Source of the DNA: Naegleria lovaniensis
Taxonomy: Eukaryota > Heterolobosea > Eutetramitea > Acrasida > Naegleriidae
NCBI RefSeq assembly: GCF_003324165.1
Contig: NW_025407851.1
Span: forward strand, 186,001-250,000
Length of the DNA: 64,000 nucleotides
Direction: 5' to 3'
Below the pieces are notes generated by a model. The model did not search any database and was not told where the DNA came from. It saw only the letters and a list, made by a program, of their open reading frames with translations. Position 1 is the stretch's first letter. Every line of letters starts with the position of its first letter. A program made the translations under genes and the position numbers. Of the stretch, positions 1 through 64,000 are shown piece by piece.

Positions 1-594
1 CTCATCAATGTTTGTTGATGATTCATAAGATTGTTTCAAACCACCTGTTCCAACATATTGATGTCTATTCTCTTGCTTACATGACAGCCATATGACATTT
101 TCCTTATGTGAATATTCTCTATCATCGCTAGCATGTCTTTGTATGACAAAATTCGAAGGTAATTGATAATTACTATCTGCATGATCATTACCATATGCTG
201 TTTCAGAAAAGTGATTCATGGAAGATTTCAAACCAAGTCCTCCTCTTCCGAGGTTTACTTGTGGATCCAAAGCAGAGGCGGAGCCTTGATTACTCTTTCC
301 TAAACCTTCTCCTTCCCATCCCATACGTTTCATCATGGCCAATACTTTGCTTTTACCTCTTTCTGCAATCTCGGAAACATGATTGTTGGGCAGAGTTTGT
401 GCTTCTCTATTCTCTTCTATTTTACGAATTTTGGAATCCTTTTCAAATATAATATCATTATTATTTTCATTATTTTCTTCTTCGGGAGGTAATTGTTGTT
501 GCAGGTCGTGATTCACGGTGGAGGAAGCGGATGAACTTGGCGTTGTTCCAACCACACGTTCGTTGTAGCCTTCTTCGTCATCACGTTGAGACAT
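1..594 (-). CDS. G-patch domain protein, N-terminal part (runs off left edge)
   Basis: The frame opens at an ATG at 594 (minus strand, MSQRDDEEGYNERV...) and stays open for 198 codons to the first base of the window, so the C-terminus is missing. The first 75 residues are acidic and Asn/Gln-rich, with no fold visible. Residues about 80-115 match the G-patch consensus: MGWEGEGLGKSNQG followed by GRGGLGL, the spaced-glycine pattern that recruits and activates DEAH helicases or binds RNA in splicing, ribosome-biogenesis and cap-methylation proteins. After the G-patch comes an unremarkable polar stretch. The position of the G-patch near the N-terminus with a continuation suggests a larger enzyme or splicing factor, but nothing visible says which. 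The G-patch call is strong; the overall identity is unknown. Confidence 0.75.
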   Translation of the reverse strand, partial: MSQRDDEEGYNERVVGTTPSSSASSTVNHDLQQQLPPEEENNENNNDIIFEKDSKIRKIEENREAQTLPNNHVSEIAERGKSKVLAMMKRMGWEGEGLGKSNQGSASALDPQVNLGRGGLGLKSSMNHFSETAYGNDHADSNYQLPSNFVIQRHASDDREYSHKENVIWLSCKQENRHQYVGTGGLKQSYESSTNIDE

Positions 595-834
595 TTTTTG
601 AGAAATTCGAGAATCGATGGGTGAGAATTCTTATCGCTTCGCATCATCAAGAATTTTGGGTATGTCAAACGTTATTTTAATATTCTCATTTAGTGTATTA
701 TTATTCAATTTTATGATTCAATGATCACAGTTAATAGGTTCAGTTGGTTCAAGGAGGGAGAGAGAGGAATTAGTAGTTGTTGTTTTTCCCTTCCATCAAT
801 GGACGGGAAATATCATACATTTAAAATACAATTT

Positions 835-3637
835 TTACATGATGAGACACTTGTTACTCCTATCGTTCGAAGCGCTCGTAGAAGTACTAGTGCTTGTGGC
901 AGTTGATGTTGTCGTCTTACATTGAGAATGATAATCATTAATCTCATCGAGTAAGAGTTTTCGAAGTTCCTTCTTTTCAAATTCTGAAAATTGTTCTTCA
1001 TGCAATGATTTCATAAAATCTTGTCTGTCATATCTGCCTTTTCTTTGGAGGTGATAATACAATGGAGGATAGGGTTGAGATGGTCGAATCAAGGAAACAG
1101 AATCGTCCTTGTCATAGGTTGTGACACATAATTTAAAATCAGGGAGAATGAGTTCTTTCTTGCTTGGTGTTGGTCTCTGAGATTGAACATCAATTTTCAC
1201 ATCTTTACGTTTGGAAGGAGAAGAATTGTGTTGGTCCTTGCTATTAACTTTCATAAAGGAAATCAATTCATTTCTACCTTCACCAATGACACATTCAGGA
1301 AATTGAGTTTGCATGTCATCTGTAAAGTAAATGAGTCTCATTTGATTTTCCTTAAATGGATAATTGATGTCTTCTTCATCGTCAGCAGCGCTGGTAGTAA
1401 TATTACTTTGAGCCTTAGATTGTAATTCCTTAAGTTCATCATCGAGAATGAAGGCACACAATTCATCGTCCACACTTTCGACTGAGAATGAACTGTGATG
1501 GTTCTCAGAAAGTTTTGTTTCAATCTCTCTAATCTTTTTCAATTTGTTGAATAAAGCTCTTCTCTTATCCTTCTTGTGCCAGTTGTGACAAAAGTGAATT
1601 TTCAAAACATTCTTTTCAGAGTAACTATAATCAACAAGCATACCAACCACATCTCCAGAGTAGTATCGTTGGTTATTAATTTCAAAACAGTGGTGACAAC
1701 TTCCAGATGGCCAAATATAATTATCAAAATGAGTTGGATTGAAATCTTTTGGTACCGGATTGGATCCTTCAGGAGCAGTAAAGTGAATATTTGGAACTAA
1801 ACCAACACCCAAATTAATACCACCAATCTTTTCAACATAAAATTCAAAATAATACAAATTATTAGGTGAAAATGTTCTTGAACTGGTTGCATTTCTCCAT
1901 CGATAGTCATTAGGTGACTTTTTGTTATCAGTTTCAATACTTCTCTGAATGCAAGTATTATACATGCAACTCTTTCTAGTCAATTCACTGATAGCAGACA
2001 TTTCAAGCTCACTTGGATCTTCAACAGAGGATGGTTTTGTCACCATTTGGAATATTGGTAACATGTATCGAGAATCTTGATCAAATCTTGCAGGAATGCA
2101 ATGCAAATAGTGATAACTGTATTGCCACAATGCAAGCTCTTGATGATAACAAGTATTGTTGGTGCTAATGAAAAGAGAAGCATTAGCTCCAGACGTTTGA
2201 ACAGCTCCCGTTGAAACCACTTGCCATTCAGTTCCAAGAGCATCTGGAATGTTCAATTCTGAAGAGTTGGAAATATTTAACATGGTTTGAAGCCAATCAC
2301 CTAGTTTGACAATTTTTGACATGGTAGTTGGAGAATCTTCTCTCTCAAATGGCTCCTTTCCATAAATACTAATCAATGTCTTTCTATCAACCGGTGGCTC
2401 TGAATTCTCTGTTTTTGGTAAATTGAAATAGAATTCACAAATTAATTGCCAAAAGTGTACATTCTTGAACAAGGAATAATACAAGTGACTATTCACAAAG
2501 CACAATGAGAAGATTCCATACTTGTTGTCAAAGACAGATTGTTGTTGAATCGAAGCAACATCCACACCTGGATCCATGGCCATCGGAAGGGTAATTCGTG
2601 ATTGCTGCCGAACATCCACCAATGCTTGCGTCGACCATGACATTGATTGGCGATGATGTTGTGGTGGTGGAATGATCCTTCTGTGGTTGTTGTTGCTGTT
2701 GCTGTTGTTGGGACAATGATTGACTGGATTCAATCAAGTTCCGAACGAATCGTTGTCTCCATTGGACACCCGAAGAAGAAGAAAACTTTTTCGATTCAGC
2801 ATGAAGCTTTCTCATACATCTCTCTCGAGAACTCCAATACTTTTCATATTCATGAGTAAGATCATCTTGATGAGGAAGGAATGTGAGAATGTGGAAGAGC
2901 ATTTCAAATGGCAAGTCACCTAACGTGTGGTGTGATGATGCGTTGACAAGTGGCACTGGACCATGGCATGAAGTAACATCAACAGCATCAATAGGAATTT
3001 CATCGTCTGCTGCGTCATAATGATGATGATGGTGCGAACGGAATGTTTGCTGTTGAGCTAAATATTCTTGATCAGCTGATTCCATGATGACATGATTGTA
3101 ATAACTACTCATCATGAGTCCCATATTCTCGTCGTGAGGATTTATGGTATTATTAGAGACGTGAGGAGAATGATCGTTCGTTGATGATAATGATATACTT
3201 GGTTGTTTCGGTTTTGCAACGTTGAACAAACCATGCGGTGTGTTATTACTACTACGAATCGATGATGATATCTCTTCTGCAAAGGTTTGACAAACGGAAC
3301 AACAATTCAATGACGTTGTTGTGTTGTTGGTTGAGATGTTGTTTTCTTTTGGTGATTCTTTGAGTTCTGCAAGTGGGTCAAAAGAGGATTCTCTTTCAAT
3401 ACTGCTCCTGTCACGTTCTTGATGGTTCGAAGAGAGAGAATGAGCCTCATTTGTAAAAATTTGGCTGTTTTGTGTCATGAGATTTGTTGTTGTAAAGTTG
3501 GGTTCTGATGATGACTCTTGTTGAACATTGACATGAGTACCAATGGTTGTGGCTGTCGAGAGGACATCGATGAGTTGTTGTTGTTGTTGAATGGAGGCAC
3601 TCACGACAAGAGTGTTCATAGAAGTGGTTGTTGTCAT
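835..3637 (-). CDS. F-box / SPRY-like protein with C-terminal CaaX box, interrupted by a frameshift
   Basis: The coding sequence starts at the ATG at 3637 (MTTTTSMNTLV) and ends at 835, but lies in two frames: 3637 to about 2680 and about 2700 to 835. The N-terminal 250 residues are Ser/Asn/His-rich. The F-box begins with LPFEMLFHILTFLPHQDDL near 2900-2860, and the second frame carries typical post-F-box residues (SLCFVNSHLYYSL) at about 2500, followed by an SPRY-like region at about 1900-1560 (YYFEFYVEKIGGINLGVGL ... YYSGDVVGMLVDY). The break falls in a CAA/CAG and CCA repeat at about 2660-2712; removing one base would give roughly 930 residues. The protein ends KCLIM, a CaaX prenylation box. 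F-box proteins normally select substrates for SCF ubiquitin ligases. A transposon lies 12 bp upstream of the ATG. It could be a real gene with a sequencing indel or a young pseudogene; a non-consensus intron is less likely. Confidence 0.72.
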
Positions 3638-3651
3638 TGTCGTTGATGATA

Positions 3652-3685
3652 TTGTGATTTTCGAAAAAGTGCGAATAAAAAATCG
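3652..3685 (+). repeat. Left terminal inverted repeat of the Tc1/mariner-like element
   Basis: It starts TTGTGATTTTCGAAAAAGTG just after the TA at 3650-3651 and matches the reverse complement of 6496-6528 except for G/C at position 12 and one extra base in the A-run. It runs into a perfect palindrome at 3677-3695 (nine-base arms AAAAAATCG/CGATTTTTT around one A). Confidence 0.9.
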
Positions 3686-3806
3686 ACGATTTTTTCGCGA
3701 TTTTTTTCGAGATCGAAATGAGCGACATTGATGCGTTGTCGTTTTGACTTGATGTTGTTTAACATCGAAATCCTTCAAAATCGATTTCAATCAAACTCGA
3801 AATTTA

Positions 3807-4877
3807 TTAAGTTTTTGTCTCATCATGCCAGATTTCCTTGCAATGATGAACAAACGATTTGATTAACTTGGGTGTAACTTGATCAAACACCTGCTCCATT
3901 ATCTCTTCGAGAGAGTCAACCGAATGTTCATAGTTTTTCAACTGTGTTTTCATCCATCCGAAAAGCAATTCAATGGGATTGAAGTCAGGAGAGTATGGGC
4001 TTTGCCAAAACACACTAATACCTTGGCCATTCATTATACTATGAACTTCTTTTTCCTTATGAATGGATGCGTTGTCAAGAACTAAAATACAATCTTTTGG
4101 GATCAATTTGCTCAATGTTGTCAGAAATATATTAAATCGATCAGCATCAATTGCTTTGTTAGTTGTATCGACAAGTTCCCAGTAAACCAAACCTCCTCTC
4201 TCGTTAATGCATGCCAATAATGAAAAACGTTTTCCACTCACTCTGTGCGCACTGTTTTGACAAGTGTTGCCAATTTTGATGTGAGCCCTTGTTCTAATCA
4301 AATGGTCATAACAGAAATGCGATTCGTCAATAAAAAACATGATTCTTGTTTTGTAGGTTCGAATAGTTCGCCTGTACACAGTTCTTTGAGATTGTACTCT
4401 TGGGCTTTTTCGATATACTGATACTTTTTCACATTTCTTATATGTCCTGAACAAATATTTTGTCGTTATTTTGGAGAGCTGAGATACGGAAATTGAAACA
4501 TCAAGATAATCTTTAACTATTTGACGTACTTCTGCATAATTAACAGTATTATATTCACTGAATATGATATCAATAAATCTTAACACAGAGAGGTGGGTTG
4601 ATTTACCTGAATGTGGAGGCCTTCCGAGAGCTTTTTCTTTTTGTATTTCATTGCAATATTTGTAAATCGTCGAAGGTGCGAAAGGTAAAATTTGTTGCAA
4701 GACCTTTGGTTTATCTCCATACTTTCCACACACCAATTTAATGAACTCAATTTGTTCTGGGGCTAATTTTTGACCTTGGATATATGGTCTTAGTTTTTGA
4801 GATATTTGGACACATGTCTTTTGTTTGAAAACTCGTCTTTCATCGTTTGAGAATCGATGTTGAGTTGCTTTTACCAT
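3807..4877 (-). CDS. Tc1/mariner-IS630 family transposase (DD34E)
   Basis: A 356-residue protein if begun at the first in-frame ATG (4877, MVKATQHRFSND). It is predicted to cut and rejoin the element's ends. The N-terminal half is a basic, helix-turn-helix-like DNA-binding region ending with QRTVYRRTI. The C-terminal half is a DDE_3-type RNase H-fold catalytic domain: first Asp in MFFIDESHF, second in CILVLDNASIHKE, and Glu in SPYSPDFNPIELLFGWMK. There are 34 residues between the second Asp and the Glu, the Tc1-like DD34E spacing. The frame is intact with no internal stop. It is transcribed away from the companion ORF at 5095-6219, the two sharing a central promoter region. The family is clear; activity is inferred. 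Confidence 0.9.
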   Translation of the reverse strand: MVKATQHRFSNDERRVFKQKTCVQISQKLRPYIQGQKLAPEQIEFIKLVCGKYGDKPKVLQQILPFAPSTIYKYCNEIQKEKALGRPPHSGKSTHLSVLRFIDIIFSEYNTVNYAEVRQIVKDYLDVSISVSQLSKITTKYLFRTYKKCEKVSVYRKSPRVQSQRTVYRRTIRTYKTRIMFFIDESHFCYDHLIRTRAHIKIGNTCQNSAHRVSGKRFSLLACINERGGLVYWELVDTTNKAIDADRFNIFLTTLSKLIPKDCILVLDNASIHKEKEVHSIMNGQGISVFWQSPYSPDFNPIELLFGWMKTQLKNYEHSVDSLEEIMEQVFDQVTPKLIKSFVHHCKEIWHDETKT

Positions 4878-5094
4878 GTGGAAATCGATTTTTTCGAGCA
4901 AAAATTGATAAGAAATTGTTGAGAAAATCAATTCTGCTCGATTATGTTGAATTGTTTAATGTTCTCATATCGAAAATGTTGAATTGAACGACGTTGATTT
5001 GTTTCGGAATAAAAAAAACTCAACGGCGTCTTGTTTTTTGTGCGATTGTGTCAACGTCAAAAAACAATAACAACGGTTTTCTCACTGAAAAAAA

Positions 5095-6219
5095 ATGGGC
5101 AAAGACAAAACAAAGTGGAACACGTTTGATCGTTTTTGCGAAATACTCGCAACCACATTACCTATTTGTTCAAATGAGCTCTATTCTCATGGAATGACAA
5201 ATTCAAAAGCAGCAAGCAAAGTTTTCAAGAAGCTCCAATTAGAAACAAAAAAAAATACAAATTTCACATTTCCTACTGCTAAAGGTTCAAGAAAATACAA
5301 AGATGGTTTACCAGCAACATGCAACGCCCCAAAAGATGACAAACGTGTGAAAGATTTTTTTGATACTTTCATTCAAGAAAACAAGAAATGGATTGTTAAC
5401 GAGATTGAAAAAGAGATTTCTGCTCACTCCAACAAAAAACAATCATTGGCTTCACAAATTCAAGGTGACAGTAGTGACAGCGAATCAGAACATTCAGATC
5501 GGGATGATGAGAAAGATGATTTGGATTGGATTGATGATAATGGCAACGATTTGCAGGAAGTTATGTATAAAGAAGCGCAAGATAAATTGAGAGACAATGC
5601 GAAAAAGCGTACAAGAAAAGGTGATACAGACAAAAGCGTCTCTCCTGTATTCAAAAAAGCTCTTGCTTCTATTCAAGAAAAATCATTGGTCATTAAGAAA
5701 GAATTGGACGAGTCAAAGACCAAGGAAACACCTTCAATGGCTCCTGAGCTTGATATATGTGGCATGGATTTGCATGATATGTTTGATCTTGATCCAAAAC
5801 CTGAGTCAACACCACAAGTTACTACGTTCAAATCACCTGTTTTAGAATTCCAGATTTTCAAATTGGATCAGTTAAAGAAGCAAATTTTTATTAACGCTAA
5901 ACAAGACTGTGATACTAATGATAAGGATATGCAAAATTCGACAAAGTTTTTAAAAACTATGAAAGACATGGAAGAAAATAATTCAAAAGTTATTGCAGAT
6001 CAATTATTGAAAATTCAGAAAGAAAAGGAGGAGTTACTTGAGAGATTTAAAAAACAAGAAGAAGATATTGCAAAACAAGAGGAACAGTATGTAAAACCTT
6101 TGACCAAATTGGTGAATGAAGTTGCAAAATTGATTGAGGTAAAGAAAGAGAAGATTAGGCAAAAAGAGGAAGAGGAGAAAAATCAAATAGAAGCAAATTA
6201 TCAGAGTTTATTTGATTAA
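5095..6219 (+). CDS. Second ORF of the transposon, uncharacterised coiled-coil protein
   Basis: A 374-residue protein starting at an ATG (MGKDKTKWNTFDRFCEI) 217 bp from the transposase start, on the opposite strand and wholly inside the terminal repeats. The first 110 residues look globular, with conserved-looking aromatic and basic positions (KWNTFDRFC, FPTAKGSRKYKDG). Residues about 135-170 are very acidic (SDSESEHSDRDDEKDD), and the last 110 residues are a Lys/Glu/Gln-rich coiled coil. I do not recognise a family. Most Tc1/mariner elements encode only a transposase; a second divergent ORF is more typical of Harbinger-like elements, where it acts as a DNA-binding or nuclear-import partner. 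A helper role is an analogy only. A captured host gene is the alternative. Confidence 0.65.
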   Translation: MGKDKTKWNTFDRFCEILATTLPICSNELYSHGMTNSKAASKVFKKLQLETKKNTNFTFPTAKGSRKYKDGLPATCNAPKDDKRVKDFFDTFIQENKKWIVNEIEKEISAHSNKKQSLASQIQGDSSDSESEHSDRDDEKDDLDWIDDNGNDLQEVMYKEAQDKLRDNAKKRTRKGDTDKSVSPVFKKALASIQEKSLVIKKELDESKTKETPSMAPELDICGMDLHDMFDLDPKPESTPQVTTFKSPVLEFQIFKLDQLKKQIFINAKQDCDTNDKDMQNSTKFLKTMKDMEENNSKVIADQLLKIQKEKEELLERFKKQEEDIAKQEEQYVKPLTKLVNEVAKLIEVKKEKIRQKEEEEKNQIEANYQSLFD

Positions 6220-6260
6220 AGGTTCTTCATGATCGATTTTTTCAACTCTGACGATCAAGA

Positions 6261-6381
6261 AAATCGATTCAGGTCGATCATAATTGATTTTTTCGATTTT
6301 GGACGAAAATCATCGACGTTGAGAAATGAATCGTGTTGAGGAAATCGATTCAGGTCGATCATAATCGATTTTTTCGACTTT
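6261..6381. repeat. Subterminal 40-bp direct repeat pair in the transposon
   Basis: Positions 6261-6300 and 6342-6381 are the same 40-bp unit with two T/C differences, 81 bp apart; each begins AAATCGATTCAGGTCGATCA. A partial related motif lies at about 6231. Such repeats near an element's end commonly serve as transposase-binding sites, but that is inferred. Confidence 0.7.
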
Positions 6382-6495
6382 GCACGAATAGCATCAACAT
6401 CGAATCTCGTCAACATCAAGCAAAATCGTTTTCGGGAAGAAACGTCCAAAAAATGAGGGTTGACCGAATTTGAGCAAGTCGTTTTCGATTTTACT

Positions 6496-6528
6496 CGATT
6501 TTTTTTCGCACTTTTTGGAAAATCACAA
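6496..6528 (-). repeat. Right terminal inverted repeat of the Tc1/mariner-like element
   Basis: Read on the minus strand it begins TTGTGATTTTCCAAAAAGTG and pairs with 3652-3685. It is followed on the plus strand by TA at 6529-6530, the second copy of the target dinucleotide. Confidence 0.9.
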
Positions 6529-6530
6529 TA

Positions 6531-7376
6531 ATGGAGTCACAAGGATGGTGTCAACGTTCATGATGATGGTTTTCGAAAAATTGTCGCAATTCGTATTTAA
6601 AATCAGAATGAGAGAGAATTAGAGAGCAATTAGGATTTTGTTTTGAAAAGAGTGTGATGAGTATATTTCAATCAATTCTAAACACCAAATGGACTAAATA
6701 TGGTGATTGTAGAGACGGTGTAAATTTTGGTTGTAAAATTTACAGAGATGATGACACAATGAGTACTCGCGTCGAAAGGTGTTTGTGATGGATGGCCAAT
6801 TGGATTCGAGTCAGTCCTAACTCAATGTGTGCTATTTTGTTTGTTGTGTATTTCAATGCTCATTGATGTTAGAAATGGAAGAATGATGGATGTTGGTCAA
6901 TGTGACACTAACGAGAGAGAATGTCATTACCTTGAACACTTGTTGGGTTCGTTTTGGATGAAAAAAGGTAACAGATGACAATCGTGTGATCCAAATGCCA
7001 TACTGTTTATGAATTGGATAAAAAAGGAAGTTTCGTAGCTCATGGAAATTTGATGATGTACACGTGAATTTGTTCAGGATGGTATTGGGATGACACACTG
7101 AAATTTAATTCACTTGTTTCAGAGTATCAATGCGGATATTAAGGCCGAAATGCCAGATGAAATACCAACTGCTCATCGCCAAAAGTATCAATGTTTTTGT
7201 AACAATGATGAATAACTTTCTGCATATGAACAACAACTCTCGTCCCTCGGTTTTAAAATTTTCAATTTTGGCGGTGCGCAAAAATATCCTCAACCCGAGG
7301 AGAAGCACATTTTACAGGCAGCAGATGAGATTTTTCATCTCTTGCAAAGGATTCCTCATAAAACACAACAACAAAA
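6531..7376 (+). pseudogene. Unresolved region with interrupted plus-strand coding-like segments
   Basis: This 846-bp stretch separates the transposon from the Zn2Cys6 gene. It holds several short open plus-strand segments that look protein-like but do not join cleanly: 6657-6788 from an ATG (MSIFQSILNTKWTKY...), about 6796-6975 (contains CDTNERECHYLEHLLG), 7123-7215 after a possible TTTCAG acceptor (IKAEMPDEIPTAHRQKYQ), and 7216-7380, in the same frame as the previous one after a TAA. I tried GT-AG combinations and found no splice solution without stops. It may be a decayed gene, an exon set I mis-spliced, or chance. The left end would also have been the native upstream region of the F-box gene before the transposon inserted. 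Confidence 0.22.
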
Positions 7377-8822
7377 ATGAATCCATTCATGCTCCTTGAC
7401 TTTCACTTTCCTGATGATTTGTTTTTTGAATCAAATCAAATTGTAAACTTTGACGATTGTAACAATGACAATGAATTAACCATGAATGTTGAATGGATGT
7501 CCAATTCACAGGCTGTAGAGAAAAAGGAGGGAGAAACCACATCATCATCATCAAACGTTGAAAATGATTTTTCACCAATTTCTTGTGATTCTTGTCGTTC
7601 TCAACATCGAAAATGTGATCGAAAAAAACCAACATGTCATGCATGTCAATTAAGAGGAACACCCTGTAATTATACGACCACAACCAATTGTAAAAGAAAG
7701 CCCAAAGCAACACAGAATAATACTTGTCTGAAAGAGGAAGATGTTGCAATTTTGGATTTATATTTTGTGGAACCTTGTTATCAAATGGTTTCAAGACAAG
7801 AATTGGAACAATTTTTGTTGAGCTCTAACAAACAGTCATCATCGCCGAATTCAGACACTCGAACATTCTCTAACAATGAAATGAAAGAATTGGCTGCTCT
7901 CTATTATTCGATCAAGGCAACATGTGAATGTCAAATGGGACAAGTTGAGAAATCTGAACAATCTGCCAAACAAGCGAAGGAACATCTTTCTCAAGTGTTT
8001 GACAGTTACTCAAGTTTGAGAGTGGCTTGTTCCTATCTCAACTTGTGCTTGTATGAATTGTGGTTTGAGCGATTGGACACATCCAAGTTTTATTTTCACA
8101 TTTTACTCTTTTTCAAAGAGGGACTGAAAAACGATCCATCCCAAGATGAAAAACACAAAGCTATTTTCATGACCGCAATTTATTACTTGGAACATACTAT
8201 ATTCAACACTCAAGACAAAAAGAATCTTCACGAAATGACCTTTGAACGATTTCTAATTGCAATACCAGCAGTATTTACATATTTCAAAACTGACCAACTC
8301 TCTGAATCCAATCATGATTGGGAGTATTATCTCAAAAATCCACACTTGATCGATTCCACAAATTGCATGGAAGTCAATGCTCTTGTTCAAACCCTTTTTA
8401 ATGAAGCAAAAAGGTATGAACAAGTTGTCTTTGGTAATTCTTCTCTTGTGGATTTGTATTATGAATTTGCAGAGAATGGATGTCGAATTGCCTTATTATC
8501 AAAATGCTCCAATAGAACTCCAATGATTGAATACACGATCGAATCGAGTGCACAATCCATTGTCAATGCCATTCGTAACCCCAAATTCAACATGCTTCCG
8601 TTTGATATGCTTCTCCATATTTCATTTGCTGCAGAATATCATTTCCAAAAGGTCATTAAGGCAGAAGTGAAAAGAAATATCACCAATGATTTGGAAATGT
8701 TAAAGACAGAATTGAAGGCGTATCATCTCTTACAGTCCAGATACAAAATTGCCAAGTTCTACTTTTATGGAGGAGTGTTCAAAAAAATTGAAGACCATCT
8801 CAATACCTTACAACAGTGTTAA
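7377..8822 (+). CDS. Zn(II)2Cys6 binuclear-cluster transcription factor
   Basis: A single-exon 481-residue protein. Residues about 66-93 form a canonical C6 zinc cluster: CDSCRSQHRKC, six residues, CHAC, six residues, C (spacing 2-6-6-2-6), with the usual basic residues after the second and third cysteines. In fungi this domain binds CGG-type DNA sites as a monomer or dimer. The remaining 390 residues are helical with conserved aromatic positions, resembling the regulatory middle region of such factors, although I cannot assign a defined fungal-TF domain. It lies just upstream of the ABC transporter on the same strand, which would fit local regulation but does not show it. Zn2Cys6 proteins are largely fungal, with some in amoebae. 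Confidence 0.85.
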   Translation: MNPFMLLDFHFPDDLFFESNQIVNFDDCNNDNELTMNVEWMSNSQAVEKKEGETTSSSSNVENDFSPISCDSCRSQHRKCDRKKPTCHACQLRGTPCNYTTTTNCKRKPKATQNNTCLKEEDVAILDLYFVEPCYQMVSRQELEQFLLSSNKQSSSPNSDTRTFSNNEMKELAALYYSIKATCECQMGQVEKSEQSAKQAKEHLSQVFDSYSSLRVACSYLNLCLYELWFERLDTSKFYFHILLFFKEGLKNDPSQDEKHKAIFMTAIYYLEHTIFNTQDKKNLHEMTFERFLIAIPAVFTYFKTDQLSESNHDWEYYLKNPHLIDSTNCMEVNALVQTLFNEAKRYEQVVFGNSSLVDLYYEFAENGCRIALLSKCSNRTPMIEYTIESSAQSIVNAIRNPKFNMLPFDMLLHISFAAEYHFQKVIKAEVKRNITNDLEMLKTELKAYHLLQSRYKIAKFYFYGGVFKKIEDHLNTLQQC

Positions 8823-9101
8823 AAAAAGCAGCCTCAAATCGTGCATTTATGAGACAAGCCCAACAATTTCATCTCGAGTTTTATAGACACTCAGGAATGG
8901 GACATTCACAGATAGCACACATTTTGATTTGTTGGTGAAGTTAATGAAGTAAATGAATTGGGAAAGAAGCCATTCAAAAATCGATGTTGTGCGGGATTAC
9001 AATTTTTTCTTCTCCTCGGCGAGGCGCACATTTCGAACACAGTATGGATCCCATAAATTCTCTCACACACTCGAATTTCACCATTTTCAATCACAAACAA
9101 A

Positions 9102-11325
9102 ATGCCCGAAATCCATCCCAAAGAAGAAGAAAATTCAAACAGCAACAACAACAATCGTATGGTCGAGAAGAATCTTGATCCCGCTGCACCCTCCTCGTCT
9201 CAACAGAAGGATCCTTCCACACAAGAAGAACAAATCAAAGACTCGAGAGAACCCAAAATTCGTTATCATGACCATTGGACCATCTTTAAATCATTTGGAT
9301 GGAGTTGGATTTTAATCTTGTTAGGAATGTTAGGTTCGATGGGAACTGGTGTCATCATGTTGGTCTTTCAATTCATATTTGGTGACTTGATTAATATCTT
9401 CCAACCTGTGAATGGAGTCATGCCTACTCAAGATGAAATGAGAAATGCCATCTCCATCATTTCATTGAAATTCACAGGTGTTGCTATTGGAGGAATGGTT
9501 TCGAGTTTTATGGCTCAATTTTTCTTGAGTTGGGCCAGTGAACGAATTGGTATTTCATTACGAAGGGAATATTTCAACGCATTGACTCGTCAAGAAGTTG
9601 CCTTCTTTGATATCAAACAAACTGGAGCATTGACCGTTGCCATGAGTGAAGACATTTCAAGGATTCAAGATGCTTGGACCAACAAATTGTCCTCTGTCAT
9701 GCAACACTTGACGACCATTATTGTTGGTTTGGTTCTTGCATTTGTGAGTAGTCCTCAAATGACAGGTGTGACCATTTCCACTGCTCCATTAATGATTGCC
9801 ATTGGTGGAATTATGGGAAAGTTCACTGAAATGATTAGTAAGAGATCGGGAGAGATCATTGCCAAGAGTGCCTCCAAAGCAACAGAAGTTGTCTCTGCAT
9901 TTAAAACTGTGAAAAGTATGGGATGTGAAGAGAGAGAACAAGTACAATTTGCATTCATTCTTAAAAAGCTTCATTTGTATGGCTTATTGAAGGCATTTAC
10001 ACAGGGAGTGAGTATGGGTTCTGAAAATTTGATCTTGTGGGGTACAACCTCTCTTGCGTTTTGGTAAGTTGTTGTTACACTATAGAACAATTTCATGGAA
10101 TATCATGATTTCATATATACATTAATAGGTATGCGTAAGTATTATTATGCAAGACAAGAATATCATTGTTGTTGTGTGATCATTTAAAAGTGGAAATTTG
10201 GTTGTCGATGGAGTGATTGTTATTGGTGATTTGGTCAAAGTATTTGGTTTATTAATCTTTGCGTAAGTGCAAAATATAACAATTTAAATGAATAATATGG
10301 TAATATTGAAAACAATAACTCTTGAAAAAGAATCTTCTCAATGGCCCAAGCATTTATCATGTTGCCAGACATTTCCAAAGCCATGAACTCTCAAAGAACC
10401 TTGTTATTAGTCATTAAAAGACAACCAGCCATTCCTTTTAAAGGAGGAAAGAGTTTAGGACAAGAGGTCGGAAAAATAGAATTCAAGAATGTGAAATTCT
10501 CTTATCCTTCTCGTCCCAATGTCACTGTCCTCAAAGACTTTTCATTGGACATTCGAACGGGTCAGTCGATTGCTCTTGTTGGACCTTCTGGTTCTGGAAA
10601 ATCAACCATTGTTGGTTTATTAGAAAGATTTTATGATCCAGAGGAAGGAAGTGTTTTCATTGATGGTGTAGATATTAAGGATATCGATCCCAAATGGTTG
10701 CACAAAAATGGTAAGTACTTTTATTTGGGGTTGTTGACATTTGATGACTGTGGTTTGTCAAGTTGGAATTGTGACACAAGAACCCATCTTATTTGCAACA
10801 ACTATTCGAGAAAACATTGCCTATGCTGTTGGAAATGAAAATGTATCAAATGAACAAATTGAACAAGCTGCAAAAGCTGCCAACTGTCACAATTTCATCA
10901 TGGATCTTCCCAATGGATACAATACCCTACTTGGTGAAAAAGGAATTTCACTTTCAGGAGGACAAAAACAACGAGTTGCCATTGCCAGAGCTCTCTTACA
11001 AAATCCAAAGATTTTATTGTTAGATGAAGCCACGTCCGCATTAGATACTGAATCTGAAGCTTTGGTTCAAGCTGCTTTGGAAACATTAATGAAAGGAAGA
11101 ACATCCATTTCAATTGCTCATCGATTGTCGACCATTCAAAATTGTGATGTGATTTATGTGTTAGTGAAAGGTGAAATTAAGGAAAAGGGAACACATGCTG
11201 AGCTCATTGCAATGGAAGATGGAATTTATAGAAAATTGGCAGAAAAACAAACCATATTAGGTGATAGTTCTCATCAAGGATCTTCTTTCAATCATGATCT
11301 TGAAAAATCAGCTTGTCATCAATAA
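9102..11325 (+). CDS. ABCB-type (MDR/TAP) ABC half-transporter
   Basis: Five exons: 9102-10063, 10129-10134, 10191-10262, 10331-10710 and 10763-11325, together 1983 nt and 660 residues. The second exon is only 6 nt; with it the frame reads [19 protein letters not shown], matching the WYG..LV..G..SIGDLV block that ends family transmembrane domains. The N-terminus is a polar cytosolic tail, followed by one six-helix transmembrane domain (about residues 60-350). The nucleotide-binding domain has Walker [10 protein letters not shown] (about 428), Q-loop TQEP, signature LSGGQKQR (about 536), Walker [13 protein letters not shown] (about 556) and H-loop IAHRLS (about 589), so it looks catalytically complete. 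Half-transporters dimerise; the substrate is unknown. There is no obvious mitochondrial presequence. Confidence 0.92.
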
Positions 11326-11708
11326 ATTTTCATCAGGATTTAAGAATTTGTTATTGCAATTTGAATATTGAATATAACAACGAGAATATTGCGATATCAT
11401 TGGTGATCATTGGAACATGATGCATCACGGTGGTGGTTGTGTTGAAAATGACAAGCGTTGATGTCAAGGGCATTGGGACTTGTCTTTTTAGGTAAGCTAA
11501 GGAGTTGTGCTGCATATGCACTCAACATCCTCTCATTCAAACATTATCAATCACTCACTCCACACACTCAATAATTAAAAAAACGAATTGCAGTGGTGTT
11601 CATATAACCATTTCAAAAAGCTTTCCGAATTGTGTGTGCACACATCAAAAAACCATTAACTTTCTATTGTTGTTGTTGAATAACAAACCGATTGGTGTTG
11701 ATTCGGAA
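11326..11708. other. Intergenic region between ABC transporter and RCC1 gene
   Basis: No convincing gene. An open frame extends upstream of the RCC1 start to 11505, but its peptide (His/Ser/Thr-rich) looks like translated leader sequence. A GTAAGC at about 11492 and a TTGCAG at about 11588 could mark a 5'-leader intron; this is speculative. Confidence 0.4.
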
Positions 11709-13391
11709 ATGACTTTGCGACCACATAATACACGATTGTTTACGAAAGGATTCAATACGGATGGACAATTGGTAGGTTCAAGAATTGTCAATATTTAAAG
11801 TTTCAAACTTTTGATTCTGTGATGCGGATCACACAGGGATTGTCTGCTGATGTGAAAAGAGCAACTGAATTTACTGAAGTGACGCAGCTGTTGGAAATGA
11901 GCGAAGAAGAGAGCCGAAAAACATTGTCGTTGATTGACAAGGTTGCTGTTGGGAGGTCGAGTTTGATGTTTTCAAGTAAGTAGACTACTCAGTTTCTGAA
12001 AAATGTTTGAAGCAAATGTTGTTGTTGTTGATCACACATAAAATACAGCCACCAATAACAGAGTGCTCGTCTGTGGTATGAACACATACAATCAAATCGG
12101 ATTAGAGCATGAAACTCCCAAGTTCTTGTTTCGGCCCATTGAAGATTTATTAAAGAAAGAATTGCAACATGCCAAGAAGATGGAATTGGCATTGCTTGAA
12201 AATAAGTTAGGAACAATGAAGGTATGTGTATTTAAAGGATTAGGTTAAATTTATAGGTGTGATCATACATATGATTTCTAGGTAAATGAAAAAACACGAA
12301 CCTTTCTACTCGAAAAGCTCAATAAGAAATTTGAAAAGATTCATTCCATCGACAAAATTGGATGTGGTTGGTTCCATTCCATGATTGTCCTCAATAACAA
12401 CTTGGTATTCGGAAGTGGTCACTCTTACTTTGGCCAACTATTTGGAAAGCCACAAACACATACGTTTCAATACCTCAATAATGAAAAGTTCAATCCATTA
12501 CAATTAACAGAATCGATGATACAGAATATTGAGAATGGTAACTTTAATGTTGATCCATTTAACATTAACAAAGTCACTCATTTAGATTGTGGTACCTTCT
12601 CAACGTCCATTGTGATGAATAATTGTCAACTCTATGCATGTGGTGAAGTGATTGGAGCAACAGCCACAGAAGACACCTATTTGATGGAAATTAGTAAGGA
12701 ATTTAACGAAAATTGCCAAATTGTTGATGTTTTTCATACAGATTCTGGAATTGCTATCCACACATGTAAGTACAAGTTGGATAATCGTCTTAATATATAT
12801 TCTCATCATCCTACAGCGAATTCTGAAATTATCATTATTGAACGAGAAAAACTAACAACTCCAAAAAGGATTTCAAACATTGTACGATGTATCGGTGGGC
12901 ATATGTGTAGTGACTTGTACTATGCGGAGGCTGCCTCGCCACACATTCTTAAAAAGTGGACTCAAACAGACGGATCGCTCAATTTTAACATTTCCAAATG
13001 TTCACTCCCTTGTAAATTATATTCTGGATATTATCATGTATTCTTGGTTTCTGAGGATAAATACATCTACACAGATAGCAGCTTCTCCAACTCAATAGAG
13101 GATGATTATGATGAAAACACAGACTCCATAACTCTGAGTGGCCTCATTACTCCATCCACAAAAACATCTGATAAGGGAAATGGCCTTCTTGCCAAATACT
13201 TGCTTCATGATCAATACAAAGTTGCAGATCTGGGTTCTGGGAGTGATGTATCGTTTGTTCTGATAAGTTGGAACAGCAGTAGAGAAGAAGAGGAAACCAA
13301 GGCCAGAATGCTCAAGCAAACTAAAAAGAGTGGTCACAGGGCATTTTCTGACATTTCACTAAAAGCCATCGATCACTTGTATTACCATTAG
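11709..13391 (+). CDS. RCC1-repeat (regulator of chromosome condensation-like) protein
   Basis: Four exons: 11709-11771, 11837-11975, 12049-12221 and 12282-13391 (1485 nt, 494 residues). Splicing restores a classic RCC1 blade across the first junction, GFNTDGQL joined to GLSAD, and later blades show CGMNTYNQIGLE, GCGWFHSMIV, GSGHSYFGQLFG, LDCGTFSTSIV and YACGEVIG. RCC1 repeats form a seven-bladed propeller; some family members are Ran exchange factors, many others are adaptors. The blades here are divergent and separated by long inserts, so exchange activity should not be assumed. The start is the ATG at 11709. Its stop lies 76 bp from the convergent delta-tubulin gene. The family call is good; the function is open. 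Confidence 0.82.
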
Positions 13392-13467
13392 TGAATGATG
13401 ATCCAACTTTCCACCACATACTCCAATCCCCTTCCAAAATTTTCTTTACGGCACTCTGTATCTCTAA

Positions 13468-14862
13468 TTACACATTTTTGTAGTCGAATAATACTTGTTC
13501 TGTCCTAATAAACATTTCCTCCATTTCTTCTTTTCCAACTTTGTATTTGCTGTAGTAATGCAAATAAGCTCCTGCGTTGAACATTTGGAACGCTTTTGAA
13601 ATTACTTTTTCAAGAGGAGAGACAATGGATTGACAATTACTCAACAAATAGGCAGTCTTCTCAAAACCATTGAATCCAACAGGGTTTTCGTTAAGATAAA
13701 ATTTCATTGCCTCTTTAGGAGACAAAAAACTAGAGTAAATGTTCTTGTTAAAGAATGGACTGATACTGTCGGCAGGTATTCCACTAATTTCTTTTCCTCT
13801 TAAAATCATTAAATTTGAAATGGATCTATTAAGAAAGCCAAACCATCTCTTATCTGTGGTGTTGAGCTTCCAGTTAATGCATTCTTCAATCGGTGCGTCA
13901 GCAATCAGCATTTGATGTAAATGTTTTAATAAACCTTCCCATCTAAAAACGCTGTAATCCTTGCTTTTTGAAGATATGTGAGGAATAATTCTAGAATTCA
14001 AAATTTTGTATGCTGGATGAGCACACAAGTGTTGAATTGGGTCAAATAGTAACTGACATTCTTGTTCTGGGTTGTTTGAATGATAACTTGGTAATGTGAG
14101 ACATGTGAGATGATCTGCAATTACCTTATTCATGTCATTAAACGAGGGGCTTGGAATTCCCATTAATCGTTTGCAGGTAAGATCCAGTTGATCGTTTTTG
14201 AAAATGTAAATAGCATCTGAAATTTCATATAATTTTTGTAGTGTGAGAAGTGTGTTATAGTTTTGAACAATAACTTCTCCAGCTTCGTGAGGCCAAACCA
14301 CTTGATTGCAAATGAAAGAATGAGGAAATTCGTCACGAAGTTGCTCCGAAAGATAACATCCAAGCCCTGATCCTGTGCCTCCAGCCATACTCTGAAGAAG
14401 CATAAATCCAGACAATCCATCACAATGTTCAGCTTCTTTCCGCACAATATCCATGATTGCATCAGCAGAATTTGGCCCATGAAAATTAAATCCATAGGCC
14501 CAATTATTTGCGCTTCCCGATTGTTTGTGAAACGTGCTTGCGGCACTGTATTCAAATAAATTTCCCTCTGCTCTCCGATTCGTTAAATTTAGTGTTTGTT
14601 GTATAACTTTTGGCTCCATGTCTACAAGTACTGCTCTCGCTATCATTGAATCTCCAGTATTTGATGTATTTGGTCTGAAAAAGCAATCCAAAGCTCCATC
14701 CCCGAATGGTAAAACAGTTTCCTCATGAAGTATTGATTGTGTTCCGATCATTGTAGACGATGTTTTCTTTTGAATTATTTGCGAGGATAAGGCTTTAAAA
14801 AATGAGTGTCCAACCTGATTTCCACATTGTCCAACTTGTAGCGTGATGACATTATTGCTCAT
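13468..14862 (-). CDS. TUBD1: Delta-tubulin
   Basis: A single-exon 464-residue tubulin starting at the ATG at 14862 (MSNNVITLQVGQCGNQVG). The nucleotide-binding glycine motif SMAGGTGSGLG is at about residue 157. Features that favour delta- over alpha-, beta-, gamma- or epsilon-tubulin include ARAVLVDMEPKVI, QSGSANNWAYGF, NQVVWPHEAGEVIVQNYN, FRWEGLLKHLHQMLI and NLMILRGKEI, which I recall as conserved in animal and algal delta-tubulins. Delta-tubulin is needed for triplet microtubules of centrioles and basal bodies. Its presence fits an amoeba that can assemble flagella. No introns are present; an in-frame upstream extension lacks an ATG. Confidence 0.9.
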   Translation of the reverse strand: MSNNVITLQVGQCGNQVGHSFFKALSSQIIQKKTSSTMIGTQSILHEETVLPFGDGALDCFFRPNTSNTGDSMIARAVLVDMEPKVIQQTLNLTNRRAEGNLFEYSAASTFHKQSGSANNWAYGFNFHGPNSADAIMDIVRKEAEHCDGLSGFMLLQSMAGGTGSGLGCYLSEQLRDEFPHSFICNQVVWPHEAGEVIVQNYNTLLTLQKLYEISDAIYIFKNDQLDLTCKRLMGIPSPSFNDMNKVIADHLTCLTLPSYHSNNPEQECQLLFDPIQHLCAHPAYKILNSRIIPHISSKSKDYSVFRWEGLLKHLHQMLIADAPIEECINWKLNTTDKRWFGFLNRSISNLMILRGKEISGIPADSISPFFNKNIYSSFLSPKEAMKFYLNENPVGFNGFEKTAYLLSNCQSIVSPLEKVISKAFQMFNAGAYLHYYSKYKVGKEEMEEMFIRTEQVLFDYKNV

Positions 14863-14922
14863 TTTTTTGTATGCCAAAATCCAATCTCTGTACCTACCAA
14901 AATAGAGAGCATCCTTCTTTTA

Positions 14923-16347
14923 CTAAGCTGTGAATTTAGATTCCCAAGAAGATAGCCACTTTTGTTTTAATTCCTCCTCTCTCTTTCTTCCTTCAGGTGT
15001 GTTCTCAATCACAATGGTATTTCCATGAGCCATTCCTACACCATTCCATGGCAAGCGAACCGCTTGATTGAGAGACTCTCTGATTTTTGGAATATCATGT
15101 AACATGTTCTTGTCGAGATAGGGAGCATCCATCTCCTTTCCAAACTTAAAATGTCGAGAGTATTTCAAGACATAAGGCTCATATTGTGGACGTTTCAGTT
15201 TGATAATAGGATCTTGAGCTGTGTGGCCTTCTAAGTTCATAATCAGGTCACAAGCCATTAGAGTTTTCGATGCTTTGTGATAAAGTAAACTTTCCTCAAC
15301 TCTTGGGTCAATACCTTTCACTCTGATAATTTCAAAATGTTTGGTGACCAGGTCCACAATCTCCTTTCTCTGATCTCTTGCTGTCTCCTTCTTTGAGACG
15401 GCAGAAAATCTTCCAAACTCCATAAACAAATCAGACTCAATATTAATTTCTGCTGTCACTGGGGTTTCTTTTCTTACAACAATATTCTTCCTTGCTAGCT
15501 CAATAAACATGTCCTTAGCATCTTTTTGACAAAGAAATAAAACTCGAGCATTGTGCTTTTTCGAAGCCTCCTTGTAGCAATAATCGTGATAATAATCTCC
15601 AAAGAAGGACGTATGTTCAGTATTTGGAAGAACAATTACAAAAGTATTTCTAAGATTTGGAGAGAACAAGCTATTAAGATGTTGTTTGGTTTGTTCCGTG
15701 AGCTTGATGGGATTGTAGAGCACGATTAAATTCTCACCACCTTCCTCGTCTTGCACTTGTGTAATATATGAATTGGAAGACATGGCAATAAACTCGTTCA
15801 TCTTGAAGTGATGCCGTTTAGTGAACACCGAATATTTGACCTTGGTATGGTTTGATGGATCTTGTTCTCCTTCCAAAGAAGAAAATAACAGCTTCCAATC
15901 ATCATTATTTGCATCTGGATCAAGATCTTCATGATAGTTAACGTATTGCATCAATGCAAATATTGCCAATGAGCATCCGAGTGTTAAATTGAAAAAGAAA
16001 TTACTTTTTGGCTTGCTTTTCGAGTCGCCTTTAGAAGATGAATTATTTGGATCCGATGATGATGCTTTAAATTTGAGAGGTTTCGTGGGAGTGGTTCCGA
16101 CTGTTGTGTTTTTGAGCAAAATTTTGGATGAATTATTGGATGAATTCAGAGCAATAAAGGAATGATGATGAAAATGAGCATGTGCTTGAGCAACTCCGTT
16201 GGAATAGTTTTCAATGAATAATAATTTTAATTTTACAGAATCATGATGAATGAGAGATGACTTCAATGGTGTGGTACTGCTCGTTGTTTTTATGCAACGA
16301 TGATGACAGGAAAGTAATGATGACAATGATGATTTTCGAAGTAACAT
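14923..16347 (-). CDS. DUF4336 (metallo-beta-lactamase-like) protein, probably mitochondrial inner membrane
   Basis: A 474-residue protein starting at the ATG at 16347 (MLLRKSSLSSLLSCHHRCIK). The N-terminus is Arg/Ser/Leu-rich without acids, like a mitochondrial presequence, and a single hydrophobic segment lies at about residues 120-140 (NLTLGCSLAIFALMQYV). The C-terminal two-thirds matches the DUF4336 pattern as I know it: a VLYNPIKL strand, LPNTEHTSFFGDYYHDY (counterpart of N..HH.F.GDW), EESLLYHKASKTLMACDLI (counterpart of ...F.H..SRTLILTDLI), and the near-terminal MAHGN. DUF4336 has a metallo-hydrolase-like fold of unknown substrate; here one of the usual paired histidines is Glu-His, so metal binding may differ. 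Mitochondrial location is inferred from composition. Confidence 0.65.
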   Translation of the reverse strand: MLLRKSSLSSLLSCHHRCIKTTSSTTPLKSSLIHHDSVKLKLLFIENYSNGVAQAHAHFHHHSFIALNSSNNSSKILLKNTTVGTTPTKPLKFKASSSDPNNSSSKGDSKSKPKSNFFFNLTLGCSLAIFALMQYVNYHEDLDPDANNDDWKLLFSSLEGEQDPSNHTKVKYSVFTKRHHFKMNEFIAMSSNSYITQVQDEEGGENLIVLYNPIKLTEQTKQHLNSLFSPNLRNTFVIVLPNTEHTSFFGDYYHDYCYKEASKKHNARVLFLCQKDAKDMFIELARKNIVVRKETPVTAEINIESDLFMEFGRFSAVSKKETARDQRKEIVDLVTKHFEIIRVKGIDPRVEESLLYHKASKTLMACDLIMNLEGHTAQDPIIKLKRPQYEPYVLKYSRHFKFGKEMDAPYLDKNMLHDIPKIRESLNQAVRLPWNGVGMAHGNTIVIENTPEGRKREEELKQKWLSSWESKFTA

Positions 16348-16599
16348 GGCCAATTCGGTGTGTGGAGTTCAAAATTGTTTTTTGTGCAACTTTCCTAAAA
16401 ATTGTCCAATTTGATTGGAGTGAGCCAAACCAATCGTTTGCAACAAGGAATTCGGGTGTGGATGTACGCGTGTGCAATTTTCAACAACTAGTACCTGAAT
16501 AACATCCTCTATTTCATAGTAGTAGATCTAACAGACAAAATAATTACTCGACGACTATTTATCATTCGGAATTTGTTTTTTAACACAATATTGAAAAAC

Positions 16600-18749
16600 A
16601 TGACCACAACGTCATCCGCTGCATTTCAGGCCTCATTGTTTATTACCAGCTTCTCGTCCACTTTTGAAGTCATTGTCGAGTGTTCGATTGGTTTTCTTCT
16701 AACCAAAATGAAAATCATTACAGCAGAACACATCAGGTAAGTGTGTTGTTGACACACGAAATCTTGGTGTGATGATTTGGTCCGATTCAGGTTTCTATCA
16801 AAGATTTGGTTCAATTTATTTATTCCTACATTATTCTTCAAAGATATGGCGACATCATTTTCATTGGATTTACTGCAAAAACTTTATATGATTTTAATAT
16901 TTGGAGCCATTAATCAAGTGTTGGCTGTCATTGTTGGTAAATTAGTGTTTAATAATTTCACATTTAAATGCATTGTGGTAAGTGTGTTGTTGTGTGGTGC
17001 GAATTCGAGTGGTTTATCTCAAAATATTGCATAGGGACCTTTTCGATGGATGGCCACCAAGTTATTGAATGTGTTTGGAAAGCGTTCTCAATTTTTGGAG
17101 AATATGGACAAGATGAGTAAGACTGAACAGGACATTTATTTTGTGAGCTTGTTTTGTCATAACTCGGTGTCTCTACCCTTAATTTATTTATCAGCTCTGT
17201 GCTATCTGTCTACTACGAATCCTATTGAAAAAGCAGAGAATGAAGCTAGTGTTGTAACAAATGGTTATCAAACCTCTTGGTTATATCCAATGAACGCCAA
17301 TGATACTCTTGTCGATAATACACCTGCATTTTACAAAATACCATACGCTGAGGCATATAAAAGCTCTATTACAGCCATTTCTATTTTCATTGTACCTGTG
17401 GAGATTGCTTTTTACACACTAGGAACATACATTTACAGAAAAGGATCAGAGCAGCAACAAGAAGTGATCGTACGATTACAAACAGATCCTGGATCTTCTC
17501 AAGAGTCGTTGGAGGCTCCTCCACACACAGCAAGAAGTTTAGAAAGTTTAGAAAATCAACACATTGTAACAAATATTACCAAATTGCACGAAGGAAATGA
17601 AACCATTCTCCCCTACGAGCCTTCTTCAAGTAATTTGCAAGAAGACGAACTTTCCTTTAAAAAGTACGAAGAACGACATATTCTAACCTCATCCGAGTCC
17701 AATTTACTTCCCAACACTTTAGAAGAATTGGAAATGACACCCATTCAGGAAAATCATCTCAGCACAGAGTCATCACCTATTGAAAGTACACTTCCAACAC
17801 AGGTCATCTCACAACAAGTGCAACCATCTCCACGCATCTCACGAACGAGTAAGATGAAGCAAATGGCAAAGAATTTTGGACTTTTCATGCTTCATAACAT
17901 TATTTTGAATCCTCCATTGGCTGCCATATTTCTTGCCTTAATGATCTCTGTGGTGAGTACGGACTTGAAAAATTTCCTCATTGTGAACCCTCCTCCATTT
18001 GTGTCCACCATCAAACACTTGTGTGAAGTTTTTGGACAGGCCGTGGCACCAGTTTCTCTCATTATTCTTGGATCGAATATTGCAATTCAGGCAACACCAC
18101 ACAATCATGATCCATTACAATTATTGGAAGATTCAAAGAAACACGACGATGACACAAGTCATTCCTCCCAAATAATAGAGCCCACACATGAATCATTGTC
18201 GACTCGTTACACCCCTATTCGAATGGCACTTTTAAATGGTGTTGCGAAAGTGAAACACGTTTTTTTGGCAGCTATCATTCATGTATGGAACATTTTGAAA
18301 ATTAAGAAACTGAATCCGACCGCTTTGCTATTTGCCATCACGATCAAAATGGTTATTTTTCCACTGATTGGTGTTGCCTTAATGTTTGCTTCGAGAGCTC
18401 TCTTCCCATCAGGCTTTTCGAATATTACTGATCCTCTCTTCTTTTTGGTGATTTTGATTCAATTCTCAACTCCTCCTGCCATTGCTATCACTGCTCTCAG
18501 TGCCGTGAATTCGAATTATGGACAGCATGAAACATGTGGTAAGTTTACATTTGATTGAAATGATCATGTTCTTTTCATGTTGTGTATCGTTGTTGTCTTA
18601 TACACTTTCTTTATGAAATAGAGATTTTGTTATGGAGTTACTTTTTGGCACCCATCTCACTCTCATTATTCTGCTCATGGTTTTTAAAGCTGTCGTGTGA
18701 ACTCATTGTGAATACAGCCGACGCAGCAAAAGTTTGCAACTACTACTAG
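16600..18749 (+). CDS. PIN/auxin-efflux-carrier-like membrane transporter
   Basis: Four exons: 16600-16736, 16791-16977, 17035-18538 and 18622-18749 (1956 nt, 651 residues). The N-terminal half holds five hydrophobic helices starting VECSIGFLLTKMKII and including FLSKIWFNLFIPTLFF, CHNSVSLPLIYLSALCYL and a helix at about residue 225. A hydrophilic loop of about 150 residues, rich in Ser/Glu/Gln, follows. The C-terminal half has five helices, among them NPPLAAIFLALMISVV, GQAVAPVSLIILGSNIAI, LLFAITIKMVIFPLIGVALM and STPPAIAITALSAV, the crossover-type NPP/NP.. motifs of the membrane-transport family PF03547. Outside plants these proteins sit mostly in ER or vacuolar membranes; the substrate is unknown. 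The fourth exon adds a final helix and ends KVCNYY. Confidence 0.82.
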
Positions 18750-18909
18750 AAAAATATTGCATGCATGGCTCATCATTTCAAATTTTCGTTTGTTGGGTCA
18801 CACGCAACAACTGTGAAGGCGTCTCATAATGTGCTAAAGCGGTAAATCCACAATAAGGCAATGTGCGTTTCCTCATAAGAGCAACACACAAAAAAAGGCT
18901 TGCAAAAAT

Positions 18910-21900
18910 ATGGCGGCCTCAGTAACACACTCAGACTCGTTGCTCACAAGCGAGACACTTGAAACGAGCTCCGATGCTCTAGCCTCAATTCAAATCAAAG
19001 TTAAGAATGAACTGTTGAATTTTCTCTACATGATGCAGAATAATCATAGACAGAAAGGAATGAAGCCGTTTCTGATCTTTTTGTTGTCTTATAGCTGGAA
19101 TTTTTGGATTTGGATTTGGATGCCAGTATTGAGTGCTACTGATTTTCATTATGGGCAATGGGGAAGCTGGCTACTGAATGTGCTAAATTACCCTGTAACT
19201 TTTTCAATGGATATCATGCCTTTTATGGGATCTTTAGTGCTCACGTGCTTTGTTATTTTTCTAATGTTATTGCTCATCACAATCTATGTATTGAGTTGGA
19301 GAGGTGCACGTACTTCATCCCGATATATCAAAATTTATCAACAAGTGATATTCGTCAAATCCTTTCTTGCTATTCTATTGACTGGCCCTAGTACCTTTGT
19401 AATGACATCGTTTATTGATTGCAGCTATGGATCCCTACCGGTTCGGACACGAGAAGTAATACTTGGATTGAGCAATAGCTCAAATAGTACCCTCATACAA
19501 TCGCAATCTTCGATGAACTTGCTAAACCGTTATCCCGATTATGAATGCTTTGGAACTCAAAACATGGCCTTGTACATACTGGTGATTATTTTTACTTGTG
19601 CTTACGTACTTTTAGCGACCCTTGCTACCTTTGTGGTCCCTAACTCGCATCCACGCAACTCTACTCCCATGATTTTTGATAGTTTGCTATTCCAGCCACT
19701 AATTATCGTTGGAAACATTATTTCTATTCTCTTTCATTATTTGATACCTCCTGAATTTGCCTATGCTCGCTCTATTATTCATACAGTTGTTTCTATTTGT
19801 ACCATAGTATTTGTTTTCAAAAGTGTGCCAATGATGAGGAGATTTGAAAATACTATTGTGAGCGGTGTTGTGTTCGCTCGTTTAGGTACCAGCATTGGAG
19901 GTCTCATATCGTTTTTCGTAAACCCAACCAATGAGAAAGATTTGGGAATTGGAATGTCAATGATGACTATTGGAATGGTTGTTTTGTTTTCCTTAATTGG
20001 TGCTCTATCAATGGAACTATACACAAGATTTGTTATAAACTTTGTTCGAAAGAAGTATATGATTTTACATGAGGGTAGTTCTGGCACTGTTGAAAAAGAA
20101 GCCTCCGCTCTATATTCCCAAGTGCAAGAAGATCACAATTTTAAAAAGTTAACCTTATTTATCAAGTTTACCATGTCTAGAGTGGGAGCCAAGTTGGATG
20201 ATGAGGACCATGATTTAGCGCAGTGCATTGCGTTTGTTAGATCGGCATCATCTTCAAAGACATTTACAGATTTTAACTTGATTATTCTCTCATCGCTTTT
20301 GATTGCTTATGTGTTGCATGGTGATCCCAATGCCCATGTTTTTGCTCAAGCATTGCTTAAGAGAGCAATGAAACGTAGACCCAACATTTATAATAGATAT
20401 ATAATTGGGCAAAAGCTAAAAGAAATTGAGGTTTTCATATCTGATGAGACTAAAACATCTGGAAACACGATTGAATTGAAAACTGTGCTTGCCAAGATTC
20501 AAAAATCAATGCTTGAACTAACTGCTCTGCATCGTCATTTTTGGAAGGTTTGTGTCTTTCTTTCGAACAAAGTTTCAAAAATCTTGGCTTGACATGATCT
20601 TAAGGAGATGACCAGTGAAGTAATTGATATGATCAAGGTTGAAAAAATTATTATTCGCTGCGCCTCATTGACTGGAGAATGTGACAAAATTTTCAGTCAC
20701 CTGTTGGCCATGAATTACAACGATAAGACAGTGCTACGTCAATATGCCCAATATGTTGAAGCTTTCAAATTCAATAAGGAACTAGCAAATGAGTATTATA
20801 TTGAAGCTTCTAGCTTGGAGGAAGATGAATCCTTGCACCGAAGATCCATGTACAAGAACAGCAAGAAAAACAAAAACAGAGTTCATCCAGATACTTCAGA
20901 AGATATGAATCCGCATTCAGCGGAAGAAAAAAAGATCAAATCTTTTACTTCTTTATTTAGTAGCTCAAAAGATATCAATGAGGACGGTGGGCACACAAGT
21001 GAACGCGAGTCATTAGACAACTTTAACGGAATAGAAAGTGCTACAAATGAAGCCAAGAGAGAAATGGTTTTTAGAAGTTCTCTAAGCGTTCCTCAAAGTA
21101 GATTTGTTCAACTTGCAATCTATGTCTTATACATGCTATTGGCTTTGTCATTGCTGGTTGCAGGAGTGGCTTTATCATATAATTTCTCAATGCAGGTTAC
21201 AAGAAATGTTGTTCATGTGATTGATGTTTGTAGTCCTATTTACGTACCAACCAATATTCTTGTTGGACTACGAGGGTATCAAATATTTTCCAAAACTGGC
21301 TTGAATACCACAATGTCCCAGGATGTAGTGAAATCGCCAGTAACTGAGCTGTTTACGAACTCCATGCTCAATAAGAAAATGATTCAAGAAGCTCAACAAG
21401 TTTTGGTGACACTACAACAACAAGCATATAACGCAGAATTTGAGTATATTATTTATTCGTATTACCATGAGACCTATTACAATGTGATACTTCCAAAAAT
21501 TGGTAGCATTAATGAAAAATTTTATAATATTAGCTCAATTGAAAATGCAACTATCACAGATATTAATAACCTATTAATTGAACTTACCGACAAAATATTG
21601 ACGAGCGAGGAAGGAATGATGTTAGAAACATTTTCAAGTTACGCATTCATGGTCATGTACAGAAATCAACAAACATTTACACGTGCCTACGCTAACTTTT
21701 GCCGTGCGTTTATAGATCATGCAATGGCGAACGCTCAACAAGTTAATAGCATGTTCACTATTTACACGGCAGTATCACTGTCACTATTTTTTGTGTTCAG
21801 TCTACTTTATTTAGTTTACGAGAGACATGATCTAACAATATTATATAAGCAGGTGAAGCTTTTACACTCCAATGTTTCCAAGAATGAGATTGGGAAAACA

Positions 21901-24241
21901 TTTCAAACTCTTAGTAAGAAGGTTGGCGACGAAGTTTCAATTCATATCTCAAAGAATGCCCTTTTCAAACCTCAAAATTTTTTTATACTTGTTTCAGCAT
22001 TATTGACTGCCATTGTCATGATTTGCTGTGGCATGTTTTTACAAACCGCTTTGAGAAATTCCACCTACTCTTTCGAGAGTTACGTCACTATGCAAGATGG
22101 ATTTGATGCGATGACACATTTACAAGATGCTGTGTTTTCAATAGTGGAGACATACATCCATGTTGGGACATCTATTGATAAATTACCACTTCTGTCTCAA
22201 ACTGAGCTATCGAAGATAAAGTCAAATTTTGATAAGGTAATTTACAATGTAAGATACTTTTGGAACTTGTGCATGTTTGGAAGCTCTATCAAGCCATACG
22301 AAACTCTAGTTCTTGGAATGTTTCCTTCCACGGATAAGATGATTAGGGGAGACCTTAATTGTACGCTTGAGCAAACAAGGGCATCCCTTAATAACGATAC
22401 ATCATGTGAGATTGGAATTGATTACATGATGACAGACCTGATAACTAAAGGAAGGCAAGTAATGGAAGATGTTACCATGGAAAAAAAGGCTATACACGAC
22501 GATGCTATTTTGGTGTTCAACGTTGGAACTCTGTTGACTCTTATTTCCAAGAAATTAGTGAGCTTCTCTAATGTATTTGCACAAGAATCTTCCAATCCTC
22601 TTATTGATCAATTAATTGCGTTTGCAATCATTGGATTTTTAACTTTAATACTTTTAGGAATATTAATGTTTCAAGCTCTTTCTAGCCACTCCAAAACAAC
22701 ATTTGCTCTGAGGACTATGTTCAATTATGTAAGCATTGAAACTGTAGAATCCAATGATAAGTTGAAGAATTTTGTCCTATATCATTCAGTTGGTGAGGGC
22801 TTTTCGTTTTCCAAACTCTTTCAGAATTCTACATCCAGTTCAGAACGAGAAGATGCAAAACTCCTGTCCATTATCAACGGAGCAGTTGATGGCGTGATAT
22901 TGTGTAATAATTCACTTGGCATTGATGTTTTCAACGCAGCTGCCCAAAGAATGTTTGGATATCAGCAACAAGATGTTGTTGGCAATTCTCTAATATCCTT
23001 ATTTGCAAAAGAAAAGCAAGAGGAAATTAAGAAAATGATTGAATCAATGAAAAGCGTGGTCACAGAAAGAGATCCGAAAGGAGAAACGGCGGAAATCGAT
23101 TGTGTAAGAAAAAATCAATCAACCTTCCCAGGAAAGATGAGCGTATTCGTGACTGTATTCCAAAAGAAGCATGTCATTACAGCATTTATCAAGGACATTA
23201 CGTCAGAAAAAAAACATAATGCCTTACTTGCCGAAGAAAAAAAGAATTCAGAAAATTTATTATTGAACATTTTACCAGCCGCTGTTGCGAGTCAGCTGAA
23301 ATCAGGTATGCACTTTAATATTATAGCTTTTATTTCCTAAGAGTATTTTATATTTTCAAAAACAGGTGCTTCCTTAATAGCAGAAAAATTCCCAGATGTC
23401 ACCTGTTTCTTTAGTGATATGGTAAGCTTTACCAGCATTTCTTCAAAACTGACACCAACAGAGCTGGTCATGATGCTGAATACAATAGTTATTGGATTTG
23501 ATGACTTGACTGACAAGTATCACCTCGAAAAAGTGAAGACCATTGGAGATGCTTACTTTTGTGCGGGAGGACTTCATAGCGATGGAGGTCAATCTGACAG
23601 TCCTGAACGTATGCTTCGGGTAAGTTATGGATTGTATGAAGTAAAGAAGTTAACACATTGTGATCATGACAGTTTGCCATGGAAACATTTTCTGTTATCC
23701 GAAGCTATAACGCTACATTTAGGAGAAATAATTTGGACGAGCAAGTGAATATTAGAGTTGGTATTAACACAGGTGCCATCGTTGCTGGTGTGATTGGACG
23801 TAAAAAGTTTGCCTACGACATGTGGGGAGTAAGTATAATGATTGATCACTTTGACATGTATTTGTGATAACAACAACTCCATATAGGACACCATTAATGT
23901 TGCATCAAGAATGGAGTCAACATCTAAACCTGGTCGAATACAAATTTCAAGAAGCTCTTATGAGAGAGTATATGATTTAGGTTTCTCGTTTGAGGAGCGC
24001 AAACTGGAAGGTAAGTGTTGCGAAAATATTTTTCTACGTGTGCTTATCGGTTGCAGTGAAAGGAAAAGGTTTAACGCAAACATATATGCTTAACGCTAAA
24101 CATCATGAATCTGCAGTTCTCACTAATGAAGAAATGCTTGAATTAATTGAACATCAGGAGACTTCCAATGCAGGTAGTACTTCGAAACTGTCTGCGGTAA
24201 ATGTGGTGCATCCTCAAGTTGAAAATGCAACAATCAATTAA
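18910..24241 (+). CDS. TmcB-like / PAS / class III adenylate cyclase membrane protein
   Basis: Six exons: 18910-20547, 20605-23305, 23366-23619, 23673-23828, 23887-24010 and 24057-24241 (5058 nt, 1685 residues). The first intron (57 nt, GTTTGT...TTAAG) contains an in-frame TGA that otherwise splits the gene. Residues 1-400 are a polytopic region followed by a helical segment typical of TmcB/TmcC-related proteins; residues about 650-1270 add four more hydrophobic helices around long ectodomains. A PAS domain ([20 protein letters not shown]) precedes the [19 protein letters not shown] signalling helix and the cyclase domain. Metal residues are present ([21 protein letters not shown]), and the base-selecting Lys (VKTIGD) and Asp ([15 protein letters not shown]) favour ATP. 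It is predicted to make cAMP in response to a membrane or PAS-bound signal. Confidence 0.9.
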
Positions 24242-24403
24242 TGCCGCATGGAGCACATCCACAAGTATTTAACAACGACCACTGACTCTTTCAACATCTT
24301 TGCCGTAACAATGGTCTGAAATATGGAAACTGTGTCGAGTGCAACTGCACCCCATCCTCAAATTCTGAACTATTATTTTGAACTATTAATTATTATTGTC
24401 AAT

Positions 24404-25138
24404 TTACTTCTCATTGGGTGCATTAAATAAAGTCTCACACTCGGCCGAAGTGCAACAACAAATTGCATTACAAAAATTGCAAACAAGTCCGCAATCCAAA
24501 TAGTACTGTCTCCATGCATTCTTGTGAATTTTAATGATTCTATGGACACCACCCGCTTTCGAGGAGCTACTACTATTTGCCTTAGACAAAGGCAAAGCTC
24601 CAGAACTTTCGGTCCACACATGCGTAATAAAACCTTTACAATTTGGATTCAGTTGGCGAACTTTTTTTTCTGACCAAACGTACATTTTCTTTCCAATTCC
24701 TCGCTGTTGCATTCTCGGATGAACGGCCACTGCTTCACAAAATCCTAATTGATCCAATCCATAACTATATTCGCTTACATTGAATTCCAATGGAAAATCT
24801 TGTGGCTGCCAACAATTTGGAGCATATAATAGATGAAATCCAACCACCTGACCATCCATATCTGCAAGTTGAGGATCAAACGATTCCAATTCAAAGTATT
24901 CATCATCATTTTTATCATCAGCATGGTTATCAGCAGCACTATGGTCTTCATTTTGTTGTTGAAAATCATGTCTGTAGATGGCCACACAAGAAGTTGTCAT
25001 TCCTCCCATGGAAGAATGATTTAATTTTGCAGGTAAATCTTCTTCAAATCCAAATCCAATTTTAAAGAGAGCATCCACTTGCGGAAAGTATTGTTCTTGA
25101 AATGCATCGAATTGAATCACACTCCTCTTCTTGGACAT
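24404..25138 (-). CDS. GNAT-family N-acetyltransferase
   Basis: A 244-residue single-exon protein starting at the ATG at 25138 (MSKKRSVIQFDAFQEQ). The acetyl-CoA-binding motif A is visible at about residues 135-155: CEAVAVHPRMQQRGIGKKMY, with the R/Q-x-x-G-x-G loop. Upstream is a strand with VVGFHLLYAP, and an acidic, Asp/His-rich insertion lies between the first helices. The last 35 residues are unusually Cys-rich (CGLVCNFCNAICCC), which might bind metal or be lipidated. The substrate cannot be told from sequence. Its stop faces the cyclase gene across 162 bp. Confidence 0.75.
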   Translation of the reverse strand: MSKKRSVIQFDAFQEQYFPQVDALFKIGFGFEEDLPAKLNHSSMGGMTTSCVAIYRHDFQQQNEDHSAADNHADDKNDDEYFELESFDPQLADMDGQVVGFHLLYAPNCWQPQDFPLEFNVSEYSYGLDQLGFCEAVAVHPRMQQRGIGKKMYVWSEKKVRQLNPNCKGFITHVWTESSGALPLSKANSSSSSKAGGVHRIIKIHKNAWRQYYLDCGLVCNFCNAICCCTSAECETLFNAPNEK

Positions 25139-25560
25139 TGTTAAATTATTTTTCAAAAATTATTTTGAATTACTTTAACACAAGTGTCGTGGATGAATCC
25201 TTCCGATCTTCCGATGACACGACTTGATTTTTTCTGTTTGGATTTTCTGCATCAAGTCTTTGCGACATGAGTGCCAAACACAAGTGCCAAACAGCACACT
25301 AACAAAGTTTGGCTGAGTCAACCACAGTGTGTCATTTTAATTTTGTAAAGACGTGATCACTGACATCAATGATGAGATGAAATTAATAATCATAACTCGA
25401 CATCTTCAGTTTTTATTCACATTAGAGATTAGGGTCTTCTTTACAAAAAGAGCCATACACAGGATTCTCTGGTTCATACATGTACGTGAATGGCTCATCA
25501 TTGTCAAACCATACACAAAATAAATTAGGGAGATCAATGATGATGATATCATCTTGAAAG
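25139..25560. other. Intergenic region with a 45-codon open minus-strand stretch
   Basis: No complete gene. On the minus strand, about 25565-25427 reads FQDDIIIIDLPNLFCVWF... and ends at a stop, out of frame with the small gene just upstream. It could be a final exon joined by a splice I cannot place, or chance. The rest is AT-rich with no visible signal. Confidence 0.25.
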
Positions 25561-25866
25561 TTAATCCTTCATAATCTGTGCAACGACATCATGAGTATGA
25601 GTCTGACCAGCCATGGCAGGACATCGTTGTTCCAATTGTGGGATATGACTCAACTTCTCTTTAAAAGCTCTCACGGAATGAATTTTAGAGAAAGGACAAC
25701 CATGATCATGGAAGGCTGGACATTGTTGGACCATGGAACTATGATTTTGAATAAAGACTTTCTTCTCTTCAGCGTTGAAGGGACATTCCTTGGGTTGTTG
25801 ATCTTCAGGAATCTCCAAGAAGGATTTGAGTTTATCTAACACTTCGTCAAAGGATGGAGCAGTCAT
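25561..25866 (-). CDS. Small protein with four Cys-Pro motifs (heme-regulatory-motif-like)
   Basis: A 101-residue protein from an ATG at 25866 (MTAPSFDEVLDKLKSFLEI). It contains four Cys-Pro dipeptides, three followed by an aromatic residue within two positions: KECPFNA, QQCPAFH, HGCPFSK and RCPAMAG. Its few histidines cluster near them (FHDHG, THTHD). Repeated CP motifs of the CPF type are the known signature of heme-regulatory motifs, for example in 5-aminolevulinate synthase leaders, where Cys-Pro binds heme reversibly. The rest is predicted helical and soluble with no signal peptide. I recognise no family. Heme sensing or shuttling is a hypothesis; Zn binding or structural disulfides are alternatives. 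Confidence 0.6.
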   Translation of the reverse strand: MTAPSFDEVLDKLKSFLEIPEDQQPKECPFNAEEKKVFIQNHSSMVQQCPAFHDHGCPFSKIHSVRAFKEKLSHIPQLEQRCPAMAGQTHTHDVVAQIMKD

Positions 25867-26214
25867 GGTTTAGTGGAGTATTGTTGTTGATGAGTTGTTG
25901 AATTGTTTTTTTTTGAGAGTTCCGTTGTAGTGGTGTGATGGCACGAGGTTTTGTAGAGGAGCGAGAGATACCAAAAAAAAATTCAAAACACCGGATTGGT
26001 TGGAAAAATTCCGTTGTAAAGTTTGCAAAACACCGGATTGGTTGGAGGATCTTTTTGCAACGCCAATGATGACACGTTGTTTGGTTGAGCCTATTGCTAG
26101 CTGCCGCCTCCAAGTTGTAGACTAACTTGAGAAAATTACCAAATGGAAGTTTGGAAAAGATTGCTCTTATCTGGGTCAATGTCTTTTCCGGTGTCTTAAG
26201 GCAGCGAACATTAT
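25867..26214. other. Intergenic region with a 21-bp direct repeat
   Basis: The 21-mer beginning CAAAACACCGGATTGGTTGG occurs at 25984-26004 and 26026-26046, a 42-bp period. An open minus-strand frame across the region reads through the repeat but has no recognisable protein features, so I do not call a gene. Confidence 0.5.
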
Positions 26215-27528
26215 TCACGGATTTTGACCATTGATAAAGATGTTATGGTTAGGATTTAAGTATGAGAACCTTTTCAATATTGCTTCTTTTCCAGACTCAT
26301 GGATACAATTGCCCACGAGATGCAACTCTGTTAAATGATTGAAATTTTCACTCTTCGCGATGGCAAGTGCTCCTTCATCCCTAATTTTGTTGACGGATAT
26401 ATAAAGAAATTGCAAATTTTTCAAATATTCACTGTTCGCAATTTCTCGAGCTCCTTCATCTCCAATATGATTATAACTCAAATCCAAGCAAGTTAAATGA
26501 GTGAGATATGAACATGAAGTAATTGGTTTCACACTATTGAAACGATTGCAATTCAAATGCAATTCTTTGAGGTTTGAAATGAAAGGACTTGATGTCAATG
26601 CTTTGAGTCCTTCAATTTCTATGGAATTTACTCCCAAGTCGAGACGTGTTAAATTTTTCATAAATTCACTGTGTGCGAGAATTTCCACTCCTCGTTCAGT
26701 TCCTATCGAATTTCCGAGAAGATTCAACGAAGTAATGTTTTGCATGTACGTGCTGTGGACAAATGGTGACAACCCTTCAGAATCAATATCGTTTTCACTC
26801 AAATCTAAATCAGTTAAATGACCCAATGCTTCACATGATGCTAAAAATTTCAAATTTTCATTACTGATGGCATTTCCACCAATGTCAAGCGTTGTTAACT
26901 GATCTAATGTAATCGAAGGAATACCAAGTCCTTTGGGTCCAATTCTATTGTAGCCAATTTCGAGACGTTTCAAATTATTCAAATTCTTGCTTGTGAATAT
27001 TAGAGCTGCTCCTGTTGATTGCAATCGATTTCCTGATATTCGTAATCGAGTTAAATTCTTCAAATTTTCACTCTCAGCAATTAGTTTAGCTCCTTCAATT
27101 TGAAGATTATTACAACTGAGGCTCAGGTAAGTCACTGATTTCATACGTGAGCTTTGAGAAAGTAATTTTGCTCCGTTTTTCCCTAAATGATTGGATTTCA
27201 AGACTAGTGTTGTGATATTCATATCAATCCGACATTTTGAAAATCTTTGAAAGTTTTCGTGCTTTTGTTTGTCTTTGAGTCTCATTTCAAAGAAATTAAA
27301 CTCGAGAGGATATTTCAGAGAGACTCGGAACCATTGTTTTGAAATTCTCATGCACACATTCACGATACAAGACGATGATAAATATTGTAAAATGTACAAG
27401 ATCAAGTCGTCGTTCAATAATTGTTTGTCGTCATTGTCTTGGGCTAGCAGAGAAGCAGTTAGGTCGAATTGGTTCGATTGATTTCGATGACTGAAATGAC
27501 TGATCAACCTTCGGATCATTTTTTCCAT
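26215..27528 (-). CDS. F-box / leucine-rich-repeat protein (ribonuclease-inhibitor-type LRRs)
   Basis: A 437-residue protein from an ATG at 27528. After a 40-residue leader, a degenerate F-box-like segment is seen (LLNDDLILYILQYLSSSCIV ... ISKQWFRVSL). From about residue 105 there are roughly a dozen LRRs of about 24 residues with the pattern LTxLxLSxNxIxxEGAxxIAxSExLKN, the RI-like type also seen in GALA proteins, many carrying GA/GL at the start of the helix. Such proteins usually act as substrate adaptors of SCF ubiquitin ligases, but LRR-only scaffolds exist. Repeats are very similar to each other, suggesting recent internal duplication. It lies 113 bp downstream of the receptor cyclase on the same strand. 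Confidence 0.82.
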   Translation of the reverse strand: MEKMIRRLISHFSHRNQSNQFDLTASLLAQDNDDKQLLNDDLILYILQYLSSSCIVNVCMRISKQWFRVSLKYPLEFNFFEMRLKDKQKHENFQRFSKCRIDMNITTLVLKSNHLGKNGAKLLSQSSRMKSVTYLSLSCNNLQIEGAKLIAESENLKNLTRLRISGNRLQSTGAALIFTSKNLNNLKRLEIGYNRIGPKGLGIPSITLDQLTTLDIGGNAISNENLKFLASCEALGHLTDLDLSENDIDSEGLSPFVHSTYMQNITSLNLLGNSIGTERGVEILAHSEFMKNLTRLDLGVNSIEIEGLKALTSSPFISNLKELHLNCNRFNSVKPITSCSYLTHLTCLDLSYNHIGDEGAREIANSEYLKNLQFLYISVNKIRDEGALAIAKSENFNHLTELHLVGNCIHESGKEAILKRFSYLNPNHNIFINGQNP

Positions 27529-27641
27529 CCATTTTGATCCTTGTTGTGGACTCTATTGTGGTGCGTGAATTGCTGCTCAAAAATGCATTTGCGATTGCGA
27601 TCATATTGAGAACATATTATTACCAAAATTACATACTCGTG

Positions 27642-30362
27642 CTATTGATTCACATTTTCAGACTCGACCGTCACACTCGTGGATTTTGAATTTTCCTCTC
27701 CTCCTTGACGGCTACTACTTGCTTGCTCGCTTTCTCCACCAATCTCTTCATTTTGAATGGTAATCGCTTCTTCTTCGTCTTGACTCGTTGGATGATCGGT
27801 CGATGATGATGAACAACTTTCTTTTCGGTGTTTCTCAGTATTAGGACTTCCTGTTGACGTATTCAGAACCGATGTTTGTGCGGTGTTGGTGGGAGTGACT
27901 ACATTGAGAGATCCCTTAATTTCGTCGTGAGACAGAAGGTCTACAATGAATTTCATGAGTGAAGTATCAGGATGCTCCATCCACTTGTCTCTATAATTTG
28001 ATGTACTAGTGATATCATTAGAATCATTGACACTCCACAATACAAATCTCTGAATGAGAATGGATTTTTCATCTTCAGAAAGTTTCGATGGATTATTAAG
28101 GGCATTTTCAATTGCAACTTTAAAATCGTATTTTGCCTTTTCTGATAAATCAATTCGAAAAGGTGGAGAATTTGTAAGCTGTAATGAAGAAGGGCGTTGA
28201 GCTGATATCATTTCAAATTGTTCAATATATTCCGATCGAGCATTGTGAAGGTCTTTGACCCAATAGATGGTGTGTTTTCCTTCTAGACCTTTCAATTTAT
28301 ATTCTCCCACGCTTTCAAAAACGATCTGACCTCTAGAAACAGCATGCTTAAAATGATAGGAATGACTGTTGAGAACTTCTAAGTTTGAAAATGACTCTTT
28401 CCTTGACATGGGTTTAAATTCGGAAATGACATGCAAGATGAATTGAAAAGTTTCCTCGCTAATGTAAACTCTTCCTCCACTTTCACATGCTCTCGCCACT
28501 CGACTTGCCTTATTGACAGTGGTTCCAAAATAATCGTAACGTCGAGTGGTAGGATCAAATTGAGCTTGAATGTCACTTCCATAGTGAATTCCCATTCGCA
28601 CTCTTGGACCGTTATAAACTACATGTCCATTCCATACTACTGGTTGCATGTCTGGAAATGCCATCATGTCGTTTGTCCATTGACATTCCAATAAATCTTT
28701 TTGTATTTGCATGCAACAGGCAACCGCGTCTATAGGGTCTGAAAATGCCATCATGAAACAATCTAAATGAGTTTTCACTTCATATCCACGAAACCTTCGT
28801 ACATTGTGTCTCATGACCTTATTTTGAATATTCATCGCTTTCTTCATGGTATCGGAGTCAAGAGTCCATAAGAGTGATGCATTTTGAATGTGTGTGAAAA
28901 CAATGCAAATTGGAGGATTTTTAGGAGCGTACCGATTCTCAGTCTTTCTCATCGAATTTTTCCTTATCACACATCCAATAAAGAGTGTAGCAATGGCAAT
29001 CACTAGAATTCCAAGTAATGCTGCTGCCACCGCTATCCCAATCGATAATCGAAGGTTAGAAACCGGAGGTTCAGGTACTTTGAGCCATGACATCCACAAT
29101 GCAGTATTATTCTTTAACCATTTACATGCAGCATCTCTTGGATCCATTTGTTTGTAATAAATATCACCCATCATTTGAATTTGATCCGCGCTTTGATACT
29201 TGAATTTCTTTAAAAAGATTTGAACCTGTTGAGGTAGTTTTAACACTGCATCTGTTTGTATCTTTGATAGTGTGGTAGGGGGGTAATCACAGTCCACTAA
29301 ACCTCTTTCAATGTTCGACTGCTTTCTGCAATCTTCTGAATAAGAAGGAAGATAGACACGTTGTGGTGGATGGGGAGAACTAAATATTTGATGAGGAGTC
29401 CATAGTGCCACAACCACTGGTGTTTTGTCACGTTGAGCATTGTCTAATTGATTCATAAGATACAATTCAGTTCCATTCTCTGGTGGTTGTTCAACTTTTA
29501 AATTCAATTTTAAATTTCTCACAATTTGTTTGTCAACCATTGCCCAGCCTGTCGACCCCGTCACAAGTCGATATTCTGGTGTTGTTCGGAAATATCGATA
29601 TGATCTAACAAATTGATCAAGTTCTGAATTTCCCCCACGTGTAGAAAGCATGAACTCTGGAATGTACCATCCGATTCTTCCTTGAGGGCCAAGCTCACCA
29701 ATTTCTGAGGTGTACTTTCCATTTTGTACGTAGGTTCTGAACATCAAAGTTTAATCCAAAATTTTTGTCGTTTTAGATTCTGTAGAAAGGGTATGCTATA
29801 CGTACCTAAATTCGTCATAGCGATTAATTTTCCAAAATTCTAATAACACCAATGGTGTCTCATTTCCCTGTTGATTCATGAGTTGCAAACCTTCTAATAC
29901 AGTAAGGGCAACGGAATCTACACAAATTCCTAACTTTTCTTGTAAAATAATTGATGCAACTTCGATATTCACACGTGATGACAACCAATCATTCAGGATA
30001 AACACCACTCCATTACTTGGTCCACATTTATGACTCACTCCAGATAAATCTTTTGACGCTCCGACTGCTACTGGATTGAGAGGAGAATTGAGGCATGGGG
30101 ATGGAGGGTGTTGATGTTGCCTTGGTCTGAAAAATTGGTATCTTGCTTCTCTAACTTGTGCTACACTGATGTCGGTCCGAATCATGCTCATGATCAACAA
30201 CGTGACAATTAAACTCGAAAATGTAGATTGGAATATTATCTTCATATTCAATAAATTATTAATATATGTCGGGGATGTAATTGATAAAAATAATAGACGG
30301 CGAGCTGTAAACAAATCTTGTCGTTCTTGTAGTGTACTTGAACGATTGACAAACGCCGACAT
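27642..30362 (-). CDS. Receptor-type class III nucleotidyl cyclase with substrate-binding-protein-like ectodomain
   Basis: Two exons: 30362-29806 and 29736-27642 (2652 nt, 883 residues). An internal ATG at 30245 starts a clean signal peptide (MKIIFQSTFSSLIVTLLIM) and may be the true start. The ectodomain (about residues 65-415) resembles a glycine-betaine/proline-type ABC substrate-binding protein: DLSGVSHKCGPSNGVVFILNDW, LVLLEFW, GRIGWYIPEFML, VTGSTGWAMVDK, VVVALWTPHQIF. A single transmembrane helix (about 419-445) leads to a cyclase domain of the kinetoplastid receptor-cyclase kind (SLLWTL, GYEVKTHLDCFMMAFS, VRMGIHYGSDI, YDYFGTTVNKASRVA). The first metal-binding Asp is His (FTHIQNAS at about 465); the second Asp is kept. 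The Ser/Glu-rich tail is disordered. Activity is uncertain; ligand sensing is inferred. Confidence 0.82.
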
Positions 30363-30588
30363 TTTTAAGTTTGATGAAAACCAACTAAAGCTGATGAAGA
30401 GCCAGACTTTGTGTGACTAATCTTTGATTCTCCATACTTACCTTAATTGTAAATATTCTTAAAAAATCAAATTTAATAGCACCCATTAAATTTGATACTG
30501 CTGTGATATTAATAAAAAAGAATAAATCAGTGTGCTACCGGTTATTGTCACATCTTATGTCATAATATTGTACTGAATTCATCCTTCA

Positions 30589-31910
30589 CTAGCTACAATC
30601 CACAACAATTTTTCCTATTTTATCCCCTGAGAAAATTTTCATCAATGCTTTTGGAATATTTTCAAAGCCTTTGACCGTGGTTTCGAGGGCTTTGATTTTA
30701 CCTTCCTTCACCCATTTTGCTAGATCTCTCATACTCTCATCGTATCTATCGTAATAAGACGTCACCAAAAATCCTTTCACTGTCAATTCTCTCACCACAT
30801 AGAGTGAATTCATTCTTGGACCTGTTTCCATTCCGTCCTCATTGTATTGACTGAATAGAAAAATCGAACATGATCCATACATACTGTGCAAACAAACACT
30901 CACCTGATTGCTCCACATAAAGAAATTCTTCCATACTTGTTCATACACAATGAAACAGCATCTAAAACATAACCTCCAACGTTGTCAAAGAAACAATCAA
31001 CGCCTCCATTGGGCGATACTTTTTCGATGGCTTGTTTCAATGAGATGGTATGAGGATATTGTTTGTAATTAATAATCTCATCAAAACCAATGGATTTAAG
31101 CTCTTTTGCACTCTCTTCGGATCCACCAGAAATTCCAATCACAAAACACCCCTTTAGCTTGGCAATTTGACCAACCTTAAACGTTTGTGTTGAAAATGGT
31201 CAAGTTCAATCCATACTTACCACACTACCGACAGCACCAGAAGCAGCACTCACAACCACAACTTCTCCCTTTTTTGGTTGACAAATATCCAAAAGACCCC
31301 AATAACTTGTGACTCCAGGCATTCCCAACACACCAAGATAATAAGAAAGTGGCACACCAAGTGATGGATCTAGCTTGACATAATCTTTCAATTCAGTGCT
31401 TTTGATTTTTACAACCTGGACTTTTTGCCATTTAAAGTATCCAAATATGTAATCCCCTTTCTTGAACTTGTTTCCCTTTCTGGATTCCAAAACTTTCACT
31501 ACACAACCACTATTCATGGGCTCGTTCAATTTAAATGCTGGAAAATAACCTTTTGGTGTTTTTGGTTGCATTCTTGCTCTCATATACGGATCAACGCTGA
31601 CGTACATTAATTGAACTAGAATAATTTCACTAAAATCATGATTATTTGATGATACATCATGCTCCAGTGGCATGTCTTGGACGAATTTAAAATTGTCGTC
31701 TTGAATCACCCCTTTCGGGAATCGGTGCAACAAGATGGCTTCACTTGTTGTTTTCATATCATGAGGACGACCTCCGCATACGAAATGAGTTGAAATAATA
31801 TCCTTCTCTCCACATTGATGAGGATCAAGGACGTTATCATGATGGCTCGGATACAAATGATGGATTACTTGTTGGATTCGTTGCTCTCGGGAGTCTTTGC
31901 CGATAAACAT
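30589..31910 (-). CDS. NADP-dependent alkenal/prostaglandin reductase-like MDR oxidoreductase
   Basis: Three exons: 31910-31221, 31175-30904 and 30850-30589 (1224 nt, 407 residues). The medium-chain reductase pattern is clear: MYVSVDPYMRARM, the cofactor loop SAASGAVGSVVGQIAKLKGC with the AASGAVG motif spanning the first intron, GISGG, FDNVGG, CGAISQYN and a final KIVVD. It lacks the catalytic and structural zinc ligands of alcohol dehydrogenases, as expected for the PTGR1/CurA subfamily, which reduces enals, enones and eicosanoids with NADPH. An N-terminal 60-residue extension precedes the domain. Location is probably cytosolic. The substrate is not predictable. Confidence 0.88.
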
Positions 31911-32139
31911 TTTTTTGATGATTGCAGCAATAAGCCTTTCTCTTTCCAGTTCAAAGGGAAATTAATAATCGTGTGAAAACAATTATTATTGGAAAGAGAC
32001 TATCTTTTAAGATCGAGATGACCCCAAACTTTTGAATTTTTCTCTCAAGAGTGTTCTGAAAACCATGAAGATGCCACGATATTGAATTGTCAAAAGTCAA
32101 TCCTTTAAAGAGACAGCAAAACACCTCTTGCCAAAACAA

Positions 32140-35100
32140 ATGCAACAACAACCAGTTACCATTTCTTCATCTGACGCAACTACACCCTACCACCACTCTC
32201 TTCCGACAAACCAAGTCATATCCTCTACAACAACAACAACTCCTCTCAAAACAACAACTTGTTTTGAGAATCGACAAGAGGATGACAAGACTGCTCTCGT
32301 ATTGGATGATGAAACATCCTCCGATGGAAGAGAAATACTTCTCAACTCGACTACTACTACAACACCTCCTCATCCATCTGTTTCTACTCATCCAATGACC
32401 ATGATGGGTATACCTCAACCAGCAGCACACTTTCAAATTCCAAAACTTGCTCTTTCTAATTTGAATAATAATAATTTCGTGATGAATCAGATGATTACCA
32501 CACCACAACAACAACAATTTTATTATATGGTAAGTCATTTCACAAATTGATTGGTTCATTATTTCAATCATTGACCACTTGGATTAGAATTCTTCCTCTA
32601 ATTTTCAATCTCCTAATGCTTTTCATATTGCCAACAACAATTATCCACAATTTCAGCAACAACAACCATCACATAATATTGTGCCAAACACTTCTCCCAA
32701 TAGCAGTCGGAGTCATCATTCTTCCAATTCCAATAATAACAACACAAACAACAATTATGGATTTCCTCCTCCAAATCATTATGGTGTCATGTATTCCACT
32801 CCTTCTCCGATGAGTACTTCTCGAAGACATCGATACATGAACAATATGATGACAACAACTTCAACACCTTCTTCACAACGATTTTCAATGACAAGTCCAA
32901 TGTCACATCGTCATCCAGTGTTGATGCATTCTGCTTCGACTCCTTCGTTGTGGCGAAATGTCAACGAAAGCAATGGAGTGCACATGGGAATGATGAACAT
33001 GAATAATACATCACAACAACCAGTGATGTATGTACACCCACCACACCAATACATGAACCATTCACAACAACTGCAGCAGTTTCAACCACAACAACAACAA
33101 CAACTGCTGAATAATAACTCTTTCCAACCAATTTCACATCCTACGACACCTGATGTCGATAGTCAACAACTAATGATGAGCTCATTGACAGCAGGAAATG
33201 GAGTCGTGACATCACAGACTGTTTCGTCCTTAGAGGAACACGCAGCAGTGGATGCTTTGTGTGAGAGACAATTCGATCGACTTTTCAACAGCGTTGGAGC
33301 ATTATTGGATGAGTCCGAAAGAGAAGTTGAACACTTGAGAATGTGGAATGAGAAAGCTTGTGAAGAAATTGATTTCTTAAATCAAGTGAGGGATAACTTG
33401 ATATTTCAATGTGAAGAATTAACAAAAGAGCTCGAAACAGAAAAAACTAACATGCTATCTAAAACCAAAGAAATTGAAACGATTAAATTCGATTTGGAAT
33501 TAAAAAATTTAGAGAATCGAAATTTTGAGAGACAAATATTTACTTTGAAACAACAAATTGTTGAATCTTTAATCGCTTAGAAACAAATCTGTCAACAAAA
33601 GAAAAACAACTGCTCAAGTTAGATGAAGATATGAGAAAAGAGGTGGAAACGATCACTCAGCGCTGGACTGAAGAAGTTAAAAGAAAGGAAAAGATGTTGA
33701 TTGATGTCGAAGAAGAGCACAAGCTCAAGACTGCTGAAGTTCTTTCTTTAACAAGAAAATTAGAAAATTGCAATATGGAGCTTGCTGATTTTAAATCCTT
33801 AAAAGATCGAATGGAAAAGCAAATCGATCAGCTAAAACTTGAAAACAAGACTTTGAAAAATAATAATGAAGGATATCTCAATATTATTGAACAACAAAAC
33901 AAGACCATCAATAGAATTAACAATTCAATTAAAGAGAAGGAGAATGATATTGACCAAAAGGAAAATGAGCGTCAAAGCATTTACTCTGAATTAATGTCTC
34001 TCAAAAGAACCTCTTCAGAAAAGGATATTGTTATGAATGAACGACAAACAGAGCTCAACATTCTTAAAAAGAAACTGGAACAAAAAGAGGAAGAGACATT
34101 GAGACTTCACACACAACTCGATCAGGAACGTGAAAAGATCAGAATTCTTCAAGAAGAAAAAGCAGAGACGAGAAATCAATTCCAAAGGGAAAAAGAAGAA
34201 AAAGATTTACTCGAGCATCAAACAAAATTGTTAGAAAACAAATTAGGAGCACTCGATAGTGGAGCTAAAGAAGCAATTCTTGAAAATGATCAACTCAAAA
34301 AAGAGAATGATGAGTATAGACAGAAACTTCAAACCTATACACAAGAAATTGATAGGTTAAACAAACAATTAATTGAATTCATTACTAAAAATTCAGATAA
34401 TGAACGAGAAGTTAAACAAAAACTGCAGGAACTCGATGACAGATCATTTACCATCCAGTCTAAAGAGAAAGAAATTCAACGATTGAATGAATGCCTTTCT
34501 GGCAAGGATGTTGAAATTTCTAAATTGACACAAGAATATCAAGACATTCAAACCAAGACCAATTCTCTCAATACTCAAATTCAGAGTTTGACCATCGACC
34601 TCAATGACTCTATGGAAGAATGTGAAAGATTGAGACAATATTTAGTACAAGAGAAAAGCTTTATCATTGAATCGGATCCAACGTTAAAGCTCGTTCTCAT
34701 GATGAAACAAGAAGGTTTCACAATCGATGACAATTTCATTGATCGAGTGAGAGGAAAATCCATTTTCAATCTTTTGAGAGCCGGCATTGGAATTGGAAAA
34801 GATAAATCCGATATCGAACGTAGAAACGAAGAAACAATTTTTGCAGAAAAAGCATTATCGAACTGGCTTACACAATTATTGCCCAACGATTACAAACCTG
34901 AACAATCACTTTATGAAAACATTTCAGATGGAGTCATGCTTTGCAAAATGATTGACACAATATTTAAGGAAGTTCAACCATGCGATCATATCAAATGTGA
35001 TCCTTCGTTATTGCGAAATCGAAGAAATGATTCAGATAATATTTCAGTTTATTTGGACTATTGTAAAAAATTGGAGCTTAAAAGTTCCTTTGAACCAAAC

Positions 35101-36033
35101 ATGATTTTCAAAGTTTTGGAGGCACAACGACACCATGACATGAATTCCGTGTTCAAAGAACGATCTCTCATTGTTTCCAATATTGCTCAAGTATTTGAAC
35201 TCTCTGTGAAATGTGCCATGACGCCACGAACAAAGCAAGAAGTGTTAACCACACTCTTTGTTGCTAAACAAGAACGTGAACAAAGTAGCCCTCTTCAATC
35301 AAGAAGTAGATCGACCTCTGTGACATTGACAAAAGTCGATCGAAGACCAAAGAGAAATAGTTTTGCATTTACAAACCTTTCTGTTCCATCATTGAGGTCA
35401 GGCACCGAAAGTGTTTCTCCAAAATCAGCATTGTTGTCGAGAGAAATGACACCACCATCATTATTTGGTTCTAACAACTCTTCTCCAGTGCATGGCTCTT
35501 CACAAGCAAGGTTGAGTATTCCTAATTTGAGTACTTTTACCATTTCTCCACGTGATAGTAGTGGTTCTGCAAGGAGTAGCAGTACAGGAACTGAAGATGA
35601 TATTTGGCTTGAACATATGATTGAAGATATGAAATTATCCATGCTCAATGAGCAACAGAAATTCTCTCTCAAATACTATTTGAACATGTCAGGTAGTTAT
35701 TTCATTAGTGAAGAACAACGTGACGAATTTATGAACTTGCTACCCAAATGCAAATTTACACAATTTGATTTTTCAGGATGTTTGCAATATTTCAACTTCT
35801 TCAGTGTGGATAAGGAAATTTGTGAAATGCTTGTACGATTATGTGAAAACAAACATGCATTGAGAGCAGACTTTAGTGGATTCAACCTGAAACCCCATAG
35901 TAAGGCATTGGAGCAGTTTATCGCAGCAACAAGTGTCAAATACTTGGTCTTGAAGGACTGTGGTTTGGACGAGCAAGAGAAGGTCGCTCTGAAACAATTC
36001 GCTAAGAAATTTGACGTTTATGTGGATGTATAA
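32140..36033 (+). CDS. Long coiled-coil protein with CH-like domain, interrupted by a frameshift
   Basis: Exon 1 is 32140-32529 (first ATG, MQQQPVTISSS) and exon 2 runs 32588-36033. The first 350 residues are Gln/Asn/Ser-rich and disordered. A coiled coil follows, but at about 33575 the frame shifts: VESLIA plus a stop in one frame, RLETNLSTKEKQLLKL continuing the heptads in another. One T missing from a T-run at about 33570 explains it, and with it the gene is about 1278 residues. Further coiled coil extends to about 34660. Next comes a calponin-homology/hook-like helical region (ALSNWLTQLLP, ENISDGVMLCKMID, VYLDYCKKLEL), a Ser-rich linker, and a C-terminal LRR-like segment. It resembles cytoskeletal linkers; the partner is unknown. 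Sequencing error versus real mutation is undecided. Confidence 0.7.
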
Positions 36034-36124
36034 GTAACTTGATTACTAAGTACAAGAATTCAAAAGATTTCTCACTACCTCACATGATTTACATTTACAT
36101 TCAACATTTATCACTTTTATTGAA

Positions 36125-38934
36125 CTATTTCTCGTCAGTGCTTTGTACATCGGTGTCAGCTTTTTTCTTTCGTGGAGTTTTGGGCTTGCGTCCTGGACTT
36201 TTCCGAGTTTTGGACTTGGCAGGTGATTTTTCTTCACTTTTGCTTGAAGATGATGGAGGTGTAGAAGGAGCATCCATCTTAATTTCTTGGACAACGGTAT
36301 TGTTGTGTTCAATAGAAAGTACAACTGTTTGTGAGGTGGATTCGCTGGTCTTTTTCTTTTTTGGAGACTTTGATTCACTTGCTTTGGCCTCTGATTTCTT
36401 CTTTTTAGATTCCTTTTTTTCCTTCTTTGGTGATTTTTCCTTCTTACTTGGCGTCCTTTTCTTTTTCGGTGAAATGACAGGAGGAGGTGTGGAAGGAGTT
36501 GATTCTATTTGTTGCTTAACTTCTTCTGCTGAAAATTCATCTTCTGATGGCAATGCATCAAAATTGATCTCTTCTTCAATGACTGTTCGTTTTCTCTTCT
36601 TCTCAAAGCTCAAGTCCGTCAATTGCTGTTGTGGAAATAGTGACGGATAGTTTGAGTGTAGGATCTTTTTTGCATTCTCTTCGAACCATTCTTGCTCGTC
36701 TGTCTGCGAATCTCTAAGCGCAGCTTTTTTGGAATTGAGTTGAATAAATTGTAGATGCAATAAATGTCCAATAAATTTGTCAAACAAAAAGTGACTATTG
36801 AAGGTAATAGATTGTGGTGCAGTGAAATCTTCTGAAGCATTAAGTAGTTTCTCCCAATCGTCTGACATCTCTTTTGTAAAGTTAATATTTGGAAAGTAAT
36901 ACCGTATTAAACTCTTAATATTTTCAATATTTTCATAAAATTTGTAAACGTCAGGAATAATCTTAATTTCACATTCTCTCAATGGTAAATGTTGCATTAA
37001 TGATAATCGCTCCTTCACATATTGTTTAGGAGTTTTAGCTGCTCTTCTAGGGCGTGACGATGGAGTAGGTGGTTCCATAATAGAGCCAGATGACTCAACA
37101 AAAGGTCTTCCAATGACTATTCTCGAAACAGCATCTGAATGCTTGGAAAAATATTGAATAGCATCCATGACTGGTTCTAAAATAGATTGATAGCTAGAGC
37201 TTCCATTTCCTCCACTCACCATTGCGCTGCCACTCCCGTATGCATTTCCAAAAATGTGAGAAGCAAAATTATGCGATTGTTGATTGAGGTTTGAATTCAA
37301 TTGATTTGGTGCCAGTGTTTGACACCCATCGTGGTCAAATCTAGATTTGTAAATGTACAAAAACCTAGAAGGATCAATTAAGTCTTGAATTTGGTCAAAA
37401 ACGAGGTTAATCCTAGCCTTTTCGCTTTTTGGCGAATTGCCCAATAAATAATCAGTAAGGAATTGGCAAAATTGTTGTGAGGTGAATTTTGTGTTCATGC
37501 CTGAAAGAACATTGTTATACAATTTTGTGAGAGACGAATTTTCATATCTCCTAAATAAATAATAATCCAACGGTGATGCCTCTCCTTGGTCTTGTAGCTC
37601 TTCTCTAGAAATTGATTCATCTGCTTTTTGACGAGTTGTTCGTCTGGTTGGCCTAGCAACTTGTTCTGTTGGAGTTGTAGGGGTGGCTGGCATGTCTTCT
37701 AATAACTTCTTTGCATCTTTTTTCATTTGAAGATATGCTAGTAGATCAAGCATGTGCACATAAATAAGTAATAGAAAGCTTCTTCGTACAATGTAAAAAT
37801 TTTTAGCATGTTCTGTAGGTTGCATGAACTGAGGGGTTGCATTACTCCCAGATGTGAATTTTTGTACCAAATTTTCGTAAAACGTCTCTTGAACAAGGTT
37901 TTGAGCTTTAGGTTGTGGGTTAAATCCTCCTGAAACATGTTTTGAGCCTTTTGTATTGGTTGAGCTGAACTTTTTTCCAACATAAAAAGTTCCGCATGAT
38001 GATTGGTGGCGTTGTTCAAACTCTTTCATGTTCACAGAAAAATCGAAGGTTAATAAATACGAGCTTGACGACAAAAGAGAATCTAAAATAAACTTGGTTT
38101 TTCCAGAGCCTTCCTCTTGCAAAAGCAGGTATAATCTAGATTTTTCAGTTTCTATTAATTTTCGAAAGCTCTCTGGAGTTAATTCTTCCTTAGACGCATG
38201 TAATACTCCCTCAGAGCTAGATGTAAAAAGTGCATGCTTCTTTTTTGTAAGCAAAGAAGGTGTTGCAAACTCCGAGTCGGTCATGTCTTGTTCATGTGAT
38301 TCAAATCTTTTTCCCAGATGCATATCAATCTCGTCACTTGAACCTTGCTCTGTAGAACACGAGATATACATTAATGGGTTTAGATCGGAGGGATTTGTAG
38401 GTAATTTCATGTTTGATATTGATTTTTGAGTTTGTTTCCATTGTCTATACTCTTTCTTAAGATTCGTCAAGTGATTGGTTAAAATTGCTTGAATATTTCC
38501 CTCTACCTTTGAACTGGCATAATCCAATGAGATAAATGTTGTTGATGATTGTTGAGATGATGATTGTGTATTATCGGAGGATGATGAAGGTGATGAGGAA
38601 GGTTGTTGATTTTTCATCAGTGCATTCGTTAATAACAAATCGGAAGTGGCTAACTGCTTCTTCTTCTTTTGTTTTTGAATTGATTTTTTCATTTTCAATA
38701 ATGCATCCCACTTCTTTCCACGTTCTTCATCGGATGTGTGCTGGTGTTGAGATGTACTCGATGTTTGTTGGGAGTTGTCATCCTTGTTTGAAGATCCAGC
38801 ATCTACTCCGAATAAATTAACAGTGATGATGACCCAACATATAATGATTCCGATTATCATACAACGATGATTGTCATCGCTATTCACAAGTTTGAATACA
38901 TACTCTTCTTGGTGCTTGATCGAGTTGCAGGCAT
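36125..38934 (-). CDS. Lysine-rich, probably nuclear protein with a P-loop-like motif
   Basis: Two exons: 38934-38904 (MPATRSSTKK) and 38802-36125, 2709 nt, 902 residues. The intron (GTATGT ... GAGTAG, 101 nt) removes what would otherwise look like an N-terminal signal peptide. Residues 1-170 are Ser/Gln/Lys-rich. At about 250 lies LLLQEEGSGKTKFILDSLL, resembling a Walker A loop and helix; following strands and helices could be an ATPase-like core, but I see no convincing Walker B. Around residue 415 is an Arg/Thr/Pro-rich insert (PTRRTTRQK). The last 120 residues alternate KKKK and SPKK blocks, as in nuclear or chromatin-associated proteins. It may be related to origin-recognition or other AAA-like nuclear factors, but I cannot name it. 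Confidence 0.6.
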
Positions 38935-39276
38935 ATTTTTTTAATATTAAATTTTTAACCGTTACGAAAATAAATTTCTTATTTGAACTGGAATTTCGTA
39001 AGCAAGGTTTAAGGCAAAGTCAATGACATCTCATCAAAATCTTAAACCTCTTGACACCAGCTCTAACTCTTCTCTTAAAATTAGAGCGTGACTAACAGAG
39101 ACAGTTTGATAGGCGTCAATTGTTTACAAAAACTCCATCCAATCGCGTAGCAGTTACCTGCAAAAATATTTGCTTTGGGTGCTTGCAATTTTTGTGTCTT
39201 TGTGAGCAAACACTCGAACTAAAGAAAAAAAAACCTCGACAACTGGCAACAGCAATCAATCACTCCTCTACCCATC
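38935..39276. other. Divergent intergenic region (shared promoter candidate)
   Basis: This 342-bp stretch lies between the start codons of the lysine-rich protein (-) and the gene at 39277 (+). It is AT-rich near 38940-38980 and includes a CCAAT at about 39136. No gene or RNA is seen. Confidence 0.4.
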
Positions 39277-40233
39277 ATGCCCAAAGAATCATCAAAACGG
39301 TCCCGTACAATCCATAACCATTCTTTTTCTGTGATCGATATGTCTCTCACCACAAGCACCACTGAGAGAATAATTACACAATTATTCAACATCAATGACA
39401 ACAACATGTTTGACAAGAAAATCGATGGTGATACCATTCGTTTGGGTACCGTTGGTCCAATGTTCGCAGGAAGAAAACAATTCAAAGTGACTCCACCCGA
39501 AGGTATTTTCAACAGGACCTCTCCATGTAGATTATTTGCGTTTTTCCGTTCAGCTGATTCAGGACAAGTAGAATCCAAATTCATTGATTGTTTGACCCAA
39601 ACAAAGATGAACAAGGACAGGTGGCGATCAGAAAAACAAGTTTTTCAAGTGTTGGGAACACGCACAGAGGTGAGATTTATGATTGAGAATGATAACAAGT
39701 GTTTTGTAAGCAATCGTAAATATCTTGTTCGTCCGACGTGGGCCTCTTTGAACGATAAGGACTATACCGAATGTTTAGATGTAGACAACCCAACAAGAAC
39801 ATTGCAAGCAATGTTTTTCAAAGAGCAGCTGAATGGTGACCTCAAGCAGAACGAGGAACCAAACCCTTCTTCAGCCAGCAATAGCCAACCACAAACAGAA
39901 TTGGTATCCAATTTGATAGCAGAGGGTCCTTCATTCGATGAGTCTCCAGATATCTCCTTTTTCAAGTGTAATGAAGAGTTGCAATCCCCAGTTGCCAGCC
40001 CTTCGTTTTCTACAGATGGTGAGATGCCAGCCATGACGCAAAGTTCGTGTTGCCTGTTTCATCCTTACCCCATGCTAACACCCTGTCTCTCATTGAACCC
40101 TAACCATTATAACAATCCTGTACAACCATTCAATCCTAATCAAGAATTAATTCTGTGTGTTTTAGATTTGGAACAGAGATTGCAAATGCTTAAAACCATG
40201 CTTTTTAGCATGTTCTTCATTCCCAATCCCTGA
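39277..40233 (+). CDS. Uncharacterised protein
   Basis: A 318-residue single-exon frame from an ATG (MPKESSKRSRTIHNH). Residues about 40-165 look like a compact beta-rich domain (RLGTVGPMFAGRKQFKV, CRLFAFFRSADSG, VFQVLGTRTEVRFMIEN, NRKYLVRPTW). The C-terminal half is Ser/Pro/Gln-rich and disordered and ends with a hydrophobic helix-like segment (LEQRLQMLKTMLFSMFFI). The basic N-terminus could be a nuclear signal. I recognise no family, and no catalytic motif is visible. It is transcribed toward the helicase gene 203 bp downstream on the same strand. Confidence 0.65.
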   Translation: MPKESSKRSRTIHNHSFSVIDMSLTTSTTERIITQLFNINDNNMFDKKIDGDTIRLGTVGPMFAGRKQFKVTPPEGIFNRTSPCRLFAFFRSADSGQVESKFIDCLTQTKMNKDRWRSEKQVFQVLGTRTEVRFMIENDNKCFVSNRKYLVRPTWASLNDKDYTECLDVDNPTRTLQAMFFKEQLNGDLKQNEEPNPSSASNSQPQTELVSNLIAEGPSFDESPDISFFKCNEELQSPVASPSFSTDGEMPAMTQSSCCLFHPYPMLTPCLSLNPNHYNNPVQPFNPNQELILCVLDLEQRLQMLKTMLFSMFFIPNP

Positions 40234-40436
40234 ACCATTCATGAAATAAAGCATTCTTTCTTCCATTCCAACATTTCGACATTACATTCCTTCAACAAAC
40301 AAAGGGACGACATATTTTTAGAAATTTTTGAAAACAAAAAAAATAACACCTATTGTTAAGCCTTCATCATCGTTGCTCTAAATTATTATCATCATCACAA
40401 GTACGAATTTAAAGAATTCCTAATTAATACAACAAC

Positions 40437-43400
40437 ATGACGGACGAATACGATACATCCTATAGAGAAGAGGAGGAGGAGGAAGAAGAAACCACCGAGC
40501 AAATTTTGGAGTCGATTGCCGAGGAAGAAGAGGTGGAAGAAGATGAAGAATTGATACAACAATCAATGCTTCCTTCTCGGAAACATCAAAAAATCAGCAT
40601 TGAAACTATAGAGCAGATTAAACAAATCGTGTCTTTCAACCAATATGACTTAATCGATGCAAAGGGTGGTTTAGATTTAGTTGTAGTAAATGGAGACCAA
40701 CTGTTAACACATTTCTTGAGAGACTCGTTAGGTAAAACCGAACTCAACAGCTCAATTTTTAAGTTAGATTGGACAAATTATGGTGGGCAATTTCTTCACT
40801 TGACATATCTTGTTGAATCCTTTATCAAGAATTTATTGGATAGAGATATGAGAATTGACGTTGTTTTCTTCGACGACACAAGCAATGATAAGTGTGTCAA
40901 AGCATCATTTCTTTTGAATCTTGCCCATGAGATTCACAAAGAAAAGAACATTCCTTTTGGTTATTTGGCTTGCAGCTTTTTGCTTGCAAAGGAAGTAATT
41001 ATTCATCACTTGTCTAAAGTTTGTGAAAGATATGTCACAAGCGAATTATTCATAGTTACTCGATTGAATGACACATGGTACAATTCAAGTTCATGGGAAA
41101 ATTTACTAACGAAAAGAAAACCCTCCTTTATCATCTCTACTCTTGCTCTACAACCTTTTGGCTTTTCAATGGATGACCTCTTTTGCACAGACAGTGTTCT
41201 TATCAAACACGTCACTGTGGCTTATGATTTGTGCTTTTATGGCAACACAGTAATCGGATTTTGTTCTGCCATTCGTGATGCTATGACTCATTCATTCAAA
41301 CCAAAGGATGCCGAAATTTTTTTAACCAAATGTTTTAACGAAGAAAGGTTTAATGAAATCTCAACATTATTCTCTGAATGTGCAATTTTCGATGATGCAA
41401 AGAATATTTCTGAAGCAAGAAATGAAATTTCAAGGTTGGTCGAAAAGGAAACCAAGGGAATTCAAGATGAATATTTCAGCAAATGGATTACAAACGCATG
41501 CTCACGAATTGAATTGATCGTGCTAGCATTGAAAGATACACTTGAGCGTCAGACTTTGTCAGTGCCAAATTCTTTATCTCTTGCCAAAATATTAACATTA
41601 TCTGTGCTAACACAATACGTTATTCCTCTCAAAGATAGAGCTCAATATTTATTGGAAAATGTTTCATCTCCTTTAATGTCCTTTAATCAGCACGTGATGC
41701 GATCAATTTTCATAGTATTGAAGCAAATTCCAACGTATATCAATCTTTATGACTTGATTGACTTTAGATTGTTCACAAAGGTGACCACATTACTATATTC
41801 AATGGGAATTCTTCAAAAGTTGACCAATGATCGCAATGACGATGAAATTTTAGCTGCACTATTGCCAACTGAGCTGCAACAAATGTTCAAGACCATTTGT
41901 ACCTGTTTAAACCCACAAAAGGCATCGTTCTCAACAGATAAGCACTGGTGGGAAACAGCTGTGAAGCCATTAGTAGCTGAAAATCCTGTCACTGAAGGAA
42001 AACCTGCTCACCCTGAATGCCTACTTCGGCAGTTATTGCCTATTGACAACGAATCGCTCAACAAACTCTTTGACGACGTCGATTTTATTTTACCTCACCA
42101 ATCAAAAGAACAATCCATTGCGCAGGTAGAAGCGCCAAAAGCCATCGAACAAGAACAAACCGATGAAGATATCGAGGATTGGGAGAAAGAAGACTGGCTG
42201 AAAGAAGAGCCACAAGAAGTTGTTGAACAAAAAGAGGAAATTCAAGAGAATCTCACTGAGGACGAGGCTAGAGAGTTGAGATTTGAAAAGTCCTATCCAC
42301 TACGAGAGCAGGAAATTAATTACTCAGTGAAGAAAGATCTCGATCAAATTCCAAATGACTTCTCTGGACCACGAACAGAATGGGAAAAACAAAAAGTTCA
42401 AGATGCCCAGAAAAGATTGCACCACTATTCAGAGTCTATTCGATCTCTCTCTGACAAGAAAGTTATTGAAACTGCAAAATCTGCTGGAGTTGAAAACACA
42501 AGTCCACAAATAGAATCAAAACCATCCAAGCCTGCTACTAAAACCAGTCAAAAGAAGGAAGCTGCTGCTTCTGCCAGTACTTCTGTGTCGTCAGCAACTC
42601 CATCCACAAAGGTTAGACTTATGATGATTGAATCTAACATCAAGAAAAGAGAAAAGGAAATCAATGAGGTAGCATCCAGGTATTCAGAGTACATTCAAAA
42701 GTTTTCAGAGTTTATGAACAAGTCGGATGAACTGAAGGAACTTGGTCCTAAGCTTGAGCCATATGAAAATCTAATCAAGCTTCTCCTTGAAGGGGTTTTT
42801 AAAGATATCAGAGTAATTCAAAACATTCAATCCACAGCAACCGATAGCTCAAAGAAAGTAGCATCTGGAAGTTCTGACAGCTACAATGCAGCAAATTTAT
42901 TGCAAGAACAAAGAATGACATGTGAAACTGTTTGGATTCAGCTTACTTTACTCAGAGCTCAATACATGGCACGAAAATTATTACTCGATAGACAAGATTT
43001 ACAAAACTCGTTGAGAAGACAAAATCAGCCAAAAAAGGGTGTTAAATTCTTAAGCTTCGGCGATGAAGACTCAATCCCAACGGACAAAAAAGAAAAAGAC
43101 GAAAAGAAAAAGAGTGCCTTGAAGAAGGATGACACCACTGCAACGGATGGTGGTAGTTCTTCACAAATTGCACAAATAAGTAACCTCTCAGGGGGAGCTG
43201 ATTTACCTCTTTACTTGTACTGGGAACCTTTTGAAATTGCAAACAGAATTTATGAAATTGTTTCCCAATTCGTCAGTGATACCTACATCTCAGACATATC
43301 CGTTTTAACTTCACCAAGTCAAGAAAAATCAGAAAAAGCGTCCAAGCCAGTCAAAAATAAGAAACCAGCAAAGGGTGACAAGAAAGAAAAAACTGAGAAA

Positions 43401-46400
43401 GTTAAACCAATCACCAAGATTGACTTGAAGAACATCACTCAGAGTTTAATCAACATGCTCTGCGATCTTGGATTTGTTAACTTTGGTTCCCGACTTGCAG
43501 AGAAGTTTAACTCTGGAGACATTACATACGGCTCTCTTATCAAGGATAATTTATTGCAACAGTCAGATTCTGACTCCCTACCATCTGAAACCGTTAAAGT
43601 TAAATCTGACTCTGTCAATGACAAACCAGAGTCTGCAGAGTTTCAGTTGATGTTTAATAGTGCCATTATTGAAAGTGCCAGCAACATTGAAATTCCTCCT
43701 CCAGAAATACCCGAGACAGTGGTAATCGATTCAAAATCACACAAAGCTGTTAAAGGTCATCCCAAGAAGGAAAAATCATCCACACACAAGAAACAAGCCG
43801 AAGAAGAACCCGTTCAAGCTGCAGACGACACCAGTTCAGTTTCAAGCATTGCACAAAATTATGTCTTGCCATCTGCAAAGAGTCTTGGATTCACTCCAGA
43901 TCCTTGGCAAGAGCAAATGATTCTCTCTATTCTTCAAAACAAATCTATTTTAGTTAGTGCTCCAACAAGCTCAGGAAAGACATTCATTGCTTTCTTTGCC
44001 ATTGAGAAAGTTTTAAGAGAATCAGATGACGCAATAATTGTCTACTGTTGTCCTACAAAAGCACTCGTAAATCAAGCGTATGCTGAAGTGTACAGCAGAT
44101 TCCAAAAAGTATACAGTAACACCTCTCAATATGGAGTCTCCAGTATGCTAGGAATGTACACATCAGAAGAAAAGATCAATGTCACTACTTGTCAAGTATT
44201 AATTACAGTCCCTCAATCGCTCGAAAATCTTATGACCAGCGCTGAAAATCTTGAATGGAAGAGAAGAATGAGATACATTATTTTAGACGAAATTCACTGT
44301 ATCAATGAGTCATCATCTTCTGGCCAAGTCTGGGAACATGTATTGAGCTTATTGGAATGTCCATTTATTGCCCTCAGTGCATCCATTGGAAATCCAAAAG
44401 AGTTTGCAGGCTGGTTAAATGAAAACTATAACAAGGATATCGTTTCTCATGTTTCATTCTTGAACGAACAACAAAAGAGCGTAGAACTAGTGGTTCATGA
44501 CGAAAGACCACGCCCTCTTGAATTCTATAACTATGACACTGCAACTGACAAGTTAACAGAAATCCATCCTATGGCAACCTTGAATCCAAACTCGATTGAC
44601 ACTGTGCTCTTTTCTCACATGCAAAACTTTTCTCCGCTTCAATGTCTTACGTTGTACAAGATTGCTCTTTCGATTAAGCAATCATGGACAGAACAATCAC
44701 GCCCTGTACCCTCTTCTGTCACTGAATTTTTGACTCATTACAATCCTGATACCTTCTTTAACAACTTTGGTCTTATTAGACGTCAACAATTTGCGGCCTA
44801 TGGTAAATCTATGAAGGAAGGGCTTATTAACATGTCTAGTGAAGTTGAAAATCATGAATTTTTACTTGAAATTACTAGAACTTTGTTAAAGGATGTTAAG
44901 GCAAGCTTTGATAACATGGATGTTGAATACGAGTCCCAACTGCAATCCAAGGATGCCAAAGATTCTGATAACATCTCCGAGTCTGATGTAGTCTCTACGA
45001 CCTCAAGTAAGATCATATCGAAGCACAAGTTTGGTACTGACGGATGGCTAAAGGATAATATCATTCCACTTATTACACGCTTAGCAGAAGACAAATTACT
45101 TCCCTCAATATTCTTCAGCTTTGACAGACCAATGTGTGACTTCCTTGTGAGAAAAGTTGCAGCCCACTTGAGAACTGCACGTGCCAATTCGCAACTTGGA
45201 AATTATTTCCATCTCTACTCATCTGGTTTAGAGAAAGTGAGGTCTGAGAAGGAAATTCGTTACAGTTTACAGAGCTTGGAACAATTTGGATCATTAATTC
45301 CAATTGAACTTCGAGAAGCTCTTGAAGTTGGTGTGGCAGTGCATCACCACAGCTGCCCAAGCGAATATCTCACTGAAGTTGAAAGACTTTTCAGACTTAG
45401 ATGCTTACCGATAGTTATCTCGACTTCAACTCTTGCTCTTGGTATTCACATGCCATGTAAGACGGTTGTAATGGTTGGACATTCTATTTATTTAACAACT
45501 ACAATGTTCCAACAGTGCGCAGGAAGATCTGGACGAAGAGGTTATGACGTTAAGGGTAGAGTTGTTCTTTATGGTATTCCTCATGTCACTGCCAATAGAT
45601 TACTTTCTGGTGTAACTCCAAAAATTAAGGGTGCTATGGGTCTTCGGTCGACATTCTTGCTCAAGATGTTATCTCTCCTCAATAAGTCACAAAACGAGAA
45701 GGAAAAGTTGCAAATTGTCACAGATGATCTTTCTCGTTTAGTGAACAAGAAGATTTTCTATTTAGGCCAAATTTTAGCCAACTCTGAAAAACAAAACAAA
45801 TTCTGCATTAGATTTATGCTAGACTTTTTAAGAAGAAATCTCTATTTATCACAAGATGCCTCGTTGGGTGATTTTGCACAACTTAACATTAGTCTTTTCC
45901 ACAACGAACCTGCTAACTTCCTTTTCATTCATCTCTTGCAAACAGGAGCAATTGGGCAATATTTAGAGACTTGGAATGAAAAGCTTGAGCAAACAACACT
46001 CAGACCAGAAGAAAAGGTTGAAATGTTAGGTGAAAAATTGCTCATTCTTTTGAATATTCTCTTTGAACCCCGAAAGCTTTCACACTGGGATATTTCACCA
46101 TTCAAGTTGGAAAACTACTTTGGTACCACAAACTTTGAAGAAATTTCTTCAAAGAATTCAACAAAAACCAATCTTCCAGCAAATATTCTGTCACAATTTA
46201 AAGACTACAATCGAATTTTATTGAAAACGTACAGTACATTTGTAATTGCCTATTGTAAGAACTATGCCAAAGATGTTTTGGATAATTATTTACCACTTTC
46301 CGAAATGAAATTCCCAGAAGAATCTGAATATATTGAAAAATTGTATCAAACTTCAGAACTCTGTAAAGCATTGCATGACGGCAAGCTTCAATACTATGGA

Positions 46401-46949
46401 ACAAGCAGTTTCGCTGCATTGAGTGGTATTGATGATACCTTCACTCATATCAGTCAACTGGTGAGTTGTAAAAACCAAAATGTGATTTTGGACACCTCTT
46501 TATTGCCATACCTCGAAATTGTAGAAAGAATATCTCAAAATGCTAGCATTTCTCTAAGCTCCTTTGCTGTTGAGTTCTTAAGAAATGGACAAAAGAGACA
46601 GGTCACAACAGATTGTGATTTTCCAAATCTTTCTTTGTGTTTCAACTCTCTCAAGAATGTGGATAGAATATTGGGACAAGTGCTCTACAATATTTACCTT
46701 TTCATGAACATCAAGAATGGAGCTAACAATGACCTGTTCATGTCTACACTCACAAAAGTGCGAACAAGATTCCACGATAGAGTCACTGGAGGAAGAAAAA
46801 CGAGAAAGAAGGTCAAGCAACTCAAGACGATCAATGTAGAGATTGATGATAGAGACTTGATTAAAGGTAGTGGTGCCAAGCTTAAGAACGCCACAAAGCA
46901 CACCAAAAAGGACGCTGTCACAAAAGAAACAGGATCCTTAATGGAATAG
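40437..46949 (+). CDS. DDX60: DDX60-like Ski2-family DExH helicase
   Basis: A 2170-residue protein encoded without an intron. After a very acidic start, residues about 60-350 match the N-terminal region of DDX60 (VVVNGDQLL, LDWTNYGGQFLHLTYLVE, VVFFDDTSND). A long charged, partly disordered middle follows (about 560-1120). The helicase core has motif I SAPTSSGKTF (about 1175), Ia CCPTKALVNQ, II LDEIHCI (about 1282), III LSASIGN, then VISTSTLALGIHMP and QQCAGRSGRRGYD (about 1692). Motif II is DEIH. DDX60 in animals is an antiviral, RNA-exosome-linked helicase that promotes RIG-I signalling; that pathway is absent from protists, so RNA surveillance is the safer inference. The tail is Lys-rich. 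Confidence 0.88.
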   Translation: MTDEYDTSYREEEEEEEETTEQILESIAEEEEVEEDEELIQQSMLPSRKHQKISIETIEQIKQIVSFNQYDLIDAKGGLDLVVVNGDQLLTHFLRDSLGKTELNSSIFKLDWTNYGGQFLHLTYLVESFIKNLLDRDMRIDVVFFDDTSNDKCVKASFLLNLAHEIHKEKNIPFGYLACSFLLAKEVIIHHLSKVCERYVTSELFIVTRLNDTWYNSSSWENLLTKRKPSFIISTLALQPFGFSMDDLFCTDSVLIKHVTVAYDLCFYGNTVIGFCSAIRDAMTHSFKPKDAEIFLTKCFNEERFNEISTLFSECAIFDDAKNISEARNEISRLVEKETKGIQDEYFSKWITNACSRIELIVLALKDTLERQTLSVPNSLSLAKILTLSVLTQYVIPLKDRAQYLLENVSSPLMSFNQHVMRSIFIVLKQIPTYINLYDLIDFRLFTKVTTLLYSMGILQKLTNDRNDDEILAALLPTELQQMFKTICTCLNPQKASFSTDKHWWETAVKPLVAENPVTEGKPAHPECLLRQLLPIDNESLNKLFDDVDFILPHQSKEQSIAQVEAPKAIEQEQTDEDIEDWEKEDWLKEEPQEVVEQKEEIQENLTEDEARELRFEKSYPLREQEINYSVKKDLDQIPNDFSGPRTEWEKQKVQDAQKRLHHYSESIRSLSDKKVIETAKSAGVENTSPQIESKPSKPATKTSQKKEAAASASTSVSSATPSTKVRLMMIESNIKKREKEINEVASRYSEYIQKFSEFMNKSDELKELGPKLEPYENLIKLLLEGVFKDIRVIQNIQSTATDSSKKVASGSSDSYNAANLLQEQRMTCETVWIQLTLLRAQYMARKLLLDRQDLQNSLRRQNQPKKGVKFLSFGDEDSIPTDKKEKDEKKKSALKKDDTTATDGGSSSQIAQISNLSGGADLPLYLYWEPFEIANRIYEIVSQFVSDTYISDISVLTSPSQEKSEKASKPVKNKKPAKGDKKEKTEKVKPITKIDLKNITQSLINMLCDLGFVNFGSRLAEKFNSGDITYGSLIKDNLLQQSDSDSLPSETVKVKSDSVNDKPESAEFQLMFNSAIIESASNIEIPPPEIPETVVIDSKSHKAVKGHPKKEKSSTHKKQAEEEPVQAADDTSSVSSIAQNYVLPSAKSLGFTPDPWQEQMILSILQNKSILVSAPTSSGKTFIAFFAIEKVLRESDDAIIVYCCPTKALVNQAYAEVYSRFQKVYSNTSQYGVSSMLGMYTSEEKINVTTCQVLITVPQSLENLMTSAENLEWKRRMRYIILDEIHCINESSSSGQVWEHVLSLLECPFIALSASIGNPKEFAGWLNENYNKDIVSHVSFLNEQQKSVELVVHDERPRPLEFYNYDTATDKLTEIHPMATLNPNSIDTVLFSHMQNFSPLQCLTLYKIALSIKQSWTEQSRPVPSSVTEFLTHYNPDTFFNNFGLIRRQQFAAYGKSMKEGLINMSSEVENHEFLLEITRTLLKDVKASFDNMDVEYESQLQSKDAKDSDNISESDVVSTTSSKIISKHKFGTDGWLKDNIIPLITRLAEDKLLPSIFFSFDRPMCDFLVRKVAAHLRTARANSQLGNYFHLYSSGLEKVRSEKEIRYSLQSLEQFGSLIPIELREALEVGVAVHHHSCPSEYLTEVERLFRLRCLPIVISTSTLALGIHMPCKTVVMVGHSIYLTTTMFQQCAGRSGRRGYDVKGRVVLYGIPHVTANRLLSGVTPKIKGAMGLRSTFLLKMLSLLNKSQNEKEKLQIVTDDLSRLVNKKIFYLGQILANSEKQNKFCIRFMLDFLRRNLYLSQDASLGDFAQLNISLFHNEPANFLFIHLLQTGAIGQYLETWNEKLEQTTLRPEEKVEMLGEKLLILLNILFEPRKLSHWDISPFKLENYFGTTNFEEISSKNSTKTNLPANILSQFKDYNRILLKTYSTFVIAYCKNYAKDVLDNYLPLSEMKFPEESEYIEKLYQTSELCKALHDGKLQYYGTSSFAALSGIDDTFTHISQLVSCKNQNVILDTSLLPYLEIVERISQNASISLSSFAVEFLRNGQKRQVTTDCDFPNLSLCFNSLKNVDRILGQVLYNIYLFMNIKNGANNDLFMSTLTKVRTRFHDRVTGGRKTRKKVKQLKTINVEIDDRDLIKGSGAKLKNATKHTKKDAVTKETGSLME

Positions 46950-47005
46950 ATCTAAATGCATATTTAGCCGTAATATATTGTAATGCATATTTACATCTCT
47001 CAAGT

Positions 47006-49213
47006 TTATAAATAATTTGAAAAGTAAGTGTCTAGATCGTGAGCCAGTGTTTGAGTTGCTGTTTCAATGTTTTGGCCAGTTTTAGCACTGCACTCAAAGA
47101 ATTTTACAGCATCGACACGATCACAATCGTCAACCGAAGAGCTTGAATTTGCTGTGAGGCTGTTGTCGTCCAAACTCACTGAGGTATTACCAAACGGTTC
47201 GTTTTTGGTTGTCTTTAACTCTGTCATAAACTCTGAAGAGTTAGCTGCTATCTTGTCCAAGGATTGTTGGGCATTGTTATTGGTTGGAGAGGAAGAGTAA
47301 ATGGCGTTCAAGATACTCTTGTTCATTGCACGTGCAAACTCTAATCCTTGACTATAATCAACACTACGTTCACCATCCAAATCAGTCTTATTTCCTAACA
47401 ATACAATTTTGACATGAGGCAAATAACAATTCTTCAATAACTGAGGCAACACTTGAGTGTTCCACAACTGTTTCAATCTCTCAAAACTTGAAACTGAATT
47501 AATGGAATAAACACAAATGATAGCTTGAACGTCCTTCAAATAGGCATTAAAAAGAGCTTCCTCTGAATAACTATCAAATCCCATATCCCAAAATTGTAAT
47601 TGAATTTTGTGCTTGGTTGGATATACTATTCCGCCAGGAGGACTCGATGTCATGCTAATATGTGAATTGGGAGAAGCTGCAGCATTTTGATGTAGTGCCG
47701 TGTTGTCGATGAGTCTGGTCGTAAATTCCAATCCAACAGTTTTTCGTGTTAAATTTGAGAATGCATTTCCTTCAATTCTCGATAGACATGCACTCTTTCC
47801 AACCGATGAGTCACCCAAAAGTATGACCTTGAAGAGGAGCGTGGTATTGGAATCGACTTGGTTTTTGCTTGAACCTTTTGTTTTCACACGATTCACTTTT
47901 GGTAAATTATTTGGAATTGTAAACCACGAATTCGTTGCTGAGCTACCCTCAACACTTGATTTTTGAGGAGGATGCTTACGGGGATGCTTTCGAATGGATC
48001 CAGTTTGTTGTTGTTGAATTTTGTCCAATTTTTCTTCAGAATCCATTGAGGAAGACTCGTCGTCTGAAATTTCAATGTCTTCTCCCTCTTCTACCTCTTC
48101 GCTGTCTTCTTCTAATTGCACCAAAGGTAATTGTTGCTGCTTTTTATAATCCAATGCAGATTGTTTTGGCTTGGATGTGACAGGACCTGCTTTCTTTTCA
48201 GTAAAGCTTAATGTGGTAGTGATCGGTTTACTTTCTGCATTCTCTGTTTGATATTCAGAGAGAGTTCTACGAGATTTTCCTTGCTTTCTTTTGGCTTCCA
48301 TATGTTGTTGAATTTGTTGTTGTTGTAAACTTAGTGTCAATAGTGAAGGAGAAGGTGTTGGATATGGATGAGGAGGGTGATGATTAGAATGATGGGATGC
48401 CGATTGAGGATAACCGCTGGAAAGTGAAGCTGAAGCAGACTCAATCTTATTCCGAATAATGCTAGAGTATTTAACCACGGAAGAATAGGAAGCCGTGCTG
48501 TTAGAGTGAGGTATGTTCGCTGAAAGATGATAGTGAGGATGATGATGTATTGCTGTTGTTGTTGGATGATGATGGCTTGTGGTTTCATCAGCCGATGATT
48601 CATTTCCATCTTCATCGTCGTGATTGGTTGGCATGACATCTTCATAGTAATAGTAATTGGATCGAGGAGAATTCTGTGCAAATGATGAAGTAATATCTAA
48701 AACATGATGATGACCTGAGAGAGCAGTCTTTTCAGAGGTTGATTTCTTGAGTTGTTGCACCAAACTACTGCTACTACTCACGCTATCATTGTTCTTCTTA
48801 GATCGGCTCTTCTTTTTCTTCTTCTTTTTGTTTCGGGTTGAAGAGGATGAAGGGGAGTGTTGTCCTTCCATCATGCCATCTTCATCTTCGGCTTCTCCTT
48901 CTGAACAACTATGAACATGGGTGCGGAGGCTCGTGGTGATGAGAGAAGCCTTTTTATGCTTTCCATGTTGTGATGATGAAATGTTGGTACCACGAGATGA
49001 TGATGCTGCTGATGTTTTGGTATGAAGACTGATGGACTCGGGTAATGGATGAAAGGAAGAGGATGAATCATGGTGGTGGATTTGATGATGATCTTCATCT
49101 TCATTCTCCAATGTATTGATACTGTTTCCGTTTCGAGGAGAAAATGATTTTGCGTGGGATACATCATCGAGATGATGATCCTCGGATCTCATATCTGAAC
49201 AACATAATCCCAT
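47006..49213 (-). CDS. Divergent Ras/Rab-like GTPase with long N-terminal extension and N-terminal lipidation motif
   Basis: A 735-residue protein from an ATG at 49213. It begins MGLCCSDM: Gly2 is a candidate N-myristoylation site with Cys4/Cys5 for palmitoylation. About 450 residues of low-complexity sequence follow (poly-Ser, His, a KKKKKKSRSKK block, acidic runs). The GTPase domain begins KVILLGDSSVGKS (G1), with TVGLEFTT as switch I, WDMGFDSYSEE where WDTAGQE is expected (G3), LLGNKTDLDG (G4) and FFECSAKTG (G5). The switch II change loses the DxxG spacing and the catalytic Gln, so hydrolysis should be slow or absent. The C-terminus (DTYFSNYL) has no cysteine for prenylation. It also carries a poly-Asn/Ser insert before G5. 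It is probably a membrane-bound signalling adaptor. Confidence 0.82.
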   Translation of the reverse strand: MGLCCSDMRSEDHHLDDVSHAKSFSPRNGNSINTLENEDEDHHQIHHHDSSSSFHPLPESISLHTKTSAASSSRGTNISSSQHGKHKKASLITTSLRTHVHSCSEGEAEDEDGMMEGQHSPSSSSTRNKKKKKKKSRSKKNNDSVSSSSSLVQQLKKSTSEKTALSGHHHVLDITSSFAQNSPRSNYYYYEDVMPTNHDDEDGNESSADETTSHHHPTTTAIHHHPHYHLSANIPHSNSTASYSSVVKYSSIIRNKIESASASLSSGYPQSASHHSNHHPPHPYPTPSPSLLTLSLQQQQIQQHMEAKRKQGKSRRTLSEYQTENAESKPITTTLSFTEKKAGPVTSKPKQSALDYKKQQQLPLVQLEEDSEEVEEGEDIEISDDESSSMDSEEKLDKIQQQQTGSIRKHPRKHPPQKSSVEGSSATNSWFTIPNNLPKVNRVKTKGSSKNQVDSNTTLLFKVILLGDSSVGKSACLSRIEGNAFSNLTRKTVGLEFTTRLIDNTALHQNAAASPNSHISMTSSPPGGIVYPTKHKIQLQFWDMGFDSYSEEALFNAYLKDVQAIICVYSINSVSSFERLKQLWNTQVLPQLLKNCYLPHVKIVLLGNKTDLDGERSVDYSQGLEFARAMNKSILNAIYSSSPTNNNAQQSLDKIAANSSEFMTELKTTKNEPFGNTSVSLDDNSLTANSSSSVDDCDRVDAVKFFECSAKTGQNIETATQTLAHDLDTYFSNYL

Positions 49214-50017
49214 CTCTTTATGATGATATTGTTGTGGTGATGATCAATGAATGCAGCTGCTAATTATATCTAAATTTGACATAACTTCTTTGAACAAGAA
49301 GAAGATAAAGAGTACAATGAATTTCGGTGTGTACAAGAGTTGTGGTTGGGAATGACCAGTTGGAAATGTTGTGGAAATGGTGGTGTGGTTACAGAGCCAG
49401 CGATGGTGGCATTACCTTGTTGTTCCTTTTTTCGGAGTTGAAAAAGGAGTGACCCAATTCTTTTTTGAATATTATTGGCGAAGACAAATCAAAATGATAT
49501 CACAACACAATATTCACAACAACACTTTTCAACGATGAAAACTATCCAGTCAAAGTGCACTGAACCACGAAATTTCGCGAGTGTGGTGATGGTTTTTGGG
49601 AAATCTTGCAAGAGCTCGTGGAGAATTTGTTTTTGTTTTGAAGGACATTTATTTTGGATGCAAGGAACGCGAGAACGATGAAAATGCTCTTACGAGAGAG
49701 CGACCCTGTTCTTTGATGTTCGACGAGAACGAAATCTTGGAATTGATAGTGAAAAAGACAAGAACAGCTAATAAGGCAAGATGGTGCGAATACCAGTCTA
49801 GTTGGTATTTATTCTATTGCACTTTTGATTGTCCCTGTGCAATTCATGGAATCTTCTCGACTCAGTTTCCTCATTCGTTTGAGAAAAATTTCATCCGAAA
49901 AAATTCAAAGTCTGAGAATCGTCTTGGCACAATTGCATCAGCAAAAAACTTTGGATTAACATTCAATCATCATCGGATTATTTCAAAATTAAATTCTAAA
50001 CACAACAACACCAACAA
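49214..50017. other. Intergenic region, 804 bp, no supported gene
   Basis: It lies between the divergent GTPase (-) and Fe-S protein (+) starts. A 151-codon plus-strand frame (49596-50051) begins without ATG, has no recognisable features and runs into the next gene in another frame, so I do not accept it. The right half is AT-rich and likely contains the promoter and leader of the gene at 50018. Confidence 0.4.
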
Positions 50018-51073
50018 ATGGATTCGGGATATGTTACTGCTGGTTTCCTAGCAGGCACTACCTTACTTTTGGGATATTTACTCAAAAAATCATCATCGTC
50101 AAGTAAAGATGAATCATCATCGAAAACATTGACAAAGGAAGAAATTGAAGACATGTTAGCAAAAGCTAGCAAGGAAATCGAAGCAGGATTAACATTAAAT
50201 GCTTCCGATGAGAGAACTCAAAAGCTTAATGCTTTAAAACAACTTGTAAAATGTGTCTACGATCTCTACGATATTCATTATACTGAGAATTTACCAGTGA
50301 ACAAACAAATTGATTGTGAGTGTGCATACGGATTTAAACGTGATGAATTCAAGGATCCAGCTGAAAAGCTTGTCGGAAAGATCACAGCCCATAATTCTCT
50401 TTTATTGTTTCTAACCAGAGTTCGTGCCACAGAATGGGACTCAAATCCAGAAGAAACACAATTCCCAATGCTCTCTAAAGCAGCTGCTCTTTTAAAAAAG
50501 AAAAAAGTGAAAATTAGTATTGCAGAAGCATACGATGGAGAAAAGGTGGAGGGAAATACTTTTGTAATGTTTCCCGAGCAAGTGAAATTTACAAATGTCA
50601 AAGATGAAGTTGAATTGGACAAGCTTATCAACTTTGTTTTGACTGGTCAGGGATCTTCCGACGTTGACACCTCAAAGATTGAAAGAAATATCAACCAAAG
50701 TACTATTTTAATTTGCTGTCATCATCAAAGAGATCAACGATGTGGATACTGTGGTCCAAGATTGTACGAAGCATTCCGTGATTTTTGTATTAGACAACAA
50801 GTAGACATTGTTTTGAGAAGAGTGAATCATTTAGGAGGTCACAAGTATGCAGGAAACGTTGTGTGTATCTATCAAAACAAGAAAATGCAAAAACAACCAT
50901 GGTTCATCGATTGGTATGGATTTGTGGATTTGAGAGACGCAGAAAGATTAATGTATGCCCATTTCGATTTTGTTGACAATCCACAACCATCATACAGGGT
51001 TATTAAGGAGTTGTGGAAGGGAAGACCATCCATGAATAAGGAAATGTTTGAAAAGTTTTTAATGATGCAATAA
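50018..51073 (+). CDS. Apd1/AIM32-like thioredoxin-fold [2Fe-2S] protein (sucrase/ferredoxin-like)
   Basis: A 351-residue protein from an ATG (MDSGYVTAGFLAGTTLLLGY). A short N-terminal hydrophobic helix suggests a membrane anchor. The C-terminal half has the family hallmark ICCHHQRDQRCGYCGPRLY, then VNHLGGHKYAGNVV about 45 residues later, then WYGFVDLRDAERL. The first Cys pairs with RC in C-x8-C, and HLGGH gives H-x3-H, the ligand set described for the yeast Apd1 [2Fe-2S] cluster. Family members are linked to redox balance and mitochondrial thiol metabolism. A coiled, acidic stretch connects the anchor to the domain. The exact role in this organism is unknown. Confidence 0.86.
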   Translation: MDSGYVTAGFLAGTTLLLGYLLKKSSSSSKDESSSKTLTKEEIEDMLAKASKEIEAGLTLNASDERTQKLNALKQLVKCVYDLYDIHYTENLPVNKQIDCECAYGFKRDEFKDPAEKLVGKITAHNSLLLFLTRVRATEWDSNPEETQFPMLSKAAALLKKKKVKISIAEAYDGEKVEGNTFVMFPEQVKFTNVKDEVELDKLINFVLTGQGSSDVDTSKIERNINQSTILICCHHQRDQRCGYCGPRLYEAFRDFCIRQQVDIVLRRVNHLGGHKYAGNVVCIYQNKKMQKQPWFIDWYGFVDLRDAERLMYAHFDFVDNPQPSYRVIKELWKGRPSMNKEMFEKFLMMQ

Positions 51074-51242
51074 TCATTTTCTAACAAAATATGGTCGAAA
51101 TTAAAATTGCGTTATGGAAATCTTTACAAAAGAGTGACACGTTGCTTGAACTCGAGCATAACTTCAAATTTTCAACGATTAACAAATATCAAAATTTAAG
51201 CGGTTGATCGCACTCGAATCTCGTTCCAACAATTACAAAAAA

Positions 51243-52328
51243 ATGCAGCAAGCCAACTCATCAGATATTGAGCCAGAATGGTTGCGAAATTTGCAAACCA
51301 AAGAACCCGTTAAAATACATCGAAAGCATGAGTCAGAACAATCACAAATTATTCACGATTTGAAATTAGGTATCCGAATTGTTGTGATTTCAGACACCCA
51401 TGGCTTCCATCGACATTTAAAATTTCCAGACAAGGAAGAAAATAAGGAAATGATCTTGATTCATTGTGGAGATATGACCGATGGAACAGAGGAACAGATG
51501 AAAGAATTTAATGATTGGCTTGGAGAGATTAAACACAATTTTTCTAATATTGTAGTGATTTGTGGGTAAGGTCATTTAACAAGAATCATTTGGTTGAATC
51601 AACACTCTATTTGAACTTGTTAGGAATCATGAAACACACATTTCTAAATATTCGAAACATGGTTTGTGTTTACGATATTATTTGCAATGAATTTTGTGGA
51701 CTATCTATTTGATCAAAGAAATTCAAAATAAGTTTCTTACCAACTGTACATTTCTGCAAGATGATTGTTTTGAAATTGGAGGATTAAAAGCGTATGCATC
51801 TCCATGGTGTCCTAACATGTTTTCATGGTTGTGTGAAAAATTTGGAAAATATCTGAATCAACCAGAGCGAGTTCAGAGTTTGAAAAGCTACGATAACATG
51901 TATTATTTCAAAAACGAGAAGGATATCGAAGACATGTGGAACAATATTCCTAGTGATGTGGAAATTCTCATCACCCACACACCTCCAAAATTTATTCTGG
52001 ATTTGAATGAGTTTGGTTCTAACAGAGGATGTGAAAAATTACTTTGTAAATTGCCCACTCTGCCTAAATTGAAAATGCATTTGTGTAAGTGCTTGTGTAC
52101 GTTGGTATATCACTTTTGCTGATCACATGATATTGGACAGTTGGTCACATTCACCAAATTAATGGATATGAATTTATTGCAAGGAAGGAAGTGGAAAGGT
52201 TGGCTTTTGTTCAGTCATCTGATACGTTAGCATGTGATCAAGAAGAAATAACTCAGAAGGGTGATCATATTTTGTTTGTTAATGCTTCCAATTTTCACAT
52301 GTACCAACCCTTTTATTTTGATTTGTAA
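51243..52328 (+). CDS. Metallophosphoesterase, MPPED/UPF0046 type
   Basis: Four exons: 51243-51565, 51624-51661, 51719-52084 and 52141-52328 (915 nt, 304 residues). The second exon is only 38 nt and carries the GNHE motif across the first junction. The calcineurin-like metal motifs are all present in order: ISDTHGFH, HCGDMTDGT, GNHET, THTPP and FGHIHQI, followed by VNASNF near the end. This order with GSPW-like YASPWCPN marks the MPPED1/2 group, phosphodiesterases acting on cyclic nucleotides or similar compounds in vitro. Two introns use unusual signals (GTTTGT donor at 51662, CAAAG acceptor). Its stop lies 11 bp from the convergent aldolase stop. Confidence 0.9.
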
Positions 52329-52339
52329 ATTCAGTAAAG

Positions 52340-53587
52340 CTATGTACGATAATGAGGAATACATGATGTCTTTCCCGATTCAAATAGGTAATCCAAATAT
52401 CTCATATAAGTACACAACTCCTTTCTTCCAAATCCTTCTTTTGTAAATCCATGTGCAATATCGAACGATTTGTCAGCAATAGATTCATCGACTTGGATCA
52501 TCTTTCCATTTGGCATTCCATTGTTCATACACACAGCCTCGCTTTGAATTTTACAAGCCTCAGCCAATATAAACATGGATAAAAAAGCTTCACCAACGCT
52601 TTCTCCACACGTGACCACTCCATGATTTTCCAACACTAGGATCTTTTTCTTGGATCCCAAGTCTTGCTGAAGTCGTTTTCTTTCCTCAGCATTTACTGCA
52701 ATGCCCTCTGATTTATGATAGGCTACGTCTCCAATAATTGAGCTCGTTTGAGAAAGAGTCTTTAAAAATCCATTCTCGATACAAGAAAGTCCAGCACATG
52801 GAGCATAATGCATGTGCATAACGCAAGAGATGTCATCTCTAGCTTCGTGTACAGCCGAGTGTATCACATAACCAGCTCTATTAATTCCAAACAAATCTCC
52901 AGTGGATCCAGGGTCCACAATTTCTCCATTAATGTCTACCTTAACAAGACTGGATGCAGTAATTTCACTGTAGTGAAGCCCAAAAGGATTAATGAGAAAA
53001 TGTTCCTTATCTCCGTTGACGACTCTTGCTGTTAAATGGCCATAAATTGTATCGGTCCATCCAAACAAATCGAACAATCGATAGCAAGCTGCAAGCTCAG
53101 TTCTTACCAATTGTTCTTCCAGAGAATATTGATCCAAATGACTCACACTCAACAACTTTGATACATTCTCTGTGCTATATTTTGGAAAAGCAAAGAGTGT
53201 TGGCCTTGTTTTTTGTGGCATCTTTTGAGAAATAATCAAAGAACGTTTACATAAATTCGACAATAAATCAGCATCAAGAATCATTTCTTCATCTTCAAAC
53301 CAAACAAACTCTCCATCTACATCTCTCATTCCCAAAATAAAGGCATCATCATTCTTATTTTGATTGGATGTTTTCATGGTACTGCCAACAATTTCCTTCC
53401 GAACATTTCTAACACTCTCATCTATTGTTACATTCATCATTTTCTTCCATTGCACTTTAAAAAGAACAGATTCTGATCGTTTTATTGAGCTCTCTTCCTC
53501 TACTTGGTTCGGATCGGAACAACAAGCTCGTTGAAATCCGTCCCCACGACTCTCCACGAAAGAAACCAAAACTGCCAACTTTTTCAT
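52340..53587 (-). CDS. Class II aldolase/adducin-domain protein
   Basis: A 415-residue single-exon protein from an ATG at 53587. An N-terminal extension of about 150 residues is of no recognised type. The domain begins at about 155 (RTELAACYRLFDLFGWTDTIYGHLTARV) and shows INPFGLHYSEIT, VMHMHYAPCAG (zinc-type histidines), a conserved LSQTSSIIGDVAYHKSEGI segment and VLENHGVVTCG. Bacterial and fungal relatives are L-fuculose/rhamnulose-phosphate aldolases or epimerases; in animals the same fold is the adducin head. Zinc histidines are kept, so an enzymatic role is possible, but the substrate is unknown. The promoter region is shared with the divergent amidohydrolase gene 183 bp away. Confidence 0.85.
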   Translation of the reverse strand: MKKLAVLVSFVESRGDGFQRACCSDPNQVEEESSIKRSESVLFKVQWKKMMNVTIDESVRNVRKEIVGSTMKTSNQNKNDDAFILGMRDVDGEFVWFEDEEMILDADLLSNLCKRSLIISQKMPQKTRPTLFAFPKYSTENVSKLLSVSHLDQYSLEEQLVRTELAACYRLFDLFGWTDTIYGHLTARVVNGDKEHFLINPFGLHYSEITASSLVKVDINGEIVDPGSTGDLFGINRAGYVIHSAVHEARDDISCVMHMHYAPCAGLSCIENGFLKTLSQTSSIIGDVAYHKSEGIAVNAEERKRLQQDLGSKKKILVLENHGVVTCGESVGEAFLSMFILAEACKIQSEAVCMNNGMPNGKMIQVDESIADKSFDIAHGFTKEGFGRKELCTYMRYLDYLFESGKTSCIPHYRT

Positions 53588-53770
53588 TTTTTTTTGTAAA
53601 GTTCGCCTGTTTTGGAATCTTTACCACTCTTCCTTTGTTCATTAATCAATAATAGAGGTAAATTCTCACTACATTCATTCAGGACTCAAATAATGTGTTC
53701 TTGCAGGAGTTTCGGAGATTGGATAACATTATCTTAAAAATTCTCGAACAAACACTTTCATTACAAAAAA

Positions 53771-56700
53771 ATGTCCAACTCTCGGCCCTATGAGTCACAA
53801 GCGTTTGCCGATTCGGAACAAGGCTATGATGACTCATCAGCTCCCCAATCCATATCCTTTTGGAATCGACTCACCTGGAGAATGAAGCAAATATTTAAAC
53901 TCAACAAAAAGAATGCCATTTTGGCTCTCGTATTAATTGTCGTATTTATTGGTATTGTGGTGTTGTGTTTGGTTGGATCTTTTCTATTTATCAATCGAAG
54001 CGATACTGGAAAAATTATTGTAGATCCAAGAGGACCTAATTGTTTGCCAATTCCTCCTTTTAAAATCGAATATAATGAAGATCGTAATTATACGGATAGT
54101 AGACCTTTGCAAACGATCAAATATGTGGTTGTGAAAAACGCCAAAGTTATTTCAACTTCGAATATTGATGCAAAAGGAAGAGTTAAAATTTCACATGTGG
54201 ATTTGCTATTTGAAGATGGAAAAATCAAAAAGATTGGCCAATATGGATCTTCAGATTTGAATAATTTATACAATCCAAGTGAAGCAAGTGTTGTTGATGT
54301 TGGTGGGCGATTTGTCACAGCTGGTATTGTGGACATGCACTCACATTTAGGCGTTTATTCAAATCCTGGAGACTCTCGAGGTCATGCTGATGGTAATGAA
54401 ATGGGAAACACTCCTGTCACTCCAATGGTTCGAGCTGTTGATGCTTTAAATCCAAAAGATCTTTCGATTATTGAGTCAAGAAAACATGGTGGAGTGACTA
54501 CTGCTCTTGTGTTACCAGGAAGTGCAAACGTAGTAGGAGGAGAGGGAGCATACATCAAACTTAGAGCAACTCCGGAATATCAAAGTGTTTCATCTTTGCT
54601 CTTTGAAGGTGCTGGAAGGTATGTTCTTGTTGTTGAAAATATCACGTCACGTGATACTATTTGATTGAAAAGATCTTTAAAGATGGCATGTGGTGAAAAT
54701 CCAAAAAGGTAAGCAAACATGATCGTGGTGATATTCACCAAAGGTTCATACTGATGGTCAACTTGGTAATTTCACAGAGTTTATGGTGAAAATCGACACG
54801 TCATTCCTTACTCACGTATGGGATCGGCCTATTTGGTATGTATACGATGGCTTTCAATATGAACTACAATTTATCATGACTAATTCTAAAAAGATGCGTT
54901 CCCTTTTCACAGAAGCAAGAAAGTTGCAACTTGAACAAGACAACTGGGATTGTAATGAGAGTGTTCGTAAGGCTACCCCTTCTCGGCCACATGATCTCAC
55001 ACTGGATTCCATTGTGAGCTTACTGCGAGGAAGTAACATGACATTGAATGTGCATTGCTATGAGGTACAAGATCTTGAAATGATGATTCGCTTGTCTAAG
55101 GAGTTTTCATTTAAAATCAATGCATTCCATCATGCTCTTGAAGCTTACAAGGTATGTTGTACCATGGTTCTCACGACAAGAAATTCCTTATAACACTGTC
55201 AAATTAGATTGCTGACATTTTAGAAAGAAATCAAATCGCTGTAGCTACATTTGCAGATTTATTTGGATTCAAAGTTGAAGCAATGGAAGCCAGTGTTCAT
55301 GCTCCAACCATTTTAAGAAATAGAAATGTCAGAGTCGCATTGAAATCTGATCACCCAGTCATTTCAGCTAAATATTTACTACTCAATGCTGCCAAATCTC
55401 ATTTCTACGGATTGGATGAGCAAAGTGCCTTGAATTCTGTCACTTCCGTTCCTGCAGAAGCAATGGCTGTTGGAAATCGTGTTGGAAGAGTTGAAGAGGG
55501 TTATGATGCGGATATTGTCGTATGGGACCGATTCCCTCTCTTATTAGGAGCACGGCCAAACACTGTTTTCATTGACGGTAATAAGTATGAAGACTTTAAT
55601 CTTCCAATTCACAGTTTAGATGATCATGTTCCCAAGTCAGATGAACAATTGTCCATTCTTGTTGATGGACAAACAAAATCAGAGCAATCGTTTTGTTCCT
55701 ATGATCCTGAATCATTTGGATTGCAACACAAATCAGGATATAGTATTAAGGGAGCCAAGATTTACACAATGAATAACAATCAAGTGTTTGAAAATGGTAA
55801 TCTGGTCGTGGATGGTAACGGAATTATTTCTTGTGTAGGATCGAATGAAGACTGTCCAATTCCTACTACCACCGGACATGTGACATACACCATTGAGGAT
55901 GGTATTGTTGTACCTGGCCTGATTGAGGCATCTACTTCGTTGGGTCTGTATGATATTGAATCTGAACCAAATATGCAAGACGGAACAAATTATGGAATGA
56001 ATTCAGAGTCTTTGTATGCCGTACAGAGTTCATATGGCGTGAGAATGAGATCAAGAAATATTAGAGCTGCATGGAAATCAGGTGGTATGTAATAATTGCA
56101 ACAGTTTCAATCAAAAGTTGTTGTTTCAAATGTGAATTCCAAATGATACAAAATAGTCACTACCTCTGTCACCCATAGACAAGGAAAACAACTCATTAAT
56201 GGAGTTTGTAGCACATTTACATTGGAAGGATTATTGGTGAGCGAGTCTTTAATTTCACCTTCCACTGCTTTATTCTTGACGGTTGGTGTTTATTCTAAAG
56301 AGGGTGGTATTTCAGAATCTGTTTCATCCCAAATTTCATACTTGAGAGAAACATTTAACACTTCAAACTCAGAGGTCATCCAGAAAGTATTACACAGAGA
56401 AATTCCTGTTGCTGCCATTGTGAATCAAGCCGATGACATTGGACAATTGATTGAACTCAAGAAAGAGTTTGGATTTGAGTTAATCATCATTGGAGGAGCA
56501 GAAGCATATCTAATTGCTGATCGTTTGCGAGACCATAATATTTCTGTAATTTTAACACCAGTGTCTGAAGATTTAGGAGACAAAATCAATTGGGAAACAA
56601 AACGATCCAAGCACTTGTTTGGAGCTTCAGAGTTATTTTCTGCTGGTGTGAAATTAGCAGTCGGAATGGGTAACAGTGCTCACGATGTTCGAAACCTTAG

Positions 56701-56947
56701 ATTCATTTCTGGCCTTATTTCAAAAGAAGGAGGAAAGGAAAGTCCTATTGATTTTGATCAAGCTCTTGCTGCAATGACAAGCAATGTTGCTGACATGTTC
56801 CATTTAGGTAATACTGGATTGGGAAGAATTATCAAGAATACTCCAGCCAATTTTGTACTCTATGATGGCAATCCATTGAATTTTTCAGGTAGACCTAAAG
56901 TGGTTGCTGTCAAAACATCTGTAGATTGTAGTATTGTGCAATTTTAA
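53771..56947 (+). CDS. Membrane-anchored tandem amidohydrolase (CE9-like)
   Basis: Six exons: 53771-54618, 54673-54708 (36 nt), 54778-54835, 54894-55151, 55208-56084 and 56157-56947, 2868 nt and 955 residues. An N-terminal cytosolic tail is followed by one helix (ILALVLIVVFIGIVVLCLVG), giving a type II membrane protein. The first amidohydrolase unit has the full ligand set: DMHSHLGVYS (HxH), LNVHCYE, NAFHHALEAYK and LKSDHP. The second unit repeats the layout (VVPGLIEASTSLGLYD, KSGGVTTSVT), but HxH is lost and other ligands are Asn or Gly, so it is probably non-catalytic. Fungal proteins of this size are annotated as carbohydrate esterase family 9-related. The substrate is unknown; the catalytic part faces the lumen or exterior. 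Confidence 0.86.
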
Positions 56948-57388
56948 ACATATATTCATGAGGATACCATGCAATGTATTCTTCAATCCATTGGGTGTGT
57001 GCATTTTAATAATTATTGTTTTCAATGACAAGTTTGTTCGAAGTTGTTAAAAGACAAAAATTTGATCTTGTTTAATACCTGAGTTGTCCAAGATCTTTTT
57101 GAAAGAGAATGGAAATGCCAAATTGCGATAACTCTTTCCAAGACTGCTCTTGTTGACAAGAACTCATTGACATCTGAAGGAACGTTGTCGCCGTCAAACA
57201 TCAAAAAAATTGCGTTCATTGCCGATACGAGGTACAACTTCTATCGTTGCAACAACCACATCCCTGACAACAACCACACCAGTTGTGCCACAAAGTCTCT
57301 TCTTCTTCATCAAATTTCCTTTTATATCACAACCAACGTCGTGATCTTCCGAATCTTGTAACACAACCATTTCAACAATTTCAACATC
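56948..57388. other. Intergenic region upstream of the RhoGEF gene
   Basis: This 441-bp stretch has no frame I can support. It should hold the 3' end of the amidohydrolase transcript and the RhoGEF promoter. Short open frames on both strands here have no recognisable features. Confidence 0.4.
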
Positions 57389-60300
57389 ATGAGTGCACAA
57401 GGAAGAAAGAGACAAAAAATTCTCGAAGAAGTTATTGAAACAGAAGAAGAATATGTCAACAACTTGGACACGTTGCTTCAAGTCTATGAAAAACCTTTAT
57501 TAGAAAAAGGAGAAGAATTAGGATTTACAAAATCCATGCATATTAAAGTGTTTAATGATTTAGGTCCTATTCGTAAGTATTATCATACGTGAATTTGATT
57601 GAAATCGTTTGGAATTGAAAACGACTTGGATGATTCTATAAAATTGTTGTTCATGACGTCGTCACGACAATGTTATTTTTTAATTGTTATATTTATATAT
57701 ATATGTTAACACTTATGTTATATATTTATATATATATATTAACACTTGTTGTGATCTGCCATGATGATGACATTTAACACCAATCATACAAACAAATTAG
57801 GTAATACCAATGGAAGACTTTTAGCAGATTTGAAGAAATTAATGGAAGAAGAAAAGGAAATGGGAAAGAAACCAGAAAAGACAATCGGAGAAATATTTCT
57901 CAAGTATGCTCCTTTTCTAAAGAGCTACACGACTTATTGTAATCAATACAATAACATTGCCACCATACTTCGAAATGTCAAGTAAGTAATTGTCATCATT
58001 CTGATCACAGGCAGACAAGAATGGTCAACAATTGTTGAAATGTGAATCATCATCATTTTCAAATCGTACAACCAATACATACAACCAATGGTTAATGTTG
58101 AAACCAATAGAAAGGAACATCCAGAGTTGGATAAATTCTTATTGGCACAACAAAAGAGTGGACTTCATGGAGTGAATAATCGAGCTTTGAATTCATTTCT
58201 CATCCTTCCAGGTTTGTATCCGTTATGATCACAACGTTGATGATGATTAAAATTTCACACCACACATTGAACATCCAATAGTACAAAGAATTCCTCGTTA
58301 CAAAATGTTACTTTCAGAACTTTTATCCAAAACATCGCAATATCACAAAGATTTTACTTCTTTAACTGAAGCTCTTAAAGCAGTTTCTGACATTGCTGAT
58401 TATGTCAATGAAAAGATTAGAGCATTTGAATCTGAAGAAAGACTTGTGTCACTCTTTTCTCTTTTTGAAGAAGATATGATTAAAGATGGAATGGAAGAAA
58501 AGGAAATGTCAGAAAAGCAAACACGAAGATATCAAATGGAAGTTTTAAAGAATGTAAAATTCTTTTCCTATTCCAAACACTTAAAGATGCAGAAAGTGAA
58601 TTTTTATTTGTTCAACGATTTAATCCTTGTGAGTTTACCACCTCCTCCACAACCTCTGTAAGTTTATTTTCCAACTAGTTTTACACATTTTACCAATGAT
58701 TTTTGAAAATTGAATAATATATATTTCATCTCATGTCACACAGAATGGATCCAAAAGATGAAAAGAAAAAGAAAGAAGAAGAGTCAAAGGAACCTCCTGT
58801 TGAAAAATATCTATGTAGAATTCATCTCGATTCTCCTCCTTATCCATGGATTCGTGACATTGCTGACAAGTACATTCCAGAACTTTCTTTAGGTTTGGGT
58901 TCTTGGGGTGTAGATCCAAATTTAGCAAAAATTAGAAATACACTTTCAACTCCATCGAGTCCTGCATCTGCAAGCTTACCATCCATGTCTACTACATCGG
59001 TTGGATCAGTCGGTGGAATTATCACTTCAAGTCATGCATCATCATCGCTTTCAGTTCCATCCAACGATCGAGAACGGAGAGCAAGGTAAGTGAAACGAGT
59101 GTGTGGTGTGAATATTTAATGTGTGTGAATATTTAATGTTGTGAAATGTATATTTATGACCTTTGATCCTATAATGATGTTGTGAAATGTGAAAAATGAA
59201 TACAATGATCATCATCATCATTTGCAAACAATGACAGTACCAGTACTGATTCATTGGCCATGAGTGAAGGTTTTGAAATTATTGGACTTCAAAATGCATT
59301 TCAAATCATTGCTCATGACGATGTTTATGTTTTTGACTTTCCAGATTTTGACACCAAAGTCAAGTACATTTGTCAAATTACCGACAATATTCATGAATAT
59401 GCCAAGAATGCAACCTCTCTCGAATATTCCATTGTTCACAACAGTGGTTTAATTCCATATCCATTTTACACCAATTTAGCATACTTGTCACAAAAAGTAT
59501 CCAGTATTGAAACAGACAAGAAAAAGAAACGCGCTTCATCAACGACTCGAATGGATCATCAAACAACACCTTCACCAACCACACCCTCTCCAACGACGAC
59601 GAGTAGTGCCAGCTCTGAAGAAAAGAAAAAGGGAATTTTTAGATTTTTCAAAAGTAAGAAACATTTGAAAGAAGAAAAAACACTTTCAACTCAATTCGAA
59701 AATATTGAAATGGATCCTTATGAAATCAACCCTGAGGCCATTCCAAATGTTTCAGAAAAGGACATTCCTGATAGTGCTCATCTCAATCAAGTGAAAGAAC
59801 GTGATATTACTGAAAGATTCTATCTCGCACAAGCAATTAACACTTACAGACCTCATCGCTTTTTTAACCATGTTGGAGTTGGACAAGTAGATTCTAAAGG
59901 TGTCATGTCGTTCCATCGTGGAGATGTTCTCATCATTTTTGAAAAACCAAATAATGATTTTGTATTGGCAAAGAAAGCTGGATTGAATAGTGATCCCGAT
60001 CGAAGACAGAAAATTCTTGAAAGTTACATTCCACGTGATTTTGAAACGTTGAAAAACTTGATGAATATTCAAAAGAATAGAGAAGGTATCAATGCTGGAG
60101 ATCCACCTGCTGTGAAACAATTGAGACGAGTGAAACATCATTTTGTACAAATTAGAGATTTATTGAATGAATTGTTGGAATATTACTCGAATGGAGGAAA
60201 TCAAAATCAACCCACCAATGTTAGAAATAGCACTGCTCACATCATGGGAAATAATTCTCGAGGTGATGACTTGCTTTCGAAAATGGATTTATTGTCACTG

Positions 60301-60753
60301 TTCGAATCAAGCAATGAACGGAAAAAGTCCACCTCCTCCACTAATTTGGATAAGGAACGAGAAATTTCAGCCAAAAGCAGAAAGTCTCTTTCCACAGTTT
60401 TTGGAGATTCCAACAAGTCCTATGAAAATGATGAAGAAGAAAGTTTATTTAGAAATTTGATCAATCTCTATGAAGAGTGGAATGAAGTTGGCCTCGTTCC
60501 TGTGAAATATATTGATGAATTCAAGTCACACAGTACCTCCACAAAACTTGAAAAGGTCATTGAATGGAGAAATGAACAAGAAGAACGAAAGATTAGAAAC
60601 TTTGTCATTAAGAAGAAGAAAGCCACTAAGGCTGTAGAAATTGATGATTTGGGAGTGAGTTGTAGTAGTGCCATGATGGGAGTGCCAAGAATTGACACCA
60701 TGAAAGAGAAAGAAGTCTCAGCTCTGTTGAAGAAGACGAAAAAGCAAGAATAA
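57389..60753 (+). CDS. Rho guanine-nucleotide exchange factor (DH-PH) with split SH3-like domain
   Basis: Six exons: 57389-57572, 57801-57981, 58111-58211, 58282-58657, 58744-59085 and 59238-60753 (2700 nt, 899 residues). The DH domain spans about residues 8-215: ILEEVIETEEEYVNNLDTL (CR1), an LKSYTTYCNQYN segment, and LPVQRIPRYKMLLSELL (CR3), which forms only after the third intron is removed. A PH-like region follows, starting FFSYSKHLKMQKVNFYLFND and ending DTKVKYICQITDNIHEYA after a long low-complexity insert. Near residues 615-630, MSFHRGDVLIIFE resembles an SH3 core, and GLVPVKYIDEF at about 812 resembles its last strand, with about 190 residues inserted between. It is predicted to activate Rho/Rac GTPases at membranes and steer actin. 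Confidence 0.88.
57686..57747. repeat. AT-rich tandem duplication in RhoGEF intron 1
   Basis: Two roughly 30-bp copies of a GTTATATTTATATATATAT unit ending TTAACACTT lie at 57686-57714 and 57717-57747, inside the 228-nt first intron. It is probably a slippage product without function. Confidence 0.6.
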
Positions 60754-60811
60754 TCATAATAGGGTTCTGGTAGTATATTATTGAAACATGTGTATGTACA
60801 TAAATTGCGTC

Positions 60812-61072
60812 TTATTGTTCTCGTGGAAATTTAAACTCATTGAGGTTTTCTGTATGAGGAAAATAAGCTGGTGTTCTGTCTTCTTCTAACGGTGTGAGCT
60901 CTTCCACATCACCAACACTGCTGAACGAGAATTGACATTGTGGTTTGGGTCCAAAGGAGCTATGTGACAAGGGAGGTAAAAATAATGATTGCAAAACCAG
61001 TGTTAGCACAGCGGATGCAACAACAAGAAAGGATAGGTAAAAATGTCGAACTGTAGATGAAATCCAGTTCAT
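60812..61072 (-). CDS. Small single-pass membrane protein, hypothetical
   Basis: An 86-residue frame from an ATG at 61072 (MNWISSTVRHFYLSFLVVAS). Residues 10-33 form a hydrophobic helix that could be a signal anchor; the rest is polar, Pro/Glu-rich and acidic (VEELTPLEEDRTPAYF). It is convergent with the RhoGEF gene, with 58 bp between stops. There is no family match I recognise. Its reasonable start, hydrophobic helix and position in an otherwise empty gap make a real gene plausible, but it could be chance. Confidence 0.45.
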   Translation of the reverse strand: MNWISSTVRHFYLSFLVVASAVLTLVLQSLFLPPLSHSSFGPKPQCQFSFSSVGDVEELTPLEEDRTPAYFPHTENLNEFKFPREQ

Positions 61073-61367
61073 GGATCAAGGGAGGAAACAAGTGTGTGAA
61101 TCGACCAAACTACGATAATCTGAAACAACCTTAATCAAGCAATTTGGAAACAAACTACGGAATGAAATGTACAGAATAAATATTGGCTTTTGAGAAGTCC
61201 GGTTCTTCAGCAATACTCTCCTTTACTATGAAGCAGATCATACAATGCAGTACGAGATGTTCTCGTGATGATAGAATTTAAAGCAATTTTTTTCGGTGAA
61301 ATTTTACCACTTTCACGATCGACGTTTTTGGAAACCTCAAACGTTGTTAGTGGGAAAATAACGCTTA
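61073..61367. other. Intergenic gap, nothing recognised
   Basis: A 295-bp AT-rich stretch between the small membrane protein start and the JmjC gene stop. No frame, repeat or RNA structure stands out. Confidence 0.4.
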
Positions 61368-63248
61368 TTATGGTGATGTCATTTCTGTTTCAACAATGCC
61401 CTCATTAAGCAATTGTTGGACTAATGTAACTTTTTCGTCATCCGTAAGGTTTGGTAATTCGGACACGGGAACGCTTGAAGGATAGCTCGAAAAGATGAGT
61501 TGCATTGCTTCTAAAAAGATACCATCCAAATCTAAATGTTGTAGCTCTACTTCATGATAAATACGAGTATTTTGAGTGGCATAAATGATGGAAAATACAT
61601 CGTCGTCATCATCATTGGCGTCTTGTTCTGACTCTTGCTCCTCCTCCTTGCTTTCAGTTTCTTTTCCTTGTTCAGTTTTAGATAAATCATCGATAACAAT
61701 GTGAGCGCAATTGGCTGTCTTGAGTTTGATAGAAAGAGAGAGTATGTCAGTGTTTTCATCCAACATTGCATTCTTCTTGGTGTTTAGTATTGTCAAGCCA
61801 TCGACAACGTGTCGGTCATGCATGAACTTCTTTACCATCTCGTCTGCAGCTTGATCAATTGGTAAATATTGAGAAATGATATTTGTTAAATTACTACAAG
61901 TCTCGATAAACCCGTCTCTTCTAGGATCATCAGATTCTGCAATATTTGTTCCCATGTACTCTTTGAAATCTTTGGGTAACGCCTTTCTGAATTCCACATG
62001 GTTCGCGGTGGCGACACTAAGGGCCATGGGAAGCGCTTTTTCAAAGTAATCACACCAACTCATCAAATGAGAAGTAGAAATGGTCACATGAAGAGAGTGT
62101 TCTGTTTCAGAAGTTACAGCTTGATGGATAATGCCTTTTGGAATATATAACAAATCACCAGGTTTTAACACAACTTCAAAACATTCAAAATCTTTCACTT
62201 CTTCTTGAGTAAAATTTTTAGAGCTAAATCTTGATAAAAACTGTTCATTATTGAGAGGTCTATAAATCTTCCAGTGCTTGACTCCCTCCAACTGAATTAA
62301 TATTGCTTCAATCTTTTGGGATTTGGTAAAATGACAAGATAGTTAAATTCATACATTTTTCACTCATACTTACGTCATCATAGTGTGGAGCAAATCCTTG
62401 ACTACCAGCTGGAGTTAAATACGCATTTAGACCTGCTCCTTGACCAAAATATTCTTCAAAATGGCATAGTAAACTTAACAATACGTCCGATTGCTCTTGT
62501 GGTCTTAACATTCTTACAGAACACTTCATATTCTCATATAAATCCCAAACAAGATCAGGATCAGCAATCTCATCCTTATTGGGATTTAAGGTGAAACGTC
62601 GGCCATTTCGATAGAGGGCCAAGTCCAAATCATACGAATATTTCAACTTGTTATTCGCAAGGACTTGCTTAATTTCATCCAAGCTGTAGAGCGAGCGATA
62701 ATAATCAGCATACAAATGATTTCTCTTAATGACCAAGACTCTCTTTTCAAAATATTCTTCATAAAGCTGCTCTGCATTGATGGGAGCAAATATCCAATCT
62801 ACCATTTGCTTTCCTTGTTCTGATATTTTCGATTATTGCGATAAGATTGAATTGTTTTAAATATTAGATTACGAAAAGATTGAAAAATATTAAATAATTT
62901 GAAAGGTCAATAACGTTCATTAGAGAAAAAGAGCATACCTTTGGAATGTTTTGATTTTGGTTTTTTAAGAATTTCAAGTCCATCTTTTGGAATTGAATTT
63001 AATGGTAGTTTCTCTGTTTGAATGACCACCTTTGGAAGCATGAATGGCATTGTTTCCGATTCATCTTCGGCGAGTTCTACTTCATTGATCAATGGCACAT
63101 CAAACCAAGAAATTTCCACCATCTTCTTTTCTGCTCCACTAACAACAGATGATTGTTGTTCCGAAGATGATGACGATGCAGATGATCCTTGTTTGAGCTT
63201 TTTCTTTAAAGTGCTGGCAGCAGCCTTTTGTGCTAGTTGTCGTTTCAT
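61368..63248 (-). CDS. JmjC ribosomal oxygenase (NO66/MINA53-like)
   Basis: Three exons: 63248-62939, 62819-62374 and 62312-61368 (1701 nt, 566 residues). A basic, Ser-rich N-terminus (KKKLKQGSSASS) suggests nuclear or nucleolar targeting. The cupin-type JmjC domain shows YFEKRVLVIKR, LNAYLTPAGSQGFAPHYDD with the iron-binding HxD, then directly across the second intron IEAILIQLEGVKHWKIYRPL, and GDLLYIPKGIIHQAVT with the distal His. This HYDD-x-F/L-x-LQLEGxKxW arrangement is characteristic of RIOX1/RIOX2, 2-oxoglutarate- and Fe(II)-dependent hydroxylases of ribosomal-protein histidines. A dimerisation and winged-helix region follows with a poly-Asp insert. The RIOX group is well supported; which paralogue is not. 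Confidence 0.9.
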
Positions 63249-63418
63249 TTTTTTGTTGAATCTTGGTGTTTGTGTTTCGAGGTTGTCAATTAATTAGACT
63301 AAGTAACAAAATAATTAATTATTGACACCTTGTTGATAAGCCAAGTCATGATTTGGTGGAGTTACAGAACTTGCATGTGAGGTAATGGAAGGGAATTGAG
63401 GCGATTTAATTATTAATG

Positions 63419-64000
63419 TCAGTTGAAAAATTCATTATCGTCAAAACCTCCTTGGTTCGTCATGGAAAAAGATTGACCATTGTTGTATGGGCTCTGAGCC
63501 GAGTTCTGTCCTGTATACATGGAATCAATAAGTGTCGTTCCAGAATTATCTTCATCAGAGAAAATCTTGTCAAAGTCCAAATCATCGCTCATTTGATTGT
63601 TGGTATTGTAAGCAACGCCATTCATTGGTTGGGATTGATTTAGTTGTACCATATTATTTGCATTTGCAGTATTTAACTCAGGGAATAAATTATCCAAGTT
63701 GGCGTCTTCAGCATCGCCCGATGACATGACCACAGTATTTGCAACTCCATTTGTTGATGTGGATGATTTCTTTTTTTCTTCTTCTCTTTTCCTTATAATT
63801 TCTTCTTTTTCACTTTCCCAAAGTTTTTCTTCAAGTTCTTTAATCTTCCTCAAAAAGAAAATGTCCTCTTCTGGACCATAAGCTCTCTCGATTTCTCGTT
63901 TAGAGATTTCATGAACATGCTTGTCAGCAATGTTGGCAGATTTCGAAAACCTTTCAGCCACAGACTTGATTTTATCTTCCCAACTAGGATCTTTCTTTAT
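63419..64000 (-). CDS. Uncharacterised coiled-coil protein, C-terminal part (runs off right edge)
   Basis: A frame open from the right window edge to a stop at 63419, 193 codons visible; the N-terminus lies beyond the window. The first 85 residues are strongly helical and charged (KIKSVAERFSKSANIADKH, REIERAYGPEEDIFFLRKI, KLWESEKEEIIRKREEEKKK). The rest is Asn/Gln/Asp/Ser-rich with short acidic-hydrophobic motifs (LDNLFPEL, DDLDFDKIFSDED, GFDDNEFFN) that resemble endocytic-adaptor or activation-type linear motifs. I recognise no family. The next gene on this strand starts 170 bp downstream. Confidence 0.6.
   Translation of the reverse strand: MKKDPSWEDKIKSVAERFSKSANIADKHVHEISKREIERAYGPEEDIFFLRKIKELEEKLWESEKEEIIRKREEEKKKSSTSTNGVANTVVMSSGDAEDANLDNLFPELNTANANNMVQLNQSQPMNGVAYNTNNQMSDDLDFDKIFSDEDNSGTTLIDSMYTGQNSAQSPYNNGQSFSMTNQGGFDDNEFFN

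Follow-up and report, generated by a model that had tools for sequence, protein, structure and literature searches.

A two-gene Tc1/mariner transposon of Naegleria lovaniensis and its probable insertion in codon 11 of an F-box-like gene

Where does a host gene begin when a transposon lies directly upstream of its annotated start codon, and what is left of that gene? The question is raised by a locus of the heterolobosean amoeba Naegleria lovaniensis, which we analysed within a window of 64,000 nucleotides (contig NW_025407851.1, positions 186,001 to 250,000, forward strand). The proteins of the transposase, of the second ORF and of the host gene described below correspond to C9374_* database entries of this species. 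The initial annotation placed an intact-looking Tc1/mariner-type element 12 bp upstream of the start codon of an F-box gene and held that the gene had thereby been severed from its native promoter.

Anatomy of the element

The element extends from TA to TA over 3650–6530 (2,881 bp) and has the same ends as its sister copies. The left terminal inverted repeat (3650–3686, plus strand) and the right terminal inverted repeat (6495–6530, minus strand) are identical in 35 of 37 alignment columns, with one mismatch and one gap. The outermost TA of each repeat is the target-site duplication, and joining the flanks leaves a single TA, in agreement with the exact duplication described initially. An uninterrupted transposase frame occupies 3807–4877 on the minus strand (356 aa). 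The inverted ends, the TA on both sides and this open frame bear out the description of an intact-looking Tc1/mariner-type element with an uninterrupted transposase. By its anatomy, with terminal inverted repeats and insertion at a duplicated TA, and by its transposase, the element is a member of the IS630/Tc1/mariner superfamily, a kind already known.

The transposase matches Pfam DDE_3 (5.3e-27) and the NCBIfam IS630 family transposase (2.8e-35; 122.2 bits against a curated cut-off of 100). The catalytic residues D184, D268 and E303 are invariant in an alignment of three relatives, and the 34 residues between D268 and E303 give the DD34E spacing. Foldseek returns Mos1 as the best match (1.0e-12) to the predicted fold (mean pLDDT 71.1, pTM 0.54). 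Full-length superpositions are poor (rmsd about 19), and the catalytic domains of Mos1 and Sleeping Beauty superpose on the prediction with target TM-scores of 0.68–0.74. The element thus shares the DDE_3 domain, the DD34E spacing, the inverted ends, the TA duplication and the catalytic fold with known members, whereas its transposase is only 15–19% identical to Mos1 and Sleeping Beauty in the Foldseek alignments. Helices are predicted for residues 40–140, where an N-terminal helix-turn-helix was sought, at a low block pLDDT of 44–80, and the Pfam search of the transposase returned no HTH match. A GRPP motif resembles the GRPR-like motif of the superfamily. The nearest transposases outside N. 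lovaniensis in public sequence data are P0002 (54%) and P0003 (44–45%), on contigs of 1,402 and 2,499 bases, and weaker IS630-like proteins are also present there. A viral origin was rejected: no close relative was found in IMG/VR, where one search confirmed none of 5 candidates and a second yielded 17 weakly related proteins among 133 candidates (24–44% identity in the best segment). A close bacterial relative was likewise rejected, none being confirmed among 211 pattern matches.

The element differs from the superfamily in carrying a second intact ORF at 5095–6219 on the plus strand (374 aa). This ORF lies head-to-head with the transposase, has no assigned function and was absent from the initial annotation. 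Its Pfam search returned no match, and of the 2,468 candidates in the search for relatives three were retained (E ≤ 0.1), all from N. lovaniensis itself. The single-sequence model of the product has low confidence (mean pLDDT 60.7, pTM 0.24); in this same model residues 277–373 form a helix with a block pLDDT of 78–95, and the C-terminal part is predicted to be long and helical or coiled-coil. Identity with RacA was rejected at 24 bits against a cut-off of 262, with the match confined to the coiled coil. Elsewhere in the genome, an ELP1 alpha-solenoid segment (PF23925, 3.5e-14) is fused, in the predicted protein C9374_009415 (P0014, C39:413638–414729), to roughly the final 184 residues of the second ORF; because the two parts are separate open frames in the DNA, this fusion may be a gene-model artefact.

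The two divergent ORFs are separated by a 217-bp spacer (4878–5094), which from its position is presumably a two-way promoter. A subterminal 60-bp direct repeat is found at 6258–6317 and 6339–6398 on the plus strand (element positions 2609–2668 and 2690–2749, aligned at 88%). Extra ORFs are known in ciliate members of the superfamily; Anchois and Tennessee of Paramecium also combine short inverted ends with an IS630/Tc1 transposase and hypothetical ORFs, and for Anchois, as here, no tyrosine recombinase is reported in the available text (PMC3464196). Anchois differs in its length of 3.6 kb, in having two hypothetical ORFs beside the transposase, in its ends of about 22 nt and in that its copies are among the sequences removed in nuclear development (PMC3464196); the likeness of the two elements described here is one of layout.

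Copies and insertion sites in the assembly

The initial annotation proposed a search of the genome with the terminal repeats. The 30.7-Mb assembly contains 37 occurrences (18 + 19) of a 24-place end pattern when up to 3 mismatches are allowed, and other copies share the same ends. These occurrences are not due to chance because the same pattern read backwards occurs only once (1 + 0). A full-length transposase match is found at 11 places, 10 of them without stops, and the repeat-search counts are lower bounds. Both ORFs are open in seven of the eight near-full copies; in the remaining copy (C21:492189), the start codon of the transposase is altered, its frame contains a stop, and the second ORF stops after 54 codons. 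In three more copies the central part of the second ORF is missing. Another two have an incomplete transposase, and of these C10 has a damaged second ORF as well; the family also includes several shorter pieces.

No difference separates the copies at C3, C8 and C21:220366 across 2,897 bp; a fourth copy, at C22, departs from this trio in its two target-site duplications and nowhere else. Between the window copy and its nearest sister (C43:267623) there are 11 substitutions, and five changes are private to the window copy among the eight near-full copies. The three copies with a deletion in the second ORF are also mutually identical, with no differences over 2,420 bp, and lie at different sites, which indicates that such copies were mobile although their own second ORF was not intact. 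Each of them (C20:611787–614206, C48:192125–194544 and C8:476414–478833) has a left-type terminal repeat at both ends and an uninterrupted transposase frame. Since identical copies at different sites imply recent movement, the family, judged by its sequences, is young and appears recently active. A literature search that had most subscription journals outside its range returned no description of this family in Naegleria, and the available text of PMC6125883, PMC9928731 and PMC12482156 does not describe it. The repeat table of the N. lovaniensis genome paper, in its available part, names CMC-EnSpm and PiggyBac and has no Tc1/mariner row (PMC6125883).

Of the sites that vary in the transposase among the eight near-full copies, 9 are synonymous (out of 218) and 5 non-synonymous (out of 850; Fisher P 0.0004), and two of the latter five are the lesions of copy C21:492189. 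The corresponding figures for the second ORF are 2 and 5 (206 and 916 sites; P 0.62). All these counts ignore the kinship of the copies. Selection is thus visible on the transposase only, which is probably under purifying selection.

TA is found at both ends in 13 of the 15 copies with both ends located, a tally that leaves out a rearranged short copy at C43 (266212–267620); at C32 one end is cut short. The near-identical copy at C22:313682–316578 has GA on both sides in place of TA, which points to rare non-TA insertion. No strong target consensus beyond TA is visible in 13 flank pairs; in one of these pairs, that of the short C43 copy, the right flank is element sequence. For the insertion sites, the flanks were joined and the longest frame across each site was taken. 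Eleven sites are clean, with both outer ends in host DNA (C32, which is truncated, the C8 copy that lies within another copy, and pieces with one end are not counted). Ten of these lie in open frames of at least 200 codons, compared with 72.5% of 3,133 TA sites in the element-free window (P of 10 or more 0.15), so coding sequence is not avoided. With two compound sites added (C43 and C57, several pieces being taken as one), the count is 10 of 13 (P 0.50).

Within their frames, 6 of the 10 sites fall in the range from −15 to +40 codons relative to the first Met, where 7.9% of the window's in-frame TAs are found; a same-frame TA null gives an expectation of 1.1 (P 1.4e-4) for this range, which was picked post hoc with the distances already known. 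Omission of one site upstream of its Met leaves 5 of 9 against an expected 0.8 (P 3.8e-4). Other ranges hold 4/10 (null 3.6%), 4/10 (4.9%), 6/10 (12.7%) and 8/10 (22.4%), and a rank test gives P 7e-5 with flanks of 1,050 bases. With flanks of 1,300 bases, the C48 distance changes from 100 to 366 codons and the last range (null 22.4%) would hold 7/10. The window null represents one locus, and the start codon is backed by an orthologue only for the window copy, the other sites being measured from the first Met of the frame. Taken over the family, these sequence data suggest that insertions are biased to gene 5´ ends; the element would enter genes freely, with a preference for their beginnings. 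An orientation bias relative to the interrupted gene was rejected: of eight ORF-located copies that include transposase sequence, a set without C31 and the outer C8 derivative, five have the same orientation and three the opposite.

Some copies are nested or rearranged. At C31:234573–237165, a 718-codon ORF (MULE 27.5 bits, cut-off 27.6; FLYWCH 23.8 bits, cut-off 23.6) sits between ends of the family. Imperfect inverted ends of its own delimit this inner block, with T8 on both borders. We therefore interpret it as a different transposon lying within a short derivative, and the capture of a gene as cargo was rejected. Family elements also lie inside or abut their own kind at C8:476304–479020, C57:97090–100183 and C43:266212–270502. 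The outer copy at C57 shows its left 216 bp only, with no right part within about 1.2 kb past the inner copy, and at C43 the rearranged short copy has a degenerate right part and is directly followed by a full copy.

The start and the likely fate of the host gene

The first open frame of the remaining host gene runs on the minus strand at 2528–3637, and the database protein C9374_007404 (P0015) has the same start. The distance of 12 bp from this ATG (3637) to the insertion, as given initially, is correct. When the flanks are joined at one TA, the host frame is open upstream to another in-frame ATG, MNVDTILVTPLSSTTM-TTTTSMNTLVVSASIQQQQQ. This ATG lies at 6559–6561, within the severed 5´ piece of the coding sequence (6531–6561, minus strand), and the joined frame begins MNVDTILVTPL. 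The N. fowleri orthologue FDP41_001633 (P0016, 974 aa) begins MNVDTLHTSTTTTDIDANALVVSIQQQ, of which the first five residues are MNVDT; it is the one orthologue found among the 7,986 candidates with the most shared words, a selection that may miss others. Because the joined frame reaches an upstream ATG and the orthologue starts with MNVDT, the insertion is placed in codon 11 and ATG 3637 is Met16, and the site is not upstream of the start codon as first described. We conclude that a recent IS630/Tc1/mariner transposon very probably integrated by cut-and-paste at a TA in codon 11 of an F-box-like gene with its native start at 6559–6561. In N. fowleri, the predicted protein shows no interruption at the corresponding position, which goes part of the way towards answering one refuting condition of the initial annotation, that the same element be fixed at this site in distant species.

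From the native ATG onward into the element, the frame reads MNVDTILVTPLL and then meets a stop in the terminal repeat after 12 residues; the promoter, the native start and 15 residues are thus severed from the gene. The initial view that the gene had lost a native promoter now lying beyond 6530 stands for the upstream sequence and is incomplete in that the native start and 15 residues have been lost as well. The native promoter is presumed to lie within 6562–7376, the sequence from the native start codon to the next long ORF. The product of that ORF (7377–8822) is a Zn2-Cys6 cluster protein of the fungal type (Pfam Zn_clus 1.3e-06), here present in a heterolobosean amoeba. The region 6531–7376 is single copy in the assembly, where neither a second, uninterrupted copy of it nor an uninterrupted allele of the host gene was found. 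The insertion could be heterozygous, given that the assembly is described as haploid in the available text of the genome paper (PMC6125883). The F-box label is plausible and weak: the Pfam F-box-like match has E = 0.021 and 15.0 bits against a cut-off of 24.3, one database source names the host protein 'F-box domain-containing...', and Pfam returned no match on P0016 and no F-box match on P0015. The gene is called F-box-like here because the Pfam cut-off is not reached.

The second open frame of the remaining gene (835–2643, minus strand) shows an identity of about 90% with the N. fowleri orthologue and has no stops. It overlaps the first frame out of phase, with the frame change within 2528–2643. 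In bridging the two frames, P0015 loses residues that the window frame encodes and that are conserved in P0016, so this bridging looks wrong. The frame change may be a real lesion reflecting decay or a long-read assembly error. With the insertion in codon 11, translation from the old start under the native promoter would now give no more than a 12-residue peptide. Expression of the remainder of the host gene, without its first 15 residues, would require transcription initiated inside the element or read-through from the transposase gene, located 169 bp upstream on the same strand.

This arrangement on one strand is consistent with the element serving as a putative new promoter, from which the gene would be expressed, with little loss, as a protein starting at Met16; such an outcome is compatible with the insertion in codon 11 and quite possible, if short of probable. 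The N-terminal stretch is poorly conserved between N. lovaniensis and N. fowleri, and the second frame of the gene is still open over 602 codons, which also fit this outcome. Tc1/mariner promoters can be promiscuous and work across distant hosts, according to the available text of PMC6446368, and by this analogy transcription from the element end is possible though not thereby shown. An out-of-frame ATG at 3728 argues to the contrary, as it opens a 93-codon ORF that overlaps Met16 and would impede initiation on transcripts whose start lies further upstream.

It is rather unlikely that the insertion, equally compatible with codon 11, knocked the gene out and that the frame change at 2528–2643 is a later lesion of a decaying gene. 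The change of frame between two sides that both resemble P0016 supports such decay, whereas the downstream frame, uninterrupted and close to its N. fowleri counterpart, opposes it. Single-base errors are common in PacBio reads. The assembly was polished from such reads, as stated in the available text of the genome paper (PMC6125883), which also counts against a lesion. A broader proposal seems to us very doubtful, namely that this two-gene mariner family targets gene 5´ ends, perhaps via the second protein, and that its own promoter takes over the decapitated genes, which would result in shortened but expressed host proteins and not in plain knock-outs.

The position of the start codon itself can be read otherwise. 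In the initial version, the insertion falls within the 5´ leader, translation genuinely begins at Met16, and the gene has been parted from its promoter alone. The N. lovaniensis gene model, which begins at Met16 (P0015), speaks for this version and against the insertion in codon 11, and since the gene models used RNA-seq hints, according to the available text of PMC6125883, Met16 might serve as a working start. The start in N. fowleri, which supplies the sole orthologue found, is a predicted one. In opposition to a leader insertion, the empty-site frame is open upstream to MNVDT, which matches the first five residues of P0016, and a five-residue match at the only upstream in-frame ATG of the open frame is improbable by chance. 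We therefore consider that the leader version has only a slim chance of being correct and retain the insertion in codon 11. Precise removal of the element that restores the gene in some cells or nuclei, like the internal eliminated sequences of ciliates, is scarcely credible, since the long open frames at 10 of the 11 clean joined sites favour it but a restored frame is simply the pre-insertion state, and Naegleria is not known to have nuclear dimorphism. The available text of PMC3464196, in its favour, lists ciliate Tc1/mariner elements among eliminated sequences. Splicing-out of the element was rejected, with no suitable AG beside the left end as judged by eye.

Implications

The insertion in codon 11 would be a clear natural case of a transposon that removes the start codon of a host gene. 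The element belongs to a young two-gene mariner family, probably still mobile, in a heterolobosean amoeba, and because some sister copies are identical, its activity and its need for the second gene are directly testable. The second ORF and the possible 5´-end bias are the parts worth following; the bias, if true, would bear on how a mariner-type transposase selects its targets in a very gene-dense genome.
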